Assembly (NCBI RefSeq): GCF_009742705.1
Contig: NZ_WPCU01000001.1
Location: forward strand, 7,088-71,087
Direction: 5' to 3'
Source of the DNA: Auraticoccus cholistanensis
Lineage (GTDB): Bacteria; Actinomycetota; Actinomycetes; Propionibacteriales; Propionibacteriaceae
DNA length: 64,000 bases
The position numbers were made by a program, and so were the translations under genes. Below the pieces are notes generated by a model. It was given only the letters and a program-made list of their open reading frames with translations. It had not been told where the DNA came from and ran no database searches. This document shows, in pieces, positions 1 to 64,000 of the stretch (positions are counted from its first letter, which is position 1; each line of letters starts with the position of its first letter).

Positions 1-631
1 CGTCGAGGCTGACCTCGAGGCCTTGTTCAGAGGCGGAGGCGGTGAGGCTGGTGGGTCCGTCGGTCCAGAGCCACAGGGGGTAGCCGACGACGGCCATGTC
101 CCAGTCGTTGAGGGTGGGTGGTGGACCGACCTGCGGGGTTCCGCCGGCGAACTGGATGTTGGCGATGACGGACAGGGCGACGGTGGTGGGGTCGACCTGC
201 GGTTCTTCGTCCTGCGCGGCCGGTTGGGCGGGTTCGTCCTCGGCGGGTGCGTCGTCGTCGGGTTGTGGTGGGGTGTCGATGTCGCAGCCGCTGTCGAAGC
301 CGGTGGCGATGAGGTCCTGGCAGTACGCCGAATCGGGATCCGGGCCAGACGCGACGTACGGGCGCGGGGCTTGCCATGCATGATCGACGTACTCCGAGGT
401 CCCGCGGCGGGAGGCCAGAGTCACGTCGCTCGACCTCGAAGGCGTGCCAGATCTCTCTGGCTGTGGGCGCTCCGACGGCAGCGTCGGCGTGTGTTTCGAC
501 TCGGCCGAGACCTCACACCGAACGGTGCGGCAGTATGCCCCGGTCTCTGCGCGCGCAGGTACCGCGGCGGAGGCGAGAATGAGCCCGAGCGCGACCAGCA
601 CCAAAGGTGATGCGCGAGAAATCAGGAGCAC
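1..631 (-). CDS. Secreted protein of unknown function (cut by window edge)
   Basis: The visible 210 codons begin at a GTG that lies 8 bases after an AGGAGG and run off the left edge. Residues 1-28 look like a Sec signal peptide (LVALGLILASAA core, cleavage near ARA-E). The mature part has four cysteines (about 34, 39, 104, 116), an acidic Pro-rich linker (119-148), and a conserved-looking stretch around 174-193 containing VVGYPLWLW. That last block resembles one seen in many actinobacterial secreted proteins of unknown function. The start overlaps the 3' end of the upstream lipoprotein gene by 10 bases, so the two are probably co-translated. I do not recognise a function. Confidence 0.75.
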   Translation of the reverse strand, partial: MLLISRASPLVLVALGLILASAAVPARAETGAYCRTVRCEVSAESKHTPTLPSERPQPERSGTPSRSSDVTLASRRGTSEYVDHAWQAPRPYVASGPDPDSAYCQDLIATGFDSGCDIDTPPQPDDDAPAEDEPAQPAAQDEEPQVDPTTVALSVIANIQFAGGTPQVGPPPTLNDWDMAVVGYPLWLWTDGPTSLTASASEQGLEVSLD

Positions 632-1185
632 TGTGGGGGCCTCCTGGACACCGATGGCTCAGAGCGGCCGTTGTGCGTCTTCCAGATCCCGTCCACCTTG
701 CGCATATCAATCGCGTCGACGGAATAGTCGAAGCCACGGTCGAATGTCTCGCCATCCTTTTCAAGGACGCGCTGGCGACTGTAGTCGGCACAGGAAGTGA
801 TGCGCGCTGTGTTGTCGTCGGGTGAGGCGGGGGGATCAGTAACCGTCGCCTTCCAGGTCATGGGGCCATCCAGCGTCAAACCGTCGCGGCGAAACCTGGC
901 CAATTCCCGAGTGTAGAAGTCGAGAAGTGGGCCACTGAAGTATGGGGCCAGTGTCTCCTCGGCATCCAGGTCCCCGCCTTGCTGGAACAGGTCCTCCGCC
1001 ACCTGCTGGCCTTCGTTGTAGGCCCTCAGTACGGCCTCAGACTCTCTCTCCTCCGGAGTGGGCGACTGCGCGGTGGGCGGCGCCGGCGTCGGGAGCACCG
1101 CCGTCGGGGCCGGCTCGGGCTCCGACCGGCACGCGGCGATGGGCAGCAGGAGCAGCAGGCTCACGGCAGCCAGCTGTCGACGCAT
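622..1185 (-). CDS. Small lipoprotein, probable
   Basis: The 187-residue product has a type II signal peptide ending in the lipobox I-A-A-C at about residue 20, followed by a Pro/Thr-rich linker of some 25 residues. The remainder is a compact soluble domain with an APYFSGPLLDFYTREL segment and two cysteines near the C-terminus. It is presumably anchored on the outer face of the membrane. I chose the ATG at 1185 over the in-frame GTG 15 bases upstream because a GAGGAG lies between the two, 5 bases before the ATG. It sits upstream of, and overlaps, the secreted protein gene at the window edge; the two look like a pair whose products act at the cell surface. Function unknown. Confidence 0.85.
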   Translation of the reverse strand: MRRQLAAVSLLLLLPIAACRSEPEPAPTAVLPTPAPPTAQSPTPEERESEAVLRAYNEGQQVAEDLFQQGGDLDAEETLAPYFSGPLLDFYTRELARFRRDGLTLDGPMTWKATVTDPPASPDDNTARITSCADYSRQRVLEKDGETFDRGFDYSVDAIDMRKVDGIWKTHNGRSEPSVSRRPPQCS

Positions 1186-1312
1186 GGAAGCTCCTCGCAC
1201 CGGGGTGGGTGGCCGGGTCGGCCGGGCGATGCGCTCGATTCTGCCATTCGGGTGGTCAATTGCCAGGGGTCAGCCGAGATCTGTGGATAACCGCCCCACC
1301 GCCCCGGACGCG

Positions 1313-1348
1313 CGACGGCCGGCCCCCAGCGCGTGGAGCCGGCCGTCG
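1313..1348 (-). terminator. GC-rich hairpin after the secreted GH76 gene
   Basis: An 11-bp perfect stem (CGACGGCCGGC with GCCGGCCGTCG) around a 14-base loop begins 12 bases after the stop codon of the mannanase gene. It has no T tract, which is usual for actinobacterial hairpin terminators. Position and stem length support termination; this is inference. Confidence 0.5.
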
Positions 1349-1359
1349 GGTCGTCCCGC

Positions 1360-2883
1360 TCAGCGCAGCAGCTGCACCGTGTCCAGGTTCAGGTAGGCCT
1401 GGTTGTCCGAGGCCTCGTCGAAGCGGACCTGGATGGAGTTGTGGCCGCGGCTCAGCGGCACCTTGAGGTCGACGGTCTGCCAGTCGTCCCAGCCGCCCGT
1501 GCCGGGGAACTCGAAGCGGGGGTCGACCACGCGCGAGTTCACCATCACCATGCGCGTCGCGTCGCCGTCGTCGCCGGCGTAGCGGAACCGGATGGTGTGG
1601 CTGCCGCCCTTGGCCACGTTGACGTTGAGCGTCACCTGCTGCCCGTCACGGTTCCAGCCGGCCAGGTAGCCGCGTCCGGTCCATCCGGGCTGGGTCGCCT
1701 CGGAGCTGATGTTGACCACCAAGCCGTTCTCGGCCTCGTAGGTCCCCGACTCGGCCAGCACGCCGCGGACCCCGTCCGGCGGCACGAGCAGCACCGCGGT
1801 CAGTCCCGAGCTGGCCGCCAGGCTCTGCAGCGGACCGCTGGAGGTGGGCGCCGACCAGTCGTGGCCCATCAGGTCGTCGGAGGTGCGGCGGTGGTTCCAC
1901 GCCTGGGTCGCGTTGTCCTGCAGCTGCTCCAGGTACTGCGTCTGCCCGTGCTCCTGCACCAGGTCGACCAGCGCTCGCACCAGCAGCGACTTGAAGCCGC
2001 CGCCGTCCCCGATGCCCTCGTTGCGGAAGGTGCCGCCGTTGGTCAGCCGCGTGGTCACCCAGTCGGCCGACCGGACCGCCTTGGTCAGGTACTCCTGCTC
2101 GCCGGTCACCTCGTGCAGCGCGGTCGCCGCGCCGATGTAGGTGCCGAAGTTGTACGTGAAGTCCCACCGCACCAGGGTGCCCTCGCCCTCCCAGTGGTCG
2201 TGGACGTGGCCGTCCTCCTCCACCAGGTTCTCGTCCACCCAGTCGAACAGCAGCTGGGCACGCTCCAGGTACACCTCCTCGCCGGTGTGCCGGGCCAGCG
2301 CCACCGCCGTCATGGCCGCCGGGGCGTTGGTCGCCACGTTCTTCTGGTCCTGCACCGACTGGCGCCACCAGATGCCGCCGCCGTAGGTGTCGTCCCAGTC
2401 GGCCCAGATCCGGTCGAACAGCTCCACCGACGTCTGCAGGTAGCGCTCGTCACCGGTCAGCTCGTAGGCCCGGGCCGCCCCCATCGCCCACCAGTTGACG
2501 TCGTCGTTGAAGTCGGAGCCGAAGGTCGGGTAGTGCGCGGTGAAGCCGTCGTAGACGTCGTCGATCATCGCCCGGTAGCGGGGGTCGCCGGTGGTCTCCC
2601 AGGCGTCCATCACCACCTCCCACAGCCGTCCCTCCCACCAGAAGTCGCTGTACCGGCCGCCCTCCGGGCCCACGCCGCCACGGCCCCGGCCGTCGGAGTA
2701 GGTGGTGAAGTACTTCTCCTCCGGGTCCCAGAAGGCGTCGACGTAGGCGGCCATCGCCTCCTCGGCCGTCGACTCCGTGGTGGCCGACGCGGGAGCGGCC
2801 GGCAGCAGCAGCGCCAGCAGGGCCAGCAGCAGGGGTGGCGCGATGAGGTGGCGGCGCCGGCGCCGGATCGTCGTTGATCGCAT
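1360..2883 (-). CDS. Secreted GH76 alpha-1,6-mannanase with C-terminal CBM
   Basis: This 507-residue enzyme has an N-terminal Sec signal peptide (RRRRR start, Leu-rich core, cleavage near ASA at 34). A GH76 (alpha/alpha)6 domain covers about 40-370 and carries the paired catalytic aspartates D127-D128 in the FNDDVNWWAM motif. Residues 380-507 form a carbohydrate-binding beta-sandwich of CBM6/CBM35 type (TYEAENG at its start, AYLNLDTVQL at its end). GH76 enzymes are endo-alpha-1,6-mannanases acting on fungal mannan or mycobacterial-type lipomannan backbones. It is transcribed away from a sugar importer and a second, cytoplasmic GH76 gene, so it probably makes the oligosaccharides they use. No Shine-Dalgarno sequence precedes the ATG; the promoter suggests a leaderless mRNA. 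Confidence 0.92.
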   Translation of the reverse strand: MRSTTIRRRRRHLIAPPLLLALLALLLPAAPASATTESTAEEAMAAYVDAFWDPEEKYFTTYSDGRGRGGVGPEGGRYSDFWWEGRLWEVVMDAWETTGDPRYRAMIDDVYDGFTAHYPTFGSDFNDDVNWWAMGAARAYELTGDERYLQTSVELFDRIWADWDDTYGGGIWWRQSVQDQKNVATNAPAAMTAVALARHTGEEVYLERAQLLFDWVDENLVEEDGHVHDHWEGEGTLVRWDFTYNFGTYIGAATALHEVTGEQEYLTKAVRSADWVTTRLTNGGTFRNEGIGDGGGFKSLLVRALVDLVQEHGQTQYLEQLQDNATQAWNHRRTSDDLMGHDWSAPTSSGPLQSLAASSGLTAVLLVPPDGVRGVLAESGTYEAENGLVVNISSEATQPGWTGRGYLAGWNRDGQQVTLNVNVAKGGSHTIRFRYAGDDGDATRMVMVNSRVVDPRFEFPGTGGWDDWQTVDLKVPLSRGHNSIQVRFDEASDNQAYLNLDTVQLLR

Positions 2884-2891
2884 GGCTGGCG

Positions 2892-2921
2892 ACGCTAGGC
2901 CGCCGTCGCGGGGACCGTCAA
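2892..2921 (-). promoter_or_regulatory. Promoter of GH76 gene, probably leaderless
   Basis: On the minus strand TTGACG, an 18-base spacer and TAGCGT lie only 8 bases before the ATG at 2883. Transcription should therefore start at or next to the start codon. The -35 region reads ACCCTTGACG and is mirrored exactly at 2962-2971 for the divergent importer operon. Confidence 0.6.
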
Positions 2922-2961
2922 GGGTCTACGCACATTGCACCGGTACGGAATATGCACAAGC

Positions 2962-2996
2962 ACCCTTGACGACGACCGCAGGCATATGAATATATG
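2962..2996 (+). promoter_or_regulatory. Promoter of mannan importer with AT-rich operator candidate
   Basis: TTGACG (2966-2971), a 17-base spacer and AATATA (2989-2994) form a plausible promoter for the importer operon. The -10 region overlaps the dyad CATAT-GAAT-ATATG (2983-2996). The sequence GGCATATGAATATA recurs, less one base, upstream of the chimeric repressor gene near 8.56 kb, so it may be that repressor's operator. Binding is inferred, not shown. Confidence 0.5.
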
Positions 2997-3025
2997 TGAC
3001 CCACACGACGGCAGAGGAGCTCAGC

Positions 3026-3991
3026 GTGACCTCGATCATGGACAGCGCGGTCCGTGGCCAACCGGCGGTGCCCCCGACGGGCCCACCCGCGGCGAAGCCA
3101 CCGCCACGCCTGCTGCCACCGGCCACCACCCGGCGCCAGCAGGCCGTCAACGGCTGGCTGTTCATCGCCGTCCCGGTGCTGCTGTTCATCGCCTTCTTCG
3201 CCATCCCGATCGTGGCGGCGCTGGTGCTGAGCCTCACCGACTACGCGATCATCGGCGACTTCGAGTTCGTCGGGCTCGACAACTACACCCGGATCTTCGG
3301 CGACTCCTTCTTCTGGATCGCGCTGCGCAACACCGCCTACTACACCGCGCTGTACGTGCCGCTGGGAATCGCGGTGGCCCTGGGCTCGGCGCTGCTGCTG
3401 AACCGCGACGCCCGGGCGGCGCGGATCTTCCGCACCCTGTTCTACATCCCCGTGGTGTCCTCCACGGTGGCCACCGCCTCCATCTGGTTCTGGCTGCTGA
3501 ACCCCCAGTACGGCGTCTTCAACGTGGTCCTGGGCTGGTTCGGCATCGACGGCCCGGCCTGGCTCTACGAGTCGGCCTGGGCCATGCCGGCCATCGTGGT
3601 GATGAGCGTGTGGGCCGGCTTCGGCGCCAACATGGTGATCTTCCTCGGCGGCCTGCAGGGGGTGCCCCGCGACCTCTACGAGGCGGCCAGGATCGACGGG
3701 GCCAACGCCTGGCAGCAGTTCCGCCACGTCACCCTGCCCGGCATCTCGCGGGTGATGTTCCTGGTCTCCACGCTGCAGATCATCGGCGCCTTCCAGGTCT
3801 TCGACCAGGCCTTCATCCTGACCAAGGGCGGCCCCGGCAACTCCACGGTGACGATGGTCTACTACATCTTCGACCGCGGCTTCGACTCCCTCGAGATGGG
3901 CTACGCCTCGGCGCTGAGCTTCGTGCTCTTCCTCATCATCATGGTCTTCTCGCTCATCAACGCCCGGGTCAACAAGGTGGGTGAGAGCTGA
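3026..3991 (+). CDS. CUT1 sugar ABC transporter permease (MalF type)
   Basis: This 321-residue inner-membrane permease has a soluble N-terminus of about 40 residues and then six predicted helices. The cytoplasmic EAA loop (EAARIDGANAWQQFRHVTLPG) docks the ATPase. A GTG start at 3026 is preferred over the one 30 bases upstream because an AGAGGAG sits 6 bases before it. The stop overlaps the next permease start by one base. With the permease, binding protein and GH76 enzyme that follow, it should import manno-oligosaccharides. No ATPase gene accompanies it. Confidence 0.92.
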   Translation: MTSIMDSAVRGQPAVPPTGPPAAKPPPRLLPPATTRRQQAVNGWLFIAVPVLLFIAFFAIPIVAALVLSLTDYAIIGDFEFVGLDNYTRIFGDSFFWIALRNTAYYTALYVPLGIAVALGSALLLNRDARAARIFRTLFYIPVVSSTVATASIWFWLLNPQYGVFNVVLGWFGIDGPAWLYESAWAMPAIVVMSVWAGFGANMVIFLGGLQGVPRDLYEAARIDGANAWQQFRHVTLPGISRVMFLVSTLQIIGAFQVFDQAFILTKGGPGNSTVTMVYYIFDRGFDSLEMGYASALSFVLFLIIMVFSLINARVNKVGES

Positions 3992-4941
3992 TGGCCACCG
4001 TCTCGCTGCCCCCCGCGACCGCCGGCACCCCGGCGCCCGCACCCGGCGCCCAGCCGCTGCGCCGCCGCCGGCGCCGCACACCGCTGCAGCAGCTCGGGCG
4101 GGTGGCGTGGTGGATCGGCTGCATCGCGATCTCCTTCGCCACGGTCATGCCGTTCGTCTGGACGCTTGCCACCTCGCTCAAGCCGCCGGGCGAGGTGCTG
4201 GGCAGCTACCTGTCGATCATCCCCGACCGGCCCACCCTGGAGAACTACGTCGCGGTCTTCACCGACACCCCGTTCGCCTCCTACCTGGGGAACTCGGCCT
4301 ACCTGGCGATCGCCGGCACGGTGACCAACCTCTTCTTCGGCGCCCTGGGCGGCTACTCGCTGGCCAAGCTGCGCTTCCGCGGCCGGACGTCGGTGTTCGC
4401 GGTGTTCCTCGGCTCCATGATGGTGCCGGGCGTGATCACCATGGTGCCCACCTTCCTGGTGCTGCGGCACTTCCCGCTGGCCGGCGGCAACGACCTCTTC
4501 GGCGACGGCGGCTTCGGGTTCATCAACACCTTCTGGGCCGTCATCCTGCCCGGGGCCGCCGGACCCTTCGCCGTCTTCTTCATGAAGCAGTTCTTCCAGT
4601 CGCTGCCCGACGAGCTCGGTGAGGCGGCCCGCATCGACGGCGCCGGAGAGTTCCGCATCTTCGCCCGGGTCTACCTGCCGCTGGCCAAGGCCGGTCTGGC
4701 CGTGCTCGGGGTGATGACGCTGCAGGGCGGTTGGAACGCCTTCCTGTGGCCGCTGATCGTGCTCAACGACGAACGGATGCTGACCGTCCAGGTGGCGCTG
4801 TCCTCCTTCGTCAACGAGCGCACCACCGACTTCGGCCCGCTGATGGCCGGAACCATCCTCACCAGCGTGCCGATGCTCGTGCTCTTCCTCGTCTGCCAGC
4901 GCTGGATCATCGAGGGCATCGCCCACATCGGCTCCAAGTGA
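3991..4941 (+). CDS. CUT1 sugar ABC transporter permease (MalG type)
   Basis: This is the second membrane subunit of the importer, 316 residues. It has an Ala/Pro/Arg-rich cytoplasmic N-terminus, about six membrane segments, and the EAA loop EAARIDGAGEFRIFARVYLPL near residues 211-231. The C-terminus QRWIIEGIAHIGSK is typical of MalG-like permeases. Its ATG overlaps the TGA of the first permease (TGATG), so translation is coupled. The expected partners are the upstream permease and the downstream binding protein. Confidence 0.92.
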   Translation: MATVSLPPATAGTPAPAPGAQPLRRRRRRTPLQQLGRVAWWIGCIAISFATVMPFVWTLATSLKPPGEVLGSYLSIIPDRPTLENYVAVFTDTPFASYLGNSAYLAIAGTVTNLFFGALGGYSLAKLRFRGRTSVFAVFLGSMMVPGVITMVPTFLVLRHFPLAGGNDLFGDGGFGFINTFWAVILPGAAGPFAVFFMKQFFQSLPDELGEAARIDGAGEFRIFARVYLPLAKAGLAVLGVMTLQGGWNAFLWPLIVLNDERMLTVQVALSSFVNERTTDFGPLMAGTILTSVPMLVLFLVCQRWIIEGIAHIGSK

Positions 4942-5011
4942 GACGCGCCCTCCCGCACCACACCCGTCCCACCACCACCGTCACGACGACGTGACCGAAA
5001 GGACCACCACG

Positions 5012-6277
5012 ATGAAGCTCTCACGCCGGGCGTTCGGAACCCTCGCCCTCGGGGCCGCGGCCGGGGCCGGCCTCACCGCCTGCAGCGGGCCCGCCTCCGG
5101 AGGTGCCGGAGGAGGTGGTGGCGCGAGCGGTGACATCACCTTCTGGGGCAGCTGGGTCGGCGACCAGGCCAAGCAGATGGAGGAGCAGGTCGCCCTGTTC
5201 AACTCCGCCCAGTCCGCCCTCACGGTGCGCTACGTGCAGCAGAAGGAGCTGGAGCAGAAGCTGCTCACCGGGCTGGCCAGCGGGCAGGTCCCCGACATCG
5301 TGCTGTGGGACCGGTTTCAGACCTCGCTGTACGTGCCCAAGGGGGCGCTGCAGTCGATCAGCGACCGGGTCAGCGAGGACGGCGTCGACGTCGGCCAGCT
5401 CTACGACCAGGCCGTGGGGGAGATGACGGTGGAGGACCAGCTGTACGGCCTGCCGCTCATCGTGGACAACCGCTCGCTGTTCTACAACGAGGAGATCCTG
5501 GCCGACGCCGGCGTCGAGCCGCCCACCACCTGGGAGGAGCTGCTCAGCGTCGCCGAGGCCACCACCAGGCGCTCCGGCGGCAAGCTCGAGGTGGCCGGCT
5601 TCGCCCTCGACGACCCCGGCCTGTTCAGCATGTGGATCCGCCAGGCCGGCGGCAAGATGCTCAACGACGACAACCAGACGGTCGCCTTCAACTCCCCCGA
5701 GGGGCTGGCGGTGCTGCAGTTCTGGCAGCAGCTGATGGACGCCGGCGTGTACGAGCTCGGCTTCGGCAAGGGCGGCGCCCCCTTCGCCGAGAAGAAGGTG
5801 GGCCTGGCCTACACCGGACCCTGGTCGTTCACCGACTTCGACAAGGTCGACGACCTCGTCTACGGCACCACCGAGCCGGTGGCCGGACCGGGCGGCGGCA
5901 AGGCCGCGGGCATGGGCGGGTTCGGTCTGGCCATCCCCGAGGGCGCCCGCAACGCCGACGGCGCCTGGGAGTTCATGAAGTGGTGGTGCGCCGACCCGGC
6001 CAACGCGCTGCAGTTCGGCAAGATCTCCGGCCAGATCCCGGCCAACCGGACCGCGGCCAACGACGCCTACTTCACCGAGGACGAGAAGTACGAGGCGCTG
6101 GTGGCGACCATGGAGTACGCCACCGTCCGCCCGGCGGTGGCCGGCTACTCCGACATGGAGGGCAAGGGCCTGATCCCCAACCTGGAGAAGTTCCTCTCCG
6201 GCGAGCTGGGCGCGGAGGAGGCGCTGGCCACGGCGGAGTCCATGGGCAACCAGGTGCTGGCCGAGAACAGGAAGTGA
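5012..6277 (+). CDS. Sugar-binding lipoprotein of ABC importer (Tat signal)
   Basis: This 421-residue extracellular solute-binding protein family 1 member delivers substrate to the two permeases upstream. The signal carries a twin-arginine motif (LSRRAFG) and a lipobox ending at C24 (GLTAC), so it is probably Tat-exported and lipid-anchored. The mature protein keeps the usual two-lobe features (ITFWGSWVGDQ at the start, AYTGPWSF in the middle). The ATG at 5012 follows GAAAGGA by 8 bases and is preferred over an upstream GTG. Given the flanking GH76 genes, the ligand is probably an alpha-1,6-manno-oligosaccharide. Confidence 0.92.
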   Translation: MKLSRRAFGTLALGAAAGAGLTACSGPASGGAGGGGGASGDITFWGSWVGDQAKQMEEQVALFNSAQSALTVRYVQQKELEQKLLTGLASGQVPDIVLWDRFQTSLYVPKGALQSISDRVSEDGVDVGQLYDQAVGEMTVEDQLYGLPLIVDNRSLFYNEEILADAGVEPPTTWEELLSVAEATTRRSGGKLEVAGFALDDPGLFSMWIRQAGGKMLNDDNQTVAFNSPEGLAVLQFWQQLMDAGVYELGFGKGGAPFAEKKVGLAYTGPWSFTDFDKVDDLVYGTTEPVAGPGGGKAAGMGGFGLAIPEGARNADGAWEFMKWWCADPANALQFGKISGQIPANRTAANDAYFTEDEKYEALVATMEYATVRPAVAGYSDMEGKGLIPNLEKFLSGELGAEEALATAESMGNQVLAENRK

Positions 6278-6279
6278 AC

Positions 6280-7389
6280 GTGAGCACAGACGTCGACAGC
6301 ACTCCCACCGCCCTCACCCGGGCGTGGGAGGCCCGCGCCGACGTGGCCCAGGCCAGCCTGGACCACTGGTTCGGCGCCCCCGAGCCGCAGCGGTGGCACA
6401 ACACCCACCCACCGGGCGACGACGCGGTCTTCAACTACTGGTGGCTGGCCCACGTCGTGGACGTCCGGGTCGACGCCTGGCACCGCACCGGTGACCCGGC
6501 GTGGCTCGCCGACGCCGCCGCCGTCGCCGACCACATCCAGGCCCGCAACGCCGGCGTCCTGTTCAACGACTACTTCGACGACATGCTCTGGTACGCGCTC
6601 GCCCTGCTGCGGCTGCACCGGGCCGGCGGCGAGCGGCGCCACCTCGACAGCGCGGTGTCGCTGTGGCAGCACGTCGTCGAGGAGGGCTGGAACGACACCC
6701 TGGGCGAGAGCCTCGCCTGGCGCAAGCAGTCGCTGCAGTACAAGAACACGCCGGCCAACGGGCCGCTGGTGATCCTGTCGGCCCGGCTGCACGAGGTGAC
6801 CGGCGACCCGCGCTGCCTGCCCTACGCCCAGCAGGCGCTGAGCTGGCTGGAGGAGAACCTCGTCGAGGCCAGCGGGTTCGTCCACGACGGGGTGAACCGC
6901 GAGGGCGACGGCCGCATCGACACCCACTGGCGCTTCACCTACAACCAGGGCCTCTACGTCGGGGCGCTGGTGGCTCTCGAGGCGGTGACGGGGGAGGCCG
7001 GGCTCGTCGAGCGGGCGGAGCGGACCGCGCTGACCACCCTGGAGGAGCTGGCCGAGGACGGCCTCTTCCGCGACGAGGGCGACGGCGGTGACGTGGGCCT
7101 GTTCAAGGGCGTGGCCTACCGCTACCTGGGCGTGCTCGTGGACCGGCTGGCGGCCGGCGACGGGGCGGGGTCCGCGGCCACCCGGCAGCGGCTGGTCGAC
7201 TTCGTCCGCTCCAGCACCGACGCGCTGTGGGAGCGCTGCGTGGTGGACGGCCACCTGCTGCCGGCGAACGACTGGAAGTCGCCGGCCCGCGGGACCATCC
7301 CCTACTCGACGCTGCTCAGCGCGATCAAGGCCACCGAGCTGCGGACGCGGCTGGAGGAGGGACGGCCGGCGGACTCACGCCTGGCGTGA
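6280..7389 (+). CDS. Cytoplasmic GH76-family glycosidase
   Basis: This 369-residue protein aligns by eye with the catalytic domain of the secreted mannanase at the left of the locus: it shares the DD pair (D100-D101, in FNDYFDDMLWYA), and QSLQYKNTPANGP and FTYNQGLYVGA match QSVQDQKNVATNAP and FTYNFGTYIGA. It has neither signal peptide nor CBM, so it should work in the cytoplasm on imported oligosaccharides. The GTG start is 5 bases after AGGAAG and 2 bases after the stop of the binding-protein gene, the last of a four-gene operon. The 3' end overlaps the convergent regulator gene by 15 bases. Confidence 0.88.
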   Translation: MSTDVDSTPTALTRAWEARADVAQASLDHWFGAPEPQRWHNTHPPGDDAVFNYWWLAHVVDVRVDAWHRTGDPAWLADAAAVADHIQARNAGVLFNDYFDDMLWYALALLRLHRAGGERRHLDSAVSLWQHVVEEGWNDTLGESLAWRKQSLQYKNTPANGPLVILSARLHEVTGDPRCLPYAQQALSWLEENLVEASGFVHDGVNREGDGRIDTHWRFTYNQGLYVGALVALEAVTGEAGLVERAERTALTTLEELAEDGLFRDEGDGGDVGLFKGVAYRYLGVLVDRLAAGDGAGSAATRQRLVDFVRSSTDALWERCVVDGHLLPANDWKSPARGTIPYSTLLSAIKATELRTRLEEGRPADSRLA

Positions 7390-8511
7390 GCGCCGCCGCC
7401 GGATCCGGGTCGTCGAGACGCCCTCGACGACCCGGGCCGGCAGCAGCTCCTTGCGGATCGCGGCCGGCTCGGCGATCTGGCGCACCGCCTGCTCGACGGC
7501 GAAGCGCCCCATCTGCTCCTGGTCCTGGTGGGCGTGGGTGTAGCGGAAGGCGGCCAGGTCGAACGTCCGGTCCGGGTGGTCGAAGCAGACGATGCTGCGG
7601 TCGGCGGGCACCTCCAGCCCCTCGCGCCGGCACGCCTCGTGCAGCAGCAGCGCGATGTTGTACTCGGTGGCCACGAACGCCGTCAGCTCCGGGTGGGCCG
7701 CCACGAACTGCTGCAGGTTCGCCACGTCGGTGTGCAGGTCGCCGTCCAGGGACGGCTGGGTGGAGCGCACGTCGGTGAACACGGCCGCCTCGTCGTGCGG
7801 CACGGCGAAGGTCGCGTGGGCGAGCAGGAACCCCTGCCGGCGCTCCTCCAGGGTGGAGATGTGCGTGGGGGCGCTGACGAAGCCGATCGCGTGGTGCCCC
7901 AGGTCGAACAGGTGCTCGGTGAGCGCCCGGGCCGCGGCGAGGTTGTCGGAGCTGATGGTCGAGACCGGGAAGCGTTCCAGCACCCGGTCCACGATCACCA
8001 GCGGGAAACCCCGGGCCACCAGCTCCAGCACGGCGGGAGCCACGTACTCCGAGGAGCTCGGTTCCAGCACCAGCGCCTGGATCCCGCTGGCCACCAGCTC
8101 GCGGATCAGCCGCTCCTCACCCTGCGGGTCGCCGTGCGAGCGGCGGGGGACCAGGTTCGCCCGTCCCGCCGCGCTGTCCAGCAGCGAGCCCAGCAGGTGC
8201 GTGCCGAAGGTGTCGTCGAAGTTGGTCAGCACGCAGCCGACCAGCGGGAGCGGGGCCTCGGCCGCCGGCGCCGGTTCGGCACCCGGAGCGCTCTCGGGGG
8301 CCTGCCGGGTGACGAACGTGCCCAGCCGCGGCCGACGGACGATCATCCCGTCCTGGCGCAGCAGCTCCAGCGCCTTCTTCACCGTGATCGTGCTGACGTC
8401 CTGCTCGCGCGCCAGCTCCACCTCGGTGGGCAGCCGGGCCCCGACGGCCAGCCGGCCGTCCTCGATGTCGGCACGCAGCCGCTCGTAGAGCTGGCGGTAC
8501 AGGGCGGCCAC
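7375..8511 (-). CDS. GntR/LacI chimeric transcriptional repressor
   Basis: The product (378 residues) joins an N-terminal GntR winged helix (about 1-70, ALYRQLYERLRADIEDGR then LPTEVELAREQDVSTITVKK) to a LacI-type periplasmic-binding domain (about 100-370), the arrangement of Bacillus AraR. Such proteins respond to a sugar ligand. The open frame continues upstream to 8598. I chose the GTG at 8511 because the GntR domain starts right after it and a -10-like TATAAG lies inside the longer frame; its ribosome site is weak. Between the GH76 operon and the next importer, it could control either one. A motif upstream matches the GH76/importer promoter, favouring that target. Confidence 0.85.
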   Translation of the reverse strand: MAALYRQLYERLRADIEDGRLAVGARLPTEVELAREQDVSTITVKKALELLRQDGMIVRRPRLGTFVTRQAPESAPGAEPAPAAEAPLPLVGCVLTNFDDTFGTHLLGSLLDSAAGRANLVPRRSHGDPQGEERLIRELVASGIQALVLEPSSSEYVAPAVLELVARGFPLVIVDRVLERFPVSTISSDNLAAARALTEHLFDLGHHAIGFVSAPTHISTLEERRQGFLLAHATFAVPHDEAAVFTDVRSTQPSLDGDLHTDVANLQQFVAAHPELTAFVATEYNIALLLHEACRREGLEVPADRSIVCFDHPDRTFDLAAFRYTHAHQDQEQMGRFAVEQAVRQIAEPAAIRKELLPARVVEGVSTTRIRRRRSRQA

Positions 8512-8555
8512 AGGCGCTCGCTTCGGGTGCGGAGGCGCGGGCGCGCCTGACTTCC

Positions 8556-8569
8556 TTATATTCAATGCC
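8556..8569 (-). promoter_or_regulatory. Operator candidate upstream of chimeric repressor
   Basis: On the minus strand the sequence reads GGCATTGAATATAA. It matches GGCATATGAATATA at 2981-2994 apart from one inserted base. It includes a -10-like TATAAG 45 bases before the GTG. A shared site at both promoters would fit autoregulation plus control of the mannan locus. Confidence 0.4.
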
Positions 8570-8634
8570 ACCGTACACCGCGCCATCCGTCGTCGCACCC
8601 GGCGGCCCGCCTCGGAGTTCGAGGAAAATTCTTT

Positions 8635-8652
8635 GCAGCACTCTTGTGCTGC
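8635..8652. promoter_or_regulatory. Inverted repeat in divergent promoter region
   Basis: GCAGCAC and GTGCTGC are perfect 7-base arms around TCTT. The repeat lies 12 bases before a GATAAT that could be the -10 of the importer operon starting at 8709. It may be an operator for that operon; which regulator would use it is not clear. Confidence 0.35.
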
Positions 8653-8708
8653 GGCGTCCGTCCGGATAATTTCTTGCCGACAGCACGGCCGATCAAAGGA
8701 GATCGCAG

Positions 8709-10016
8709 ATGGCAGGACAGACGACGTTGTCCAGACGGGCGGTCCTCGGGGCGACCGCCGGCGCAGGCCTGGCCACCCTGCTCAGCGGCTGCGGCGGTTC
8801 ACCCGGACCGCGCTCCAGCGCCCTGCAGGTGTGGGGCGGTGTCCCCGGGGCCAGCGGCCCCGACGAGCTGGTCGCCGGCTTCGAGGAGCAGCACCCCGGC
8901 GAGAAGGTCGCCTACACGCGCTTCGTCAACGACGACCGGGGAAACCTCAAGCTGGACACGGCGCTGCAGGGCGGCGTCGACATCGACGTGTACTTCACCT
9001 ACAACTCCACCGCGATGGCGCTGCGGGCGGGGTCGGGGGTGGCGCTGGACCTGACCGACCGGGTCCGGGCCGACCCGGCGCTCGCGCCCTACCTCGACAC
9101 GCAGGCACCACGGGCCACGGTCGTGGACGGGCAGATGGTCGCCCTGGCCACCGCCCGGGAGCCCTACTTCGTGCTGGTCAACGAGGCGCTGCGCGAGCAG
9201 GCGGGGGTGGACCTGCCCCGGGCCTGGGACGTCGACGACTTCCACGAGATGGCCCGCGCACTCACCCGACCGGGGGTCCACGGCGCCTACAGCGTGCCCG
9301 ACACCGCTCGCGTCTCGCTGGGCGCCAACTACTGGTACGCCCCCGACGGCGGCTCGAACTTCGGCGACCCGGCCTTCCTGGAGTGGCTGCAGCTCGGACG
9401 GACGATGATCGACGAGGGCTCGGCCTACCCGTGGACGGAGGTGCTGGCCCGCCAGCTGGCCGCCTACCAGCAGAACCCCTTCCTGCAGGGCGAGTTCGCG
9501 CTCTGGCCGACGGCCCCCTTCAACCTGCGCTACCTCAACGAGCCCGAGGACTACCCGCACGACTTCCGGGTGGCCGCGGCTCCCGTCCCCCGCACCGCGA
9601 GGGGCGACTGGAACGCGGGCCAGTTCAACAACTTCATCATGATCAACCCGCGCTCGACCAAGCTCGACCTGGCCTGGGAGTTCGTCCGCTACTGGGTGAC
9701 CGACGGTGCCCGGGCGATGCTCGGCGGCGGCAAGATCCCCGCCCTGGACGTGCTCCCCGACGAGGAGGTGCTGGCCGGGGTGCTGAAGGAGGACCCCGAG
9801 CGGTTCTTCGACGTCGACTCCTTCCGCCACGCCATGTTCACCAGCGAGCCGAAGCTGATGACCGACACCAACCTGACCGCGGTGCCCGAGATCAGCCTCG
9901 CCGTCGAGCAGCAGCGCGACCTGTGCTGGATCGGCGAGCGCACCCCGGCGGAGGCGGTCAGCACCATCGACGAGCTGGCCGACGCGGCGATCCGGCGCAA
10001 CCAGAGGAAGGCCTGA
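8709..10016 (+). CDS. Sugar-binding lipoprotein of second ABC importer
   Basis: This 435-residue family 1 solute-binding protein has a Tat-type lipoprotein signal (LSRRAVLG, then LLSGC). The mature protein starts LQVWGGVPGASGPDELV and has the usual bilobal pattern. AAAGGAGATCGCAGATG gives a strong ribosome site. It opens a cluster of two permeases, an unknown protein, an RpiR regulator and an FAD oxidoreductase, all on the plus strand with gaps of no more than about 20 bases. No hydrolase lies in the cluster, so the ligand cannot be guessed. Confidence 0.92.
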   Translation: MAGQTTLSRRAVLGATAGAGLATLLSGCGGSPGPRSSALQVWGGVPGASGPDELVAGFEEQHPGEKVAYTRFVNDDRGNLKLDTALQGGVDIDVYFTYNSTAMALRAGSGVALDLTDRVRADPALAPYLDTQAPRATVVDGQMVALATAREPYFVLVNEALREQAGVDLPRAWDVDDFHEMARALTRPGVHGAYSVPDTARVSLGANYWYAPDGGSNFGDPAFLEWLQLGRTMIDEGSAYPWTEVLARQLAAYQQNPFLQGEFALWPTAPFNLRYLNEPEDYPHDFRVAAAPVPRTARGDWNAGQFNNFIMINPRSTKLDLAWEFVRYWVTDGARAMLGGGKIPALDVLPDEEVLAGVLKEDPERFFDVDSFRHAMFTSEPKLMTDTNLTAVPEISLAVEQQRDLCWIGERTPAEAVSTIDELADAAIRRNQRKA

Positions 10017-10017
10017 G

Positions 10018-10980
10018 ATGGCGATCACCAGCAAGCCGTTGCCCGCCGCCCGCGTCCTCGAGCCCCCGCTCGCCCGGGCCACGACCGCCCGCGGCAACCC
10101 GTCGCAGCCACCGGGCTGGGTCGGCTGGGCCTTCCTGGCCCCGAACCTGCTCGGCGTCCTCGCCTTCACCCTGGTGCCGCTGCTCTCGGTCGTCGGGCTG
10201 TCCCTCACCAGCTGGAACCTGGTCTCGGGCCTGTCGGGCATCGAGTTCGTGGGGCTGCAGAACTTCGTCGACCTGTTCGTCGACCCCGGCTTCTGGAACG
10301 CGACCCTGCGGACCGTGCTGTACGCCGGGATCAGCGTGCCGCTCACCGTCGTCGGTGGTCTCGGCCTGGCCCTCGCCCTCAACCGCGACGTCCCGGGGCG
10401 GGCCGTCCTCCGGGTGATCTTCTTCCTGCCCTACATCGTCACCGTGGTGGCGATCGGGATGGTCTGGCTGATGCTGCTGAACCCGTCGGCCGGCGTGGTC
10501 AACCAGCTCCTCGGTGCGTTCGGCCTGCAGGACCTGCCCGGCTGGTTCGCCTCGTCGCACTGGGCCCTGCCGGCGCTGATCATCATCGCCATCTGGAGCG
10601 GGGTCGGCTACGCCTCGATGATCTACCTCTCCGCGCTCACCGACGCGCCCACCCAGCTGTACGAGGCCGCCCAGGTGGACGGGGCGGGCGCCTGGACCCG
10701 GTTCCGCACGATCACCTGGCCCTCGCTGGTGCCCACCACGGTGTTCCTGCTGGTCACCTTGTTCATCGGCGCCTCGCAGGGCTTCGGCCTGATCGCGCTG
10801 ATCACCGCCGGCGGCCCGGGCGACGCCACCACGGTCGTCTCGTACTACATGTACCAGAACGGCTTCCAGTTCTACCGGTTCGGCTACGCGGCCGCGATCG
10901 GCATGGCCACCTTCGCCGGGGTGCTGGCACTCACCGTGCTGACCTGGCGGGCGCAGCGAGGAAGGACCCTCCATGACTAG
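10018..10980 (+). CDS. CUT1 sugar ABC transporter permease (MalF type)
   Basis: This 320-residue membrane protein has six predicted helices and the EAA loop EAAQVDGAGAWTRFRTITWPS. The start lies one base after the stop of the binding-protein gene. The 3' end overlaps the next permease gene by 8 bases. It forms the translocation channel together with that permease. Confidence 0.92.
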   Translation: MAITSKPLPAARVLEPPLARATTARGNPSQPPGWVGWAFLAPNLLGVLAFTLVPLLSVVGLSLTSWNLVSGLSGIEFVGLQNFVDLFVDPGFWNATLRTVLYAGISVPLTVVGGLGLALALNRDVPGRAVLRVIFFLPYIVTVVAIGMVWLMLLNPSAGVVNQLLGAFGLQDLPGWFASSHWALPALIIIAIWSGVGYASMIYLSALTDAPTQLYEAAQVDGAGAWTRFRTITWPSLVPTTVFLLVTLFIGASQGFGLIALITAGGPGDATTVVSYYMYQNGFQFYRFGYAAAIGMATFAGVLALTVLTWRAQRGRTLHD

Positions 10981-11845
10981 CGTCACGCTCGACACCCTCG
11001 ACCGCACCCGGCTCCGGGCCCGCCGCCGGCGGCGCAGCCGCTGGGCCGTGGGCATCCCGCTCTGGATCCTGGCGCTGGGGTTCCTCACGCCCTTCCTGTG
11101 GATGCTGTCCACCTCGTTCAAGCGCGACATCGACGCCTACACCGTGCCGATGCAGTGGATCCCCGACCCGGTGCAGCTGAGCAACTACGCGACCGTGCTG
11201 CTCGGCGAGGACTCGATCCTGCCGGCCTTCGCCAACTCGGTGCTGGTGGCGCTGCTGCGGGTGGCCGGTGAGCTGCTGACCGCGACGATGGCCGGCTACG
11301 CCTTCGCCCGGCTCAGCTTCCGGGGCCGGGACAAGATCTTCCTGGTCTACCTGGCCACCGCCATCATCCCCAGCCAGCTGCTGCTCGTGCCGCGCTTCAT
11401 CTACTTCCAGCAGCTCGGCCTCTACGACACCCTGTGGGCGCTGATCCTGCCCGGCATGTTCACCGTGCTGGGGACGTTCCTGATGCGGCAGTTCTTCGTG
11501 GCCCAGCCGCCGGAGTTCGCCGAGGCGGCGCGGATGGACGGCGCCTCGGAGTGGCGGATCTTCACCCGCATCTACCTGCCGCTGGCGCGGCCCGTGATGG
11601 CCGCCCTGGGGATCCTGGCCTTCGTCTGGTCGTGGAACGACTACGAGACGCCGTTGGTCCTGATCAGCAGCCCCGAGGCCTACACCCTGCCGCTCAGCCT
11701 GACCAGCTTCACCGACGAGCAGGGGGCCCTCAGCCCCGGCCTGGCGATGGCGGCGTCCGTGGTGACCATCGTCCCCGTCCTGGTCGTCTTCCTGCTGCTG
11801 CAGCGGCGGTTCGTCCAGGCCCTGACCCACACCGGAATCAAGTGA
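10973..11845 (+). CDS. CUT1 sugar ABC transporter permease (MalG type)
   Basis: The 290-residue partner permease has an Arg-rich N-terminus (RARRRRRSRW), six predicted helices and the EAA loop EAARMDGASEWRIFTRIYLPL. It ends in QALTHTGIK, the usual MalG-like tail. AGGAAGG lies 7 bases before the ATG, within the end of the preceding gene. No ATP-binding subunit follows. Confidence 0.92.
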   Translation: MTSVTLDTLDRTRLRARRRRRSRWAVGIPLWILALGFLTPFLWMLSTSFKRDIDAYTVPMQWIPDPVQLSNYATVLLGEDSILPAFANSVLVALLRVAGELLTATMAGYAFARLSFRGRDKIFLVYLATAIIPSQLLLVPRFIYFQQLGLYDTLWALILPGMFTVLGTFLMRQFFVAQPPEFAEAARMDGASEWRIFTRIYLPLARPVMAALGILAFVWSWNDYETPLVLISSPEAYTLPLSLTSFTDEQGALSPGLAMAASVVTIVPVLVVFLLLQRRFVQALTHTGIK

Positions 11846-11865
11846 GCAGAGAGCAGACCGATCTG

Positions 11866-13260
11866 ATGACCAGCACCACCAGCCCGATGAACGTCTCCGG
11901 GGTCTTCCCGTCCCTGGCCCAGGTGGGGGACTTCGGCCCGCCCCGCAGCGAGCTCGGCATCGGCTCGCTGATGCCGTGGAACGGCAAGCTGTACGTGCAG
12001 AACTACAACTCGCACAAGGCCGGCAGCGGCGGCGGGGTGAGCCTGCGCCGGATCTCGGAGGACCTGTCCATGGAGGTGGTGCCCGAGACCTTCGGCGTGG
12101 ACGGCACCTACACCAACAGGTTCGTGCACTTCCCGACCTCGAAGCTGGTGCTCGGCCCGCACGTCATCGACACCGAGCACAAGATCACCACCATCGCCGA
12201 GCTGGCCCCGCTGCGGGTCTGCGGGACGGCGCGCCACCTGACCAAGCCCGACACCCACGTCTACGTGCTGGCGATGGAGGGCGAGCTGTTCGAGCTGGAC
12301 CTGACCACGATGGCCTGCACCCAGCTGTTCGACCTCAACGACGAGCTGGGCACCGACGGCGAGATGAAGGTCCACTACAAGGACTGCTACACCAGCTTCG
12401 GACGCCTGGTGATCTGCTCCAACGAGTACCACGAGCCCGACTGGGCGGGGGAGCAGGCAGCCGGCCGGCTGGCCGAGTACGACGGGCAGAGCTGGCGCAT
12501 CGTCGAGCGCAGGCCCTTCACCGCGATCGGCGGCCGCCACGAGTTCGGCGGCACCATCTTCGCCACCGGCTGGGACCGGGCCTCGGCGATCATGCAGGTC
12601 TTCACCGAGGTCGACCAGCGCTGGACCCGCTACCGGCTGCCCAAGGCCTCGCACTGCTTCGACCACAAGTGGCAGACCGAGTGGCCGCGGATCCGCGAGG
12701 TGGAGCACGAGCGGCTGCTGATGGACCACCACGGGATGTTCTACGAGGTCTCGCCGTGGGCCTACGGCGGTCGGGTCTGGGGCGTGCGCCCGATCTCCAC
12801 CCACCTGTGGGTGATGGGCGACTTCTGCTCCTGGCGCGGGATGCTCGTCCTCGGCGCCGACAACGCCTCGCCCAGCCACGGCCTCAACCCGTACACGGCA
12901 GAGCCGCACTCCAACATGTGGTTCGGCAAGACCGACGACCTGTGGAGCTTCGGCAAGCCGGCCGGCTGGGGCGGACCCTGGTGGGAGGACGAGGTGGTGG
13001 CCGGCGAGCCGTCGGACCCCTACCTGATGACCGGGTTCGACCAGAAGTGCCTGCACGTGCAGAACTTCGGCGACCAGCCGATGACCGCCACCGTCGAGGT
13101 GGACGTCCACGGCCACGGCCGCTTCGCCCGGACGGCGACGCTGCGGGTCGGGCCGGGGGAGCTGGCGACCCACGTCTTCCCCTCCGGGTTCAGCGCGCAC
13201 TGGGCCCGGGTGGTCAGCGACGTCGACACCACGGCGAGCGCCCAGTTCGTCTACACGTGA
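11866..13260 (+). CDS. Unrecognised 464-residue protein in sugar-import operon
   Basis: I do not recognise this family. The protein is soluble and has no signal peptide or membrane helix. It is rich in Trp, His and aromatic residues. Repeated short strands of the type KLYVQNYNS, HVYVLAMEGELFELD, GRLVICSNEY and GTIFATGWD suggest a beta-propeller-like fold. A compact C-terminal beta domain (about 385-464) contains MTATVEVDVHGHGRFARTATLRVG. A nearby GTG at 11842 could also be the start, with the ribosome site poor for both. It lies between the importer and an RpiR/FAD-oxidoreductase pair, so a cytoplasmic enzyme acting on the imported compound is the simplest guess. A lyase or isomerase with a propeller fold is possible, but no catalytic motif is clear. 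Confidence 0.8.
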   Translation: MTSTTSPMNVSGVFPSLAQVGDFGPPRSELGIGSLMPWNGKLYVQNYNSHKAGSGGGVSLRRISEDLSMEVVPETFGVDGTYTNRFVHFPTSKLVLGPHVIDTEHKITTIAELAPLRVCGTARHLTKPDTHVYVLAMEGELFELDLTTMACTQLFDLNDELGTDGEMKVHYKDCYTSFGRLVICSNEYHEPDWAGEQAAGRLAEYDGQSWRIVERRPFTAIGGRHEFGGTIFATGWDRASAIMQVFTEVDQRWTRYRLPKASHCFDHKWQTEWPRIREVEHERLLMDHHGMFYEVSPWAYGGRVWGVRPISTHLWVMGDFCSWRGMLVLGADNASPSHGLNPYTAEPHSNMWFGKTDDLWSFGKPAGWGGPWWEDEVVAGEPSDPYLMTGFDQKCLHVQNFGDQPMTATVEVDVHGHGRFARTATLRVGPGELATHVFPSGFSAHWARVVSDVDTTASAQFVYT

Positions 13261-13262
13261 GG

Positions 13263-14189
13263 ATGAGTCGTGTGGACAGAGCCCTCAACCAGAGCCCGCT
13301 GCAGCTGATCCGGCAGGCGCTCCCAGACCTCAACGCCGCCATGACGCGGGTGGCCGAGCAGATCCTGGAGCACCCGCAGGACGTCGGCCGGGCCCCGATC
13401 ACCCGGCTCGCCGAGCAGGCCGACACGTCCCCGGCCACGGTGACCCGGCTCGCGGTCCTGCTGGGTTTCGAGGGCTACCCGGCGCTGCGGGCGGCGATCG
13501 CGGAGGAGAACGGCCGGGGCGCCCAGGCCGGCTGGGAGGCCGACATCGGCCGGATGATCCAGCCCGACGACCCCGCCGACCAGGTGCTCAACGTGCTGGC
13601 CGGTACCCAGGCCAACGCCCTGCGCAACGCCCTGGGGGCGATCGACCTGGACGCCGCGGGCCGGCTCGCCGACGCCATGGCCGCGGCGACGCGGATCCAC
13701 ATCTACGGCGAGTGGGGCGACGCGATCCCGGCGCAGGAGCTGCACATCCGGCTGCTGCGGATCGGACGGCCGACGTGGTTCACCCGCGACGCGCAGGAGG
13801 CCGCCGTGGTCTCCAGCCTGCTGGGCCCCTCCGACGTCGCCCTCGTGCTGTCGCGCAGCGGCCGCAACGCCGGCGCGGAGGAGCTGGTGCGGCTGGCCCG
13901 GCTCCGGGGGGCCACCACCGCGGTGATCACCGGGATGGCGGAATCGGCGCTGGCGGGCGCCGTCGACGAGGTGCTGCTGACCGGCACCCCCGACGGGCCC
14001 GCCTGGACCGACTACTTCGCCGGGCGGGCCAGCGACGTGCTGACCGCGGGTCTGCTGTGGGTGCTGGTGGCCCAGCGGACCGTGGACAGCCTGGAGGAGG
14101 CCTTCCAGCACGGCGTCGCCGCGCAGGGGCGTCCGCCGGTCGCCGACGACGCGACGACGAGCAGCAGCGACAGAACCAGGAGGCAGTGA
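13263..14189 (+). CDS. MurR/RpiR family regulator with SIS domain
   Basis: The 308-residue protein has an N-terminal RpiR helix-turn-helix (about 15-85; ITRLAEQADTSPATVTRLAVLLGFEGYPALRAA) and a C-terminal SIS sugar-phosphate-binding domain (about 130-265, with VALVLSRSGRNAGAEELV). RpiR proteins sense phosphosugars or related metabolites and control nearby catabolic genes. The ATG starts two bases after the preceding stop; a GTG nine bases later is an alternative that would fit the GAGG better. As a gene inside the operon it should regulate the importer and the FAD oxidoreductase. Confidence 0.88.
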   Translation: MSRVDRALNQSPLQLIRQALPDLNAAMTRVAEQILEHPQDVGRAPITRLAEQADTSPATVTRLAVLLGFEGYPALRAAIAEENGRGAQAGWEADIGRMIQPDDPADQVLNVLAGTQANALRNALGAIDLDAAGRLADAMAAATRIHIYGEWGDAIPAQELHIRLLRIGRPTWFTRDAQEAAVVSSLLGPSDVALVLSRSGRNAGAEELVRLARLRGATTAVITGMAESALAGAVDEVLLTGTPDGPAWTDYFAGRASDVLTAGLLWVLVAQRTVDSLEEAFQHGVAAQGRPPVADDATTSSSDRTRRQ

Positions 14190-14191
14190 GC

Positions 14192-16411
14192 ATGCGCAGC
14201 GAGCAGGTGCGGTCCGACGTGGTGGTGGTGGGCGGTGGTCTCGCCGGCGTCTGCGCGGCGATCGGAGCCGCCCGCCAGGGGGCGACGGTGTCGCTGGTGC
14301 AGAACCGGCCGGTCCTCGGCGGCAACTCCTCCAGCGAGATCCGGGTGTGGGTGTGCGGCGCCACCGCGCACGGCGTCCAGCCCTACGCCCGCGAGACCGG
14401 GGTGATGGGCGAGCTGTTCGTGGAGAACCAGTTCACCAACCCCGAGGGCAACCCCTACTACTGGGACCTGACGGTGCTCGAGGCGGTGCGGGCGGAGCCC
14501 AACATCAGCCTCTACCTCAACACCGACGTCCGGGAGGTCGCGGCCACCGGGCCGGAGGAGGAGCGCACCATCACCTCCGTCACCGGCTGGATGATGGGTT
14601 CCGAGCGCGAGATCACCTTCACCGCACCGACCTTCCTCGACTGCACCGGCGACGGCCTGGTCGGCTTCCTGGCCGGTGCCCACTACCGCACCGGGCGCGA
14701 GCCCCGCTCCGCCTACGGCGAGTCCTGGGCGCCCGAGGTGCCCGACGACAACACCCTCGGCAGCACGCTGCTGTTCTACTCCAAGGACATCGGCCGACCG
14801 GTGAAGTTCGTGCCGCCGTCGTTCGCGCTCGACATCTCCACCACCTCGATCCCCGAGCGGCGAGCGATCAAGGTCGAGAACAACGGCTGCGCCTACTGGT
14901 GGATCGAGTGGGGCGGTGAGCTGGACGTCGTCCACGACGACGCCAAGATCCGCGACGAGCTGCAGGCCGCGGTCTACGGCATCTGGGACTGGATCAAGAA
15001 CTCCGGCCGCTTCGACGCCGAGACCCTCACCCTGGAGTGGGTCGGCTCCGTGCCGGGCAAGCGGGAGTACCGCCGCTTCCTCGGCGACCACGTGCTCACC
15101 CAGCACGACGTGCTGGGGCTGACCGACTTCGAGGACAAGGTCGCCTTCGGCGGCTGGTCGATCGACCTGCACCCGCCGGGCGGCATGTACGCCACCGAGA
15201 GCGGGTCCAAGCACTGGCACCCCGACGGGGTCTACTCCCTGCCGCTGCGCTGCCTGTACAGCCGCAACGTGACGAACATGTGGATGGCCGGGCGCAACAT
15301 CAGCGCCAGCCACGTCGCCTTCGGCAGCACGCGTGTGATGGCCACCTGCGCGGTGCTCGGCGAGGCGGCCGGCGTGGCCGCCGCGCTCGCCACCCGGCGC
15401 GGCGTCACCCCCCGGCAGCTGGCCCGCGACCACCTGGCCGAGGTGCACCACGCCCTCGTCCGCGCCGACGCCTCGGTCGTCGGGCTGGCCAACGAGGACC
15501 CCGCGGACCTGGCGCGCCGGGGGACGGCCGTGGCCTCGTCCACGCTGCGCCAGCTGGTGGTCGACGTCCCCACCGCGACGATGCCGCTGCAGTCCCCCCT
15601 CGGGCTGCTGGTGCCCGTCGACCCCCGGCTGGGCCGGCTGGAGCTGCTGCTGGACGCCGCCGCGGACACCGAGCTGCGGGTCCGGCTGCACCGCACCGAG
15701 CGCCCGCAGGTCTACCTGCCGGGGGAGCAGCTGCGCTCGGTCGCCGTGCCCGTGGCCGCCGGGCAGAAGCAGTGGGTGGAGGTCGACCTGGACTGGGAGC
15801 CGGACGGACCCCGCAACGCGTTCGTGGTGCTGGAGGCCGACGAGCACCTGGCCGTGCACACCGCCGAGCAGGCCCCGCCCGGGGTCATCGTGCTGCGCCA
15901 CCGCGACCCCGAGCCCGGTGAGCGGTGGACCGACCAGTTCCGCCACTGGAAGCAGGTGCTGCACCGCGGCTCGCTGTGCTTCCGGCTGGGCGACGACGTC
16001 GAGGCCTACGCCCCGGCGAAGGCCCTCGGCGGCTACGCCCGCCCCTGGGGCGGGCCGCAGACCTGGGTCTCGCAGGACCGCCGCCACGACCCCGAGCCCT
16101 GGCTGGCGGTGCGCTGGGACGCGCCGGTGCCCGTCAGCTCCGTGGAGCTGGTGCTCGACGACTCCCTCGACATCGACCTGATCAACCTGCACCACCACCG
16201 GACCGAGCCGGAGGTGATGCCGGACCTGCTCACCGACTACCGGGTGGAGGCCGAGGTCGACGGCCGCTGGGAGGTGCTGGCGCAGGTCACGGGCAACCGG
16301 CGGCGCCACCGGACGCACCCGCTGGAGCAGCCGGTCACCGCGACCGCGGTCCGGGTGGTCGCCGGCGCCGGCACCGGCTCGGCGCACGTGGTGGCGCTGC
16401 GGGTCTACTGA
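14192..16411 (+). CDS. FAD-dependent oxidoreductase with C-terminal beta domain
   Basis: This 739-residue protein starts with a Rossmann FAD site (VVVVGGGLAGVCAAIGAARQGA, GGGLAG at 14-19) and the family block VLGGNSSSEIRVWVCGA, typical of FAD_oxidored (PF12831). The flavin domain seems to end near residue 420 (RNISASHVAFGSTRVMATCAVLGEAAG). The last 300 residues form one or two beta-rich regions, the final one (about 615-739) resembling a discoidin-like sandwich. There is no signal peptide. PF12831 proteins are common in carbohydrate-use loci but few have known reactions; oxidation of a sugar hydroxyl is plausible. It is the last gene of the operon, two bases after the regulator. Confidence 0.87.
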   Translation: MRSEQVRSDVVVVGGGLAGVCAAIGAARQGATVSLVQNRPVLGGNSSSEIRVWVCGATAHGVQPYARETGVMGELFVENQFTNPEGNPYYWDLTVLEAVRAEPNISLYLNTDVREVAATGPEEERTITSVTGWMMGSEREITFTAPTFLDCTGDGLVGFLAGAHYRTGREPRSAYGESWAPEVPDDNTLGSTLLFYSKDIGRPVKFVPPSFALDISTTSIPERRAIKVENNGCAYWWIEWGGELDVVHDDAKIRDELQAAVYGIWDWIKNSGRFDAETLTLEWVGSVPGKREYRRFLGDHVLTQHDVLGLTDFEDKVAFGGWSIDLHPPGGMYATESGSKHWHPDGVYSLPLRCLYSRNVTNMWMAGRNISASHVAFGSTRVMATCAVLGEAAGVAAALATRRGVTPRQLARDHLAEVHHALVRADASVVGLANEDPADLARRGTAVASSTLRQLVVDVPTATMPLQSPLGLLVPVDPRLGRLELLLDAAADTELRVRLHRTERPQVYLPGEQLRSVAVPVAAGQKQWVEVDLDWEPDGPRNAFVVLEADEHLAVHTAEQAPPGVIVLRHRDPEPGERWTDQFRHWKQVLHRGSLCFRLGDDVEAYAPAKALGGYARPWGGPQTWVSQDRRHDPEPWLAVRWDAPVPVSSVELVLDDSLDIDLINLHHHRTEPEVMPDLLTDYRVEAEVDGRWEVLAQVTGNRRRHRTHPLEQPVTATAVRVVAGAGTGSAHVVALRVY

Positions 16412-16529
16412 TCCCGGGCGGCTCCGCGACTTCGGGCCTCGGCCACCAGACGGCCACGTGGACGCCGTGACCGGTTCACACCGGGGCCCCAGCCTGGGGA
16501 CACGCCCACATCCAGTCGGAGGTCCCCCC

Positions 16530-18326
16530 GTGCCACAGCATGTCCGTCTCGGCTCAGCCCTGCTCGCCCTCGTCCTCGCATCCGCCGCCGCCCCGGCCGA
16601 CGCCGCCTCCGCCGAGGCGCGCTCGGGTCCGCCGATCGACGTCCAGATCATGTCCGTCACCGACTTCCACGGTGGTGACAAGCTCCCCTCGCAGGACACG
16701 AACATCTACTTCGCCGACGGCACGGTGCACGAGGCCGGCGATGCGGCCTACCTGGCCACCGAGCTCGACCGGCTGTCGGTCCGGTACCGCCGGGGCAACT
16801 CGTTCCGCGTGCTCAACGGCGACAACCTGACCGGGTACAACTACCCCGACAAGTCGCTGGCGAACGAGCCCGCCATGGAGGTCCTCAACGCCCTCGACTT
16901 CGACTTCAGCTCGGTCGGCAACCACGACCTGGACTGGCGCATCGACTACCTGCTGGAGCACACCAGCGAGCAGGCCTGCCCGGCAGGACCCCGCGCCGAC
17001 GACTGCTTCCAGGACTCCACGGGGTCCCTCTTCGCGGGTGCGGACTTCGAGTACCTGTCGGCCAACGTGCAGTGGCGCGAGTCGGGGGACCTGGTGTTCC
17101 AGCCCTACGCGGTCCGCGACGTCCAGGGCCGACGGGGCACCGAGTCGAAGGTGGGCTTCATCGGCATCACGCTGCAGGGCTCCGACCGCCACGCCATGTC
17201 CTACAACGACGCGCTCGTGACCACCGACCCCGTCGCCGCGGTCAACCACTACGCCGCCGAGCTGCAGGCCCAGGGGGTCGAGGCCATCGTGGTGCTCGAC
17301 CACGAGGGTCTGCGCCAGGACTCCCAGGCCGTGGACGCGTGCGAGAACCCCCGCGACCTGGCCTGGAAGGTCGCCACCGAGGCGGTTCCCGCCGTCGACG
17401 CGGTGATCGCCGGTCACACCCACGGCCTCGCCAGCTGCACCGTCACCGATCCGGCGGGCGACCCTCGTCCGCTCGCCATCGGAGGGTCGTACGGCAACGT
17501 CATCGCCGAGCTGAACCTGTCGATCGACCCGCGGACCGACGACGTCATCCGGGACCGTTCCGGCTTCCGGATGCACCCGGTCACCGAGGACGTCCGACCG
17601 GACCCGAGGATCCGGACCATCAAGGACCACTGGGCCGGCTTCGCGGCAGAGCGGGCCGTCACCCCGGTGGCGTGGACCGACGGGTCCGCCACCCTCGACC
17701 GGGATGCCTCCGGGGAGTCGACCCTGGGCAACCTGGTGGCCGACGCCATGCTCCGCTCCTCGCAGACCGAACCGGAGCTGGAGGCGGACCTGGGCATGGT
17801 CGCGACGCAGGACCACTCGGGCCCCGGGTGGAACAGCGAGATCCACGGTGACCTGATCGCGACGCCCCACCCGGACGCGCCGGCCGGCCGGTCCGCGTTC
17901 ACCCACCGGGCGGCCTTCGACGTCTTCGGCCACGAGCACAAGGTGGTCACGACGACCCGCACCGGGGCCCAGCTGGAGGCCGCGCTCGAGCAGCAGTGGG
18001 TCGTCGGCCCGGACGGGACGGAGTCGTTCTACCCCCTCGCGCTGTCGGCGGACGTCAGCTACACCTGGCGGGCCTCCGCACCGGTCGGTGACCGCGTCGA
18101 CCCCGCCTCGATCACCGTCGGCGGTGCCCCGCTCGACCTCGCACGCACCTACCGGGTCGCCGGGCCGGTCGACACGTTCAACGGCTCGAGCGACTTCCCG
18201 GCGCTCCGCACGAGCGAGCTGATGCGGACGCATCCGCAGACCGACCACATCACCTTCGTGGCGTACCTGCGCGAGCTCGGGTCGGTGACGATCCCCGAGC
18301 GGGACCGGGTCCAGGTCACTCCCTGA
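16530..18326 (+). CDS. Secreted 5'-nucleotidase / metallophosphoesterase
   Basis: This 598-residue UshA-like enzyme dephosphorylates extracellular nucleotides. A signal peptide (1-26, cleavage near ADA) precedes a calcineurin-like metallophosphatase domain with D45-x-H47 (TDFHGG), GDN (98-100), GNHD (130-133) and GHTHG (295-299). The C-terminal 5'-nucleotidase substrate domain covers about 365-570 (DASGESTLGNLVADAML near its start). The GTG start is 6 bases after a perfect GGAGGT; longer in-frame starts lack this. It stands alone, 118 bases after the FAD oxidoreductase gene. It may supply phosphate and nucleosides. Confidence 0.9.
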   Translation: MPQHVRLGSALLALVLASAAAPADAASAEARSGPPIDVQIMSVTDFHGGDKLPSQDTNIYFADGTVHEAGDAAYLATELDRLSVRYRRGNSFRVLNGDNLTGYNYPDKSLANEPAMEVLNALDFDFSSVGNHDLDWRIDYLLEHTSEQACPAGPRADDCFQDSTGSLFAGADFEYLSANVQWRESGDLVFQPYAVRDVQGRRGTESKVGFIGITLQGSDRHAMSYNDALVTTDPVAAVNHYAAELQAQGVEAIVVLDHEGLRQDSQAVDACENPRDLAWKVATEAVPAVDAVIAGHTHGLASCTVTDPAGDPRPLAIGGSYGNVIAELNLSIDPRTDDVIRDRSGFRMHPVTEDVRPDPRIRTIKDHWAGFAAERAVTPVAWTDGSATLDRDASGESTLGNLVADAMLRSSQTEPELEADLGMVATQDHSGPGWNSEIHGDLIATPHPDAPAGRSAFTHRAAFDVFGHEHKVVTTTRTGAQLEAALEQQWVVGPDGTESFYPLALSADVSYTWRASAPVGDRVDPASITVGGAPLDLARTYRVAGPVDTFNGSSDFPALRTSELMRTHPQTDHITFVAYLRELGSVTIPERDRVQVTP

Positions 18327-18354
18327 GGGCCCGAGCCCGGTGGGGAACGGCGGG

Positions 18355-19200
18355 TCAGCCGAGCGTCTGCGCGCCGACCACCGACAGCAGCTGGAGCTTC
18401 TCGTGGCTCTCGGTTCCCGGGACCGCGGTGTAGACCAGCAGGCGGTGCGACTGCTCGGGGTCCAGCAGGGTCTGGCAGTGCAGGGTCAGCTCCCCGACCT
18501 CCGGGTGGACGAAGCGCTTGGTGTCCTCGGGCTGCAGCCCCACCTCGTGACGCTCCCAGAGGCGACGCAGCTCCTCGCTGCGCGCCAGGGCCAGCTCGGC
18601 CAGCTGAGCCGCCCGGGAGCCCGGCCCGCGCAGGGTGACGACCTGGCGCAGGTGCGAGGCGTAGAGCCGTGACAGGAACGGGTGGTCCTCGGGCGCGTAG
18701 AGCGCCCGGGCGGCGGGGTCGGTGAACCAGCGGTAGCCCAGGCTGCGGGCGGGCCCGCTGCGGCGGCTGGCGTCACCGGTCAGCGCGACCGCCGGCGGGG
18801 TCTGGCGCAGCGTCTCGCCCAGCTCGGTCACCACCTCCGCCGGGGTGTCGGCCAGCCGGTCGAGGATGCGCAGCAGCCCGGGGCTGATGTGCTCGCTGAC
18901 CGACCCGCGGGCCGGCGGCTGGTGCCCCGCGAGGCGGAAGAGGTGGTCGCGCTCGTCGAGGCCGAGGTGCAGCCCCTGGGCGATGGAGGCCAGCATCTGC
19001 TGCGACGGCTGCGGCCCGCGCTCGCGCTCGAGGCGGGCGTAGTAGTCGGTCGACATGTGGCACAGCGCCGCGACCTCCTCCCGCCGCAGCCCGCTGGTGC
19101 GGCGCCGCTGCCCCCGGGGCAGTCCGACGTCCTCCGGCTGCAGCGCCTCGCGACGGCGGCGCAGGAACTCCGCCAGCCCCGCCCTGTCCCGGTCCACCAC
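18355..19200 (-). CDS. XRE-family regulator with MmyB-like ligand domain
   Basis: The 281-residue protein has an N-terminal helix-turn-helix (about 10-80; [31 protein letters not shown]) and a MmyB-type ligand-binding domain (about 105-275). This family is abundant in actinobacteria and usually sits divergently from a short-chain dehydrogenase that it represses, exactly the layout here. A GTG start lies 7 bases after GGAGAG. Its inducer is unknown. It is convergent with the 5'-nucleotidase gene. Confidence 0.9.
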
Positions 19201-19398
19201 GGCTCCACTCTCCTTCCGGTGCCCTTCCTACCGCTCTGGCGAGCTCGGAGCCACGACCCGACGATCCCCCCTTCCGCGGCCGCGCCGCCCCGCACCGCCC
19301 AGGGTCGGACCGGGAGGTCCTGGTTGGGCCGCCGCGACGCTCCGAGACTGGCAGCACCGCCGGCGGCCACCGCCGCCCCACACCACCAGGAGCCCGTC

Positions 19399-20349
19399 AT
19401 GCCCCGTCCTGCCCACCTCGCACTGCCCGACCTCACCGGTCGCCGCGCCGTCGTCACCGGAGCCAGCGACGGCATCGGCCTCGGCATCGCCTCGCGGCTC
19501 GCCGCCGCCGGAGCCGAGGTCGTCATCCCCGTCCGCAACCGGGCCAAGGGCGAGGCGGCTGTCGCCCGCATCCGCCGGGACCACCCGGGCGCGACGGTCT
19601 CGACCAGGGAGCTCGACCTGTCCTCCCTCAGCTCGGTCGCCGCGCTGGGGGAGGAGCTGCGGGCCGAGGGCCGGCCGATCCACCTGCTGGTGAACAACGC
19701 GGGGGTGATGACGCCGCCCGAGCGCCGGACCACCGCCGACGGCTTCGAGCTGCAGCTGGGCACGAACCACCTCGGCCACGCGGCGCTCGTCGCGCACCTG
19801 CTGCCGCTGCTGTCCGCGGGCCGGGCCAGGGTCACCGCGCAGGTCAGCGTGGCGGCCCGGAGCGGGCGGATGAACTGGGACGACCTCGGCTGGGAGAGGT
19901 CCTACGACGCCATGGCGGCCTACCGCCAGTCGAAGATCGCGCTCGGCCTCTTCGCCCTCGAGCTCGACCGCCGCAGCCAGGCCGGCGGCTGGGGCATCAG
20001 CAGCAACCTGTCCCACCCCGGCGTCGCCCCCACGAGCCTGCTGTCGGCCCGTCCGGAGCTGGGCCGGCCCCGGGACACCGCGGCGGTCAGGCTCATCCGT
20101 CGGCTGTCGCGGGCGGGCGTCCTGATCGGCACCGCCGACACCGCGGCGCTGCCCGCCCTCTTCGCGGCCACGTCGCCGCAGGCCCGCGGCGGACGGCTCT
20201 ACGGCCCCGACGGACCGGGCCAGCTGGGAGGCCGCCCGGCCGAGCAGCGGCTGTTCCGGCCCCTGCGCGACAGCCAGCAGGCCGAGCGTGTCTGGCGGGT
20301 CTCCGAGGAGCTGGCCGGGATCTCCTTCGCCGCGTCCGCGGGCGCCTGA
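19399..20349 (+). CDS. Short-chain dehydrogenase/reductase (SDR)
   Basis: The 316-residue NAD(P)-dependent oxidoreductase has the cofactor motif TGASDGIG (about 20-27), the NNAGVM motif, and the active-site YRQSK. Its length and layout match the atypical retinol-dehydrogenase-like SDRs often paired with MmyB regulators. The ATG follows AGGAG by 7 bases. The 198-base gap to the divergent regulator should hold both promoters and the operator. Substrate unknown. Confidence 0.9.
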
Positions 20350-20476
20350 GCGACCGGAGGCCCGACGTCGTACGACCACGGTCCGAGGACGCGGCCGGGG
20401 CGGAACGCGTCGTCACCGGTGCCCGTTCTGACCTGCGAGACCACCCACCTGAACCGTCGAAGGGGACCGGCACCCG

Positions 20477-20986
20477 ATGGCATCCCGCACCACGCAGGCC
20501 AGCACCGGCCGGGCCCGCCGGCCGTCCCCGGTGTCGGTCCCGTTCGCGGCGGCGGGTGTGCTGTACCTCGCCCTGGTGGCCTACCTGACCCTCGGCGCGG
20601 TGCCCTGGGCGGCGGCGACGAACGAGGCTCCGGGCGGGGTGCTGTCGCCGCGGACGTGGCTGGACCCGGGGACGTGGAGGTCGGGCGGGGCGGCCGAGTT
20701 CGTGGCCAACATCTTCCTCTTCGTGCCGATCGGCGTGCTGCTGCGGCTGGGACTCCGTCGGCTGCGGGCGGTGTCCGCCGTCCTCGTCGCGGTCCTGGTC
20801 ACCGTCGCCATCGAGGTGGTGCAGATCCCGCTCGACCGGGTCTCCGACCCCCGCGACCTGGTCGCCAACACCCTGGGTGCGCTGGTCGGCACGGCGCTCA
20901 CCGCCCGACGACGGGTCCGGGGACCGGGTGAGGCCGCCCGGCCCGCATCGATGAGAACGGCCGGCGGTCCGGGTCACTCTCTGTGA
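20477..20986 (+). CDS. VanZ-like membrane protein
   Basis: The 169-residue protein has four probable membrane helices. It carries the VanZ-like signature NIFLFVPIG in helix 2 and IEVVQIPLDRVSDPRDLVANTLGALVGT before the last helix. VanZ-like proteins affect teicoplanin resistance in enterococci, but most actinobacterial members have no known role. AAGGGGA precedes the ATG. It stands as a single gene. Confidence 0.85.
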   Translation: MASRTTQASTGRARRPSPVSVPFAAAGVLYLALVAYLTLGAVPWAAATNEAPGGVLSPRTWLDPGTWRSGGAAEFVANIFLFVPIGVLLRLGLRRLRAVSAVLVAVLVTVAIEVVQIPLDRVSDPRDLVANTLGALVGTALTARRRVRGPGEAARPASMRTAGGPGHSL

Positions 20987-21031
20987 CGGGCCCGACCACC
21001 GGGGCCGCAGGCGCCGACGCGAGGAGCACCG

Positions 21032-21706
21032 ATGTCACGCACCAGGGTCCACAACTTCTCCATCTCGCTCGACGGGTTCGCCACCGGGGAGCCGCAGTCC
21101 CTCGAGGCACCCTTCGGCCATGCCGGGGAGCGCCTGCACGAGTGGATGTTCGCCACCCGCTTCTGGGCGGCGCAGGGGGACGGCTCGGAGGGGGTCGGGT
21201 CAGGGGAAGTCGGCTCCGTGGGGGTCGACCACGCCTTCGCGGCGCAGCACGGCCTCGGGTTCGGCGCCGAGATCATGGGGGCCAACAAGTTCGGCCCGCC
21301 GGGATGGCAGGACGACCCGGACTGGAGGGGCTGGTGGGGGCCCAACCCGCCGTTCCGCACGCCGACCTTCGTGCTCACCCACCGGCCGCGACCGCCGATG
21401 GAGATGGAGGGCGGCACCACCTTCTACTTCCTCGACGCGTCCCCCGCCGACGCGCTCGCGGCCGCCCGGGCAGCGGCCGGCGGCCAGGACGTCCGCATCG
21501 GCGGGGGCGCGGCCGTCGTGCGGGACTTCCTCGCCGCCGGGCTGGTCGACCACGCCCACCTGGTCCAGGTGCCGATCGTGCTCGGCCGCGGCTCCCGCGT
21601 CTGGGACGGCCTGGAGGGTCTCGAGGACGGCTACGCCGTCGAGGCCGTCCCGTCCCCCAGCGGCGTCGTCCACCTCACCCTCACCCGCCGGGTGCCACGC
21701 GCCTGA
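21032..21706 (+). CDS. Dihydrofolate reductase-like (RibD C-terminal) protein
   Basis: This 224-residue protein belongs to the DHFR/RibD-C superfamily: SISLDGFATG at the N-terminus, EIMGANKFGPPGW in place of the cofactor loop, and IGGGAAVVRDFLAAGLVDHAHLVQVPIVLGRG near the C-terminus. Members of this actinobacterial group bind NADPH or flavin-like ligands and their substrates are mostly unknown. GAGGAG lies 6 bases before the ATG. It is not obviously linked to its neighbours. Confidence 0.88.
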   Translation: MSRTRVHNFSISLDGFATGEPQSLEAPFGHAGERLHEWMFATRFWAAQGDGSEGVGSGEVGSVGVDHAFAAQHGLGFGAEIMGANKFGPPGWQDDPDWRGWWGPNPPFRTPTFVLTHRPRPPMEMEGGTTFYFLDASPADALAAARAAAGGQDVRIGGGAAVVRDFLAAGLVDHAHLVQVPIVLGRGSRVWDGLEGLEDGYAVEAVPSPSGVVHLTLTRRVPRA

Positions 21707-21748
21707 CGCCCGGCCAGCAGGCAGCCGGCCGGTCCCGCTCGGTCCTGC

Positions 21749-22588
21749 TCAGCCGCGCCCGAGCACCTCCGCGACGGCGTCGGCGAACTCGCGCTCGGAG
21801 TCGTCCTGCGGGGCGTAGCCGACCACCCGGCGGGCGTTGGCGGTGCTCCAGAAGGTGCGGGCGTTGCCCGAGACGCCGTAGAAGATCTGGAACGGCACCC
21901 CGTGCTCGTCGGCCACCGACCCCGCCTCGATCGACCTCACGTACAGCTGCTGCAGGTCGCGGGGGCTGACCCAGCCGGTGAGGTCGCGGACGAAGTCCTG
22001 GGCCGGGCGGTCGACGAAGTCCTCGGCGCGGATCGGCCGCGGGGCCACGATGCGGATCTGGACGTTCTCCAGCACCGGGCCCACCTGGCCGGTGGCGTAG
22101 AGGAAGCCCATCGACTCGTAGGCCACCTTGGCCCACCCGTACCAGGTGTCGGGCCGGGGGTAGTCCTCCGGCCCGACCCGGTCGATCCGGCCCTCGCGCC
22201 AGGGCCGCTCGTACCACTTGCTGGCCTGGTTCGTGCTGGTCACGACGAGCCGGCGGACGCCGGCGGCCTGCGCCGCCTCGTAGACGCGGGCCGCCATGTC
22301 GACGTTGCGCCGCTCCGCCGCGTAGGTCGGCGTGCCCTGCGGCTTGAGGTGGCCGGCGTGCACCACCGCGTCGGCGCCCCGGCAGAGCTCGCCGAACCGG
22401 TCGCCGGGGTCGTCGAGCAGGTCCAGCACCTGCACGCCGGCGACCGGACGACCGTCGCGGTCGTGGTCGCGGACGTCGACCAGCACGAGGTCGTAGCGCT
22501 CGCGGAAGGCCGGCAGCAGCTGGCCGGCGATGTAGCCGGTGGCGCCGGTGAGCACGACGCGACGGCGGTTGGGGGGTGTGGGCTCCAT
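21749..22588 (-). CDS. NAD-dependent epimerase/dehydratase, uronate-dehydrogenase-like
   Basis: The 279-residue extended SDR has the Rossmann motif TGATGYIAG (about 14-22) and the catalytic pair in YGWAK (about 149-153), with TSTNQAS as the Ser/Thr segment. The overall look (VVHAGHLKPQG, short C-terminal domain) resembles uronate dehydrogenases, which oxidise hexuronates to lactones. That would suit the nearby uronate module, but it is divergent from a DUF1905 gene and not in that operon, so the substrate is uncertain. Confidence 0.85.
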   Translation of the reverse strand: MEPTPPNRRRVVLTGATGYIAGQLLPAFRERYDLVLVDVRDHDRDGRPVAGVQVLDLLDDPGDRFGELCRGADAVVHAGHLKPQGTPTYAAERRNVDMAARVYEAAQAAGVRRLVVTSTNQASKWYERPWREGRIDRVGPEDYPRPDTWYGWAKVAYESMGFLYATGQVGPVLENVQIRIVAPRPIRAEDFVDRPAQDFVRDLTGWVSPRDLQQLYVRSIEAGSVADEHGVPFQIFYGVSGNARTFWSTANARRVVGYAPQDDSEREFADAVAEVLGRG

Positions 22589-22647
22589 GGTCGGACTCTA
22601 GGCCGCGGTGCTCCCGCAGCGGCCCCGGCCTGCAGCAGACTGGCGGC

Positions 22648-22941
22648 GTGGAGTTCGAGTTCTCCGAACGGGTCTTCCAGTGGCGCGGCCCGGCCCCCTA
22701 CTACTACGTCGCCGTGCCCGAGGACGAGAGCGCGGTCATCCAGGACAACGCGCCGCTGCTGACCTACGGCTGGGGCGTCATCCCGGTCCGGGTCCGGATC
22801 GGCGGCACGACCTGGGAGACGTCGCTGTTCCCCAAGGACGGCCGCTACCTGGTGCCGCTGAAGGTCGTGGTCCGCCGCGCGGAGGGCATCGACGACGGCG
22901 ACCTGGTGGACGTCCACCTGCGCGCCGAGCCGCGCGGCTGA
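22648..22941 (+). CDS. DUF1905 domain protein
   Basis: This small protein (97 residues from a GTG start) is a single DUF1905 barrel: FEFSERVFQWRGPAPYYYVAVPE at the N-terminus, YGWGVIPVRVRIGGTTWETSLFPKDGRYLVPLK in the middle. The function of the family is unknown. An upstream ATG would give a 24-residue extension without homology to the domain. Its divergent neighbour starts 59 bases away. Confidence 0.85.
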   Translation: MEFEFSERVFQWRGPAPYYYVAVPEDESAVIQDNAPLLTYGWGVIPVRVRIGGTTWETSLFPKDGRYLVPLKVVVRRAEGIDDGDLVDVHLRAEPRG

Positions 22942-22958
22942 CCGCCGCGGCCCGGCCG

Positions 22959-23738
22959 TCAGCGCGCCAGCCAGCCGCCGTCCACCGCCAGCAGCGTGCC
23001 GTGCACGTAGTCCGAGGCCGACGAGGCCAGGAAGACCGCCGCCCCGGCCAGGTCCGCCGGGTCGCCCCAGCGCCCGGCGGGGATGCGGGCCAGCAGCTCC
23101 GCGCTGCGCACCGGGTCCTCGCGCAGCGCGGTGTTGTTGTCGGTGGCGATGTAGCCGGGGACGATCGCGTTGACGTTGACGCCCCGGCCGGCCCACTCGT
23201 TCGCCAGCGCCCGCGTCAGCCCGGCGATGCCGTGCTTGGCGGCGGCGTAGCCGGGCACGGTGATGCCGCCCTGGAAGCTCAGCAGCGAGGCGGTGAAGAT
23301 CACCTTGCCCGACCCCCGCTCCAGCATCGGCCGGGCCAGCTGCTGGGTCAGCGCGAACTGGCTGCTGAGGTCGACCTGCAGCACCTCGTCCCAGTCGGCG
23401 AGCGGGTGCTCGGCCGCGGGCGCCCGGCGGATCGTGCCGGCGTTGTTGACCAGGATGTCCACGCCCGGCCGGCGTTCGGCCATCCGCTCGCCCAGCTCCA
23501 GCACCGCGTCGCGGTCGGTGAAGTCGACCTGGGCCACCTCGCAGCGGCGGCCGAGCGCGGTGACCCGCCGCTCCACCTCGCTGCCCGGACCGAGCGTGGC
23601 GCTGACCGCGACCACGTCGGCGCCGGCCGCCGCCAGCCCCTCGGCGACGGCCAGCCCGATGCCGCGGCTGGCCCCCGTCACCAGGGCCGTCCGGCCGGTC
23701 AGGTCGAAGGGGCTGCGCCCCACCGGCTGCCCGCTCAC
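22959..23738 (-). CDS. kduD: 2-dehydro-3-deoxy-D-gluconate 5-dehydrogenase (KduD)
   Basis: This 259-residue SDR reduces 2,5-diketo-3-deoxygluconate to 2-keto-3-deoxygluconate with NAD(P)H, in the breakdown of unsaturated uronates. It has TGASRGIG (21-28), the active-site Ser151, and YAAAK (Y164, K168). KduD-like blocks VNNAGTIRRAPA and NVNAIVPGYIATDNN are clear. The GTG start overlaps the stop of kduI by four bases, so translation is coupled and the pair works as a unit. Pectin, alginate-like or glycosaminoglycan uronates would all feed this step. Confidence 0.92.
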   Translation of the reverse strand: MSGQPVGRSPFDLTGRTALVTGASRGIGLAVAEGLAAAGADVVAVSATLGPGSEVERRVTALGRRCEVAQVDFTDRDAVLELGERMAERRPGVDILVNNAGTIRRAPAAEHPLADWDEVLQVDLSSQFALTQQLARPMLERGSGKVIFTASLLSFQGGITVPGYAAAKHGIAGLTRALANEWAGRGVNVNAIVPGYIATDNNTALREDPVRSAELLARIPAGRWGDPADLAGAAVFLASSASDYVHGTLLAVDGGWLAR

Positions 23739-24550
23739 CGCAGCTCCGCCACGTCGACCGGGTGCATGTCGGCGTAGTCCTGGTTCTCCCCGGCCATCGC
23801 CCACACGAAGGAGTACGCGCTCGTGCCGACGCCGGTGTGCACCGACCAGCCGGGGCTGACCACCGCCTGGTCGTCGGCGACGACGAGCGAGCGGGTGGCG
23901 TCCGGCGGACCCGCCAGGTGCACCACCCGCCCGCTGGTCCCCAGCCCGGTGTAGAGGTAGACCTCGGTGCGCCGGGCGTGGGTGTGGCAGGGCATCGTGT
24001 TCCAGACGCTGCCGGGGGCCAGCGTGGTGATGCCGAGCACGAGGTTGGCCGAGGCGATGCCGTCGGCGTGCACGTAGCGCCGGATGGTGCGCACGTTGGC
24101 CTGCTCCGGCTCGCCGAGGTCGGCGGCGAAGACCTCGTCGCGGCGTCCCACCCGGGTGGGGTGGTCGGCGTGCGCGGGGGCGGAGACCAGGTAGGCCCGG
24201 CCGGTGCCGGCGACCGTGATGTCGGAGGTGCCCCGGCCGACGTACAGGACGTCCAGCTCGTCCAGCCCGTGCTCCTCGCCGTCGCAGTCGACGGTCAGCC
24301 GGCCTCCCAGGCACACCACCGCCAGCTCACGGCGCGAGCACAGCGCCTCGGCCGCCAGCAGCTCCGGCGGCGCCAGCCGGATCAGGTCGTCGGTCAGGAC
24401 CAGCCCGCCGAGCAGCAGCCGGTCGTCGGCGGCGTGGGCCCAGGTGACCTGGCCGGGCACGAACAGCTCCTCGACGAGGAACCGCTCCCGCAGGGCGGTG
24501 GTGTCGAGCCGGGCGAAGTCGTCGGGGTGGGTGGCGGGCAGGGTGCGCAC
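23735..24550 (-). CDS. kduI: 5-dehydro-4-deoxy-D-glucuronate isomerase (KduI)
   Basis: The 271-residue cupin isomerase converts 5-keto-4-deoxyuronate to 2,5-diketo-3-deoxygluconate, the substrate of KduD. The metal ligands are visible as H189, H191 and E196 (CHTHARRTEVYLY) and H238 (WSVHTGVG), the spacing found in E. coli KduI. The protein is cytoplasmic. It is followed by kduD with overlap and preceded 27 bases upstream by the dehydratase gene. No unsaturated glucuronyl hydrolase, KDG kinase or KDPG aldolase is present in the window. Confidence 0.93.
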   Translation of the reverse strand: MRTLPATHPDDFARLDTTALRERFLVEELFVPGQVTWAHAADDRLLLGGLVLTDDLIRLAPPELLAAEALCSRRELAVVCLGGRLTVDCDGEEHGLDELDVLYVGRGTSDITVAGTGRAYLVSAPAHADHPTRVGRRDEVFAADLGEPEQANVRTIRRYVHADGIASANLVLGITTLAPGSVWNTMPCHTHARRTEVYLYTGLGTSGRVVHLAGPPDATRSLVVADDQAVVSPGWSVHTGVGTSAYSFVWAMAGENQDYADMHPVDVAELR

Positions 24551-24577
24551 GCGGCAGCTCCTCGGGGTGGGGGGTGG

Positions 24578-25663
24578 TCAGGGCGTCGGGACGGGCAGGC
24601 CGAAGCCGGGCCGGTCGGGCACGGTGAGGTGGCCCTCGGCGAACAGGTAGGCCGAGGTGTCGACGCCGTCGGTGGTCCCGGGCACGCCCTCGACGATGTC
24701 GACGTTGCCGAGTCCGGCGGCGAGCTGGGCGGCGTACAGCGTCTTCAGCGGACGTCCCCAGGCGTGCGGGGAGGCCTTCACGCCCAGCTGCACGAGCTCC
24801 GGCATCAGCGCCCGCCAGCGGCTGAGCCCGTAGGACATGACGTCCATCAGCAGCACGTCGACGTGACCGCGGCCGGCCACGGGCAGCAGGGCGTCCACGT
24901 CGGGGGAGGTCTCGCCCTCCGCGATCCGGGTGCTGGGGCTCACCTCGTCCAGGTGGCGGCGCAGCGCGGCGAGGTCGTCGGCGTCGTCGAGGAACGGCTC
25001 CTCCACCCAGTACAGGTCCAGGTCGGCGACGGCGTCGACGTACTGGCAGAACCCGCGCAGGTCGTAGCCGTCGTTGGCGTCGACCAGGATCTTGGCGTCG
25101 GGGTAGGCCTCGCGCACCGCCCGGGTCACCTCGATGTCGCGCGGGTCGCCCTCGTGGCGGGGCATCCAGCGGTTGCCGCGGCCGATCTTCAGCTTGAACC
25201 CGCGGTAGCCCAGGGCGTGGTCGTCGAGGCAGTTCTGCAGCGTGACCGCCACCCCGCGGGGCGCGTCCTCGGGGTCGAGGTCGTCGAAGTAGATGGCGCC
25301 GTCGTAGAGCTCCACCGTCGGCTGGCCGTGGTCGCCGAGCAGGGCGTGCACCGGGACGTCCTCGACCACGCCGAGCAGGTCGTGCAGGGCGATGTCGAGC
25401 CAGCGGTGCTCCTCGGAGCGGACGCCGGTGGCCGGGTCGAGCAGCTCCGACAGCGACCGGCCGACGGCGGCGTCGACGTCCCCGCCGGCGCCCTCGACCA
25501 GCCCCCAGCCGACGGCTCCGGAGTCGGTGCGCAGCACGGCGACCTGCGACTCCCCGCCGGAGCCGTGGCTGCCCAGCCGGGCGTTGCGGCCGACGGTGCG
25601 GGGGTAGCGGGTGGGCAGGGCGTGGAGGTCGATCGAGGTGATGGTCGGGTCGGACCGGGACAC
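24578..25663 (-). CDS. Mandelate racemase/enolase-family dehydratase
   Basis: The 361-residue protein is an enolase-superfamily acid-sugar enzyme. Its barrel carries KLK (157-159), metal ligands D195 (VDAND), E221 (WVEEPF) and E249 (AEGETS), and H300 (SPHAWG) as likely general base. These features fit sugar-acid dehydratases such as fuconate or galactarate dehydratase types. The exact substrate cannot be read. The GTG start has TGAGGAG 5 bases upstream. Placed between an IclR regulator and kduI, it probably dehydrates an aldonate or uronate made by the same pathway. Confidence 0.88.
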   Translation of the reverse strand: MSRSDPTITSIDLHALPTRYPRTVGRNARLGSHGSGGESQVAVLRTDSGAVGWGLVEGAGGDVDAAVGRSLSELLDPATGVRSEEHRWLDIALHDLLGVVEDVPVHALLGDHGQPTVELYDGAIYFDDLDPEDAPRGVAVTLQNCLDDHALGYRGFKLKIGRGNRWMPRHEGDPRDIEVTRAVREAYPDAKILVDANDGYDLRGFCQYVDAVADLDLYWVEEPFLDDADDLAALRRHLDEVSPSTRIAEGETSPDVDALLPVAGRGHVDVLLMDVMSYGLSRWRALMPELVQLGVKASPHAWGRPLKTLYAAQLAAGLGNVDIVEGVPGTTDGVDTSAYLFAEGHLTVPDRPGFGLPVPTP

Positions 25664-25729
25664 AGGTGCTCCTCAGGCGTGGCGGTGGGGTCGGGCAGGG
25701 TTCGGGGGCGGGCAGGGTTCGGGGACGGG

Positions 25730-26512
25730 TCAGCGGGACGGGCGGGGTGGCGGGCAGCCGAGGCTGCTGGAGATGGCACGGGCGGTGGCCACGACGGCCT
25801 CGATGATCGAGGTCTCGGCGGCGAGGATGCGGTCCCTCGGGCCGGCGACGCTGATGGCGGCCACCGGACGCCGGGAGGCGTCGCGGATCGGGGCGGCCAG
25901 GCAGCGCACGCCCGGCTCCCGCTCGGAGTCGTCGATCGCGTAGCCGTGCTCGCGGGCCCGCTCGACGGCGGCCAGCACGGCGGGCACGGTGGTCAGCGTG
26001 GTGGGGGTGTAGCCGACGAGGTCCAGGCCCGCGACGATCTCCTCGGCCTCGGCGGCCGGCAGCGCCGACAGGTAGGCCTTGCCCAGACCGGAGGCGTGCA
26101 GCGGCGCCCGGCTGCCCAGCTTGGACGACACCTTGACCACCTGCGGGCCGACCTCCTGCATCACGTAGGCCATCTCGATCCCCTCGGGGACGGCGACGAA
26201 GGCCGTCTCCTCGGTGTCCTCGACCAGGGCCCGCAGGTGGTCGGGGGTGACCTTGAACAGGTCCAGCCCCTCCAGCGCCTGCAGCCCGACGCGGATGGCT
26301 ACCGGCCCGAGCCGCAGGTGGTTCTCGCCGGCCTCGGCGAGGTAGCCCCGCTCGCGCAGCTGGCCGACGATGCGGTAGCCGGCGCTGCGGCTCAGCCCCA
26401 GGGCCGCGCACAGGTCGCTCATCGACCCGCGCTCCACCTCGGCCACCCACTCCAGGATGTCCAGACCACGGGCCAAGGTGCCGGCCGACGTCGTGCTCGC
26501 CTCGGTGCTCAT
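25730..26512 (-). CDS. IclR-family transcriptional regulator
   Basis: The 260-residue protein has an N-terminal winged helix (about 10-70; TLARGLDILEWVAEVERGSMSDLCAALGLSRSAGYRIVGQLRERGYL) and an IclR effector domain (about 85-250). IclR proteins often control uronate and aromatic catabolism and bind short odd-centred palindromes. One such palindrome lies before the binding-protein gene of this operon. The frame extends 17 codons upstream, but ATG 26512 is favoured by GGGAG/CGGAG just before it. It sits inside the operon between permease and dehydratase. Confidence 0.88.
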   Translation of the reverse strand: MSTEASTTSAGTLARGLDILEWVAEVERGSMSDLCAALGLSRSAGYRIVGQLRERGYLAEAGENHLRLGPVAIRVGLQALEGLDLFKVTPDHLRALVEDTEETAFVAVPEGIEMAYVMQEVGPQVVKVSSKLGSRAPLHASGLGKAYLSALPAAEAEEIVAGLDLVGYTPTTLTTVPAVLAAVERAREHGYAIDDSEREPGVRCLAAPIRDASRRPVAAISVAGPRDRILAAETSIIEAVVATARAISSSLGCPPPRPSR

Positions 26513-26567
26513 CTCCGAATTCTCCCCCAGCGTGCGCGGGGGCCCGGTGGCAGCGGTCTCCACGCCG

Positions 26568-27467
26568 TCAGCCCTTCAGCCCGGACCGGGCGACACCGGC
26601 GATGACGTAGCGCTGCACGAAGGCGAACAGGATCAGCACCGGGATGCTGGCCAGCGCGGCGCCGGCCATGATCGCCGGGTAGTCGGTGGCGTAGGAGCCG
26701 CGCAGCGTGGACAGCCCCGCCGGCAGGGTGAGGTTCTCGGGGTTGAACAGCACGTACAGCGGCCAGAGGAAGTCGTTCCAGCTGCCCAGGAAGGACAGCA
26801 CGCCGAGGGTGGCGAGCGGGGCCTTGGACAGCGGCAGCACCACCCGGGTGAAGATCTGGAAGCGGTTGGCGCCGTCGATCAGCGCGGCCTCCTCCAGCGC
26901 CTCGGGCAGCGAGGCGAAGAACTGCCGCAGGAAGAAGACACCGAACGCGCTGGCCGCGCCGGGCACCACCAGGGCCCAGATGCTGTCCAGCCAGTCCAGC
27001 TGGTCCACGATCAGGTAGTTCGGCATCAGGAAGACGAACCCGGGCACGAAGAGCGTGGCGATGATGAGCGCGAAGACCACGTTGCGTCCCCGGAAGTGCA
27101 TCCGGGCCAGCGGGTAGGCCGCGGCGGAGGCGGTGACGAGCACCAGCACGGTGTGCAGCACCGCCACCAGCACCGAGTTGGCCAGCCACCGCAGCACCGG
27201 GGCCTGGGCGTCGGCGAACAGCGAGGTGTAGCCCTCCACCGACGGCTCCGGCGGGATCCACTGCGGGGGCATCGCGGTGGCGTCCCCGGTGGTCTTGAAC
27301 GAGGTGGACAGCATCCACAGCAGCGGCGCGACGATGATCACCGACAGGATCAGCAGCGCGGCGTAGAGCAGCAGCGTGCCGGTCAGGCCGCGGGGACGTC
27401 GTCGGGTCGGGGCGGCCGGGGCGGTCTCGGGGGTGAGGGTGGGACGGTCGACGGTGAGGGTCGCCAC
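26568..27467 (-). CDS. CUT1 sugar ABC transporter permease (MalG type)
   Basis: This 299-residue membrane subunit has six predicted helices and the EAA loop EEAALIDGANRFQIFTRVVLPLS. The C-terminal tail VIAGVARSGLKG is typical. The GTG start lies one base beyond the stop of its partner permease. The module it belongs to should import a uronate-containing oligosaccharide or sugar acid, judged from kduI/kduD downstream. Confidence 0.92.
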   Translation of the reverse strand: MATLTVDRPTLTPETAPAAPTRRRPRGLTGTLLLYAALLILSVIIVAPLLWMLSTSFKTTGDATAMPPQWIPPEPSVEGYTSLFADAQAPVLRWLANSVLVAVLHTVLVLVTASAAAYPLARMHFRGRNVVFALIIATLFVPGFVFLMPNYLIVDQLDWLDSIWALVVPGAASAFGVFFLRQFFASLPEALEEAALIDGANRFQIFTRVVLPLSKAPLATLGVLSFLGSWNDFLWPLYVLFNPENLTLPAGLSTLRGSYATDYPAIMAGAALASIPVLILFAFVQRYVIAGVARSGLKG

Positions 27468-27468
27468 G

Positions 27469-28428
27469 TCAGCGCTCCTTCTGGCGTAGGAAGACGAAGT
27501 TGAGGGCGCTGACGAGGATCAGCAGGAGCGCGAGCAGGTAGCTCATGGCTGCGCCCTTGCCCATGCGGAACTGCTCCAGGCCGACCTGGGCGATGTACAT
27601 GATCGCCGTGCGGGTCTCGTTGGACGGGTTGCCGCTGGTGAGCAGGTAGGACTGCCCGAACATGTTGGCCGAGGCCAGGATCGTCATGGTGAGCACGAAC
27701 AGGATCACCGGTCGCAGCTCGGGCAGGGTGACGTGCACGAACTCGCGCCATGGGCCGGCGCCGTCGACCTTGGCGGCGTCGTAGAGGTTCTCGTCGACGC
27801 CCTGCAGGCCGGCCAGGTAGACCACGGAGTTGAAGCCCATCGTCCACCAGACCGTCACCCCGACCAGGGAGACCCACACCCACGGCAGGGCGGTCAGCCA
27901 GGGGATCTTCTCGTCCAGGCCCAGCTGGGTGAGGTAGCCGTTGACCAGACCGGTGTTGGCGTTGAGCAGGTACTGCCACAGCAGCCCGATGACGCTGACG
28001 CCGAGCACGTAGGGGGCGAAGAAGACGGCGCGGAAGAAGGTCCGGCCGCGGAAGCGGCGGTTCAGCAGCAGCGCCAGGCCGAGCGGGATCACCATCAGCA
28101 GCGGCACCGACAGCACCACGAAGATGCCGGTGGCTCGCATGCTCTCCCAGAACTGCTGGGCCACCAGGGCGCCGGGGGTGAACAGCTCGACGTAGTTCTG
28201 CAGCCCGACGAAGGGCTGCTCGGGCAGGAAGAAGTCCCAGTTGTGCAGGCTCATCCAGAACCCGTAGAGGGCCGGCGCCAGCACGAACGTCACGAAGATC
28301 AGCAGGAAGGGTGCCAGGAACGCGTAGGGCGTCCAGGCGCGGGGGCGGTGCGGCGCCCGGCCCGGGTCGCCCGCCCGGACGGAGGCCACGGCGCGCACGG
28401 GCGCCGGGACCGGGGTGGTGGCGGTCAT
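27469..28428 (-). CDS. CUT1 sugar ABC transporter permease (MalF type)
   Basis: The 319-residue permease has a cytoplasmic N-terminus of about 35 residues, six predicted helices and the loop YDAAKVDGAGPWREFVHVTLPEL, in which the usual E of the EAA motif is D. Its ATG overlaps the TGA of the binding-protein gene (TGATG), giving coupled translation. Confidence 0.92.
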   Translation of the reverse strand: MTATTPVPAPVRAVASVRAGDPGRAPHRPRAWTPYAFLAPFLLIFVTFVLAPALYGFWMSLHNWDFFLPEQPFVGLQNYVELFTPGALVAQQFWESMRATGIFVVLSVPLLMVIPLGLALLLNRRFRGRTFFRAVFFAPYVLGVSVIGLLWQYLLNANTGLVNGYLTQLGLDEKIPWLTALPWVWVSLVGVTVWWTMGFNSVVYLAGLQGVDENLYDAAKVDGAGPWREFVHVTLPELRPVILFVLTMTILASANMFGQSYLLTSGNPSNETRTAIMYIAQVGLEQFRMGKGAAMSYLLALLLILVSALNFVFLRQKER

Positions 28429-29771
28429 CAGCGGGCCTCTCGGTACTTGGTCAGGTTCTCCTCCAGCAGGAACGAGGCCTGCTCGGTGGCCCTGGCCAGG
28501 GCGTCAGCGGGGGCGATCTGGCCGAGCAGGGCGTCGCCGATCGCGGGGTAGAGGATGGTGGTCTGGACCTCGGCGATGCCGGGCACCAGCGGGTAGAAGC
28601 GGATGTGCTCGACCCCCTCGGCCACGTGCGACTGGGCGGTGAGCTCGGCGAACTCGGGCTGCTGCAGGATCGGCAGCCGGGCCGGCACCGGGCCGGCCTT
28701 GGCCCAGCCGATGGAGTTGGCCATGATCCAGCGCAGGAACGTGACCACGGCCGTCACCCGGTCGGGGTCGAACTCGCGCTGGCGCATCAGCACGAACTGG
28801 TGCGAGCCGGAGAAGGCGGCCCGGTGGGGGCCGATCTGCGGCAGCGGGGCGACGTCCCAGTCGAGGTCCTCGACCTTGGCCAGGTCGTTGATCAGCGCGC
28901 CCGGGCCGCCCCACAGGAAGGCGTTCTGGTCGTTCTTGAACGCGACGTTGGCGTCGGAGCCGCTGACGTCGCTGGGGCTCCAGCCGTTGGCGATGAGGGA
29001 GTGCTGCCACTCCAGGGCTCTGATGCCGGCGTCCTCGCCGAACAGCGCCCGTCCGCCCTCGGCGTCGTAGAGCTCGCCGCCCATCTGCCACAGCAGCGAG
29101 TCGAAGCCGCGGCCCACGCCCTGGGGGTCGATGGCCGGCAGCCAGTGGCCCTGGATGTCGCGGCGGCGCAGCTCCTCGAGCGCGTGCTCGTACTCGGCGC
29201 GGTTGGTGGGCGGGGCGTCGGGGTCCAGGCCCGCCTGCTCCAGCACCCGCCGGTTGTAGAAGAGGCTGTCGGGCCACATGTCCAGCGGCAGCGACCAGCG
29301 CTGGCCCTGGAAGAGGCCCGAGCCCCAGACGACCGGCAGGTAGTCCGACTCCTGCAGGCCGAGCGCGTCGACCAGCGGGTCGAGCGGCACGATGACCCGG
29401 CGGGCGGCGTTGGTGGCCACCTGGAAGTTGTGCATCAGCCCGAAGTCGGGGGCCAGTCCGCTCACCACCGCGGCCGGGAACTTCTGGTAGAAGTTCCCCC
29501 ACGGGATCGCGTACATCTCGATGCGGATCGCCGGGTGCGCAGCGGTGAACTCCTGCAGCAGCGTCCGCATCACCGGCCCGTCGCCGCCGGTCAACCCGTT
29601 CCAGAACTGCAGGGTGATCGGCGGGCCGTCGTAGTCCCCGCTCACCTGGGGCAGCTCGGTGCTGTCGTCCACCGGGCGGCCGCACGCGGCCAGCCCCGCG
29701 ATCCCCGCCAGCCCGAGGGCACCCGTCCCGCGCAACATCGTCCGCCGACTCAATCTCGGTGCGGCCGTCAT
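28428..29771 (-). CDS. Sugar-binding lipoprotein of uronate-locus ABC importer
   Basis: The 447-residue family 1 solute-binding protein has a Tat motif (LSRRTMLRG) and lipobox GLAAC. ITLQFWNGLTGGDGPVM starts the mature fold. ATG 29771 follows TGGAG by 5 bases and is preferred over a GTG six bases upstream. It is the first gene of a seven-gene minus-strand operon running through IclR, dehydratase, kduI and kduD. The promoter and an operator palindrome lie just upstream. Confidence 0.92.
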   Translation of the reverse strand: MTAAPRLSRRTMLRGTGALGLAGIAGLAACGRPVDDSTELPQVSGDYDGPPITLQFWNGLTGGDGPVMRTLLQEFTAAHPAIRIEMYAIPWGNFYQKFPAAVVSGLAPDFGLMHNFQVATNAARRVIVPLDPLVDALGLQESDYLPVVWGSGLFQGQRWSLPLDMWPDSLFYNRRVLEQAGLDPDAPPTNRAEYEHALEELRRRDIQGHWLPAIDPQGVGRGFDSLLWQMGGELYDAEGGRALFGEDAGIRALEWQHSLIANGWSPSDVSGSDANVAFKNDQNAFLWGGPGALINDLAKVEDLDWDVAPLPQIGPHRAAFSGSHQFVLMRQREFDPDRVTAVVTFLRWIMANSIGWAKAGPVPARLPILQQPEFAELTAQSHVAEGVEHIRFYPLVPGIAEVQTTILYPAIGDALLGQIAPADALARATEQASFLLEENLTKYREAR

Positions 29772-29786
29772 GGGCACTCCATTGTC

Positions 29787-29815
29787 GTCCCGATCATCGG
29801 GACTCGTGTCCCGAT
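29787..29815 (-). promoter_or_regulatory. Operator candidate for IclR regulator
   Basis: GTCCCGATCATCGGGAC (29787-29803) is a perfect 8-base-arm palindrome with a single-base centre. An extra half-site GTCCCGAT follows at 29808-29815. It lies between the -10 box and the ribosome site of the importer operon, where a repressor would block elongation. Odd-centred 15- to 17-base palindromes suit IclR proteins, and the operon encodes one. The pairing is inference. Confidence 0.55.
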
Positions 29816-29823
29816 GAGCAGGA

Positions 29824-29853
29824 AGGCTAGTGGTGCCGCTCAGCGCCGGTCAA
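29824..29853 (-). promoter_or_regulatory. Promoter of the uronate importer operon
   Basis: TTGACC, an 18-base spacer and TAGCCT precede the operon on the minus strand. The -35 region reads CGACCCTTGACC, close to the ACCCTTGACG boxes at 2.9 kb and the CGACCCTTTACA of the next divergent operon. Confidence 0.55.
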
Positions 29854-29880
29854 GGGTCGACCCCGCCCTTTCGCCCGGCG

Positions 29881-30176
29881 CCCCGCCCGCCCCTGCCTGC
29901 GTGTATGTCGATGCGGTCATCCCCGGCGCGCCGCGGCGTGTCGGGCTGTACGGGCGTCACGGCGTACACGAATGCAGGGATGACCGCCGGCGACCCCTCT
30001 GCCTGAGCCCGGTCGACGGCTCGAGGCGCGGCCGCCGGAGCTGGAGGGTGCGCGCGCGAGGGTGCGGGGGCGACGTCCCTGAGGACGTGTACGCCGACGT
30101 AGCCGCACACTGCGACACGCCGCGACACACCGGGAGTGCCCGCATCGACATACACGTGGTCAGGGTGCGGGCGGGG
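29881..30176. repeat. Inverted pair of 89-base hairpin repeats in 543-base gene-free gap
   Basis: The gap between two divergent importer operons holds two related units, 29891-29979 and 30077-30165, in opposite orientation and about three-quarters identical. Each folds as an outer 6-bp stem, a 3x3 internal loop, an 11-bp stem (CGTGTAYGYCG with CGRCRTACACG, wobbles included) and a 49-base loop. The outer stem reads CCCTGC/GCAGGG in one unit and CCCTGA/TCAGGG in the other, a compensatory change. A perfect inverted 10-mer, CCCCGCCCGC, bounds the pair at 29881-29890 and 30167-30176. No convincing gene is present. It could be a REP/MITE-like element or a structured regulatory region. Confidence 0.7.
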
Positions 30177-30216
30177 AGGGGTGGGCCTGGCGGTCGGGCG
30201 GGATCTGCGCCGACCC

Positions 30217-30246
30217 TTTACATTGTTGTATACAACATTGTAGAAC
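30217..30246 (+). promoter_or_regulatory. Promoter with nested operator palindromes
   Basis: TTTACA (30217-30222), an 18-base spacer and TAGAAC (30241-30246) form a promoter for the importer/sulfatase operon. The spacer is a dyad centred on TTGTATACAA (30225-30234, perfect over TGTTGTATACAACA). Its two halves are TACATTGTTGTA and TACAACATTGTA. TTGTATACAA is the classical operator core of GntR/FadR-type sugar-acid repressors. TACAACATTGTAGAA recurs exactly upstream of the GH43 gene near 54.15 kb. Confidence 0.6.
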
Positions 30247-30314
30247 TGTCCGAGGAGGCTGACCGGCCGGCTTGGGCGGGGTGCAGCGACAGGTGCGACG
30301 ACGAGGTGGACACC

Positions 30315-31844
30315 ATGACCGACAACCGCTTTCCCGCCCGCGCGGCGGCCGTGCTCCCGACCCGACGCCAGCTGCTGGCCGGAGCCGGCGGCGTCGCCGC
30401 CGGTGCCGTGCTGGCGGCCTGCAGCACCGCGCCCTCCGGGGGTGGCGGCGGCCCCTCCGGCGGCCAGCCCGGCACGGGCGCGACCGGCGGCGGCACCACC
30501 GGCGGCACCGGTCCGCTGACCTGGTGGGACCAGTTCGCCCCCCTGCAGGACCTGCAGAAGGCGACCTTCCAGCGCTTCGCCGGCCAGGGCGGGCCCCAGG
30601 TCGAGTACACCGTCTACAACCCCAACGAGCAGGGGCAGGCGCTGCAGCTGGCCTTCTCCAGCCAGCAGCTGCCCGACGTCTTCAGCCTGGCCGGCGTGGG
30701 CGTCCCGCCGTCGGTGCTGATGAACCAGGGCTGGTTCTCCCCGCTGGCCAACGGCGAGGAGCTGCGCTCGGCCGTCCCCGAGGGCACGCTGATCGAGGGC
30801 CTGCACTCCTTCGACGACCAGCTGTACTCCTTCCCCATCTTCAGCACCCGCCAGTACGACGGCCTGCTCTGGTACAGCCGCTCGGCGGTCGAGGCGGCCG
30901 GGCTCGACCCGGACACCCCGCCGGCCTCCTGGGACGACCTGCGCGCCGCGGCCCGCGCGGTGCAGGACAGCGGTACCTCCGGTCTGCTGCTGCCGCTGCA
31001 GTTCGGCGAGCGGATGGCCACCTTCGTCCTGGAGCTCGCCCAGGCCGCCGGCTTCCCCGGCGCCACCCAGGGCGGCTCCAACGGCGTCGACCTGTCGACG
31101 GGGGAGTACGCCTACCACCACGACTCGGTGGTCTCGGCCATCGAGTTCCTGCTCTCGTTCCAGACCGACGGCCTGCTCTTCCCGGCCAGCTCCTCGCTGG
31201 ACGCCCGCGCCGGACGTGCGCGCTGGGCCGCCGGCGGTGCCGCCTTCTTCCTCGACGGCCCCTACTGCCCAGGCGTGGTGGTGCGCGACTTCGCCGCCTT
31301 CGCCGACCAGCTCGCCGTGGGCGCGCTGCCCACCCCCGACGGCAGCGCCCCGGTGCTCAACCGCACGCCGGTCGGCGGCACCTTCTGGGTGTCGGGCCAG
31401 TCCGACCAGGTCGACCAGGCCGCCGAACTGCTGGCCCTGCTCGTCGGCGAGGAGTACCAGGCCGGGCTCGCCGAGGCGATGGACCAGCCCCCGTTCGACC
31501 TCGCCGCGGTGGCCGGCTCCGGCGCCCACCCCACCTACAAGCGTGCGGTCGAGATGTTCGGCGAGCAGGTCTTCGTGGCCCCCGCCCCGCAGGCCCGCCC
31601 CGGGGTCACCGACGTCGAGGCCGCGATGGGCACGGTCGAGCCCGGGCTCGGGGCCATCGTCCAGGGCGCCTTCTCCGGCCAGGTCAGCGACGTCCGCGGC
31701 GCGCTCCGCGAGCTGAGCGACAAGCTGACCGCCGCCCGCGAGAAGGCCGTCGCCGAGGTCGGCGGCGACGTGTCGGTCGAGAGCTGGGCCTTCCCCGAGT
31801 GGCAGCCCGGCACCGACTTCGACGTCAGCGGCTACGCCCGGTGA
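30315..31844 (+). CDS. Sugar-binding lipoprotein of sulfatase-linked ABC importer
   Basis: This 509-residue solute-binding protein has a TRRQLLAG twin-arginine-like signal and lipobox VLAAC. A Gly-rich linker (about 45-72) follows, then LTWWDQFAPLQDLQKATFQRF at the start of the mature lobe. It is longer than usual for the family. The ATG follows GGTGG by 5 bases. The stop overlaps the first permease gene by 4 bases. As a sulfatase follows in the operon, the ligand may be a sulfated glycan fragment. Confidence 0.9.
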   Translation: MTDNRFPARAAAVLPTRRQLLAGAGGVAAGAVLAACSTAPSGGGGGPSGGQPGTGATGGGTTGGTGPLTWWDQFAPLQDLQKATFQRFAGQGGPQVEYTVYNPNEQGQALQLAFSSQQLPDVFSLAGVGVPPSVLMNQGWFSPLANGEELRSAVPEGTLIEGLHSFDDQLYSFPIFSTRQYDGLLWYSRSAVEAAGLDPDTPPASWDDLRAAARAVQDSGTSGLLLPLQFGERMATFVLELAQAAGFPGATQGGSNGVDLSTGEYAYHHDSVVSAIEFLLSFQTDGLLFPASSSLDARAGRARWAAGGAAFFLDGPYCPGVVVRDFAAFADQLAVGALPTPDGSAPVLNRTPVGGTFWVSGQSDQVDQAAELLALLVGEEYQAGLAEAMDQPPFDLAAVAGSGAHPTYKRAVEMFGEQVFVAPAPQARPGVTDVEAAMGTVEPGLGAIVQGAFSGQVSDVRGALRELSDKLTAAREKAVAEVGGDVSVESWAFPEWQPGTDFDVSGYAR

Positions 31845-32815
31845 GCACCACGACGGCGCCGCTGCCCACCGCGGCCGCCGGCCCCACCCCGGGAGCGGAC
31901 CCGGCGAGCCGGCACCGGGCGAGGCAGCACGCCGCCCGCTGGTGGATCTACCTGTTCCTGCTGCCCACGGCCGTCCTCTACGGCGCCTACACGCTGTGGC
32001 CGGTGCTGGCCAGCTGGTGGTACTCGCTGCTGTCGTGGAGCGGCTTCGAGAGCGAGAAGACCTTCGTCGGGCTGCAGAACTACGCCGACGTCCTGGCCGA
32101 CCCGCTCTTCCTCAACTCCTTCAAGCTCACCCTGCTGTTCATGGTGGTGACGGTCCCGCTGCGGGTCTTCGCCGCGCTGGCGCTGGCCGTCCTGCTGAAC
32201 CACCCGCGGCTGCCGCTGCAGCGGCTGTTCCGCACCGCCTTCTTCCTGCCGGTGGTGACCACCACGGCCATCGTCGGCGTCGTGATGCAGTTCATCTTCG
32301 ACCCCGCCAGCGGCCCGGTGAACCTGGCCCTGGGCGGTCTGGGGATCCCGCCGGTGGACTGGCTGGGCTCGCCGGAGACGGCGCTGTGGACGGTCATGGT
32401 CGTCCACACCTGGAAGTGGCTGGGCGTCACGATGATCTACTGGCTCGCCGCGCTGCAGACCATCCCGCGGGAGCTGGTCGAGGCCGCCCAGGTGGACGGT
32501 GCCGACGCGCGCCGCACCTTCACCTCCATCACGCTGCCGCTGATGGTGCCCTTCCTCGTCATCATCACGCTGCTGACGGTGGAGCAGAACCTGCAGGTGT
32601 TCGACCTCATGCTGACCATGACCGGCGGCGGGCCCTTCTTCGCCACCGAGGTCATCGAGCTCTACATCTACCGCTGGGCCTTCGCCAGCTCGGTGCCGCA
32701 GCTCGGCTTCGCCTCCGCCGCCGCCGTGGTGCTGGGACTCGTGCTGCTGGTGATCGGCGTCGGGCAGCTGCTCGGCATCCGGGCCGCCCGCCGGCTGGCC
32801 GGGGGCGGGCGGTGA
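31841..32815 (+). CDS. CUT1 sugar ABC transporter permease (MalF type)
   Basis: The 324-residue permease has six predicted helices and the EAA loop EAAQVDGADARRTFTSITLPL. GTGA overlaps couple it to both neighbours: its GTG overlaps the stop of the binding-protein gene, and its own TGA overlaps the start of the next permease. WWIYLFLLPTAVLYGAY forms the first helix. Confidence 0.92.
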   Translation: MSTTTAPLPTAAAGPTPGADPASRHRARQHAARWWIYLFLLPTAVLYGAYTLWPVLASWWYSLLSWSGFESEKTFVGLQNYADVLADPLFLNSFKLTLLFMVVTVPLRVFAALALAVLLNHPRLPLQRLFRTAFFLPVVTTTAIVGVVMQFIFDPASGPVNLALGGLGIPPVDWLGSPETALWTVMVVHTWKWLGVTMIYWLAALQTIPRELVEAAQVDGADARRTFTSITLPLMVPFLVIITLLTVEQNLQVFDLMLTMTGGGPFFATEVIELYIYRWAFASSVPQLGFASAAAVVLGLVLLVIGVGQLLGIRAARRLAGGGR

Positions 32816-33690
32816 GCGCCGCCGCGGCACCGGACGTCCCGGTGCGCCCGCCCCGCCGACGCTCCCCGCGACGGCTGCGGCTGTGGCTGGCGACCGTGCT
32901 GCTGCTGGCGGTGGCGGCGGTGTGGGTCTACCCGTTCGCGTGGGTGGTCTCGGCCTCGCTCAAGGACCAGCTCGAGGTCTTCACCGCCGGGCTCGACCTG
33001 GTGCCGGAGTCGCCGCAGTGGGGCAACTACGCCCGCGCCTGGGTGGACGCCGACTTCGCCGGGTACATGCTCAACACCGTGCTGGTCACCGTCGGCACGG
33101 TGGCGGTGGTGGTGATCCGCTGCGCCATGGCGGGCTACGTGCTGGCCCGCTACGACTTCCTCGGCCGCAAGGCGGTGCTGCTGGTGCTGGTGGTGACGCT
33201 GTTCGTGCCGGCCGGCTACACCATCATCCCGGTGGTGGAGCTGACCCAGCAGCTGGGCCTGCTCAACTCGCTGACCGGCATGGTGGTCGCCCTCTCCGGC
33301 GGCGGGCACGTGGCCGCGGTGCTGCTCTACATGGGCTACTTCCGCGGCATCCCCCGCGAGCTGGAGGAGGCGGCGGTGATCGACCGGGCCGGCTTCTTCA
33401 CCATCTTCACCCGGGTGATGCTGCCGCTGGCGGGCCCGGTCACCGCGACCGTGGTGGTGCTGACCTTCCTGGCCACCTGGAACGCCTTCTTCCTGCCGCT
33501 GGTGTTCACCTTCAGCCGCCCCGAGCTGCGCACCCTCAGCGTCGGCATGCAGGCATTCGTCGGCCAGAACTCGGTCGACTGGCCGGGCATGGCCGCCGCC
33601 GGCACCATCTCGCTGCTGCCCATCGTGGCCCTCTTCCTGGTGCTGCAGCGCTACTTCTTCGACGGAATCGCAGGAGCTGTGAAGTCATGA
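32812..33690 (+). CDS. CUT1 sugar ABC transporter permease (MalG type)
   Basis: The 292-residue second permease has six predicted helices. Its EAA loop reads EEAAVIDRAGFFTIFTRVMLPLA, with R in place of the usual G after ID, a small deviation at the ATPase-docking site. The GTG start overlaps the preceding stop by 4 bases, and its TGA overlaps the sulfatase ATG in the same way. Confidence 0.91.
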   Translation: MSAAAAPDVPVRPPRRRSPRRLRLWLATVLLLAVAAVWVYPFAWVVSASLKDQLEVFTAGLDLVPESPQWGNYARAWVDADFAGYMLNTVLVTVGTVAVVVIRCAMAGYVLARYDFLGRKAVLLVLVVTLFVPAGYTIIPVVELTQQLGLLNSLTGMVVALSGGGHVAAVLLYMGYFRGIPRELEEAAVIDRAGFFTIFTRVMLPLAGPVTATVVVLTFLATWNAFFLPLVFTFSRPELRTLSVGMQAFVGQNSVDWPGMAAAGTISLLPIVALFLVLQRYFFDGIAGAVKS

Positions 33691-35150
33691 CCCAGACCCC
33701 GGACCGCGGCACGCAGCCGCCCAACATCCTGCTGATCTGCACCGACCAGCAGCGCTACGAGGCCCTCGGCGCCTACGGCAGCCCGCACGTCCAGACCCCG
33801 AACCTGGACCGGCTCGCCGGCCAGGGGGTGCTGTTCGAGAGCTGCTACGTGCAGTCCACGGTGTGCGCGCCCTCGCGGGCCACCCTGATGACCAGCCGCT
33901 ACGTCTCCAACCACGGGCTGTGGGCCAACGGGGTCGACCTGCACCCGTCGACCCGGCTGTTCACCCGCGAGCTGGCCGACGCCGGCTACGACTGCGGGCT
34001 GGTCGGCAAGCTGCACCTCGGCTCCTGCTTCGCCGGCCGCTCCGAGCCGCGCGTCGACGACGGGCTGCGGGTCTTCCGCTGGGCCCACGACCCCTACCGC
34101 GGCTCCTCGGAGAACGCCTACCACCGCTGGCTGCAGGCCGCCCACCCCGACCTGTACGCCGCCGCCCTGAGCGGTGAGGGCGAGCACGACTGGGACACCA
34201 TGCCCACCGAGGCCCACTACAGCCACTGGATCGCCGAGGAGACCATCGACTTCCTGCGCTCCTCCCGCCGCGACGGCCAGCCGTTCTGCTTCATCGCCAA
34301 CTTCTTCGACCCCCACCACGGCTTCGGCGCGCCGAAGGAGTACCTGGACCGCTACGCCGACGTCGACCTGCCCGACCCGGTGACCGTCCCCGGCGAGCTG
34401 GAGGGCAAGCCGCCGGTCTTCACCGAGGCGTCGCGACGCTCCTACGCCGGGCACGCCAAGGGCTACCAGGAGTACAGCGAGGCCGAGCTGGCCGAGGCCC
34501 GCCGGGCCTACTACGCCATGGTCACCCTGGTCGACGACGAGGTAGGGCGGATCCTCGACGCCCTGGAGGCCGAGGGGCTGGCCGAGAACACCCTGGTGGT
34601 GTTCACCAGCGACCACGGCGAGATGCTCGGCGACCACCAGCTGATGCTCAAGGGACCGATGGTCTACGACGTCGCGGTGCGGGTGCCGCTGCTGCTGCGC
34701 TGGCCGGGCGTGCTGCCGGCCGGGGAGCGGCGCAGCGAGCTGGTGCAGTGGGTCGATCTGGCGCCGACGCTGCTGGAGGCCGCCGGGGTCGCCGCGCCGC
34801 GGGACTACCAGGGCGAGAGCCTGCTGCCGCTGGCCGCCGGGCAGCCCGACGCCTGGAGCCGGGACTGGGCGCTGTGCCAGTACCGCGACTCCGGGCACGG
34901 TTACGACCCGCCGGTGCACGTCACGATGCTGCGCTCCGGCTCCCACAAGCTGGCGGTGCACCACGGCCGGCCGACCAGCAACCGCGACGGCTCGGGCGAG
35001 CTCTACGACCTGGCCGCCGACCCCGACGAGCTGCACAACCTGTGGGACGACGAGGCCGCCGCCGCCACCCGCCACCGGCTGACCGCCCTGCTGCTGGACG
35101 TGCTGGTCGCGGTCGAGGACCGCAGCAGCCCGCGGCTCGCGCACTGGTGA
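33687..35150 (+). CDS. Type I sulfatase (formylglycine-dependent), cytoplasmic
   Basis: This 487-residue sulfatase has the activation motif C60-A-P-S-R64, where the Cys must become formylglycine. Metal-ligand aspartates lie at the N-terminus (LLICTDQQR) and in SDHGEMLGDH. There is no signal peptide, so it would remove sulfate from sugars after import, in line with its four-base overlap with the importer genes. It has the general look of exo-acting carbohydrate sulfatases, but the position attacked cannot be read. No formylglycine-generating enzyme or anSME is in the window. Confidence 0.9.
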   Translation: MTQTPDRGTQPPNILLICTDQQRYEALGAYGSPHVQTPNLDRLAGQGVLFESCYVQSTVCAPSRATLMTSRYVSNHGLWANGVDLHPSTRLFTRELADAGYDCGLVGKLHLGSCFAGRSEPRVDDGLRVFRWAHDPYRGSSENAYHRWLQAAHPDLYAAALSGEGEHDWDTMPTEAHYSHWIAEETIDFLRSSRRDGQPFCFIANFFDPHHGFGAPKEYLDRYADVDLPDPVTVPGELEGKPPVFTEASRRSYAGHAKGYQEYSEAELAEARRAYYAMVTLVDDEVGRILDALEAEGLAENTLVVFTSDHGEMLGDHQLMLKGPMVYDVAVRVPLLLRWPGVLPAGERRSELVQWVDLAPTLLEAAGVAAPRDYQGESLLPLAAGQPDAWSRDWALCQYRDSGHGYDPPVHVTMLRSGSHKLAVHHGRPTSNRDGSGELYDLAADPDELHNLWDDEAAAATRHRLTALLLDVLVAVEDRSSPRLAHW

Positions 35151-35184
35151 GGGCGGGGAGCCGTCCGGACGCCGCCCACCCGTC

Positions 35185-35204
35185 GCCGGCGGCCGCCCGC
35201 CGGC
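35185..35204 (+). terminator. Hairpin after sulfatase gene
   Basis: GCCGGCGG and CCGCCGGC form a perfect 8-bp stem around CCGC, 34 bases after the sulfatase stop and before the LacI gene. There is no T tract. It may terminate or attenuate transcription into the regulator gene. Confidence 0.4.
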
Positions 35205-35274
35205 AGCGGATCGGCGCATCGCCCGGTGCCGCACGGGCTAGGCTCGACCGGCACCGGGAGGACGGAGGCGGGTC

Positions 35275-36273
35275 GTGGCCGTGGGGCTGAAGGACGTCGC
35301 CCAGCGCGCCGGCGTGTCCATCAAGACCGTCTCCAACGTGGTCAACGGCTACCCCCACATCACGCCCGCGACCCGGGCCAAGGTCACCGCCGCCATCGAG
35401 GAGCTGGGCTACCGGCCCAACCTGTTCGGCCGCAGCCTGCGCACCGGCCGCACCGGGGTGATCGCGCTGGCGGTCCCGGCCATCGACAACCCCTACTACG
35501 CGGCCCTGGCCCGCGCGGTGATCAAGGCGGCCGAGGAGCTGCGCTGGACGGTGCTGGTCGACCAGACCGACGGCTCGCCCGAGCGAGAGCGGCTGGTGTT
35601 GGACGGCATCCGCGACCGGATGATCGACGGGCTGCTCTTCGCCCCCCGCAGCGTCTCGGCCCGCGTGCTGGCCGACAGGCCGGCGGAGGTGCCGCTGGTG
35701 CTGCTGGGCGACCGGGTCTCCGACCCCGGGCTGGACCGGGTCACCGTGGACAGCGTCGCGGTGGGGGAGGCGGCCACCCGGCACCTGCTCGAGCTGGAAC
35801 GCACCCGGGTCGCCGCGCTGGGCACCAGCACCGAGGACACCATGGCGGCGGCGCGGCTGCAGGGGGTGCGGCAGGCCCTGCAGGCCGCCGGGCTCCGTCC
35901 GCAGCCGGAGCTGGAGCTGGTGGTCGAGCACTGGGACCACGCCAGCGGTCAGCAGGCCACCGACCGGCTGCTCGCCTCGGGGGCGCCCTTCGACGCCCTC
36001 GTCTGCTTCAACGACGCCCTCGCGCTCGGTGCCGTGCACGCCCTGCAGCAGGCCGGCCGGACCATCCCCGCCGACGTCGCGGTGATCGGCGTCGACGACG
36101 TGCCGGCCTCCCGTTTCCTGTGGCCGCCGCTGTCCTCGGTGCGGCTCGACATCGCCGCCATCGCGGACCACGCGGTCACCCTGCTGGCCGAGCGCATCGC
36201 CGACCGGCAGCGGGAGGTGCGCCACGTCACGGCCGGTTTCGAGGTCGTCCCGCGCGCCAGCACGGTCGGCTGA
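35275..36273 (+). CDS. LacI-family transcriptional regulator
   Basis: The 332-residue repressor has a LacI helix-turn-helix (LKDVAQRAGVSIKTVSNVVNGYPHITPATRAKV, residues 5-37), a hinge helix (YRPNLFGRSLRTGRTG), and a periplasmic-binding-type ligand domain to the end. The GTG follows GGAGG by 6 bases. It lies 124 bases after the sulfatase gene, on the same strand, so it probably controls the importer/sulfatase operon. The palindrome TGCCACGTGGCA 43 bases beyond its stop may also belong to it. Confidence 0.9.
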   Translation: MAVGLKDVAQRAGVSIKTVSNVVNGYPHITPATRAKVTAAIEELGYRPNLFGRSLRTGRTGVIALAVPAIDNPYYAALARAVIKAAEELRWTVLVDQTDGSPERERLVLDGIRDRMIDGLLFAPRSVSARVLADRPAEVPLVLLGDRVSDPGLDRVTVDSVAVGEAATRHLLELERTRVAALGTSTEDTMAAARLQGVRQALQAAGLRPQPELELVVEHWDHASGQQATDRLLASGAPFDALVCFNDALALGAVHALQQAGRTIPADVAVIGVDDVPASRFLWPPLSSVRLDIAAIADHAVTLLAERIADRQREVRHVTAGFEVVPRASTVG

Positions 36274-36316
36274 GCGGCCGTCTTCCGTTTCGGCCCCGCG
36301 CATGTCACACTTTTCG

Positions 36317-36328
36317 TGCCACGTGGCA
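36317..36328. promoter_or_regulatory. LacI-type palindrome between convergent genes
   Basis: TGCCACGTGGCA is a perfect 12-base palindrome with a central CG, as in LacI-family operators. The longer context CGTGCCACGTGGCAAC recurs with one change upstream of the GH2 gene at 39.8 kb. The site lies in a convergent gap, which is an odd place for an operator. Confidence 0.4.
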
Positions 36329-36371
36329 ACCAGCGGATCTCGGGGGGTGGCTGGCTCGCCACGAGGACACA

Positions 36372-36406
36372 GGGCCTAGGCGGCCTGCGAGGGGCTGCCT
36401 AGGCCC
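36372..36406. terminator. Bidirectional hairpin between LacI gene and sulfatase
   Basis: GGGCCTAGGC and GCCTAGGCCC form a perfect 10-bp stem around a 15-base loop that can pair further. It lies about 100 bases after the LacI stop and 49 bases after the convergent sulfatase stop, so it probably serves both. Confidence 0.6.
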
Positions 36407-36454
36407 GACACCCCCACCCGACGTCAGCCGCTCCCGGTGTCCGGGTGAGCCACC

Positions 36455-37864
36455 TCAGGGCAGCGCCGCCGGCAGCAGAGCACGGGTCAGAGCGGCCTGC
36501 AGGTCCCGTTCCACCGCCGCCAGAGCCGGGTCTCCGGAGCGGTTGCGGACCTCGTGCGGGTCCTGCTCGAGGTCGAAGAGCTCGACGAAGTCCCGCCCGT
36601 GGGCCTGCGCGTCCACCAGCTTGTACCGGCCGTCGGTGACCACCGCGAACCCCTCGCCCTCGCTGTGCACCAGCCGGTGCCCGGCGTCGGGGCCGAGCAG
36701 GTCGCGACCGTCGAGCGGCTGGTCCTCCGCGACGGTGCCGCCAGCCCGCGCCAGCAGCGTCGGGTAGAGGTCCACCAGCGAGACCAGCCGGTCGGTCCGT
36801 CCTGGCGCCACACCCGGAGCCCGCAGCAGCAGCGGCACCTCCAGCACGTCGGACCAGTAGCAGTGCCCCTTCCCCCAGATGCCGTGGTTGCCCAGCATCT
36901 CGCCGTGGTCGGGGGTGAAGGCCACCACCAGGTCGTCGCCGAACCGCTGCTCGGCGGCGTCCAGGACGTCGCCGACCACGTCGTCGATCAGCGCCACGTT
37001 GGCGTGGTAGTGGAGCCGCAGCCGGTGCCAGTAGTCGGCGTCGAACCGGTCGTTGCGCCCGCTCTCGATCCACCGCCCGGGTGCCCCGTGCAGGCTCCAC
37101 CAGTGCATCCGGGTCTCGTCGAGCTCGGTCTCGTCGACGAACGGCGTCCCCATCGCCTCCACGTCGACCCGGTCGAGGTACTCCGCGGGTGGGTCGAAGG
37201 GGAAGTGCGGGCCGCTGATCGACACCCAGAAGAACTGCGGCCCCTCGCCGGCGGCCTGGATCCGCTCGACGGCGCGGCGGCCCACCCAGGCGTCGGGGTG
37301 CCACTCGGCCGGGCCGGGGAAGGTGAACACCTTCGCCGCCTCCCGGTCCCACACCGAGGCCCGGTACGCCGCCAGGTGACCGGCGGCGTCCAGCTCGGCG
37401 GCGTAGTCGTCGCGGAACCACACCGACACCTGCTTGTCGTCCTGCAGGTCCAGCTGGTCGATGCCCAGCGAGCGGTAGTAGCGGTGGAACTCCTCGTAGG
37501 GCAGCGTCGCGTCGGGGGAGGTGGCGCCGTAGGGGACCGGTGCGTAGTGGCACTTGCCGACGTGGGTGGTGCGGTAGCCGAGCTGCTGCAGCGAGCTGTA
37601 CAGGTTCGGCCGCTCCGGGGAGAGCCGCCGGTCGCGGAAGTTGCTGTGCGCCCCGTGGGTGCGGGGGTAGCAGCCGGTGATGAGCGACGAGCGGCTGGGC
37701 AGGCACCAGGGGCTGGCGGTGTGCGCCCGGTCGTGCACCAGCGCGGTCGCGGCCAGCCGGTCCAGGTTCGGGGTGGCCACCGCCCGGCCGCCGTAGCAGC
37801 CGAGGGTGTCGCGGCGCAGCTGGTCGGTGGTGATCAGCAGGACCGCGGGACGGTCCGCGCTCAC
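36455..37864 (-). CDS. Type I sulfatase (formylglycine-dependent), cytoplasmic
   Basis: This 469-residue sulfatase shares the fold of the one at 33.7 kb but is clearly a different subtype. It carries C54-L-P-S-R58 as the formylglycine motif, LLITTDQLRRDT for the first metal site and TPDHGEMLGNHG for the second. A Trp-rich insert around 165-290 is specific to it. It has no signal peptide. It starts 13 bases after the GH2 gene ends, so the glycosidase and sulfatase probably act on the same imported sulfated oligosaccharide. Confidence 0.9.
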   Translation of the reverse strand: MSADRPAVLLITTDQLRRDTLGCYGGRAVATPNLDRLAATALVHDRAHTASPWCLPSRSSLITGCYPRTHGAHSNFRDRRLSPERPNLYSSLQQLGYRTTHVGKCHYAPVPYGATSPDATLPYEEFHRYYRSLGIDQLDLQDDKQVSVWFRDDYAAELDAAGHLAAYRASVWDREAAKVFTFPGPAEWHPDAWVGRRAVERIQAAGEGPQFFWVSISGPHFPFDPPAEYLDRVDVEAMGTPFVDETELDETRMHWWSLHGAPGRWIESGRNDRFDADYWHRLRLHYHANVALIDDVVGDVLDAAEQRFGDDLVVAFTPDHGEMLGNHGIWGKGHCYWSDVLEVPLLLRAPGVAPGRTDRLVSLVDLYPTLLARAGGTVAEDQPLDGRDLLGPDAGHRLVHSEGEGFAVVTDGRYKLVDAQAHGRDFVELFDLEQDPHEVRNRSGDPALAAVERDLQAALTRALLPAALP

Positions 37865-37877
37865 GAGGCGTAGCCGC

Positions 37878-39749
37878 TCACGCGGTGCCGTGCTCGGTCG
37901 AGGTGGCGGCGGAGGCCTGCGCTGCGCGCCGGCGGTAGACGTCGATGACCTCGGCCGGGATGGCCCGCGACGGCCGGGTGAAGGCCTCGTGCAACCGGGC
38001 CGGGTCGACCTTCGGGCTGCGGTCGTCGCGGAGCAGGCCGTTGGTCTCCTGCGCGGTGTCGGTCAGCTGTGTCCAGCAGAAGCCGGCCACGTCGGGGCTG
38101 TCGGTCACCGCGGCGACGAGCTCGGTGATGCTCGCCAGCAGCTCCTCTTCCGAGCCGATGGTCGCGTAGCCGAACCAGCGCTGGCCGGCCGCCGGCGCCC
38201 ACGACAGCCCACCCATCTCGGTGATCATCACCGGACGCAGCGGGCCCTCCGCGTCGCCGTGGAGCAGCGCGCGGTGCCGGCCGGGGCCGCGGTCGGTGAG
38301 GGTGCGCCGGACCGCCTCGGTGGTGCCGTAGCGGCTGCGGATGCTCTCGGGCTCGGGGCTGTAGTCGTGGACCGACCAGATGTCGGACTCGGTGTGCTCC
38401 CAGCCGTCGTTGGAGATGACCGGACGGGTCGGGTCGACCGCCTTGGTGAGGTGGTAGAGCGCACTGGCGAAGTGCGCCTGGTCCGGGCGGACGGCGATGT
38501 GCGGCACGCCCCAGGACTCGTTCAGGGGCACCCAGGTGACGATGCAGGGGTGCGAGCGGTCCCGCCGCACGACGTCCAGCCACTCCCGGGTCAGCTGCTC
38601 CGCGGCGTCGGGCCGGAACACGAAGGCGTTAGCCATCTCGCCCCACACCGCCAGCCCCAGCCGGTCGCACCAGTACAGGAACCGCGGGTCCTCCACCTTC
38701 TGGTGGATCCGGGCGCCGTTGAAGCCGAGCTGCTTGATCAGCTCGACCTCCCGGCGTCGGGCCTCCGGCGTCGGCGCCGTCAGGTGCGACTCCGGCCAGT
38801 AGCCCTGCTCGAGCACCATCCGCAGGAAGTACGGCCGGCCGTTCAGCACGAAGCGGCCGTCGCGGACCTCGGTGCTGCGCAGCCCGAGGTAGCTGTCCAC
38901 CCGGTCCGGGGCCGCGCCGGGGACCAGCAGCTCCACCTCGGCGTCCACGAGCCGCGGCTGCTCCGGCGACCAGAGCAGCCGCTGCCGCCCCATCGCGTTG
39001 GCCAGCGCCGGCAGGTGCAGGGTCAGGTCGGCCCGCCGGCCGGTGACCGCGACGGTCTGCTCGGCCAGCTGCTCGTCCTCGAACCGCAGCGCCACCCGCA
39101 CCGTGGACCCCGCCGGCAGTGCCCGGGAGAAGGCGAGCCCGGCGTGCACGGACTCGTGCGCCAGGTCGGGGCTCCAGTGCAGCTCGGTGACGTGGTGGCG
39201 GGGGACGACCTCAAGCCAGACCGTCTGCCAGATGCCGGACGTGCGGTCGTAGAAGATGCCCTGGGTCGTGGTGCGCCAGTCCTGCTTGCCCCGCGGCTGC
39301 GCGGCGTCGGTGGGGTCGTCGGCGGCACGCACCACCAGCCAGTGCTCCTGGCCGGGGCGGAGCACGCCCGTCAGGTCGGCGGTGACCGGGGTCATCCCAC
39401 CCCGGTGCTCGGCGACCAGCTCCCCGTCCAGCCAGACCTGGCAGGTGTGGTCCACGGCGCCCAGGTGCAGCAGCACCGCGCTGCCGGGTTCGACCTCGTC
39501 CAGCCGCAGGCTGCGCCGGTACCAGAGCACCGGGTGGAACCCGGTGTCGCCGATCCCCGAGGCCTGCGACTCGGGGCAGAACGGCACCTCGATCCGCTGC
39601 GGCAGCGGGGTCGTGCCGCGGTGCCAGCCGGCGTCCAGCCCGGTGTCTTCGTCGTCGTGGGCGAACTCCCAGCGGCCGTCGAGGCAGCGGTAGGAGTCGC
39701 GGCGGAGCTGGGGGCGGGGGTGGAGGTCGGGACTGACCAGGTCGGACAC
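37878..39749 (-). CDS. GH2-family glycosidase (beta-galactosidase/beta-glucuronidase type)
   Basis: The 623-residue enzyme has the GH2 order: jelly-roll sugar-binding domain (about 30-185), immunoglobulin-like domain (185-290) and TIM barrel (295-620). The acid/base is E411 in PLNESWG and the nucleophile E511 in ITEMGG. No signal peptide, so it cleaves imported oligosaccharides. GH2 members release beta-linked Gal, GlcA, Man or related sugars; the sequence does not settle which. The GTG at 39749 follows GAGGAG by 9 bases and gives the right N-terminus; a longer frame extends into the promoter. A LacI-type palindrome lies 48 bases upstream. Confidence 0.9.
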   Translation of the reverse strand: MSDLVSPDLHPRPQLRRDSYRCLDGRWEFAHDDEDTGLDAGWHRGTTPLPQRIEVPFCPESQASGIGDTGFHPVLWYRRSLRLDEVEPGSAVLLHLGAVDHTCQVWLDGELVAEHRGGMTPVTADLTGVLRPGQEHWLVVRAADDPTDAAQPRGKQDWRTTTQGIFYDRTSGIWQTVWLEVVPRHHVTELHWSPDLAHESVHAGLAFSRALPAGSTVRVALRFEDEQLAEQTVAVTGRRADLTLHLPALANAMGRQRLLWSPEQPRLVDAEVELLVPGAAPDRVDSYLGLRSTEVRDGRFVLNGRPYFLRMVLEQGYWPESHLTAPTPEARRREVELIKQLGFNGARIHQKVEDPRFLYWCDRLGLAVWGEMANAFVFRPDAAEQLTREWLDVVRRDRSHPCIVTWVPLNESWGVPHIAVRPDQAHFASALYHLTKAVDPTRPVISNDGWEHTESDIWSVHDYSPEPESIRSRYGTTEAVRRTLTDRGPGRHRALLHGDAEGPLRPVMITEMGGLSWAPAAGQRWFGYATIGSEEELLASITELVAAVTDSPDVAGFCWTQLTDTAQETNGLLRDDRSPKVDPARLHEAFTRPSRAIPAEVIDVYRRRAAQASAATSTEHGTA

Positions 39750-39796
39750 GGGCGTGGGCTCCTCGGGTCGGCTTCGGTGCGGACGGGCGTCTGCCG

Positions 39797-39808
39797 TGCC
39801 ACGTAGCA
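39797..39808 (-). promoter_or_regulatory. Operator candidate upstream of GH2/sulfatase genes
   Basis: TGCCACGTAGCA, with CGTGCCACGTAGCAAC as the extended context, differs by one base from the perfect palindrome at 36317-36328. It is 48 bases before the GH2 start codon and 54 bases after the stop of the LacI gene upstream. Confidence 0.45.
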
Positions 39809-39861
39809 ACGATCATCCCAGCACAACGGGCACGGCTGCGCAGCCGGTCCGCCGGCCGGGT

Positions 39862-40941
39862 TCAGCGGGGACGGACGGCCGGCGGGGGCAGACGCTCCCA
39901 GTCCGGGCCCTCGACGGTCTCGCCCGGACGGTACGGCCGGCCGGTGGTGGACGTCCGCGCGCGCAGGTGGTGCGCGACGTACTCGTGCCGCGGTGGCTCG
40001 TCGTGCTCGATCTGGCCGACCAGCGCCGCGACCGAGCGCTGGGCGAGCTGCTCGGTGTCGGCCCGCACGCTGCTGATCGCCGGCCGGGCCCAGCGGGCCT
40101 CGGGGGTGTCGTCCCAGCCGATCACCGCGAGGTCGGCGGGGATCCGCAGGCCGGCCTCCTGGGCGGCCCAGCACAGGCCGATGGCGACGAGGTCGTTGAA
40201 GCAGAAGACGGCGTCGGGCAGGTCGCCGGCGGCCAGCAGCGCGGCCATGGCGGCCTGACCGCCCTCGCGGTCCAGCCGGTCCACCTCGACGACCAGCCGC
40301 TCGTCGACTGCCAGCCCGGCCTCGGTCAGCGCCTGCCGGTAGCCGTCCAGGCGCTGGCTGGCGGCGCCACCGGTGCGGCCCCGGACCGGTCCGACCGCCG
40401 CGATCCGCCGCCGTCCGGTCTCCACCAGATGACGGGTGGCCGAGGCCGCCGCGGTGACGTTGTCGACCCCGACGTAGGCCAGCGGCGACTTCTGCACCCC
40501 CCACTCGCCGAGCAGCACCAGCGGCTTGCCGCCGGCGGAGTCGGTCAGCTGCTCGGGGCACAGCGCCAGCGGCGACATGATGAGCCCGTCCATCACCCGC
40601 GGCCGCAGCCCGCTGACGACGTGCTGCTCGGCCTCGGCCCGGCCGGAGGTGACGTCCAGCAGCAGGGTGTAGCCGCGCTCGGCCGCCTCCCGGGTCATCA
40701 GCGTGGCCAGCTCGGCGAAGTAGGGCAGCGACAGGTCCGGCACCGCGAACCCCAGGATCCCCACCCGGCCCGTCCGCAGCGTCTGCGCCGACGGGTTCGG
40801 CACGTACCTCAGCTTGGCGATGGCCTCGCGCACCCGGCGGGCGGTCTCGGGGCGGATGTGCGGGTGGCCGTTGATCACGTTGGAGACGGTGCGTGGCGAG
40901 ACGCCGGCCTCCTTGGCGACGTCGGCCTGTCGAACTGGCAT
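39862..40941 (-). CDS. LacI-family transcriptional regulator
   Basis: The 359-residue regulator has a standard LacI DNA-binding domain (RQADVAKEAGVSPRTVSNVINGHPHIRPETARRV, 4-37), hinge (VPNPSAQTLRTGRVG) and ligand domain. GGAGG lies before the ATG. It sits between the importer/dehydrogenase operon and the GH2/sulfatase pair on the same strand, so it probably controls both. A -10 box and a palindrome just upstream suggest autoregulation. Confidence 0.9.
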   Translation of the reverse strand: MPVRQADVAKEAGVSPRTVSNVINGHPHIRPETARRVREAIAKLRYVPNPSAQTLRTGRVGILGFAVPDLSLPYFAELATLMTREAAERGYTLLLDVTSGRAEAEQHVVSGLRPRVMDGLIMSPLALCPEQLTDSAGGKPLVLLGEWGVQKSPLAYVGVDNVTAAASATRHLVETGRRRIAAVGPVRGRTGGAASQRLDGYRQALTEAGLAVDERLVVEVDRLDREGGQAAMAALLAAGDLPDAVFCFNDLVAIGLCWAAQEAGLRIPADLAVIGWDDTPEARWARPAISSVRADTEQLAQRSVAALVGQIEHDEPPRHEYVAHHLRARTSTTGRPYRPGETVEGPDWERLPPPAVRPR

Positions 40942-40957
40942 GAGGCTCCTCCGGGCT

Positions 40958-40983
40958 CACCGCACTGCGGTGCGGGCATGCTA
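40958..40983 (-). promoter_or_regulatory. -10 box and autoregulatory operator candidate
   Basis: TAGCAT (minus strand, 40978-40983) is a good -10 box for the LacI gene; no clear -35 was found. Just downstream lies CACCGCACTGCGGTG (40958-40972), a perfect palindrome with a single-base centre, placed between the start of transcription and the ribosome site. Confidence 0.45.
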
Positions 40984-40999
40984 CCGAGCGCTCCCGGCC

Positions 41000-41956
41000 T
41001 CAGTACCCCCGATCGAGGTCGACCACGTTGCGCAGCGGCAGCCCGGCCGCCCACCGGCGGGCGTTGTCGAGCAGGATCTGCCGGCCGCGCTCGGCGGTCT
41101 GCGGGGTGGTCGCCGCGTTGTGCGGGGTGACGACCACGTTCGGCAGGTCCCACAGCGGGCTGTCGGCCGGCAGCGGCTCCACCGGGTGGGCGTCCAGCCC
41201 GGCCCCGGCGATGGTGCCCGCCCGCAGCGCCGCCACCAGGGCGTCCTCGTCCACCACGCCGCCGCGGGAGACGACCACCACGAAGGCGGTGGGACGCATC
41301 CACGACAGCTCCTCGGCGCCGATCAGCCCACGGGTGCGGGCGGTCAGCGGGCAGGTCACCACCACGTGGTCGGACCCGGCGAGCAGCTGGCGCAGCCCGT
41401 CCTGGCCGTGCAGCAGGGTGACGCCGGGGACCTCGGTGTCGCGGGGTCGTCCGGTGAGCGCCAGCACCGACATGTGGCAGGCCAGTGCCTTGCCCGCCAG
41501 GTCGGTGCCGCTGTGGCCCAGACCCACCAGCCCCAGCGTGCTGCCGGCCAGCTCGCCGTGGACGAAGCGGTCCCACCGGTGCTCCCGCTGGGCCTGCGCC
41601 CACCGCGGGGCCGACCGGCTCAGCTGCAGCATCAGCATCAGCGCGTGCTCGGCCAGCGGGACGGCACCGTTGCCCACGGCGCTGGTCAGCCGGGCCCCCG
41701 CCGGCACCGCGTCCGCGGCCACCCAGGCGTCCACCCCGGCCGCGCCGCTGTGGACCCACTCCAGCGCCGGGAAGAGCGACAGGTCGTCGGTGCTGGACGC
41801 GCCCAGCACCGCCCCGACCTCCGCCGGGTCGACGCCCGCCCGCTCGCAGGCGGCGCGGGTGAGCGCCTCCACCTCGACCACGCGGTGCCCGTCGAGGACC
41901 GCCCGCAGCCGGTCGACGTCCGGGTCGGCCGGGGCCTTGGTCAGGACGGTCGGCAT
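41000..41956 (-). CDS. D-2-hydroxyacid dehydrogenase
   Basis: The 318-residue NAD(P)-dependent enzyme belongs to the D-isomer-specific 2-hydroxyacid dehydrogenases. It has the nucleotide site GLGHSG (145-150) and the catalytic triad R231 (VVSRGGVVDEDAL), E260 (HPVEPLP) and H279 (VVTPHNAA). Likely substrates are glyoxylate, hydroxypyruvate or a sugar-derived 2-keto acid. Its ATG overlaps the stop of the permease gene (TGATG), so it is part of the importer operon, which links it directly to the imported sugar. Confidence 0.88.
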   Translation of the reverse strand: MPTVLTKAPADPDVDRLRAVLDGHRVVEVEALTRAACERAGVDPAEVGAVLGASSTDDLSLFPALEWVHSGAAGVDAWVAADAVPAGARLTSAVGNGAVPLAEHALMLMLQLSRSAPRWAQAQREHRWDRFVHGELAGSTLGLVGLGHSGTDLAGKALACHMSVLALTGRPRDTEVPGVTLLHGQDGLRQLLAGSDHVVVTCPLTARTRGLIGAEELSWMRPTAFVVVVSRGGVVDEDALVAALRAGTIAGAGLDAHPVEPLPADSPLWDLPNVVVTPHNAATTPQTAERGRQILLDNARRWAAGLPLRNVVDLDRGY

Positions 41957-42870
41957 CACTTCAGCCCGGTCGTGGAGATGCCCTGGATCAGGTACTTCTG
42001 CGCGAAGACGAAGAAGGCCAGGATCGGCAGCAGCGTCAGCACCGACATCGCCAGCAGCATCCCGATGCCGCTCTGGCTCTGGCTGTCCACCAGCGAGTTC
42101 AGCGCCACCGGGACGGTGAACACCGAGGACTCGGTGAGGTAGATCAGCTGGCCGAAGAAGTCGTTCCAGGTCCAGATGAAGGTGAAGATCGCCGTGGTCA
42201 CCAGGGCCGGTCGCATCAGCGGCAGCACCACGTACCAGAACGTCTTGAACGGGCCGGCGCCGTCGAGCCAGGCCGCCTGGTCCAGGTCGCGGGGGATGCT
42301 GCGGATGAACTGCACCATCAGGAAGATGAAGAAGGCGTCGGTGGCCAGGAACTTCGGCAGGATCAGCGGCACGAACGTGTTCACCAGATCCAGCTGGGAG
42401 AACACGATGTACTGCGGGATCACCACGACGTGCATCGGCAGCATCACCGAGACCAGCACGATCGCGAAGTAGAGCTTGCGGGCCCGGAACTCCAGCCGCG
42501 CCAGCGCGTAGGCGGTCAGCGAGCAGGAGAACAGGTTGCCGACGATCGAGCTGACCGCCACCACCAGCGAGTTGCCGAAGAACACCCAGAACGGCTGGTT
42601 GGCGCTGGTCCAGCCCTGCCGGAAGTTGTCCAGGGTGAGCTCGCTCGGGATCAGGCTCGGGTCGCTCAGCACCAGGTTGGACGGCTTGAACGCGCTGACC
42701 GTCATCCACAGCAGCGGGTAGAGCATGAAGAGGCCGAAGACGATCAGCCCCAGGTGACGCAGCCAGGCGGTGCGCACCCGGCGGCGTCGGCCGACGGTCG
42801 CGGGAGGAGGCGGCGCGGTGGCCGGGCGCTGCACCGGCTCGAGGGTGCGGTCGAGGATCTGTTCGCTCAT
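41956..42870 (-). CDS. CUT1 sugar ABC transporter permease (MalG type)
   Basis: The 304-residue permease has six predicted helices. The EAA loop reads DQAAWLDGAGPFKTFWYVVLPLM, diverging from EAA to QAA. It ends in the MalG-like YLIQGISTTGLK. The start lies one base after the stop of the partner permease. Confidence 0.92.
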   Translation of the reverse strand: MSEQILDRTLEPVQRPATAPPPPATVGRRRRVRTAWLRHLGLIVFGLFMLYPLLWMTVSAFKPSNLVLSDPSLIPSELTLDNFRQGWTSANQPFWVFFGNSLVVAVSSIVGNLFSCSLTAYALARLEFRARKLYFAIVLVSVMLPMHVVVIPQYIVFSQLDLVNTFVPLILPKFLATDAFFIFLMVQFIRSIPRDLDQAAWLDGAGPFKTFWYVVLPLMRPALVTTAIFTFIWTWNDFFGQLIYLTESSVFTVPVALNSLVDSQSQSGIGMLLAMSVLTLLPILAFFVFAQKYLIQGISTTGLK

Positions 42871-42871
42871 C

Positions 42872-43801
42872 TCAGTCTCCGTAGTGGACCCAGTACCTGG
42901 ACAGGGCGAAGTGCACGGCCGTGATGAGGGCGATGAAGACCAGCAGCACCCAGGCCAGCGCGGAGGCGTAGCCCATGTCGAAGCTGACGAAGCCCTGCTG
43001 GTAGACGTACAGGGTGTAGAACAGCGTCGAGTCCACCGGTCCGCCCGTGCCCCCGCTGACGACGTGGGACTGGGTGAAGGACTGGAAGGCCCCGATCGTC
43101 TGCAGGATCAGGTTGAAGAAGATGATCGGCGTCAGCATCGGGACCGTGATGTGCGCGAACTGGCGCAGCACCGAGGCCCCGTCGACCCGGGCCGACTCGT
43201 AGAGCTCGTGCGGGATCTGGCGCAGCCCCGCCAGGAAGATGACCATCGGCGAGCCGAAGGTCCAGACGTTGAGCACCACCAGGGTCCCCAGCGCCGTCTG
43301 CGGGTTCTGCAGCCAGCTGCTGCCCTCGATGCCGACCAGCGCGAGGGCCTGGTTGACCAGGCCGTCGTGGCCGAAGATCTGGCGCCACAGCACCGCCACG
43401 GCCACGCTGGTGCCCAGCAGCGACGGCAGGTAGTAGGCGCTGCGGTAGATCGCCAGCCCGCGCATGCCCTTGTCGAGCAGCAGCGCCAGCAGCAGCGCGA
43501 ACCCGAGCTGCAGCGGCACCGAGACCAGCACGTAGGTGAGGGTCACCCGCACCGAGGCCCAGAACCGGTCGTCGTCGACGAGCCGGACGAAGTTGTCCGC
43601 GCCGATGAACTCCGGGCTGGAGAGGATGTTGTAGTCGGTGAAGGCCAGGTACAGCGAGGCCAGCATCGGCAGGGCCGTGACGGCGAGCAGGCCGACCAGC
43701 CACGGGGTCATGAAGACGTGCGCGGCCAGCTCCTGACGCCGGCGGCCGCGCGCCCGCGGCGGCGCCTCGGGGGCGTCCGCCGCGGCGGTGGTGACCGTCA
43801 T
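42872..43801 (-). CDS. CUT1 sugar ABC transporter permease (MalF type)
   Basis: The 309-residue permease has six predicted helices and the loop YESARVDGASVLRQFAHITVPML, in which the EAA Ala residues are partly replaced. It starts 13 bases after the binding-protein gene. It completes the membrane channel with the permease downstream. Confidence 0.92.
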   Translation of the reverse strand: MTVTTAAADAPEAPPRARGRRRQELAAHVFMTPWLVGLLAVTALPMLASLYLAFTDYNILSSPEFIGADNFVRLVDDDRFWASVRVTLTYVLVSVPLQLGFALLLALLLDKGMRGLAIYRSAYYLPSLLGTSVAVAVLWRQIFGHDGLVNQALALVGIEGSSWLQNPQTALGTLVVLNVWTFGSPMVIFLAGLRQIPHELYESARVDGASVLRQFAHITVPMLTPIIFFNLILQTIGAFQSFTQSHVVSGGTGGPVDSTLFYTLYVYQQGFVSFDMGYASALAWVLLVFIALITAVHFALSRYWVHYGD

Positions 43802-43814
43802 CGTCGCGCCCCGC

Positions 43815-45122
43815 TCACGCCGCGCGCTCGATGGCGGTGGTGACCTCGTCGATCATCGAGCTGGCCGCCTCGGAGATGCTGCTGCTGCCCAGCGTGACCT
43901 CCTCCAGCACCCGACCCATGACGGTGCGCCAGGTGCTGGAGCCGGGAGGCGCCTCGTAGCGCGGCTTGCGTTCCACGGCCCGGTCCTCGGCGACGATGCG
44001 CAGCATCTCCTGCTCGTCGGCGGTGGCGCTGGGGGCGATCTCCTCGGCCACCCGCGGGTTGACCGGGGCGCCCATGGTGAGCCCGACCGTCTTGAGCATC
44101 TCCACGGTGGAGGTGCAGTAGGTGAGCACCTGCCCGGCCTTGGCCACCATGTCGTCCTCGGCGCCGGAGTACACCGCCATCCGCGGGTAGTACAGGTACT
44201 GGAAGCCCTCCGGGGCGTCCTCGGCCACCGGGGGGTGGCGCAGCGCGAAGTCGTAGTCGGGGAACTGCTGGGCGTCGTCGATGATGTGGTTCGAGTTGCC
44301 GAAGTTCATCAGGATCTTGTCCCCGACGGTCGGCCAGTCGGGAGCCACCCCGTCCTGCTCGCTGATCGAGGTGGTGGCACCGGCCTTGCGCAGGTCCTCC
44401 CACCACTCGATCCAGCTGGCCAGGCCGTCCTGGGTGAAGCCGACGCGGCCGTCCTCGGTCCACAGCTGCTCGCCGCGCTGGCGCAGCCAGTTCTCGAACG
44501 ACAGGTCGTGCTCGGCGCCGTAGGAGAGCGCCTTGCGGCCCTGCGAGCTGTTGGCGGAGTAGTCCTTGGCCAGCTCGGCCAGCGAGTCCCAGGTCCAGCC
44601 GGCGCCGTCCTCGGGCAGCTCCACGCCGTCCTCCTCGGCGAAGGTCGTGTTGTAGCGCAGCACCGGGACGAAGATGCCGAACGGCATCGTGTTCAGCTTG
44701 CCGTCGAGCTTGAACCCGTCGAGGTCGGTGGGGGAGTAGTCGGACAGGTCGAGGGTCTCGATGCCCTCCAGGTCGCGGTAGAGGTCGTTGGCGTAGTAGG
44801 TCATCACCTGCGGCGACGGCACCCAGAACACGTGGGGCACGTTGCGCGCCGCCATCTGGGTGGTCATCCGCTCCTGGAAGGCGGTGTAGTCGGCGAACTC
44901 CATGGCGATCTGGAGGTCGGGCACCGCGGCCTGCATCTCCTCGAAGGCCTTGGAGTAGTTCTGCTGGCGGACGTTGTTGCCCCACATGGCGTAGCGCAGG
45001 GCGCCGGCGGAGTCCCCGCCGCCACCCACCCCGCCGCAGGCCGAGAGGGCGCTGGACCCGGCCAGACCACCGCCCACCAGTGCCGACAGCTGGAACAGCT
45101 TCCTACGGCTGACTGCGTTCAT
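43815..45122 (-). CDS. Sugar-binding lipoprotein of ABC importer
   Basis: The 435-residue solute-binding protein has a Tat motif (VSRRKLFQL) and lipobox ALSAC. LRYAMWGNNVRQQNYSKAFEEM opens the first lobe. The ATG at 45122 follows CGGGAG by 7 bases, and the upstream in-frame start lacks a ribosome site. It leads the operon permease-permease-dehydrogenase-LacI on the minus strand. The GH2 and sulfatase genes downstream suggest a sulfated beta-linked oligosaccharide as ligand. Confidence 0.92.
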   Translation of the reverse strand: MNAVSRRKLFQLSALVGGGLAGSSALSACGGVGGGGDSAGALRYAMWGNNVRQQNYSKAFEEMQAAVPDLQIAMEFADYTAFQERMTTQMAARNVPHVFWVPSPQVMTYYANDLYRDLEGIETLDLSDYSPTDLDGFKLDGKLNTMPFGIFVPVLRYNTTFAEEDGVELPEDGAGWTWDSLAELAKDYSANSSQGRKALSYGAEHDLSFENWLRQRGEQLWTEDGRVGFTQDGLASWIEWWEDLRKAGATTSISEQDGVAPDWPTVGDKILMNFGNSNHIIDDAQQFPDYDFALRHPPVAEDAPEGFQYLYYPRMAVYSGAEDDMVAKAGQVLTYCTSTVEMLKTVGLTMGAPVNPRVAEEIAPSATADEQEMLRIVAEDRAVERKPRYEAPPGSSTWRTVMGRVLEEVTLGSSSISEAASSMIDEVTTAIERAA

Positions 45123-45171
45123 CGTCGTACTCCCGTCGTTGCGAGTTGGGCCTGGGCCCGGGTTCTGGTCC

Positions 45172-45201
45172 ACTCTGCGGAGCGCAGAGATTGTCTGTCA
45201 A
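45172..45201 (-). promoter_or_regulatory. Promoter with palindromic operator candidate
   Basis: TTGACA (minus strand, 45196-45201), an 18-base spacer and CAGAGT form the likely promoter of the importer operon. CTCTGCG and CGCAGAG, perfect 7-base arms around three bases (45173-45189), overlap the spacer and -10 box, the place for a repressor. Confidence 0.5.
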
Positions 45202-45211
45202 TAGTGCATGC

Positions 45212-45239
45212 CTGACCGTTATACGTTCTCTACGGTCAG
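45212..45239 (-). terminator. Hairpin spanning the stop codon of the GHL6-like gene
   Basis: CTGACCGT and ACGGTCAG are perfect 8-base arms around 12 bases that include the TAA stop. The hairpin separates this gene from the promoter of the importer operon downstream. No T tract follows. Confidence 0.35.
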
Positions 45240-47225
45240 CACCTCGAAGCGGTCGATCGCGGGCAGCTCGATCTTGAGGTCGTCCCCCACCCGCCGCCAG
45301 GACGGCTCGACGCCGGCCACCCGACACCGCACCCGCAGCTCCTGCGACCCGGGGCCGACGGGGACGCACAGCCGCGCCGGCGCCACCGTCACCGGCGGCA
45401 GCGACCGCTGCGCCGCGTCCCCGGAGTGGTTGAGCAGGTGCACGGCGATGCCGGTGTCGAAGCGTGCCGGGACGACCTGCACCTGCAGCGGCAGCGTGGT
45501 CACCATCCGCAGCGGCTCGGTGGTGAGCGCGAGAACCTGCTCGACCCAGGCGTCCCGCACCCGGCCCAGCCCGAGCCGGCGGTAGACCAGCCCGGGACGC
45601 CAGGGCATCAGCGCCAGCCGTCCCGCCCCGACGTCGCCGCTCAGCCAGCCCGGGTGGGCGGTGTCGCGGTGGCCGTAGCAGGCCTCCGGAGGTCCGTAGC
45701 GGGCGCGCCCGAGCGAGGGCCACGCGGTGGTGGCCGCCGCCGTCGGCCGCAGCACCTCGAAGGCGCCCAGGACCGGGGCGAGGTCGCCGGGGAAGGTGCC
45801 GTCGAGGCGCAGGTGCAGCGACCGCAGCGACTCCTCGCCGGTGAACCGGGCGACGCGCCGGGCCAGCGGCTGGTCGACGAGCTGGCAGGTGTCCTGCTCC
45901 CAGCCGGAGTCCCCGGTGGCCACCACCGACGCCCCGGCGGCCATCGCGGCCCGCAGCGCCGCCACCGCGGCAGCCGGCAGCGGTCCCAGGTCGGGCAGCA
46001 CCAGCAGCGCGTAGCGGTCGGCGGCGACCTCGGCGAGGCGGTCGAGGCGGACCACGTCGAAGGGGACGTGGGCCTCGCCGAGGCCGAGGTAGCAGCCCTG
46101 GAACTCATCGGTCCGACGCTCGAAGTCCGGGTCGTCGGGATCGGCGCCGCGCACCAGGGCGACCCGGGCGACCGAGTGCAGGCCCGTGTAGAGGTCGGCG
46201 TGGTCGCGGTGGAAGCGGGTGATCTCCCGACCGGTGGCCAGCGCGCCGAAGGGGCTGTCCGCGGGCGTCCCCATCACGTAGGTGGACGGCTGGGCGCCGT
46301 GCGCGATCGCCTGCAGCAGGTACTGCGCGAAGTGCTCGGGGTCCTCGCCCGCCCACCGGTAGGGCATGTCGACGAAGCCCACGGAGTTGACCAGCACCGG
46401 CCGGTCGGCGCGCGAGGAGCGGGCGGCGCTGACGGCCTCGGCGGTGGCGTGGTGCCACATCGGGCGCCCGACGGCGTTGTTCGCCTCGTGGAAGGTGATG
46501 TCGGCCCGGTCGCCGAGGATGAGCGCGGCCTCGGGGTTGAGCCGCTGGACGTGGGCCCGCATCCGGGCGGTGAGGTCGTCGAGCACGCCGGCCGACCACC
46601 GTCGCCAGGTGGGGTAGCCGGGGTCGCCCTTGCCGCGGGGCAGCGGGGTACCGGGGGCGTGCTCGGCGAACCCGCGCTGGCACGAGCCGCAGTGGCAGAC
46701 GCCCCAGTAGCGGCGGCTGTAGTCGTACTCGTTGAACGACATCCAGTTGAAGAAGAAGCCGCTGAGGGGGTAGCGCTGCAGCACCTCGGCGACGATCTCG
46801 AAGACCTCGTGCTGGTAGTAGTCGCCGCTGGGGCAGACGCTGACGTAGTCGTTGTAGACCTGGTTGGCGCCGTCGGCGTCGACGAAGCACCACTCCGGGT
46901 GCTCCTCGGCGCGTCGCCGGTCGACCTTGGAGAAGTCCATCCGGCCGAGCACCCGGACGCCGCGGGCGGCCGCGGCGGCGGTGGCGTCGCCGACCAGGTC
47001 GCCGGAGGGTCGCTGGGCCAGGGCGGGGTTGACGGTCTGGCTGGCCAGGTCGCTGGGGTGGTTGGCGATGATGCCGCCCACGCTGAGCAGCCAGACGCCG
47101 GCGCCGTAGTCCTCGATGAAGTCCAGCACCGCCTCCACGTCCAGGCCGGCGTCGATCTCGCGCAGGTTGGTCTGGAAGGTGCGGAAGGGCTGCTGCCACC
47201 AGGGCCTGGCCGGTGCGGTGCTCAC
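45219..47225 (-). CDS. GHL6-like putative glycoside hydrolase
   Basis: This 668-residue protein has an N-terminal TIM-barrel-like region (about 10-340; RTFQTNLREIDAGLD at the start) that looks like the hypothetical glycosyl hydrolase 6 family (PF14871). It includes GFFFNWMSFNEYDYS and the cysteine cluster GVCHCGSCQRGF (175-186). A GH42-type trimerisation/amidotransferase-like domain follows (about 395-470), then a C-terminal beta domain. There is no signal peptide. No substrate has been firmly assigned to this family, to my knowledge. GTG start overlaps the stop of the upstream reductase gene by 4 bases, so the two act in one pathway. A distant relative lies at 49.3 kb. Confidence 0.8.
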   Translation of the reverse strand: MSTAPARPWWQQPFRTFQTNLREIDAGLDVEAVLDFIEDYGAGVWLLSVGGIIANHPSDLASQTVNPALAQRPSGDLVGDATAAAAARGVRVLGRMDFSKVDRRRAEEHPEWCFVDADGANQVYNDYVSVCPSGDYYQHEVFEIVAEVLQRYPLSGFFFNWMSFNEYDYSRRYWGVCHCGSCQRGFAEHAPGTPLPRGKGDPGYPTWRRWSAGVLDDLTARMRAHVQRLNPEAALILGDRADITFHEANNAVGRPMWHHATAEAVSAARSSRADRPVLVNSVGFVDMPYRWAGEDPEHFAQYLLQAIAHGAQPSTYVMGTPADSPFGALATGREITRFHRDHADLYTGLHSVARVALVRGADPDDPDFERRTDEFQGCYLGLGEAHVPFDVVRLDRLAEVAADRYALLVLPDLGPLPAAAVAALRAAMAAGASVVATGDSGWEQDTCQLVDQPLARRVARFTGEESLRSLHLRLDGTFPGDLAPVLGAFEVLRPTAAATTAWPSLGRARYGPPEACYGHRDTAHPGWLSGDVGAGRLALMPWRPGLVYRRLGLGRVRDAWVEQVLALTTEPLRMVTTLPLQVQVVPARFDTGIAVHLLNHSGDAAQRSLPPVTVAPARLCVPVGPGSQELRVRCRVAGVEPSWRRVGDDLKIELPAIDRFEVLTVENV

Positions 47226-48091
47226 TCGGCGGCCTCGTCGGAGACCAGCCGGATGAGGGCGGAGTGGTCGAGCTCGCCCCAGTCCCGGGCCAGGGCGGCG
47301 TCCATCTGGGCGGCGACCACGGCGGTGCCGGGCAGCGTGATGCCGAGGTGCTCGGCCGCCTGCTGGGCCAGCGACAGGTCCTTGCGGTGGAGCCGGAGCC
47401 GGAAGCCGGGCTCGAAGGTGCCGTCGAGCATCCGCTGGCCGTGCAGCTCGAGGATGCGGGAGGAGGCGAACCCGCCGGAGAGCGACTCACGCACCACCGC
47501 CGGGTCCACGCCCGCGGCCCGGGCCAGCGCCAGACCCTCGGCCACGGCCTGGATGGTCTGGGCGACGATGACCTGGTTCGCCACCTTGGCGGTCTGGCCG
47601 GCGCCGACGCGGCCGATGTGGGTGATCTTGCGGCCCATCACCTGCAGCAGCGGCATCGCCCGGGCCACCGGGGCGTCGTCGCCGCCGACGAAGACGGTGA
47701 GCGCGCCGTCGCGGGCGCCGACCTCGCCGCCGGAGACCGGGGCGTCGACGTAGTCGCTGCCGGCCGCGGTGATCCGCCCGGCGAACTCGACCGTCCGGAC
47801 GGGGGAGATGGATGACATGTCGACCACCAGCGAACCGGGGGCGAGGCCCGCCGCCACGCCGTCCTCGCCGAAGAGCACCGTCTCGACGTCGGGGGTGTCG
47901 GGGAGCATGCAGATGACGACCTCGCACTGCTCGGCCACCTCGCGGGGGGAGCCCGCCGCGACGGCGCCCTGCTCCACCAGCGGCTGCGAGCGCTCACGGA
48001 CCCGGTGCACCACCAGCTGGTGACCCGCGGTGATCAGGTTGCTGGCCATGGGGATCCCCATCACGCCCAGACCGATGAAACCGACTGCCAC
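47222..48091 (-). CDS. 3-hydroxyisobutyrate / tartronate-semialdehyde reductase-type enzyme
   Basis: The 289-residue beta-hydroxyacid dehydrogenase has the NAD(P) motif GFIGLGVMGIPMASNL (4-19), the substrate motif DAPVSGGEVGARDGALTVFVGG (117-137) and the catalytic K169 in GAGQTAKVANQ. The family includes tartronate-semialdehyde reductase (GarR/GlxR), a good fit beside a hydroxypyruvate-isomerase-like gene. A GTG start follows GAGGAGG by 5 bases. It is transcribed divergently from the LacI gene across a double palindrome. Confidence 0.88.
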   Translation of the reverse strand: MAVGFIGLGVMGIPMASNLITAGHQLVVHRVRERSQPLVEQGAVAAGSPREVAEQCEVVICMLPDTPDVETVLFGEDGVAAGLAPGSLVVDMSSISPVRTVEFAGRITAAGSDYVDAPVSGGEVGARDGALTVFVGGDDAPVARAMPLLQVMGRKITHIGRVGAGQTAKVANQVIVAQTIQAVAEGLALARAAGVDPAVVRESLSGGFASSRILELHGQRMLDGTFEPGFRLRLHRKDLSLAQQAAEHLGITLPGTAVVAAQMDAALARDWGELDHSALIRLVSDEAAE

Positions 48092-48131
48092 AGAACCTCC
48101 TCGTCCGTGGTGCACGCCCAGTGGTGCACCG

Positions 48132-48161
48132 TTACACCTGGTGTACCGGTACACTAGTGTA
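48132..48161. promoter_or_regulatory. Promoter with tandem palindromic operators
   Basis: Two palindromes lie side by side: TACACCTGGTGTA (48133-48145) and TACACTAGTGTA (48150-48161), joined by CCGG. Together they also make the perfect dyad GTGTACCGGTACAC. They overlap a promoter for the LacI gene: TTACAC (48132-48137), 17-base spacer, TAGTGT (48155-48160). The divergent reductase gene starts 40 bases to the left. The LacI protein encoded next door is the obvious candidate to bind. Confidence 0.65.
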
Positions 48162-48221
48162 GGCCTGCCCGTGGAGCAAGACCCGGTCGTCGGGTATCCC
48201 GGTGCAGGAGGGGGTGTGGCC

Positions 48222-49256
48222 ATGGGACGGTCCGGACGGGCCACCATCAACGACGTCGCCGAGCGGGCGGGCGTCTCCAAGACGGCGGTGTCGAAGGTGC
48301 TCAACGGCACCGGTTCGATCTCCCCCGCCACCCGGGCACGCGTGCTGCAGGCGGCGCGCGACCTGCGCTGGCAGCCCAGCGCGCACGCCGTCGCGCTGCG
48401 CCGGGCGCGCTCGCAGACCGTGGCCCTGGTCCTCAACGGCCACGACGGGCCGCCGTCGGTGTCGGTGACCACCGCCGAGCTGATCACCGGCATCGAGACC
48501 ACGTTGAGCAGCCGCGGCTACGGCCTGCTGCTGCACCTGGTGGACGAGTCGCGCGACGGCGAGGCCGACATCTACCGGCAGCTGGTGGACGCCGGCCGGG
48601 TGGACGGCGCGATCCTCACCGACAGCGTGGTCGGCGACCACCGCCCGGCGCTGCTGCGCGAGCTGGGGCTGCCCGCGGTCCTGGTGGGGACGCCGGAGGC
48701 CGGTGACCCGGTCCCGCACGTGCGCACCGACCCGCGCCCGGCCATCGACCAGGCGGTGGAGCACCTGGCCTCGCTCGGGCACCGACGGCTCGGCTTCATC
48801 GGCGGCCCCCGCGACCGGGTGCAGGCGATGCTGCGGCGGGAGGCCTTCGAGGCGTCGGTGCGCGCGCACGGGCTCGAGCTGTCCGCGGTGGTCTCGACCG
48901 CGTACTCCGGCGAGGCCAGCGCGCGGGCCACCCGCGAGGTGCTCCGCGGCCCCACGCCGCCGACCGCGCTGCTCTACGGCAACGACACCATGGCCATCGC
49001 CGGCATCAAGGCCGCCCGCGACCTCGGGCTGCGCACCCCGCAGGACCTGTCGGTGATCGGCGCCGAGGGTCTGCCGGTGGGTGCCTGGATCGACCCACCG
49101 CTGACCACGGTGCAGCGCCAGGTCGTGCTGCGCGGGCAGGTGGCGGCGCAGCTGATGCTGCGCGAGCTGGGCATCGAGGTGCCCGAGCTCGACTGGAGCG
49201 GTGACGAGGAGCTGCTGGTCCGCGGCTCGACCGCGCCCCCGCCGCCCGGGTCCTGA
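48222..49256 (+). CDS. LacI-family transcriptional regulator
   Basis: The 344-residue regulator has a LacI helix-turn-helix (TINDVAERAGVSKTAVSKVLNGTGSISPATRARV) followed by a hinge (LRWQPSAHAVALRRARSQ) and a sugar-binding domain. AGGAGG stands 10 bases before the ATG at 48222; a GTG six bases upstream is also possible. It should control itself and the divergent reductase/GHL6-like operon through the tandem palindromes between them, and perhaps the GHL6-like gene that converges on it. Confidence 0.9.
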   Translation: MGRSGRATINDVAERAGVSKTAVSKVLNGTGSISPATRARVLQAARDLRWQPSAHAVALRRARSQTVALVLNGHDGPPSVSVTTAELITGIETTLSSRGYGLLLHLVDESRDGEADIYRQLVDAGRVDGAILTDSVVGDHRPALLRELGLPAVLVGTPEAGDPVPHVRTDPRPAIDQAVEHLASLGHRRLGFIGGPRDRVQAMLRREAFEASVRAHGLELSAVVSTAYSGEASARATREVLRGPTPPTALLYGNDTMAIAGIKAARDLGLRTPQDLSVIGAEGLPVGAWIDPPLTTVQRQVVLRGQVAAQLMLRELGIEVPELDWSGDEELLVRGSTAPPPPGS

Positions 49257-49296
49257 CGGGCCCGGACGGCCGGGGGCCGCCGCCGGCAGCCCGACG

Positions 49297-51420
49297 TCAG
49301 GCGGTCACCCAGCGCAGGTGGACGACCTCGAGCAGCTCGACGCCCTCGACCCGGACCCGGGCGAAGCCGTCGACGACCTCCACCGGTGCCGGCGTCCCGG
49401 CCACGACCAGCTCCGCCTCGGCCGTCCGCACCCCGTCCGGGAGGCGGACCGAGACGGTCTGCGGCGGCAGCGGGATCGTCTCGCGGTTCTGCCCCCGCAT
49501 GGCCATCGGGTTGGTCAGGTTGACCACGGCCACGGCCACCTCGTCGGTCCCGGTGCGCACGGCCACGTCGACCAGCCCGGCCCCCTCCACCCGGACGCCG
49601 GCGCCCTGCTCGCCCAGGGCCCAGCCGACGGCGTTGGCGATCAGCCGGCCGTGGTCGGACTGCAGCGCGTCCCAGTAGATGTGGCCGATGTCGAAGGCCA
49701 GGTGCACGGTGCGACCACCCGAGGGGTGGGTGCGGGCCACCACGGCCGGGCGGGCGGTGCCAGGACGGGGGTAGACCTCCTCCATCGGCAGGTCGGGGTA
49801 GTCGGGGACGAAGCGGAACACCACCTCGGCGTCGTCGGCCGCCTCGACGCCGAGCAGCCGGGTGCCGCCGACGATGCGCTGCGCGCCCTCGAAACCGCGG
49901 TTGACCGGGTGCTCTCCGCAGAGGCTGATGTAGTTGTTCTTCACCGGACCGCGGACGTCCTCGACCACCCGGACGCCGAGCAGGCCGGCGAGGCTCGCCC
50001 GGTCGGTCGCGGTGGTGGGCGGCAGCCCGGAGTCGAAGGCGGCGACCAGGCTGCCGCCGGCGGCCACGAAGGCCTCGACGACCGCCACCTGCTGGGCGGT
50101 CAGCTCGGCCGCGTGCGGCAGCACCAGCACCCGGATGCCCTCCAGGCGCTGCAGCGAGAGCTTCTCGTCGGCGACGTACTCGAAGGGGATCCGGGCCTCG
50201 ACCAGGGCGTGGTAGAAGCCGTCCTCGTGGCTGCTGGGTGCGCCGTGGCTGGCCCAGGGGTTGGTGCTGGAGCCGGTCTTGGTGTCGAGCAGCGCGACCT
50301 CGGCGGTGACGGGGAGGCGGGAGAACAGCGGCTCGCAGCGCTCGTGCAGCAGGTAGGCGTCCACCACCGGCTGTATCCAGCGGGTGTCGAAGCACTCGGC
50401 CTTGAACTTGGTGAACCACGGCTGCGCGCCCTGGGCGAAGCCGTCGACGATCCAGGTGCGCAGCTCGTGGCCGTCGGCGACGGAGTCCTTCCAGCGCAGC
50501 AGCGGCGACTCGGGCCCGACGGAGGTGATGAGGCAGACCGGGCGGTCGGGGAAGAGCCCGCGGGTGCGCTTGCCGATCCGGCCCGGGGTCCAGGCGGCCT
50601 CGGTGCCGGAGCGGCCCTGCTTGTCGACGAAGAACATCGGGTAGCGGTCGTCGACCATCTCGCGGACCAGGTCGCGGGTGAGCATGGCGCCGCGGTTGGG
50701 GATGAACCGCACGTGCGGGCGGATCTCGCGGACGGCGTCGTCCCAGCGGACCACCAGCTCGCTGAGCCGGCGGCTGCGCCAGGCGGCGTAGACGGGCCAG
50801 GCGGGGTCGTCGGGGACGTCGGCGCGGGGGAGCCGGTGGCCGGTGTCGGCCAGGAAGGCCCGCGCGGTCTCCTCGGCGTAGGACACCCCGCCGTGGCCCT
50901 CCCAGCGGTTGGCGAAGACGGCGTCGACGTCGTAGCGGGTGACGATCTCGCGGGCGACGTCGGTCATGTAGTCGCGGTGGTAGCTGCTGCAGGGGTCGGT
51001 CAGCCAGACCCCCGGCTGGGACGCGTGGGGGATCGGCCGGCCCTCGACGTCGCGGGCGAGCCACTCGGGGTGGGCCTCGGCGGCGTCGGCGTGGACGGCG
51101 TGCGGGTCGACCCTGGCCATCACGTGCATGCCGAGGCTGCGGGCGCCCTCGACCAGCGCACCGAACGGGTCGGAGTCGCCGAGGTGGGCGCTGCGGTGGT
51201 GGAAGGGGATGTCTGTCGGGTAGAAGGCCATGTAGCCGCCGGCGCTGAGGCAGAGCGCGTTGGAGCGGGAGCGGCGCATCACGTCGAGCCAGAAGTCGAC
51301 GTCCAGCACGGCCGGGTCGTCGTCGGTGAAGGTCAGCTGCGTCCAGCGGGTCGCCGAGCGGTACCAGTCCGGGGAGCGGTCCGCCCACGGGCTTTCGGGC
51401 TTCAGTGCCGTGATCGCCAC
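49297..51420 (-). CDS. GHL6-like putative glycoside hydrolase, second copy
   Basis: The 707-residue protein has the same plan as the 668-residue one at 45.2 kb: barrel-like N-terminal region (about 15-360, with NALCLSAGGYMAFYPTD and DAVFANRWEGHGG), GH42-type amidotransferase-like domain (about 400-520; VLVLPHAAELTAQQVAVVEAFVAAGG) and a C-terminal beta domain. It lacks the cysteine cluster of the other copy. Similarity is low enough to suggest different substrates. There is no signal peptide. GTG start with AAAGG upstream. It is divergent from the hydroxypyruvate-isomerase-like gene across a strong palindrome. Confidence 0.8.
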   Translation of the reverse strand: MAITALKPESPWADRSPDWYRSATRWTQLTFTDDDPAVLDVDFWLDVMRRSRSNALCLSAGGYMAFYPTDIPFHHRSAHLGDSDPFGALVEGARSLGMHVMARVDPHAVHADAAEAHPEWLARDVEGRPIPHASQPGVWLTDPCSSYHRDYMTDVAREIVTRYDVDAVFANRWEGHGGVSYAEETARAFLADTGHRLPRADVPDDPAWPVYAAWRSRRLSELVVRWDDAVREIRPHVRFIPNRGAMLTRDLVREMVDDRYPMFFVDKQGRSGTEAAWTPGRIGKRTRGLFPDRPVCLITSVGPESPLLRWKDSVADGHELRTWIVDGFAQGAQPWFTKFKAECFDTRWIQPVVDAYLLHERCEPLFSRLPVTAEVALLDTKTGSSTNPWASHGAPSSHEDGFYHALVEARIPFEYVADEKLSLQRLEGIRVLVLPHAAELTAQQVAVVEAFVAAGGSLVAAFDSGLPPTTATDRASLAGLLGVRVVEDVRGPVKNNYISLCGEHPVNRGFEGAQRIVGGTRLLGVEAADDAEVVFRFVPDYPDLPMEEVYPRPGTARPAVVARTHPSGGRTVHLAFDIGHIYWDALQSDHGRLIANAVGWALGEQGAGVRVEGAGLVDVAVRTGTDEVAVAVVNLTNPMAMRGQNRETIPLPPQTVSVRLPDGVRTAEAELVVAGTPAPVEVVDGFARVRVEGVELLEVVHLRWVTA

Positions 51421-51444
51421 GAGGCGCCTTTCGTCGGGGGAATA

Positions 51445-51472
51445 TTGCTATACATGCTGACATGTACAGCAA
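51445..51472. promoter_or_regulatory. 28-base dyad operator between divergent genes
   Basis: TTGCTATACATG and CATGTACAGCAA are 12-base arms around CTGA and match in 11 of 12 positions. The dyad lies 25 bases before the GHL6-like gene on the left and 20 bases before the isomerase gene on the right. It could switch both together; the GntR regulator downstream of the isomerase gene is the nearest candidate. Confidence 0.6.
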
Positions 51473-51492
51473 GGTTCTGCCAAGGTGGGAGC

Positions 51493-52296
51493 ATGAAGTG
51501 GAACGAGTTCGTGGTCAGCGCCAACCTCTCGCTGCTCTTCGCCGAGCTGCCCTACGCCGAGCGCTTCCGGGCGGCGGCGGAGGCGGGGTTCACCGCGGTC
51601 GAGACCTGGTGGCCGTTCGCCGAGGCCGTCCCGGCCGGGCGTGAGGTCGACGAGCTGCTGCAGGCGATCGAGGCCAGCGGGCTGCGGCTGACCGGGCTCA
51701 ACTTCTTCGCCGGCGACATGGCCGGCGGCGAGCGGGGCGTGGCCTGCCGGCCCGAGCGCGTCGAGGAGCTGACGGCGAGCACGGCCGTCCTGCTGCGGAT
51801 CGCCGAGGCGACCGGCTGCCGCCACTTCAACCTGCTGCACGGCCAGCTCGACCTCGAGGGCGACGTCGAGCTGCAGCACCGCACGGCGGTGGGGGCCTAC
51901 CGGCGGGCCGCCGAGGCGGTCGCCGCCGTGGGCGGCACCGTGCTGGTGGAGCCGCTGGCCCGCGGGCTGAACGGGAGTTACCCGCTGACCACGCACACCG
52001 AGGTGCTCGAGCTGGTCGACGAGGCGGGTGTGCCCGGGCTGTCGCTGCTGCTCGACACCTTCCACCTGGGCATGAACGGGGTCGACGTGCCCGCGGCCGT
52101 CGAGGCCTCGGCGGGGCGGATCGGTCACGTGCAGGTGGCCGACGTGCGTGACCGGCACGAGCCCGGCAGCGGCGAGCTGGACTGGGACGCGATCGCGGCC
52201 GCGCTGCGGCGGGCGGGCTACGACGGGGTGGTCGGCGCGGAGTACCGGCCGGCGGGCGGCACCGTCGCCGGGCTCGGGTGGCTGGATCCTGCCTAG
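51493..52296 (+). CDS. Hydroxypyruvate isomerase-like sugar-phosphate isomerase/epimerase
   Basis: This 267-residue TIM-barrel protein belongs to the xylose isomerase-like AP-endonuclease-2 superfamily. SANLSLLFAELPYAERFRAAAEAGFTAVETWWPF and HFNLLHGQ are typical of the hydroxypyruvate isomerase (Hyi) group, with metal-binding glutamates likely in VLVEPLAR and VGAEYRP. Hyi interconverts hydroxypyruvate and tartronate semialdehyde; a reductase able to use the product is encoded 3.4 kb to the left. The ATG follows GGTGGGAG closely. The GntR gene follows in the same direction. Confidence 0.85.
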   Translation: MKWNEFVVSANLSLLFAELPYAERFRAAAEAGFTAVETWWPFAEAVPAGREVDELLQAIEASGLRLTGLNFFAGDMAGGERGVACRPERVEELTASTAVLLRIAEATGCRHFNLLHGQLDLEGDVELQHRTAVGAYRRAAEAVAAVGGTVLVEPLARGLNGSYPLTTHTEVLELVDEAGVPGLSLLLDTFHLGMNGVDVPAAVEASAGRIGHVQVADVRDRHEPGSGELDWDAIAAALRRAGYDGVVGAEYRPAGGTVAGLGWLDPA

Positions 52297-52392
52297 TCCC
52301 GGGGCTGTCATCATGGGGCTGCACCGGAGCGCGTCTGGCGTGCCCTGGTGCCGATCCGAACCGTCAGCCGAAGCCAGCCGGGAGGTCTGCGC

Positions 52393-53058
52393 GTGGCCAC
52401 CACGATGAGTCAGTTCAAGCTCGGACCCTCCTCGCTCACCGAGGCGGTCTTCGAGTCGCTGCGGGCACGGATCATCAACGGCGAGATCGCCCCGGGTGAG
52501 AAGGTCACCGAGCAGCGGCTGGCCTCGGAGTACGGGGTGGCCCGGCCCACGGCGAAGTCCTGCCTGGAGCGGCTGACCGCGCTGGGGCTGCTGCGGCGGG
52601 TGGCGCACAAGTCGGCGGTGGTCCCGCAGCTGGGGGCGGCCGAGATCGACGACCTGTTCTTCGCGCGGACGACGTTCGAGGAGGCGGCCACCGCGCACCT
52701 GGCCGCCTCGCGCCGGGTCCCGGGCGAGACCGAGCGGGCGCAGTCGCTGATGGAGGCGGCCGCCTCGCGGGAGGACTTCGCCGAGCAGGTGCAGGCCGAC
52801 ATCGCCTTCCACTGGTCGCTGATCCGCGGGCTCGACAGCGAGCGGCTCACCCGGATGTACGAGATGATCTCCGGCGAGATCCACCTGACCATGGGCCAGT
52901 TCGCCGCCCACCGCCGCACCACCCCGTCGACCGTGGTGGCCGAGCACGCGGCGGTGATGACGGCGATCGCGGCCGGGGACGTGGACGGTGCCCGGGCCGC
53001 GATCGCCGACCACCTGGCCCGCTCCCGGGAGCGGGTGCTGGCCCAGCTGGAGGCCTGA
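52393..53058 (+). CDS. GntR-family regulator with FCD domain
   Basis: The 221-residue regulator has a GntR winged helix (about 15-80; LTEAVFESLRARIINGEIAPGEKVTEQRLASEYGVARPTAKSCLERLTALGLLRR) and an all-helical FCD effector domain (about 90-215, with metal-site residues such as H in DIAFHWSLIRG and EHAAVMTAI). FadR-type GntR proteins usually bind TNGTNNNACNA-like palindromes. A perfect TTGTATACAA lies at 30.2 kb. GGAGGT six bases before the GTG fixes the start. It may control the adjacent divergent genes, the GH43 gene and the sulfatase-linked importer. Confidence 0.88.
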   Translation: MATTMSQFKLGPSSLTEAVFESLRARIINGEIAPGEKVTEQRLASEYGVARPTAKSCLERLTALGLLRRVAHKSAVVPQLGAAEIDDLFFARTTFEEAATAHLAASRRVPGETERAQSLMEAAASREDFAEQVQADIAFHWSLIRGLDSERLTRMYEMISGEIHLTMGQFAAHRRTTPSTVVAEHAAVMTAIAAGDVDGARAAIADHLARSRERVLAQLEA

Positions 53059-53064
53059 GGCGGC

Positions 53065-54126
53065 TCAGCCTCGCGGGCGGAGGAAGGTCGGCACCTGCGG
53101 CGTCGCGCCGTCCTCGCCCCAGGTGAGCACCGCCGCGTACATCACCCGGCGCTTCTGCGGGTCGGTGACCAGGCCCTCGTAGGGGCAGGGCTCGCCGTCC
53201 GGCGGGCACACCCAGCCGTGCAGGAACATCCGGTCGGGGCCGTCCTCGGTGACGACGTCGGCGCCGCCGGGGCCGCACAGCCCGGTGTTCCCCTGGTCGA
53301 GCAGGACGTGCTCGGGCTTGTCGGCGAAGGACCACAGGTCGGTGGAGCGGCGCCACACGGTGGCGTAGCGGCACTGGTCGTACCAGTTGGCCGAGGCCAG
53401 CAGCACGTACTGCTCGCCGCGCTTGACCATCACCGGGTTCTCGATGCTGTCGTCGTGGCGGAACAGCTCGGCGCTGACCGCGCCCTCGGCCAGGTGCAGG
53501 CCGTCGGCGGTGAGCTCGACCATGCGCAGCGTGCCGGGCGTCTTCTGGGTCTTGTAGGTGAGGTAGCGGCGGCCGTCGGTGTCGACGAAGGGGGCCGGGT
53601 CGATCACGCCGGAGGTCTGGTTCGGCCGGTCGGCGACCGGGTCCTCGCCGCCGTTGACCGGGCAGATCAGCGGGGTGTCGGAGGGCTCGTAGGGACCGGT
53701 CGGGCTCTGGGAGACGGCGGCGCCGATGCACCGCTGGCCGCCGAAGCCGGCGGCCGGGGCGGCGAACCAGAGCACGTAGCCGGCGGAGGTGCGGTCGACG
53801 TCGGGGGCCCAAGCGGCGAGCGTCTTGGTGGTCCAGTCGGGCCAGCGGGTCAGGGCGTTGCCGGGCAGGGCGGTCCAGGGGCCCTGCGGGTGGGTGGCGG
53901 TGGCCATCTTGACCCGGCCGCCGGTCATGAAGGCGTAGTAGCTGTGGCCCTCGCGGAAGATGCCGGGGTCGGCGGCCGGGTCGAGGACCGGTTGCGGGAC
54001 CGCGGGGTCGGCGGCGGCCTGGTCGGCGGTGGGGCTGAGACCGAGGCCGAGGGCCACGGCGAGCGCGGCGAGGACGGCCACGAGGCGGCTGGCGCGTCGG
54101 GCGGGGGCGGGTGGGTGCGTGGGCAT
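53065..54126 (-). CDS. Secreted GH43-family glycosidase
   Basis: This 353-residue protein has a signal peptide (cleavage near QAAA at 39) and a five-bladed propeller of GH43 type. The catalytic residues are visible: general base in AADPGIFREGHSYYAF, the pKa modulator in IDPAPFVDTDGRRYLTYKT, and the general acid in SIENPVMVKRG. GH43 enzymes are arabinofuranosidases, xylosidases or arabinanases acting on plant polysaccharides. Only the catalytic domain is present. It is convergent with the GntR gene, six bases apart. Confidence 0.88.
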   Translation of the reverse strand: MPTHPPAPARRASRLVAVLAALAVALGLGLSPTADQAAADPAVPQPVLDPAADPGIFREGHSYYAFMTGGRVKMATATHPQGPWTALPGNALTRWPDWTTKTLAAWAPDVDRTSAGYVLWFAAPAAGFGGQRCIGAAVSQSPTGPYEPSDTPLICPVNGGEDPVADRPNQTSGVIDPAPFVDTDGRRYLTYKTQKTPGTLRMVELTADGLHLAEGAVSAELFRHDDSIENPVMVKRGEQYVLLASANWYDQCRYATVWRRSTDLWSFADKPEHVLLDQGNTGLCGPGGADVVTEDGPDRMFLHGWVCPPDGEPCPYEGLVTDPQKRRVMYAAVLTWGEDGATPQVPTFLRPRG

Positions 54127-54146
54127 GAAGACCTCCGGGAAGGCTT

Positions 54147-54161
54147 TACAACATTGTAGAA
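54147..54161 (-). promoter_or_regulatory. Operator candidate shared with the 30.2-kb importer
   Basis: TACAACATTGTAGAA is identical over 15 bases to 30231-30245. On the minus strand it contains TACAAT, a good -10 box for the GH43 gene, which starts 21 bases away. A common regulator for the GH43 enzyme and the sulfatase-linked importer is the simplest reading. Confidence 0.55.
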
Positions 54162-54232
54162 GCCGGACGTCGCGAACTTATGGCGCGGTTCGGCCGGTGT
54201 CAACAGCCGGCGGCGGAGACGGGTGGGCGACG

Positions 54233-54745
54233 ATGGCGGGTATGCAGGAGTTCACCGAGCTGGACCAGTGGCGCGAGCCCCTCGAGCGGATGCGGGCCTG
54301 GGTGCTGGCCGGGGTCGAGCGGCAGGACGACGCCTTCCTCGACCGGTGGAACCACGACTGGGCGACCAAGGTCGGCGTGGTCGCCGCCTACCTGGAGCCG
54401 GGGCAGCTGCGCCCGGACGAGACCTGGAAGCTGCAGGCGCTCGGGGTGGTGCTCGGGGACGCGATGGCGCTGCGGACGGCTGCCCGGTGGGTGGAGCTGC
54501 ACGACGAGCAGGGCACCGACCCCTGCCTGTGGCTGGGCACCAGCGACACCAAGCTCGTCTTCCCGATGACGATGATCGCCAAGCGGGTCGAGTCCGGTGC
54601 GACGCTGACGGTGCAGGACCTGATCGGCATGGTCGACTTCGTGGCCGAGGCGGCCCTCGAGCCGAGGGGCGTGGCGGAGGACTCCCCCTCGGAGGACGGG
54701 CTGGGCCGGCGGGTGGCCCGGTTGGTGCACCGGCTGCGCCGCTGA
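54233..54745 (+). CDS. DUF3806 domain protein
   Basis: The 170-residue cytoplasmic protein shows the DUF3806 pattern: LQALGVVLGDAMAL then the block DTKLVFPMTMIAKRVESG. The family has no known function. GGTGGG precedes the ATG; another ATG nine bases later is possible. It starts 107 bases from the divergent GH43 gene and shows no link to its neighbours. Confidence 0.82.
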   Translation: MAGMQEFTELDQWREPLERMRAWVLAGVERQDDAFLDRWNHDWATKVGVVAAYLEPGQLRPDETWKLQALGVVLGDAMALRTAARWVELHDEQGTDPCLWLGTSDTKLVFPMTMIAKRVESGATLTVQDLIGMVDFVAEAALEPRGVAEDSPSEDGLGRRVARLVHRLRR

Positions 54746-54793
54746 ACGCGGCGCAGCGGAACAAAGCTCGAGGCCCGGCGGGTTGTCGCTGCC

Positions 54794-55561
54794 ATGACCG
54801 ATGTCGCCGAGAAGGCCACCGCACTGCGCGCCCTGCACACCGCTCCCGAGCTGCTGACCGTCGTCAACGTCTGGGACGCCGTCACCGCGCGGGTGGTGAG
54901 CGACGTGCCGGGGACCAGGGCCCTGGCCACCGCCAGCCACTCCGTCGCCGCCTCCCGCGGCTACGAGGACGGCGAGAACATCCCGGTGGAGGAGATGATC
55001 GCCGAGGTGGGGCTGATCGTGGCCAGCACCTCGCTGCCGGTGACCGCCGACCTCGAGGGCGGCTACGGGGCCGCGGCCGAGACGGTCCGCAAGGCCATCG
55101 GCGTGGGGGCCGTGGGCGCCAACATCGAGGACCAGCTGAAGCCGCTCAGCGAGGCGGCCGCGCAGGTCGAGGCGGTCATGGCGGCCGCGGCTGCGGAGGG
55201 TGTCCCGGACTTCGTGCTCAACGCGCGCACCGACGCCTTCCTGCTGGGCGCGGAGGACCCGCTGCGCGAGGCGGTGACCCGCGGCCGGGCCTACCTGGAC
55301 GCCGGTGCGCCGGTGGTGTTCGTGCCGGGCAAGCTCGACGAGGAGCAGATCAGCACCCTGGTCGAGGCCTTCGGGCCGCAGCGGCTGACCACCATCGCCG
55401 TGCCCGGGTCGGTGCCGCTGCGCCGGCAGCAGGAGCTGGGCGTGGCCCGCGTCTCCTACGGACCGTGGTCGCAGCGGGCTGCGCTGACCGCGCTGGCGGA
55501 CCTGGTCGAGTCCGTCCACGCCGGTGGTGGGCTGCTGGAGGGCGTGCGTCCGCTCAACTGA
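54794..55561 (+). CDS. Isocitrate lyase/PEP mutase-family enzyme
   Basis: The 255-residue TIM-barrel protein has the family motifs: VNVWDAVTARVV at the N-terminus, TADLEGGYG (metal aspartate), GANIEDQLKP (metal glutamate) and VLNARTDAFL. It lacks the KKCGH loop of isocitrate lyase. Candidates are oxaloacetate decarboxylase, methylisocitrate lyase or carboxyvinyl-carboxyphosphonate mutase types; short actinobacterial members of this kind are mostly unassigned. It stands alone on the plus strand, 48 bases after the DUF3806 gene. Confidence 0.88.
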   Translation: MTDVAEKATALRALHTAPELLTVVNVWDAVTARVVSDVPGTRALATASHSVAASRGYEDGENIPVEEMIAEVGLIVASTSLPVTADLEGGYGAAAETVRKAIGVGAVGANIEDQLKPLSEAAAQVEAVMAAAAAEGVPDFVLNARTDAFLLGAEDPLREAVTRGRAYLDAGAPVVFVPGKLDEEQISTLVEAFGPQRLTTIAVPGSVPLRRQQELGVARVSYGPWSQRAALTALADLVESVHAGGGLLEGVRPLN

Positions 55562-55664
55562 GGGGCGCCGTGCCGGGCCGGGGGTGCCGTCTGCGGGAAG
55601 GGTCGTCAGACCGAGGCCTAGCCTGGGTGCGACGTGACCAGGTAGGCCTGCAGGAGGAGGCGGC

Positions 55665-56102
55665 GTGGCGACCTTCAACGTCCCGGCGCATCCGGGCTCC
55701 TCCTCGCCCGAGGTGTCCCGACGCATGTCGCGCGCTCCCCGGCGGGACACGGCTGCGGAGGTGGCTCTGCGCCGCGAGCTGCACCGGCGGGGTCGCCGGT
55801 TTCGGGTCGTGCTGCGGGTGCCCGGCAACAACCGCCGCACGATCGACATCGCCTTCACCCGGCAGAGGGTCGCCGTGTTCGTGGACGGCTGCTTCTGGCA
55901 CGGCTGCCCCGAGCACGGCACCAGCCCGACGTCCAACGGGGACTGGTGGCAGCAGAAGCTGCAGGCCAACCGTGCTCGCGACGCCGACACCGACGCCCTG
56001 CTGCTGGCACAGGGCTGGACCTCGCTCCGGGTGTGGGAGCACGAGCCTCCGGATGTCGCCGCGGACCTGGTCGAGGCGGCTCTCGAGCTGCGTAGGCACT
56101 GA
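55665..56102 (+). CDS. vsr: Very short patch repair endonuclease (Vsr)
   Basis: The 145-residue enzyme nicks at T:G mismatches made by deamination of 5-methylcytosine. The family signature is complete: SRRMSRAPRRDTAAEVALRRELH, catalytic D61 in TIDIAF, and zinc/active-site residues in FVDGCFWHGCPEHG (C76, H79, C81). The GTG start follows GAGGAGG closely. Vsr genes normally sit beside a cytosine-5 methyltransferase; none lies within the window, so this one is solitary. Confidence 0.93.
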   Translation: MATFNVPAHPGSSSPEVSRRMSRAPRRDTAAEVALRRELHRRGRRFRVVLRVPGNNRRTIDIAFTRQRVAVFVDGCFWHGCPEHGTSPTSNGDWWQQKLQANRARDADTDALLLAQGWTSLRVWEHEPPDVAADLVEAALELRRH

Positions 56103-56225
56103 CGCAACTCGAGCGCCCCGCAGGGACGCCGCAGCGTCGCACCCCTAACGAGGAGGCGGTCACAAGTGCCGTCCGGGGGCGGACGTCGGCCGGGGCTGTG
56201 GCGCACCGACCGACGTCCGAGGCCG

Positions 56226-56870
56226 TCAGCTCCCGAAGGCGGTGAAGCGGTTCAGCTTGTTCCAGGTGACGATCTTGTCCTGGTGGTACCAGACGCCGTT
56301 GCGGGCAGGCTCGTCCGGGTCGGCGACCTTGTAGCGGGTTTGGTCGTAGCCGACGATCGCGATGTAGTGGCCGGCGCTGTAGGAGTCACCGGCGACCTGG
56401 TTCATGTTGATGACCACGGGATAGCCGTTGAAGATGCTGACCTCGACGCGCCGGCGCAGCCGCTCCTTCAGCGTGCCGGCCGGCGGGATGTAGAGCCGGT
56501 AGCGGAACGACTTGCCCACCAGGCCCAGCCGTTCGTTGAGGGTCTTGGCGATCTCCTGGGGGTCCTGCAGGCCGTGGCTGCCCTGAGGTCCGACGCCCAT
56601 CTGGCGACGCAGGGCGTCCTGCGTCGGGTACTTGCCCCTGGCCGTGAGGGCGATCCGGGCCGACGCCGGGGCGCACCAGTTCTGGGTGGCCTGCCGCCGG
56701 TACTGGTACGCCAGCACCTTGCGGTCGGGGATGGTGGGCTCGGGGATCGGGGGCATGGCGGCGGCGGTGTCGGCCAGGTCGGGCAGGGCCGCCAGACCCA
56801 CGCCGAGGCCGAGTGCTGCGGTGACGCCGAACGCGCGCCGGCGGCTCAGGGGGATGGGGGTGTCGCTCAT
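56226..56870 (-). CDS. Secreted C39-like cysteine peptidase
   Basis: The 214-residue protein has a twin-arginine signal (LSRRRAFGV; cleavage near TAAA-M at 38-39). A C39-like papain fold follows, with C66 (TQNWCAPASARIAL), H168 (AGHYIAIVGYD) and D184 (KVADPDEP) as catalytic residues. Folded export by Tat fits a cysteine peptidase. Substrate unknown. It lies 118 bases after the GntP permease gene on the same strand and may be transcribed separately. Confidence 0.85.
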   Translation of the reverse strand: MSDTPIPLSRRRAFGVTAALGLGVGLAALPDLADTAAAMPPIPEPTIPDRKVLAYQYRRQATQNWCAPASARIALTARGKYPTQDALRRQMGVGPQGSHGLQDPQEIAKTLNERLGLVGKSFRYRLYIPPAGTLKERLRRRVEVSIFNGYPVVINMNQVAGDSYSAGHYIAIVGYDQTRYKVADPDEPARNGVWYHQDKIVTWNKLNRFTAFGS

Positions 56871-56988
56871 TGGTGGAGCCTCTCCTGTAGGGGGTGGGCT
56901 CAGCCGAACACGCCGAGGGGTCAGGAGCGGGTGCAGTCCTGGCTGCTCCCGGTGAACTCTGCGGGTCCTCGGACCTGACTCGACGGGC

Positions 56989-58407
56989 TCAGGTGAGGAG
57001 GGCCACCGCCAGCGCCATCGGCAGCGAGATGATCGACGACAGCGTGGTGACGAGGGTCAGCGACTTGAGTGCGCCCTGCGTGGTGAGCCCGAGCAGCGAC
57101 CTGAACATCCAGAAGAAGTTGCTGTTGACGTGCAGGGCGCACAACGAGCCGGACGCGATGGCGAGGCCGATGGCGATGGGCGAGATCTCCAGCTGGCCGA
57201 GGACGGGCGCGATGATGCCGGCCGCGGTGATGGCGGCGACCGACACCGAACCGATGGCCGCGTGCAGCACGGCGGCGACGGCCCAGGCCAGCAGCACCAG
57301 CAGGACCAGCGGCGCATTCGCGTCGGCGGTGAACAGGCCGCCGAGGATCTGATCCAGCCCGGTAGCCTCGATGACGGCCCCGAGGGAGCCGCCGACGCCG
57401 GTGATCAGCAAGATCTCGCCGGTGGTGTGGAAGCCCTTCTTGAGCGCCTCGGAGGTGCGGTACTCGCGCAGCACACGCCGGGCCAGCAGGAACGCGCCGA
57501 GCAGGCCGACGAACAGGGCGATGTTCGGGTCGCTGAGCAGCTGCAGCGAGGAGACGGCGAAGCGAGCGATGGAGCCGGCGCTACCGATCATGCCAGCGAC
57601 CCGGTCGGCGAGGCCGAAGAGCTCGGCGAACGCGCCGGCGGCGATGAGCAGCAGCGGGACGACCACCGGCAGCAGCGAGACCTTGAGCGGCGGCAGCCGG
57701 CGCTCCGACGCGCTCGGCCCGGCCTCTGCGGCGGCTTCGGCCTCGGCCTCCTCGACCTCGGCGGCGGTCGGTTCGTCGACCTCGTCCGTGTCGGGCTTCC
57801 ACAGCCCCATCCGCACCAGCAGCGCGAACAGCAGCGTGGTGAGAACCGCTGTGACCGGGCCGAAGACGAGCCCGAACAGCAGCCAGCTGCCCAGCGGCAC
57901 CCCGATCAGGCCGGCGATGGACACCGCCGCCAGCCCCGGGACCACGAAGACGTAGCCCGAGAAGATGCCGGTGCCGATCGCGCCCGCCAGGTAGCCGAGG
58001 CCGCGACGGCCGATGTGCGGGGCCGCCGAACGGGCGATGGGGGAGGCCAGCACCACCTGCACGTCGACGTAGATCGAGGGGAAGATCGTGGAGAGCGCGG
58101 CGGCCATCGCGTAGGGCAGGCGCCGGGCGCCCACCACGCGCAGCAGCCCGTTGACCAGCTTGCTGAACGCGCCCATCGAGTGCAGCAGCGACCCGATCAG
58201 CACGCCGAACCCGATCAGCAGACCGACCTCGACCATGATCGAGCCGAAGCCCTCGGTGATGGCGGTGACCGTGCCCTCCACCCCCACGCCGGCGGCCAGG
58301 CCGAGGTACAGGCAGGCCAGCACCAGCGCGATCACCGGGTCGACCTTGAACCGGATGATCAGCACGACGACGGCGATGATCGCGATCAGCGTGTGCATGG
58401 CGGCCAT
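56989..58407 (-). CDS. GntP-family gluconate/organic acid permease
   Basis: The 472-residue membrane protein has about 12 predicted helices and the GntP family blocks STIFPSIYVDVQVVLASPIAR, LLITGVGGSLGAVI and LCALHVNSNFFWMFRSLLGL. The family moves gluconate, glycerate or related sugar acids with protons. A charged Glu/Ala-rich loop (about 220-250) separates the two halves. ATG 58407 follows AGAGGAG by 5 bases; the longer frame has no membrane character. No kinase or dehydrogenase lies beside it, so the substrate is open. Confidence 0.9.
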   Translation of the reverse strand: MAAMHTLIAIIAVVVLIIRFKVDPVIALVLACLYLGLAAGVGVEGTVTAITEGFGSIMVEVGLLIGFGVLIGSLLHSMGAFSKLVNGLLRVVGARRLPYAMAAALSTIFPSIYVDVQVVLASPIARSAAPHIGRRGLGYLAGAIGTGIFSGYVFVVPGLAAVSIAGLIGVPLGSWLLFGLVFGPVTAVLTTLLFALLVRMGLWKPDTDEVDEPTAAEVEEAEAEAAAEAGPSASERRLPPLKVSLLPVVVPLLLIAAGAFAELFGLADRVAGMIGSAGSIARFAVSSLQLLSDPNIALFVGLLGAFLLARRVLREYRTSEALKKGFHTTGEILLITGVGGSLGAVIEATGLDQILGGLFTADANAPLVLLVLLAWAVAAVLHAAIGSVSVAAITAAGIIAPVLGQLEISPIAIGLAIASGSLCALHVNSNFFWMFRSLLGLTTQGALKSLTLVTTLSSIISLPMALAVALLT

Positions 58408-58426
58408 GCGAGCTCCTCTCGGCGCT

Positions 58427-58457
58427 GAGGTGGTGAATCTAGCGAGTCCACCACCTC
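58427..58457 (-). promoter_or_regulatory. Inverted repeat flanking the -10 box of the permease gene
   Basis: GAGGTGGTG and CACCACCTC are perfect 9-base arms around 13 bases. Between them, on the minus strand, lies TAGATT, a good -10 box about 30 bases before the GntP start codon. The layout suggests an operator. Confidence 0.45.
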
Positions 58458-58612
58458 CGCCCGGGAGGGGGCCAGAACGCTGCCGGCGGTCGAGGGACGG
58501 AAGCCCCGCATCGTGCGTCACCACCGTTGCCTCGCGGTCCGTGGACAGCAGGGCGTCCCTCCACGCACCCGTTGGCTCGAGCTGCTGCAGGCTCCCCCAC
58601 CGGCGTCGGCCG

Positions 58613-59266
58613 TCAGCGGCCCGCCTGGTCGCGATCGGACTGCGTGTAGCCGGTGTCCTCCCGCACCTGCCGGGCAGGCAGACCGCCGGCGCGGGCCTCT
58701 CGCATCCGCGACACCATCGCCGCCGTGGCTCCCAAGGCAGCGCCGGTGCCGGCGGCGGTGTAGGTCATCGAGCGCCGGGGGTCGACGCCGAGCTCTTCGC
58801 CCACCTCGATCGCGTCCTGGTTGGCGCCCATGTACAGGAACGTCCAGTCGTAGACCTCCTCCTGCTGGCTGATCAACGCCTTGATCGCCGGGTGGGTGTA
58901 CTCGCGACTGGAGTTCTCGTGGCCGTCGGTCATGATGCCCACCACCACGTTGCCGGGCCGTGCGTGCTCAGGCAGCGCGGCCAAGCGCTCGCCCGTCGTG
59001 TGCACCAGCCTCGCGATGGCGTCGAGCAGAGCGGTGCTGCCACGGGGAGCCAGCTCCAGCGGGGGCACGTCGGCGATGTCGAGGTCGCGAAACACCTCCT
59101 GGTACTCGTAGTCGAACTGGGCCAGCGTCATGGTGCAGAGGCCTGGCTGCGCACGCTGCTCGGCGACAAAGGCGTCGAAGCCCCGTTCCGTGGCGGTCTT
59201 GATGGCCTGCATCGAGCCCGAGCGGTCGAGCAGCATCGCCAGGTGGGTGAAGGTCGGATCGGTCAT
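58613..59266 (-). CDS. VWA domain protein
   Basis: The 217-residue protein is a von Willebrand A domain with an intact MIDAS: D14-R-S-G-S18, the GSTALLDAI threonine, and MTDGHENSS. A C-terminal tail of about 45 residues contains an Ala/Gly-rich stretch. There is no signal peptide or membrane helix, so it is cytoplasmic. Such proteins act in metal-dependent protein contacts, often in stress-linked complexes. Its ATG overlaps the stop of the upstream gene by 4 bases, tying it to the HTH-like protein. Confidence 0.88.
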   Translation of the reverse strand: MTDPTFTHLAMLLDRSGSMQAIKTATERGFDAFVAEQRAQPGLCTMTLAQFDYEYQEVFRDLDIADVPPLELAPRGSTALLDAIARLVHTTGERLAALPEHARPGNVVVGIMTDGHENSSREYTHPAIKALISQQEEVYDWTFLYMGANQDAIEVGEELGVDPRRSMTYTAAGTGAALGATAAMVSRMREARAGGLPARQVREDTGYTQSDRDQAGR

Positions 59267-59655
59267 GAGCGGTCCTTTCGTGAACGTCGAGCGCGGAAGG
59301 TGAGCGGGGCGGCGGGTTCAGACGGCTGGTACTGCCCGGTACGGAAGTCGTAGCGGGCCCGGGCGATGCCCTCTGCTCCGACCCGCCCGTGCTCGGCGTA
59401 GCCCCCGAGAACTGTCGTGCGGGCCAGTCGCGGAGACAACGTGTTCGGGGCGACGCCGGCGGCCTCGGCCAACGAGCGGACAGACTGCCCGGCGAGGACG
59501 CCGTGGGCGGCGATCTCGTCGATCAAGGCGTCGATCTTGTGCTGAGCCGAGGAGAGAGCCGCCAGCGCGACGGCATGGTCGTCAGTCGCAAGATCCCGGG
59601 CGGCGGACTCCAGGGCCGCCACGGCGGCGTCCATGAGAGTGATGTCCTCGTGCAT
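59263..59655 (-). CDS. Small HTH-like protein upstream of VWA gene
   Basis: The 130-residue protein has an acidic helical N-terminus (about 1-55) and a short helix-turn-helix-like region (SVRSLAEAAGVAPNTLSPRLART, about 58-80), then a basic tail. I do not recognise the family. It resembles small DNA-binding partners that choose promoters for the gene they precede. An inverted repeat lies exactly on its start codon, so autoregulation is plausible. Translation is coupled to the VWA gene. Confidence 0.75.
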   Translation of the reverse strand: MHEDITLMDAAVAALESAARDLATDDHAVALAALSSAQHKIDALIDEIAAHGVLAGQSVRSLAEAAGVAPNTLSPRLARTTVLGGYAEHGRVGAEGIARARYDFRTGQYQPSEPAAPLTFRARRSRKDRS

Positions 59656-59671
59656 ACGGCAAGTGTATGCA
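59651..59671. promoter_or_regulatory. Inverted repeat over the start codon of the HTH-like gene
   Basis: TGCATAC and GTATGCA are perfect 7-base arms around GGCAAGT. The left arm contains the ATG of the small gene. It could be an operator or an RNA hairpin that hides the start. Confidence 0.45.
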
Positions 59672-59757
59672 ATTGCTGCACATGCGCAAGAGAAGGTCGT
59701 CAGGGCCCTGCCTCTGCAACACGCCCACCGGACCTGACGTCGGGCACCCTTGGGCGC

Positions 59758-60669
59758 GTGACCACGAAGCAGCTTGTGCTGCGTTACCCCGGCGTCTGTG
59801 TCTCGTGTACGACAGGCCTGCCTCCGGGCGCCCGTGCGATGCGGGACTCCAGTTCTCGACTGATCTGGTGCCTGCCGTGCTCGGAGCCGGTCAGGCCGGA
59901 CGTCCAGGCTCCAGCCGAGCCCTCTCTGCCGGCGCCATCGATCGCCCCGGAGGCGTCAGGGGCCAGTGCGCCACCGGAGATGGTGGCGGAGGCCGGCCGG
60001 ACAGGGTGTTCGAGTGCTGTCCAGGCCGCGGCAGGCGGCTCCGCCCAGGAGGAGTACCGACGCAGGCGAGCTCGCTACCGCCAGCGGGTGCGTGACCGGT
60101 TCGGCTACCTCGCGCCCGTCGTGCTGGCTCTGGTCGGCGAGCCGCAGCACGTGCGGGCATGGGCACGAGGGGCGAAGGGGGAGCGGTTCGTCGGTCAGCT
60201 GCTCGACCAGCTGGTCGCCGCGGAGCCCGGCGCGCGCGTGCTGCACGACCGCAGGTTTCCCGGCTCCCGGGCCAACCTCGACCACGTGGTGGTGTGTCGC
60301 AGCGGAGTCTTCGTGGTCGACGCCAAGAACTACCGCGGTCGCATCGAGGTACGCGGTCGGTGGACGGGTTCCCCGTCTCTGTGGGTGGGCGGACGTCGAT
60401 CCACCAAGCTGGCGGAGGCGGTGGATCGTCAGGCGCAGGCGGTGCAGCGACTGCTCGACGCGACGACGGTGCCCGTCAGGGTGCAGCCGGTGCTGCTGTT
60501 CGTCAACGGGAACTGGTCGATCGGCGCTGTGCGGCGCTGTGTCGGCCGGGTGCAGCTGCTGGCCCCGCGGTCGTTGCGGAGACGCCTGAGGGGGCCGACG
60601 CTGCTGAGTCCCGAGGTGGTGGTCGCAGCTGCGGACCAGTTGAACCGCGAGCTGCTATCGGCGTCCTGA
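59758..60669 (+). CDS. Zinc-ribbon NERD-domain protein
   Basis: The 303-residue protein begins with a zinc ribbon (C14-x2-C17 and C38-x2-C41). A flexible Pro/Ala-rich linker (45-95) and a basic helix (99-115) lead to a NERD domain (about 137-255) with GAKGERFVGQLLDQL, NLDHVVV and VVDAKNYRG. NERD domains are predicted nucleases; D175, D188 and K190 match the expected catalytic pattern. The GTG at 59758 begins the ribbon; a longer frame upstream has no recognisable features. The ribosome site is weak, so a leaderless mRNA is possible. Confidence 0.82.
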   Translation: MTTKQLVLRYPGVCVSCTTGLPPGARAMRDSSSRLIWCLPCSEPVRPDVQAPAEPSLPAPSIAPEASGASAPPEMVAEAGRTGCSSAVQAAAGGSAQEEYRRRRARYRQRVRDRFGYLAPVVLALVGEPQHVRAWARGAKGERFVGQLLDQLVAAEPGARVLHDRRFPGSRANLDHVVVCRSGVFVVDAKNYRGRIEVRGRWTGSPSLWVGGRRSTKLAEAVDRQAQAVQRLLDATTVPVRVQPVLLFVNGNWSIGAVRRCVGRVQLLAPRSLRRRLRGPTLLSPEVVVAAADQLNRELLSAS

Positions 60670-60796
60670 CGCCGGACCTCGAGGACCGGCCGCTCCTGAG
60701 AATCGGCTCGTCCGGGTCGCGTAGCACCGTTGTCGGGCAGCCCGGGGTCGCGCTCGCCCCGAAGCCCGGCCGGTTCGGTCCGGAGCTCGCACGGTG

Positions 60797-62272
60797 CTAG
60801 CTACGGCGCGAGCGGAGGAAGAGCAGAGCCAGGACCACGACGGTGAGCGACACCAGAAACGTCCCCAGGAACAACCGCCAGCTGGGATCCACCAGCAGCG
60901 CGGCGAGTCCGGAGAGGACCGCCGGTGGCGTGAGCAGCGCCACGCCGGTCTCGACCACCTGCCTCGTCCGTTGCTGCTCGTCCTGCTGGCGCTGGGTCAG
61001 CTCGGTCTGCTGGCGCCGTGACTCCTCCGCCCGCTCCCCGGCGATACGCCGCCGACGGCTGTCGCGGAGCTCGAGGATCCGCACCATATCCGCCTGCTCC
61101 CCGGCGATGTCGTCGAGCAGCTCAGGAGACCCGTACTGGCTCTGCAGCAGACGCAGGACCGCGGTCCCTTCCGGTCGGGACGGGACCCCGGTGAACCAAA
61201 GGCGATTGCGGAAGCGGAGCAGGCGCTCCTCGTGCCCTATGACCTCGCCGAGGTCGTCGTGCTCGTCCGCTCCGCCGAAGGTTCGAGCGGTCTCGACCAG
61301 CTCGTTGGCGTGACGCTCGAGGAAGAACTGCTGGCGCATGGCCAAGACGGTGAGGTCGAGGAAGCGGCCGTGGACCAGCAGCTGGGTGTCGACGTTCTCC
61401 ACGCTCGGGCGGTCGACCTCACGAGTGGAGATGAAGGCCGCTCCGTCCTGCTCCGAGCGGATCATGGTGTGACCCAGCCACGTGGTCGAGGCCTCCGCTG
61501 CCTCCCGCCGATCCGGCGGCAGCCGGAAGTAGAGCTCGGCGTTCGCTCCACTGGCCAGGGCGTAGGCCCACTGCTGATGCACGTCCCAGTTCTGGTAGTC
61601 CTGCAGCAGCGGAGGTGGCGGAACCTCACCGTTGAGGATCAGGTGGGTCAGGATCTGCGGTCGGACCTCGCTGCGACTGCCCTTGCCGCAGTACAGGTAG
61701 CCGCCCTGGGTCAGCTTGGCAACCAGGCCGTGGTCGCCGAGCAGCTGCTCGACGTCGTGCAGGAAGGCGTTCCTGTCCACATCGGGTCCCGCGAGGTGCC
61801 ACGCACGCCCCGGGCGACGCAGCAGCTGGGCCACGAGGTCCGGACGCTGCTGGGCGTCGCCGTCGAGGTTGAGGTGCAGGCAGACAGCGTCCAGGTCCAC
61901 GCCGTCGGTGTGACGCCGCAGCTCTATCGCGGCCACACAGACGCCAGCGGCCGCCAGGCTGGGCAGGCCCCCCGGGCGCAAGGAGATGAGGCTGTGGGCG
62001 TCGGCGGTGACCGCGGTCGCCAGACGACTGCGGACGAACCAGGACGCCCGGTCCCGGACCGCAGCCGTCGGCTGGCGTCCGTGCCACCACCTGGTGTCGA
62101 TCTCCGCCAGATCCCAGCCCTTGGTTTGGTCGAGCTCGCCCCACTTCTCGTGATGGATCGCCGCAGCCGTGACCGCCTGCGGAACCGGCAGGATCCACGC
62201 GATCGACGCGGATACCGGGGCAATCGTGGGGGTGAGGTCCATGGGCGTCATCCAAGCCCAGCACCGGGCCAT
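60797..62272 (-). CDS. Membrane-anchored protein of unknown function
   Basis: The 491-residue protein is soluble over most of its length and ends in two membrane helices (about 442-485; PPAVLSGLAALLV and LFLGTFLVSLTVVVLALLFL) with a short RSRRS tail. A long coiled-coil-like, Glu/Gln/Arg-rich stretch (about 385-440) precedes the helices. I recognise no family. The overall plan, a long helical stalk leading into two C-terminal membrane helices, recalls CorA-like channels, but the GMN motif of CorA is absent. ATGs 21 and 30 bases inside the frame are alternative starts. It lies 30 bases after the Nudix gene on the same strand. Confidence 0.75.
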   Translation of the reverse strand: MARCWAWMTPMDLTPTIAPVSASIAWILPVPQAVTAAAIHHEKWGELDQTKGWDLAEIDTRWWHGRQPTAAVRDRASWFVRSRLATAVTADAHSLISLRPGGLPSLAAAGVCVAAIELRRHTDGVDLDAVCLHLNLDGDAQQRPDLVAQLLRRPGRAWHLAGPDVDRNAFLHDVEQLLGDHGLVAKLTQGGYLYCGKGSRSEVRPQILTHLILNGEVPPPPLLQDYQNWDVHQQWAYALASGANAELYFRLPPDRREAAEASTTWLGHTMIRSEQDGAAFISTREVDRPSVENVDTQLLVHGRFLDLTVLAMRQQFFLERHANELVETARTFGGADEHDDLGEVIGHEERLLRFRNRLWFTGVPSRPEGTAVLRLLQSQYGSPELLDDIAGEQADMVRILELRDSRRRRIAGERAEESRRQQTELTQRQQDEQQRTRQVVETGVALLTPPAVLSGLAALLVDPSWRLFLGTFLVSLTVVVLALLFLRSRRS

Positions 62273-62302
62273 TCGGTGCGGTCTTCGCTGGATGTCGATG
62301 GG

Positions 62303-62989
62303 CTACCTGAGCACAGGTGGATGCAGAACCGCGGCCTCTCCTGCGCGGTAGAGCTGCGACGGTCGACCTCGCCCGCCCGATCGGACCCTGCCGGTCGGTT
62401 CGACGAAGCCGGGGGACGCCAAAACCTTGCGATGGAAGTTGCCTGGGTCGAGCGGACGTCCCCACACCGCCTCGTACACGCGACGTAGCTGGGCCACGGT
62501 GAACTCCGGATCGCAGAAGGCGGTGGCGAGCGAGGTGTACTCGAGCTTCGCGCGGGCCCGCTCGAGGCCGTCCTCCAAGATGTCGCGGTGGTCGAAAGCC
62601 AGCGCCCGATCCGCGACCTCCTCGAGGGAGTACCACCCGGCCGCCCGTGCATCCGTACCCGCCGTCGGCTCCGGCAGCCGAGGGAGCACGGCCAGGTAGG
62701 CGATGCTGATAGTCCGGTGGCGCGGGTCGCGGTCGGGGGCCCCGTAGCTGGAGAGCTGCTCCAGGTAGCGCGGCCGCAGCGAGATCCCGGTCTCCTCTCG
62801 GAGCTCCCGCAACGCCGCCGGCTCGAGGTCCTCGGTTGGCTGGACGAAACCGCCCGGCAGTGCCAGCTCGCCCAGGTAGGGCTTGCTTCCCCGCTCCACC
62901 AGCAGCACGTGCAGCACGTCCTCGCGGAGGGTCAGGACCACCACGTCGACGGTGACGTAGAAGGGGAAGAAGTCCGACTGGAGCGCCAC
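62303..62989 (-). CDS. NrtR-like Nudix regulator or hydrolase
   Basis: The 228-residue protein has a full Nudix box at 47-69 (G-x5-E-x7-RE-L-R-EE-x-G-I) and a C-terminal winged-helix-like domain (about 150-228; FTVAQLRRVYEAVWGRPLDPGNFHRKVL), the NrtR layout. NrtR proteins sense ADP-ribose and repress NAD or sugar genes; some keep hydrolase activity. With an intact box, either role is possible. GTG 62989 starts the Nudix fold; longer reading is unsupported. It is divergent from an ADP-ribosylglycohydrolase gene. Confidence 0.85.
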   Translation of the reverse strand: MALQSDFFPFYVTVDVVVLTLREDVLHVLLVERGSKPYLGELALPGGFVQPTEDLEPAALRELREETGISLRPRYLEQLSSYGAPDRDPRHRTISIAYLAVLPRLPEPTAGTDARAAGWYSLEEVADRALAFDHRDILEDGLERARAKLEYTSLATAFCDPEFTVAQLRRVYEAVWGRPLDPGNFHRKVLASPGFVEPTGRVRSGGRGRPSQLYRAGEAAVLHPPVLR

Positions 62990-63183
62990 GTCGGCAAGGC
63001 TATGTCTCCTCGACCGCAGTGCCGGAGGCACGCCCGAGACCGGGGCGCTGCGAACACGCGCAGCAAGAGGGCGTCGTCGGCGTCGGCCGCAATCTGATGG
63101 GTCGAGGTGGGTGACGTCCGCGGAAGGTCGCCTCGCCAGCACACGCCCGTGTTGCTCGGAGCGGCTGCTGCACCGCAGCGCTA

Positions 63184-63202
63184 TATTGTTATCCTGACAA
63201 TA
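63184..63202. promoter_or_regulatory. Operator candidate before ADP-ribosylglycohydrolase gene
   Basis: TATTGT and ACAATA are perfect 6-base arms around TATCCTG, ending 16 bases before the ATG of the glycohydrolase gene. An AT-rich dyad stands out in this GC-rich setting. The divergent NrtR-like protein is the obvious candidate to bind here. Confidence 0.5.
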
Positions 63203-63218
63203 GAAACGGGGTGTCGGT

Positions 63219-64000
63219 ATGGATCGAGATCGGATGGCAGGGGTGCTGGTCGGGCAGGCGTGCGGCGACGCGCTGGGGGTGCCGTACGAGTTCGGGAGCC
63301 GGGCCCTGGGCGAGCACCCGACCATGCTCGGGGGAGGGTTGGGTGCCTACGCCCCCGGTGAGTTCAGCGACGACACCCAGATGGCGGTGTGCATCGCCCA
63401 GGTGGCTGCCACCGGCGCCGACCTGACCAGCGACGCCGCGTTGGACGAGGTGGCGACCGCGTTCCTGGAGTGGCAACGGCTGGGTGCCACGGACATCGGC
63501 AACCAGACCGCCCGGGTGCTGGGGGCGGCTCTTCGGACCGAAGGCCCGGTCGGGCGTCGGATGACCGAGGCAGCGCGACGCGACCTCGCTGTGCACCCGC
63601 GGGGCGGGGCCGGCAACGGTGCGTTGATGCGCACCGCCGTGGTCGGGCTCACGCGGTTGGACGACCGCCGGCTCACTGCCGACGCGGCGGCGGCGGTGGC
63701 CGCGCTGACGCACCCGGACCCCGATGCCGTGGCCTCCTGCGTGCTGTGGTCGGAGGCGGTCCGCCGGGCGGTCGTGGACCGCGAGCTGGACGTCCACTCC
63801 GGCCTGGACCTGCTGCCGGTGGGGCAGCGCGACCGCTGGCGGGCTCTCCTGGACGAGGCCACGCAGGAGCAGCCCTCGCGATTCCTCCGCAACGGGTGGA
63901 CGGTGACCGCGCTGCAGGCGGCCTGGTCGAGCATCGTGCACACTCCCGTCCCGGCCGAGGAGCCGGCGGCCGGCAGCTTCGGATGCCTCCACCTGCAGCA
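63219..64000 (+). CDS. ADP-ribosylglycohydrolase family protein (cut by window edge)
   Basis: The visible 260 codons start MDRDRMAGVLVGQACGDALG and continue past the right edge. Family motifs are clear: FSDDTQMAV (metal ligands, about residues 47-55) and RGGAGNGALMRTA (about 127-139). Members remove ADP-ribose from proteins or nucleotides, and some hydrolyse related ribosides. A divergent NrtR-like Nudix gene, which could act on free ADP-ribose, supports a role in ADP-ribose turnover. The ATG follows a GGGG-rich stretch; there is a dyad just upstream. Confidence 0.88.
   Translation, partial: MDRDRMAGVLVGQACGDALGVPYEFGSRALGEHPTMLGGGLGAYAPGEFSDDTQMAVCIAQVAATGADLTSDAALDEVATAFLEWQRLGATDIGNQTARVLGAALRTEGPVGRRMTEAARRDLAVHPRGGAGNGALMRTAVVGLTRLDDRRLTADAAAAVAALTHPDPDAVASCVLWSEAVRRAVVDRELDVHSGLDLLPVGQRDRWRALLDEATQEQPSRFLRNGWTVTALQAAWSSIVHTPVPAEEPAAGSFGCLHLQ

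Follow-up and report, generated by a model that had tools for sequence, protein, structure and literature searches.

The hairpin pair that lies between two divergent importer operons of Auraticoccus cholistanensis represents a single copy of a dispersed repeat family that is non-coding and restricted to this lineage. We interpret the family as REPIN- or BIME-like elements inserted near the 3′ ends of genes, with a unit that most likely forms a folded structure at the 3′ end of mRNA, and we place the probability of this reading at roughly 0.55. Units of the family have a fixed length and a strand polarity, occur near gene ends, face inward wherever they form doublets, and are absent from most of the orthologous sites compared. 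We note that coordinates without a locus name refer to the window, the whole stretch of 64,000 nt that was analysed, and that gene positions are calls by a simple script.

At the window locus, unit A (29891–29979, + strand, CCCTG...CAGGG) and unit B (30077–30165, − strand) are 89 nt apiece, face inward, and are separated by a spacer of 97 nt (29980–30076). As the first-pass annotation had described, the two units are of equal length, opposite in orientation, and 74% alike; the arms of the inverted pair (29891–29980 and 30076–30165) are 74% complementary. The matching ends, described there as 10 bases long, were confirmed as outer ends of 13 nt (29881–29893 and 30164–30176) with 92% complementarity. 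Sequence and flank composition place a C-rich tract 5′ of unit A (29866–29890, + strand, G-rich on the other strand) and a second one 5′ of unit B on the − strand (30166–30190, G-rich on +). Unit A scored 85.6 bits and unit B 90.4 bits with model R1, which was itself built with both units. The outer stem of unit A pairs 29891–29895 with 29975–29979 (helix 1, 93.7% of cells paired in 70 units), and the middle stem pairs 29902–29911 (TGTATGTCGA) with 29959–29968 (helix 2, 92.1% of cells paired in 70 units), the final position of its 5′ arm being unpaired in the window copy. Alignment columns and fold predictions place an inner hairpin at 29920–29948, in which a mostly invariant G faces a variable C or T. 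With 0.19 occurrences of the core motif expected in the window, the two observed are far more than chance would give. When cut to the unit, the two window copies had z-scores of −4.6 and −3.6 in sense and −0.7 and −0.7 in antisense; unit A with 10–11 nt of flank per side reached only −1.69, with 11 out of 200 shuffles equally stable. For the whole 296-nt doublet, a long stable hairpin was predicted (DNA z −8.5). A search of Rfam with 29700–30400 (E up to 5) gave no match on the element and one weak microRNA match outside it (30266–30346), and no U-tail (intrinsic) terminator was found within 29600–30500.

The genes around this copy fall into two clusters (22959–36273). The left cluster encodes a solute-binding protein, two permeases, an IclR regulator (25730–26563), an enolase-superfamily protein, a KduI/IolB family protein, and a short-chain dehydrogenase, and may serve in uronate use. 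The right cluster encodes a solute-binding protein, two permeases, a sulfatase, and a LacI regulator. Two palindromes flank the element, TACATTGTTGTATACAACATTGTA at 30219–30242 and TCCCGATCATCGGGAC/GTCCCGATGAGCAGGA at 29788–29823, and close forms of both occur in the orthologous gap of the other Auraticoccus species. From their sequence, they look like putative operators, the former of the right importer operon and the latter of the left one; which regulator families act on them is an assumption of ours.

Searching the genome of the window (G000) with the 296-nt stretch returned 67 match rows at E ≤ 0.001, and the hairpin pair is therefore a member of a repeat family. This number includes the query itself, and a single unit often produced a match on each strand. 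A covariance-model search for further copies, proposed in the first-pass annotation, gave the same answer of a dispersed repeat: the model, built from 70 units, found 50 full units in 30 loci of A. cholistanensis (51 matches, one of which was weak and read a unit in reverse) and 23 units in G001, the sole other species of the genus among the listed relatives and hereafter the sister species. The collected set from both genomes comprised 73 units in 43 loci, after a partial + unit of locus L037 that adjoins masked bases was dropped. Unit length was exactly 89 nt in 72 of the 73 units. Twenty-nine loci held doublets, inward-facing in 29 out of 29 cases, with outer lengths of 239–319 nt (median 265) and spacers of 61–141 nt (median 87), and the remaining 14 loci held 15 lone units.

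Outside the genus, carriers were few. G027, which we take to be Desertihabitans aurantiacus, had at least nine matches, including one inward pair, to model R1, which was not built from its rows. One further genome of the bacterial family (G030) had two weak R1 matches (34–35 bits), and its scores with model R2 are not independent, as its rows went into building that model. Counting the own genome each time, carriers were 4 out of 197 family genomes, 5 out of 293 order genomes, and 2 out of 394 class genomes; the order sample added G212, with a single weak match, and the class sample added none, and since 10–21 candidates were scored per genome in the wider-spread samples, weak copies there may be missed. 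The element had no match in the collections of known phages and plasmids searched. Judged by the titles listed, the literature searched held no report of this family. In a table of PMC12306157, Acidipropionibacterium thoenii is entered with what seem to be counts of predicted short palindromes, and generic REP predictions thus exist in this bacterial family. G030 also has a small hairpin family of its own (loci L084–L088), of which two matches are long and three are half-length. Its ends read CTGAGATC...GATTCAG and its stem CACGTCGTCG/CGACGACGTG, and it is perhaps a distant form of the 89-nt element.

Comparison of orthologous gaps suggests that the element has turned over between species. Six gaps were compared, two of which came to hand via nearby units in both species, and in five of these the element was absent from the other species. 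In the sister species, the gap corresponding to that of the window lies between orthologous divergent genes (86% and 80% DNA identity), has about 200 nt between matched flanks, keeps both operator-like palindromes (TCCCGAT.ATCGGGA and TTGTATACAA-type), and contains no unit. The element would have been inserted into the window gap after the split of the two species, unless it was lost from the other one. Locus L012 has 378 nt where the sister species has 28 nt between matched flanks, and the called genes at L025 are about 390 nt apart, compared with about 20. The unit of L039 is absent from both Desertihabitans (about 150 nt between flanks) and the sister species (about 2 kb of other sequence), and the L049 doublet of the sister species is absent from A. 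cholistanensis, which has about 2.3 kb of other DNA between the same flanks. The sixth gap (L016) was ambiguous, with 4.9 kb between the flank orthologues in the sister species, containing other genes and a mid-placed doublet that adjoins neither flank. These observations support the suggestion in the first-pass annotation that a REP- or MITE-like element landed between the two operons: copies are many, carrier relatives are few, and the orthologous gap of the sister species lacks the element. Several gaps that hold the element in one genome are filled in a relative by about 2–5 kb of unrelated sequence, namely L012 in Desertihabitans, L049 in A. cholistanensis, and both L016 and L039 in the sister species, which gives these gene ends the look of general sites for insertion. 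No target duplication was visible by eye at two empty sites (L012/L113 and L025/L049), where the outer limits of the element are fuzzy.

The unit tree grouped copies by species, with 5 changes compared with a shuffled mean of 17.5 (0 out of 500 shuffles as few). Tips were long (0.138, compared with 0.033 for internal branches) and support reached 0.9 at only 4 of 67 nodes; arm labels carry no information in this tree because locus orientation is arbitrary. We interpret the species-wise grouping with long tips as copies that probably multiplied separately in each species and then diverged, with length and paired positions kept.

Columns of the unit alignment fall into invariant blocks and almost free ones. 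Nearly invariant are the blocks TGTATGTC and CGCGGCGTGTCG, and the core contains, by eye, a 10-nt direct repeat. A structure derived from the consensus (outer stem of 5 bp, middle stem of 10 bp, inner hairpin) paired 92.7% of cells, compared with 25%–59% when partners were slid. The first-pass annotation had taken a covarying pair at the end of the outer stem (C:G in one window copy, A:T in the other; columns 9–87) as a sign that the fold is kept. This argument fails within the genus, and the fold is instead supported by other evidence. A standard pair at these columns was present in 29 out of 70 units, compared with 25.5 in shuffled data (P about 0.18), two-sided changes across the consensus structure showed no excess over shuffles within the genus, and none of the seven pairs predicted by RNAalifold had two-sided changes. 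Adding Desertihabitans and the two weak G030 rows raised the count to 15 pairs with two-sided changes, compared with 11.0 in shuffles (12 out of 500), but 16 were found with partners slid by one column. Within the genus, stem positions are conserved rather than covarying.

Substitution patterns suggest that this conservation acts on one strand. Paired columns changed at a rate of 0.067 per cell and unpaired columns at 0.265. Transitions that keep a pair on the sense strand, with G·U counted, were favored over those that break one (99 out of 2170 compared with 29 out of 1330), whereas the same transitions read on the other strand showed 65 out of 2170 and 63 out of 1330, so that pair-keeping, G·U-tolerant substitutions were favored on the sense strand only; since the structure came from the same consensus, the absolute numbers lean towards structure, which should not affect the strand difference. 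Rates of C>T and G>A were 0.060 and 0.016 in paired columns and 0.059 and 0.047 in unpaired columns. Free folding pointed the same way, with the sense strand more stable than the antisense strand in 63 out of 70 units (mean z −2.03 compared with −1.25), and with z below −2 for 32 out of 70 units in sense, fewer than half, and 14 in antisense. In A. cholistanensis, the 50 units depart from the consensus by about 13%–14%, or roughly 590 substitutions compared with one length change, which argues that individual copies are under selection. Judged from these substitutions and predicted folds, the constraint on the unit is that of a single strand that folds and is read in a single direction.

Two other sources of constraint were considered and rejected. 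Pairing between the arms of a doublet is not the conserved fold in A. cholistanensis, where arms of the same locus were about as alike as arms of different loci (0.810 compared with 0.804, with 780 out of 2000 permutations as high); in the sister species, likeness within loci was above that between loci (0.775 compared with 0.750, 2 out of 2000 permutations). Protein coding was rejected as well: one frame is open, but a length of 89 cannot be divided by 3, and third positions of this frame are by eye if anything the most conserved. We also observed that the adjacent bases at alignment columns 28–29 were CG in 32 units, GC in 31, and CC in 7, and never GG across the 70 units.

The 50 nt 5′ of the unit are rich in C and poor in G. 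In A. cholistanensis these flanks had a mean C content of 0.57 and a G content of 0.23 (49 units), compared with 0.39 and 0.38 after 163 other stop codons of its loci, and the bias was weaker in the sister species (0.50 and 0.26). Runs of four C-tracts, of the type that forms a G-quadruplex on the other strand, occurred in the 50-nt flank of 21 out of 49 units in A. cholistanensis and 2 out of 23 in the sister species. When the flank was taken as 60 nt and the initial 5 nt of each unit were included, these numbers were 29 out of 49 and 7 out of 23, compared with 8 out of 163 in the 65 nt after control stop codons, an excess that is clear in A. cholistanensis and weak in the sister species. C content was alike for units behind a co-oriented gene and for the others (0.55 compared with 0.54), which we interpret as the tract belonging to the element, with no adaptation to a given gene.

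Units are placed between genes and often shortly behind them. By our own gene calls, none of the units in the 43 loci lay inside a gene, and the few overlaps with a gene end were at most about 23 nt (L028). Gaps that hold units were tandem in 29 cases, convergent in 10, and divergent in 5 (n = 44), compared with 68, 17, and 29 among 114 other gaps of at least 30 nt (Fisher P = 0.08 for divergent gaps). Of the gaps that hold the 29 doublets, 19 were tandem, 7 convergent, and 3 divergent, and in a tandem gap one arm of every doublet is necessarily antisense to its neighbor. Where a unit stands behind a co-oriented gene (46 out of 72), it starts a median of 30.5 nt past the stop codon, and the remaining 26 units are a median of 70.5 nt from the adjacent gene, with one unit adjoining masked bases left out of both medians. 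The 85 proteins encoded beside units (86 flanking gene calls, minus L026:3265–3786 and L039:1714–2262, plus the gene between the L028 units) matched 194 Pfam families of mixed functions, none of which was matched by more than three proteins. The window copy sits between divergent genes and is an exception in the family; it is probably neutral at its site, and an RNA role there is probably absent.

Lone units give a view of single arms in relation to the gene they follow. Leaving out L037, 12 out of 14 lone units were co-oriented with that gene (null 0.447 from gap types, P = 0.002), with L030 and L036 as exceptions, and 10 out of 12 were co-oriented when the two L028 units were removed (P = 0.007). 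Co-orientation was found for four of seven lone units in Desertihabitans, and the pooled total was 16 out of 21 (P = 0.003). In A. cholistanensis, lone units were as close to the consensus as paired ones (0.856, n = 12, compared with 0.870, n = 38; P = 0.45). Around the 14 lone-unit loci, we found a partial partner in L037 and a very weak inward candidate in L036 (7.2 bits, E 0.2), which may therefore be a decayed doublet, and no partner remnant at the others.

We interpret these patterns as an inserted family with a likely role at the 3′ end of mRNA. An element would consist of a C-rich tract, an 89-nt unit, a spacer, an inverted 89-nt unit, and a G-rich tract, and each unit would fold into two stems, an outer one of 5 bp and a further one of 10 bp, and an inner hairpin rich in G·U pairs. 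We infer a mobilizing step, transcription, and an RNA role for the family: elements would spread as inward-facing doublets by a putative enzyme other than any found in our analysis, copies landing just past a stop codon would probably be transcribed, and there the unit would most likely provide the upstream mRNA with a stable 3′-terminal hairpin, leading to end protection or assisted termination. The doublet rule and the mostly unshared sites fit REPINs. Since orthologous sites with and without the element occur in the two species, both the 3′-end RNA role and the mobilizer are open to testing.

The usual explanation for REP and REPIN palindromes is the Y1 transposase that goes with them. We found no match to the Y1 transposase family (PF01797) in either Auraticoccus genome (0 out of 2), compared with 5 out of 14 control genomes, and a RAYT was rejected as the mobilizer on this ground. 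At L028, two inward units 0.9 kb apart enclose a DUF559/restriction-endonuclease-like gene (L028:2773–3642), the one gene found between inward units, which is not a transposase and whose final codons are read from the 3′ unit. This gene was also rejected as the mobilizer, as DUF559 had four matches in A. cholistanensis and three in the sister species, and only that of L028 adjoins units.

The closest alternative is that the family is purely selfish DNA of REPIN or MITE type, in which the doublet replicates, as is described for the inverted doublet of REPINs (PMC3116915), a putative enzyme recognizes folded single-stranded DNA, the host gains no function, and the 3′-end placement arises only because insertions in genes and promoters are selected against. 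The constant inward doublets, the mostly unshared sites with species-wise amplification, the C-tract that is independent of gene context, and the decayed doublets at L037 and perhaps L036 are all consistent with this, and published REP dimers are likewise placed after genes (PMC3733652). We consider it a possible but somewhat unlikely account, however, as lone units in A. cholistanensis are conserved like doublet units, whereas singlets of Pseudomonas REPINs are described as more diverse (PMC3116915). In addition, the 12 out of 14 lone units that are oriented with the upstream gene, mostly with no partner remnant, and the absence of a Y1 transposase match in both Auraticoccus genomes speak against it, and a single length change in 73 units would be odd for decaying copies. 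We are more doubtful that the family is a separate class of mobile element with RNA as its working form. Such a class would be a fixed-length, direction-specific 3′-end hairpin of 89 nt, copied as inward pairs by machinery not of the RAYT type and then kept singly where it serves the mRNA of the preceding gene.

A host terminator or 3′-end processing element is also unlikely. The C-rich, G-poor tract could then be a Rho loading site, the hairpin a stop or protection signal, and the doublets two-way terminators, and the strand-polar fold, the distance past stop codons, and the orientation of lone units would suit such a function. However, two-way termination is uncalled for in most doublets, with 19 out of 29 tandem, 7 convergent, and 3 divergent, the C-tract is unaffected by how genes are oriented, the window gap holds no U-tail terminator, and sites are mostly unshared between species. 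REPs serve as sites for IHF, DNA polymerase I, and gyrase according to one published description (PMC6006769), and a double-stranded site for a nucleoid or topology protein could account for the nearly invariant blocks (TGTATGTC and CGCGGCGTGTCG), the 10-nt direct repeat of the core, and the fixed length. We regard this as very improbable, since neither the asymmetry of C>T and G>A in paired columns (0.060 compared with 0.016) nor the better fold of the sense strand is expected of a duplex. Least probable of all is a structure that regulates the two importer operons, the other option raised in the first-pass annotation: the element does lie between their divergent starts, but both operator-like palindromes persist in the sister species, where the element is missing, and copies elsewhere flank unrelated genes whose 85 proteins are of mixed families.

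Among known systems, Rho-dependent terminators share a C-rich, G-poor tract followed by structure past stop codons, but differ from this family, which consists of dispersed copies of one sequence with a tract that is indifferent to gene orientation. MITEs are likewise short, apparently non-autonomous, and multi-copy, with inverted ends; in contrast, the family has internal hairpins and a fixed unit length, and no autonomous partner with these ends was seen in our analysis. GTAG- and CGTC-tagged REP families resemble it in occurring mostly as head-to-head dimers after ORFs, in unidirectional and convergent gaps (PMC3733652). The CGTC families are marked in a table of that paper as without a transposase-gene association, but their stems of 8–9 bp and loops of 4–5 differ from the 89-nt unit, and the term Actinobacteria is absent from its main text (PMC3733652). 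By eye, we saw no such tag at the foot of the hairpin in the Auraticoccus unit; the unit begins with CCCTG after the C-rich flank, and the letters CGTC occur within the 5′ arm.

The closest likeness is to the REPINs and BIMEs of Pseudomonas and Escherichia coli, which are also dispersed intergenic doublets of inverted palindromes with variable spacers, occur as singlets too, and have a predicted single-strand fold, G-T pairs in their stems, and a place after genes (PMC3116915, PMC3733652). The position of the Auraticoccus units after stop codons and their G·U-tolerant stems fit the case made for REPs as RNA elements (PMC3733652). The Auraticoccus unit, at 89 nt, differs from the 20–40 bp (PMC3733652) or 21–65 nt (PMC6006769) given for those elements. 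Unlike them, the Auraticoccus family has a C-rich 5′ flank, about 30 loci, and, in A. cholistanensis, singlets as conserved as its doublets. The two genomes, neither of which gave a match to the Y1 transposase family, contain REPIN-like doublets with units of fixed length, and the singlets look maintained, not decayed. Together, the unit length, the missing Y1 match, and these singlets lead us to read it as a REPIN-like inserted family and not as a plain member of the REPINs.
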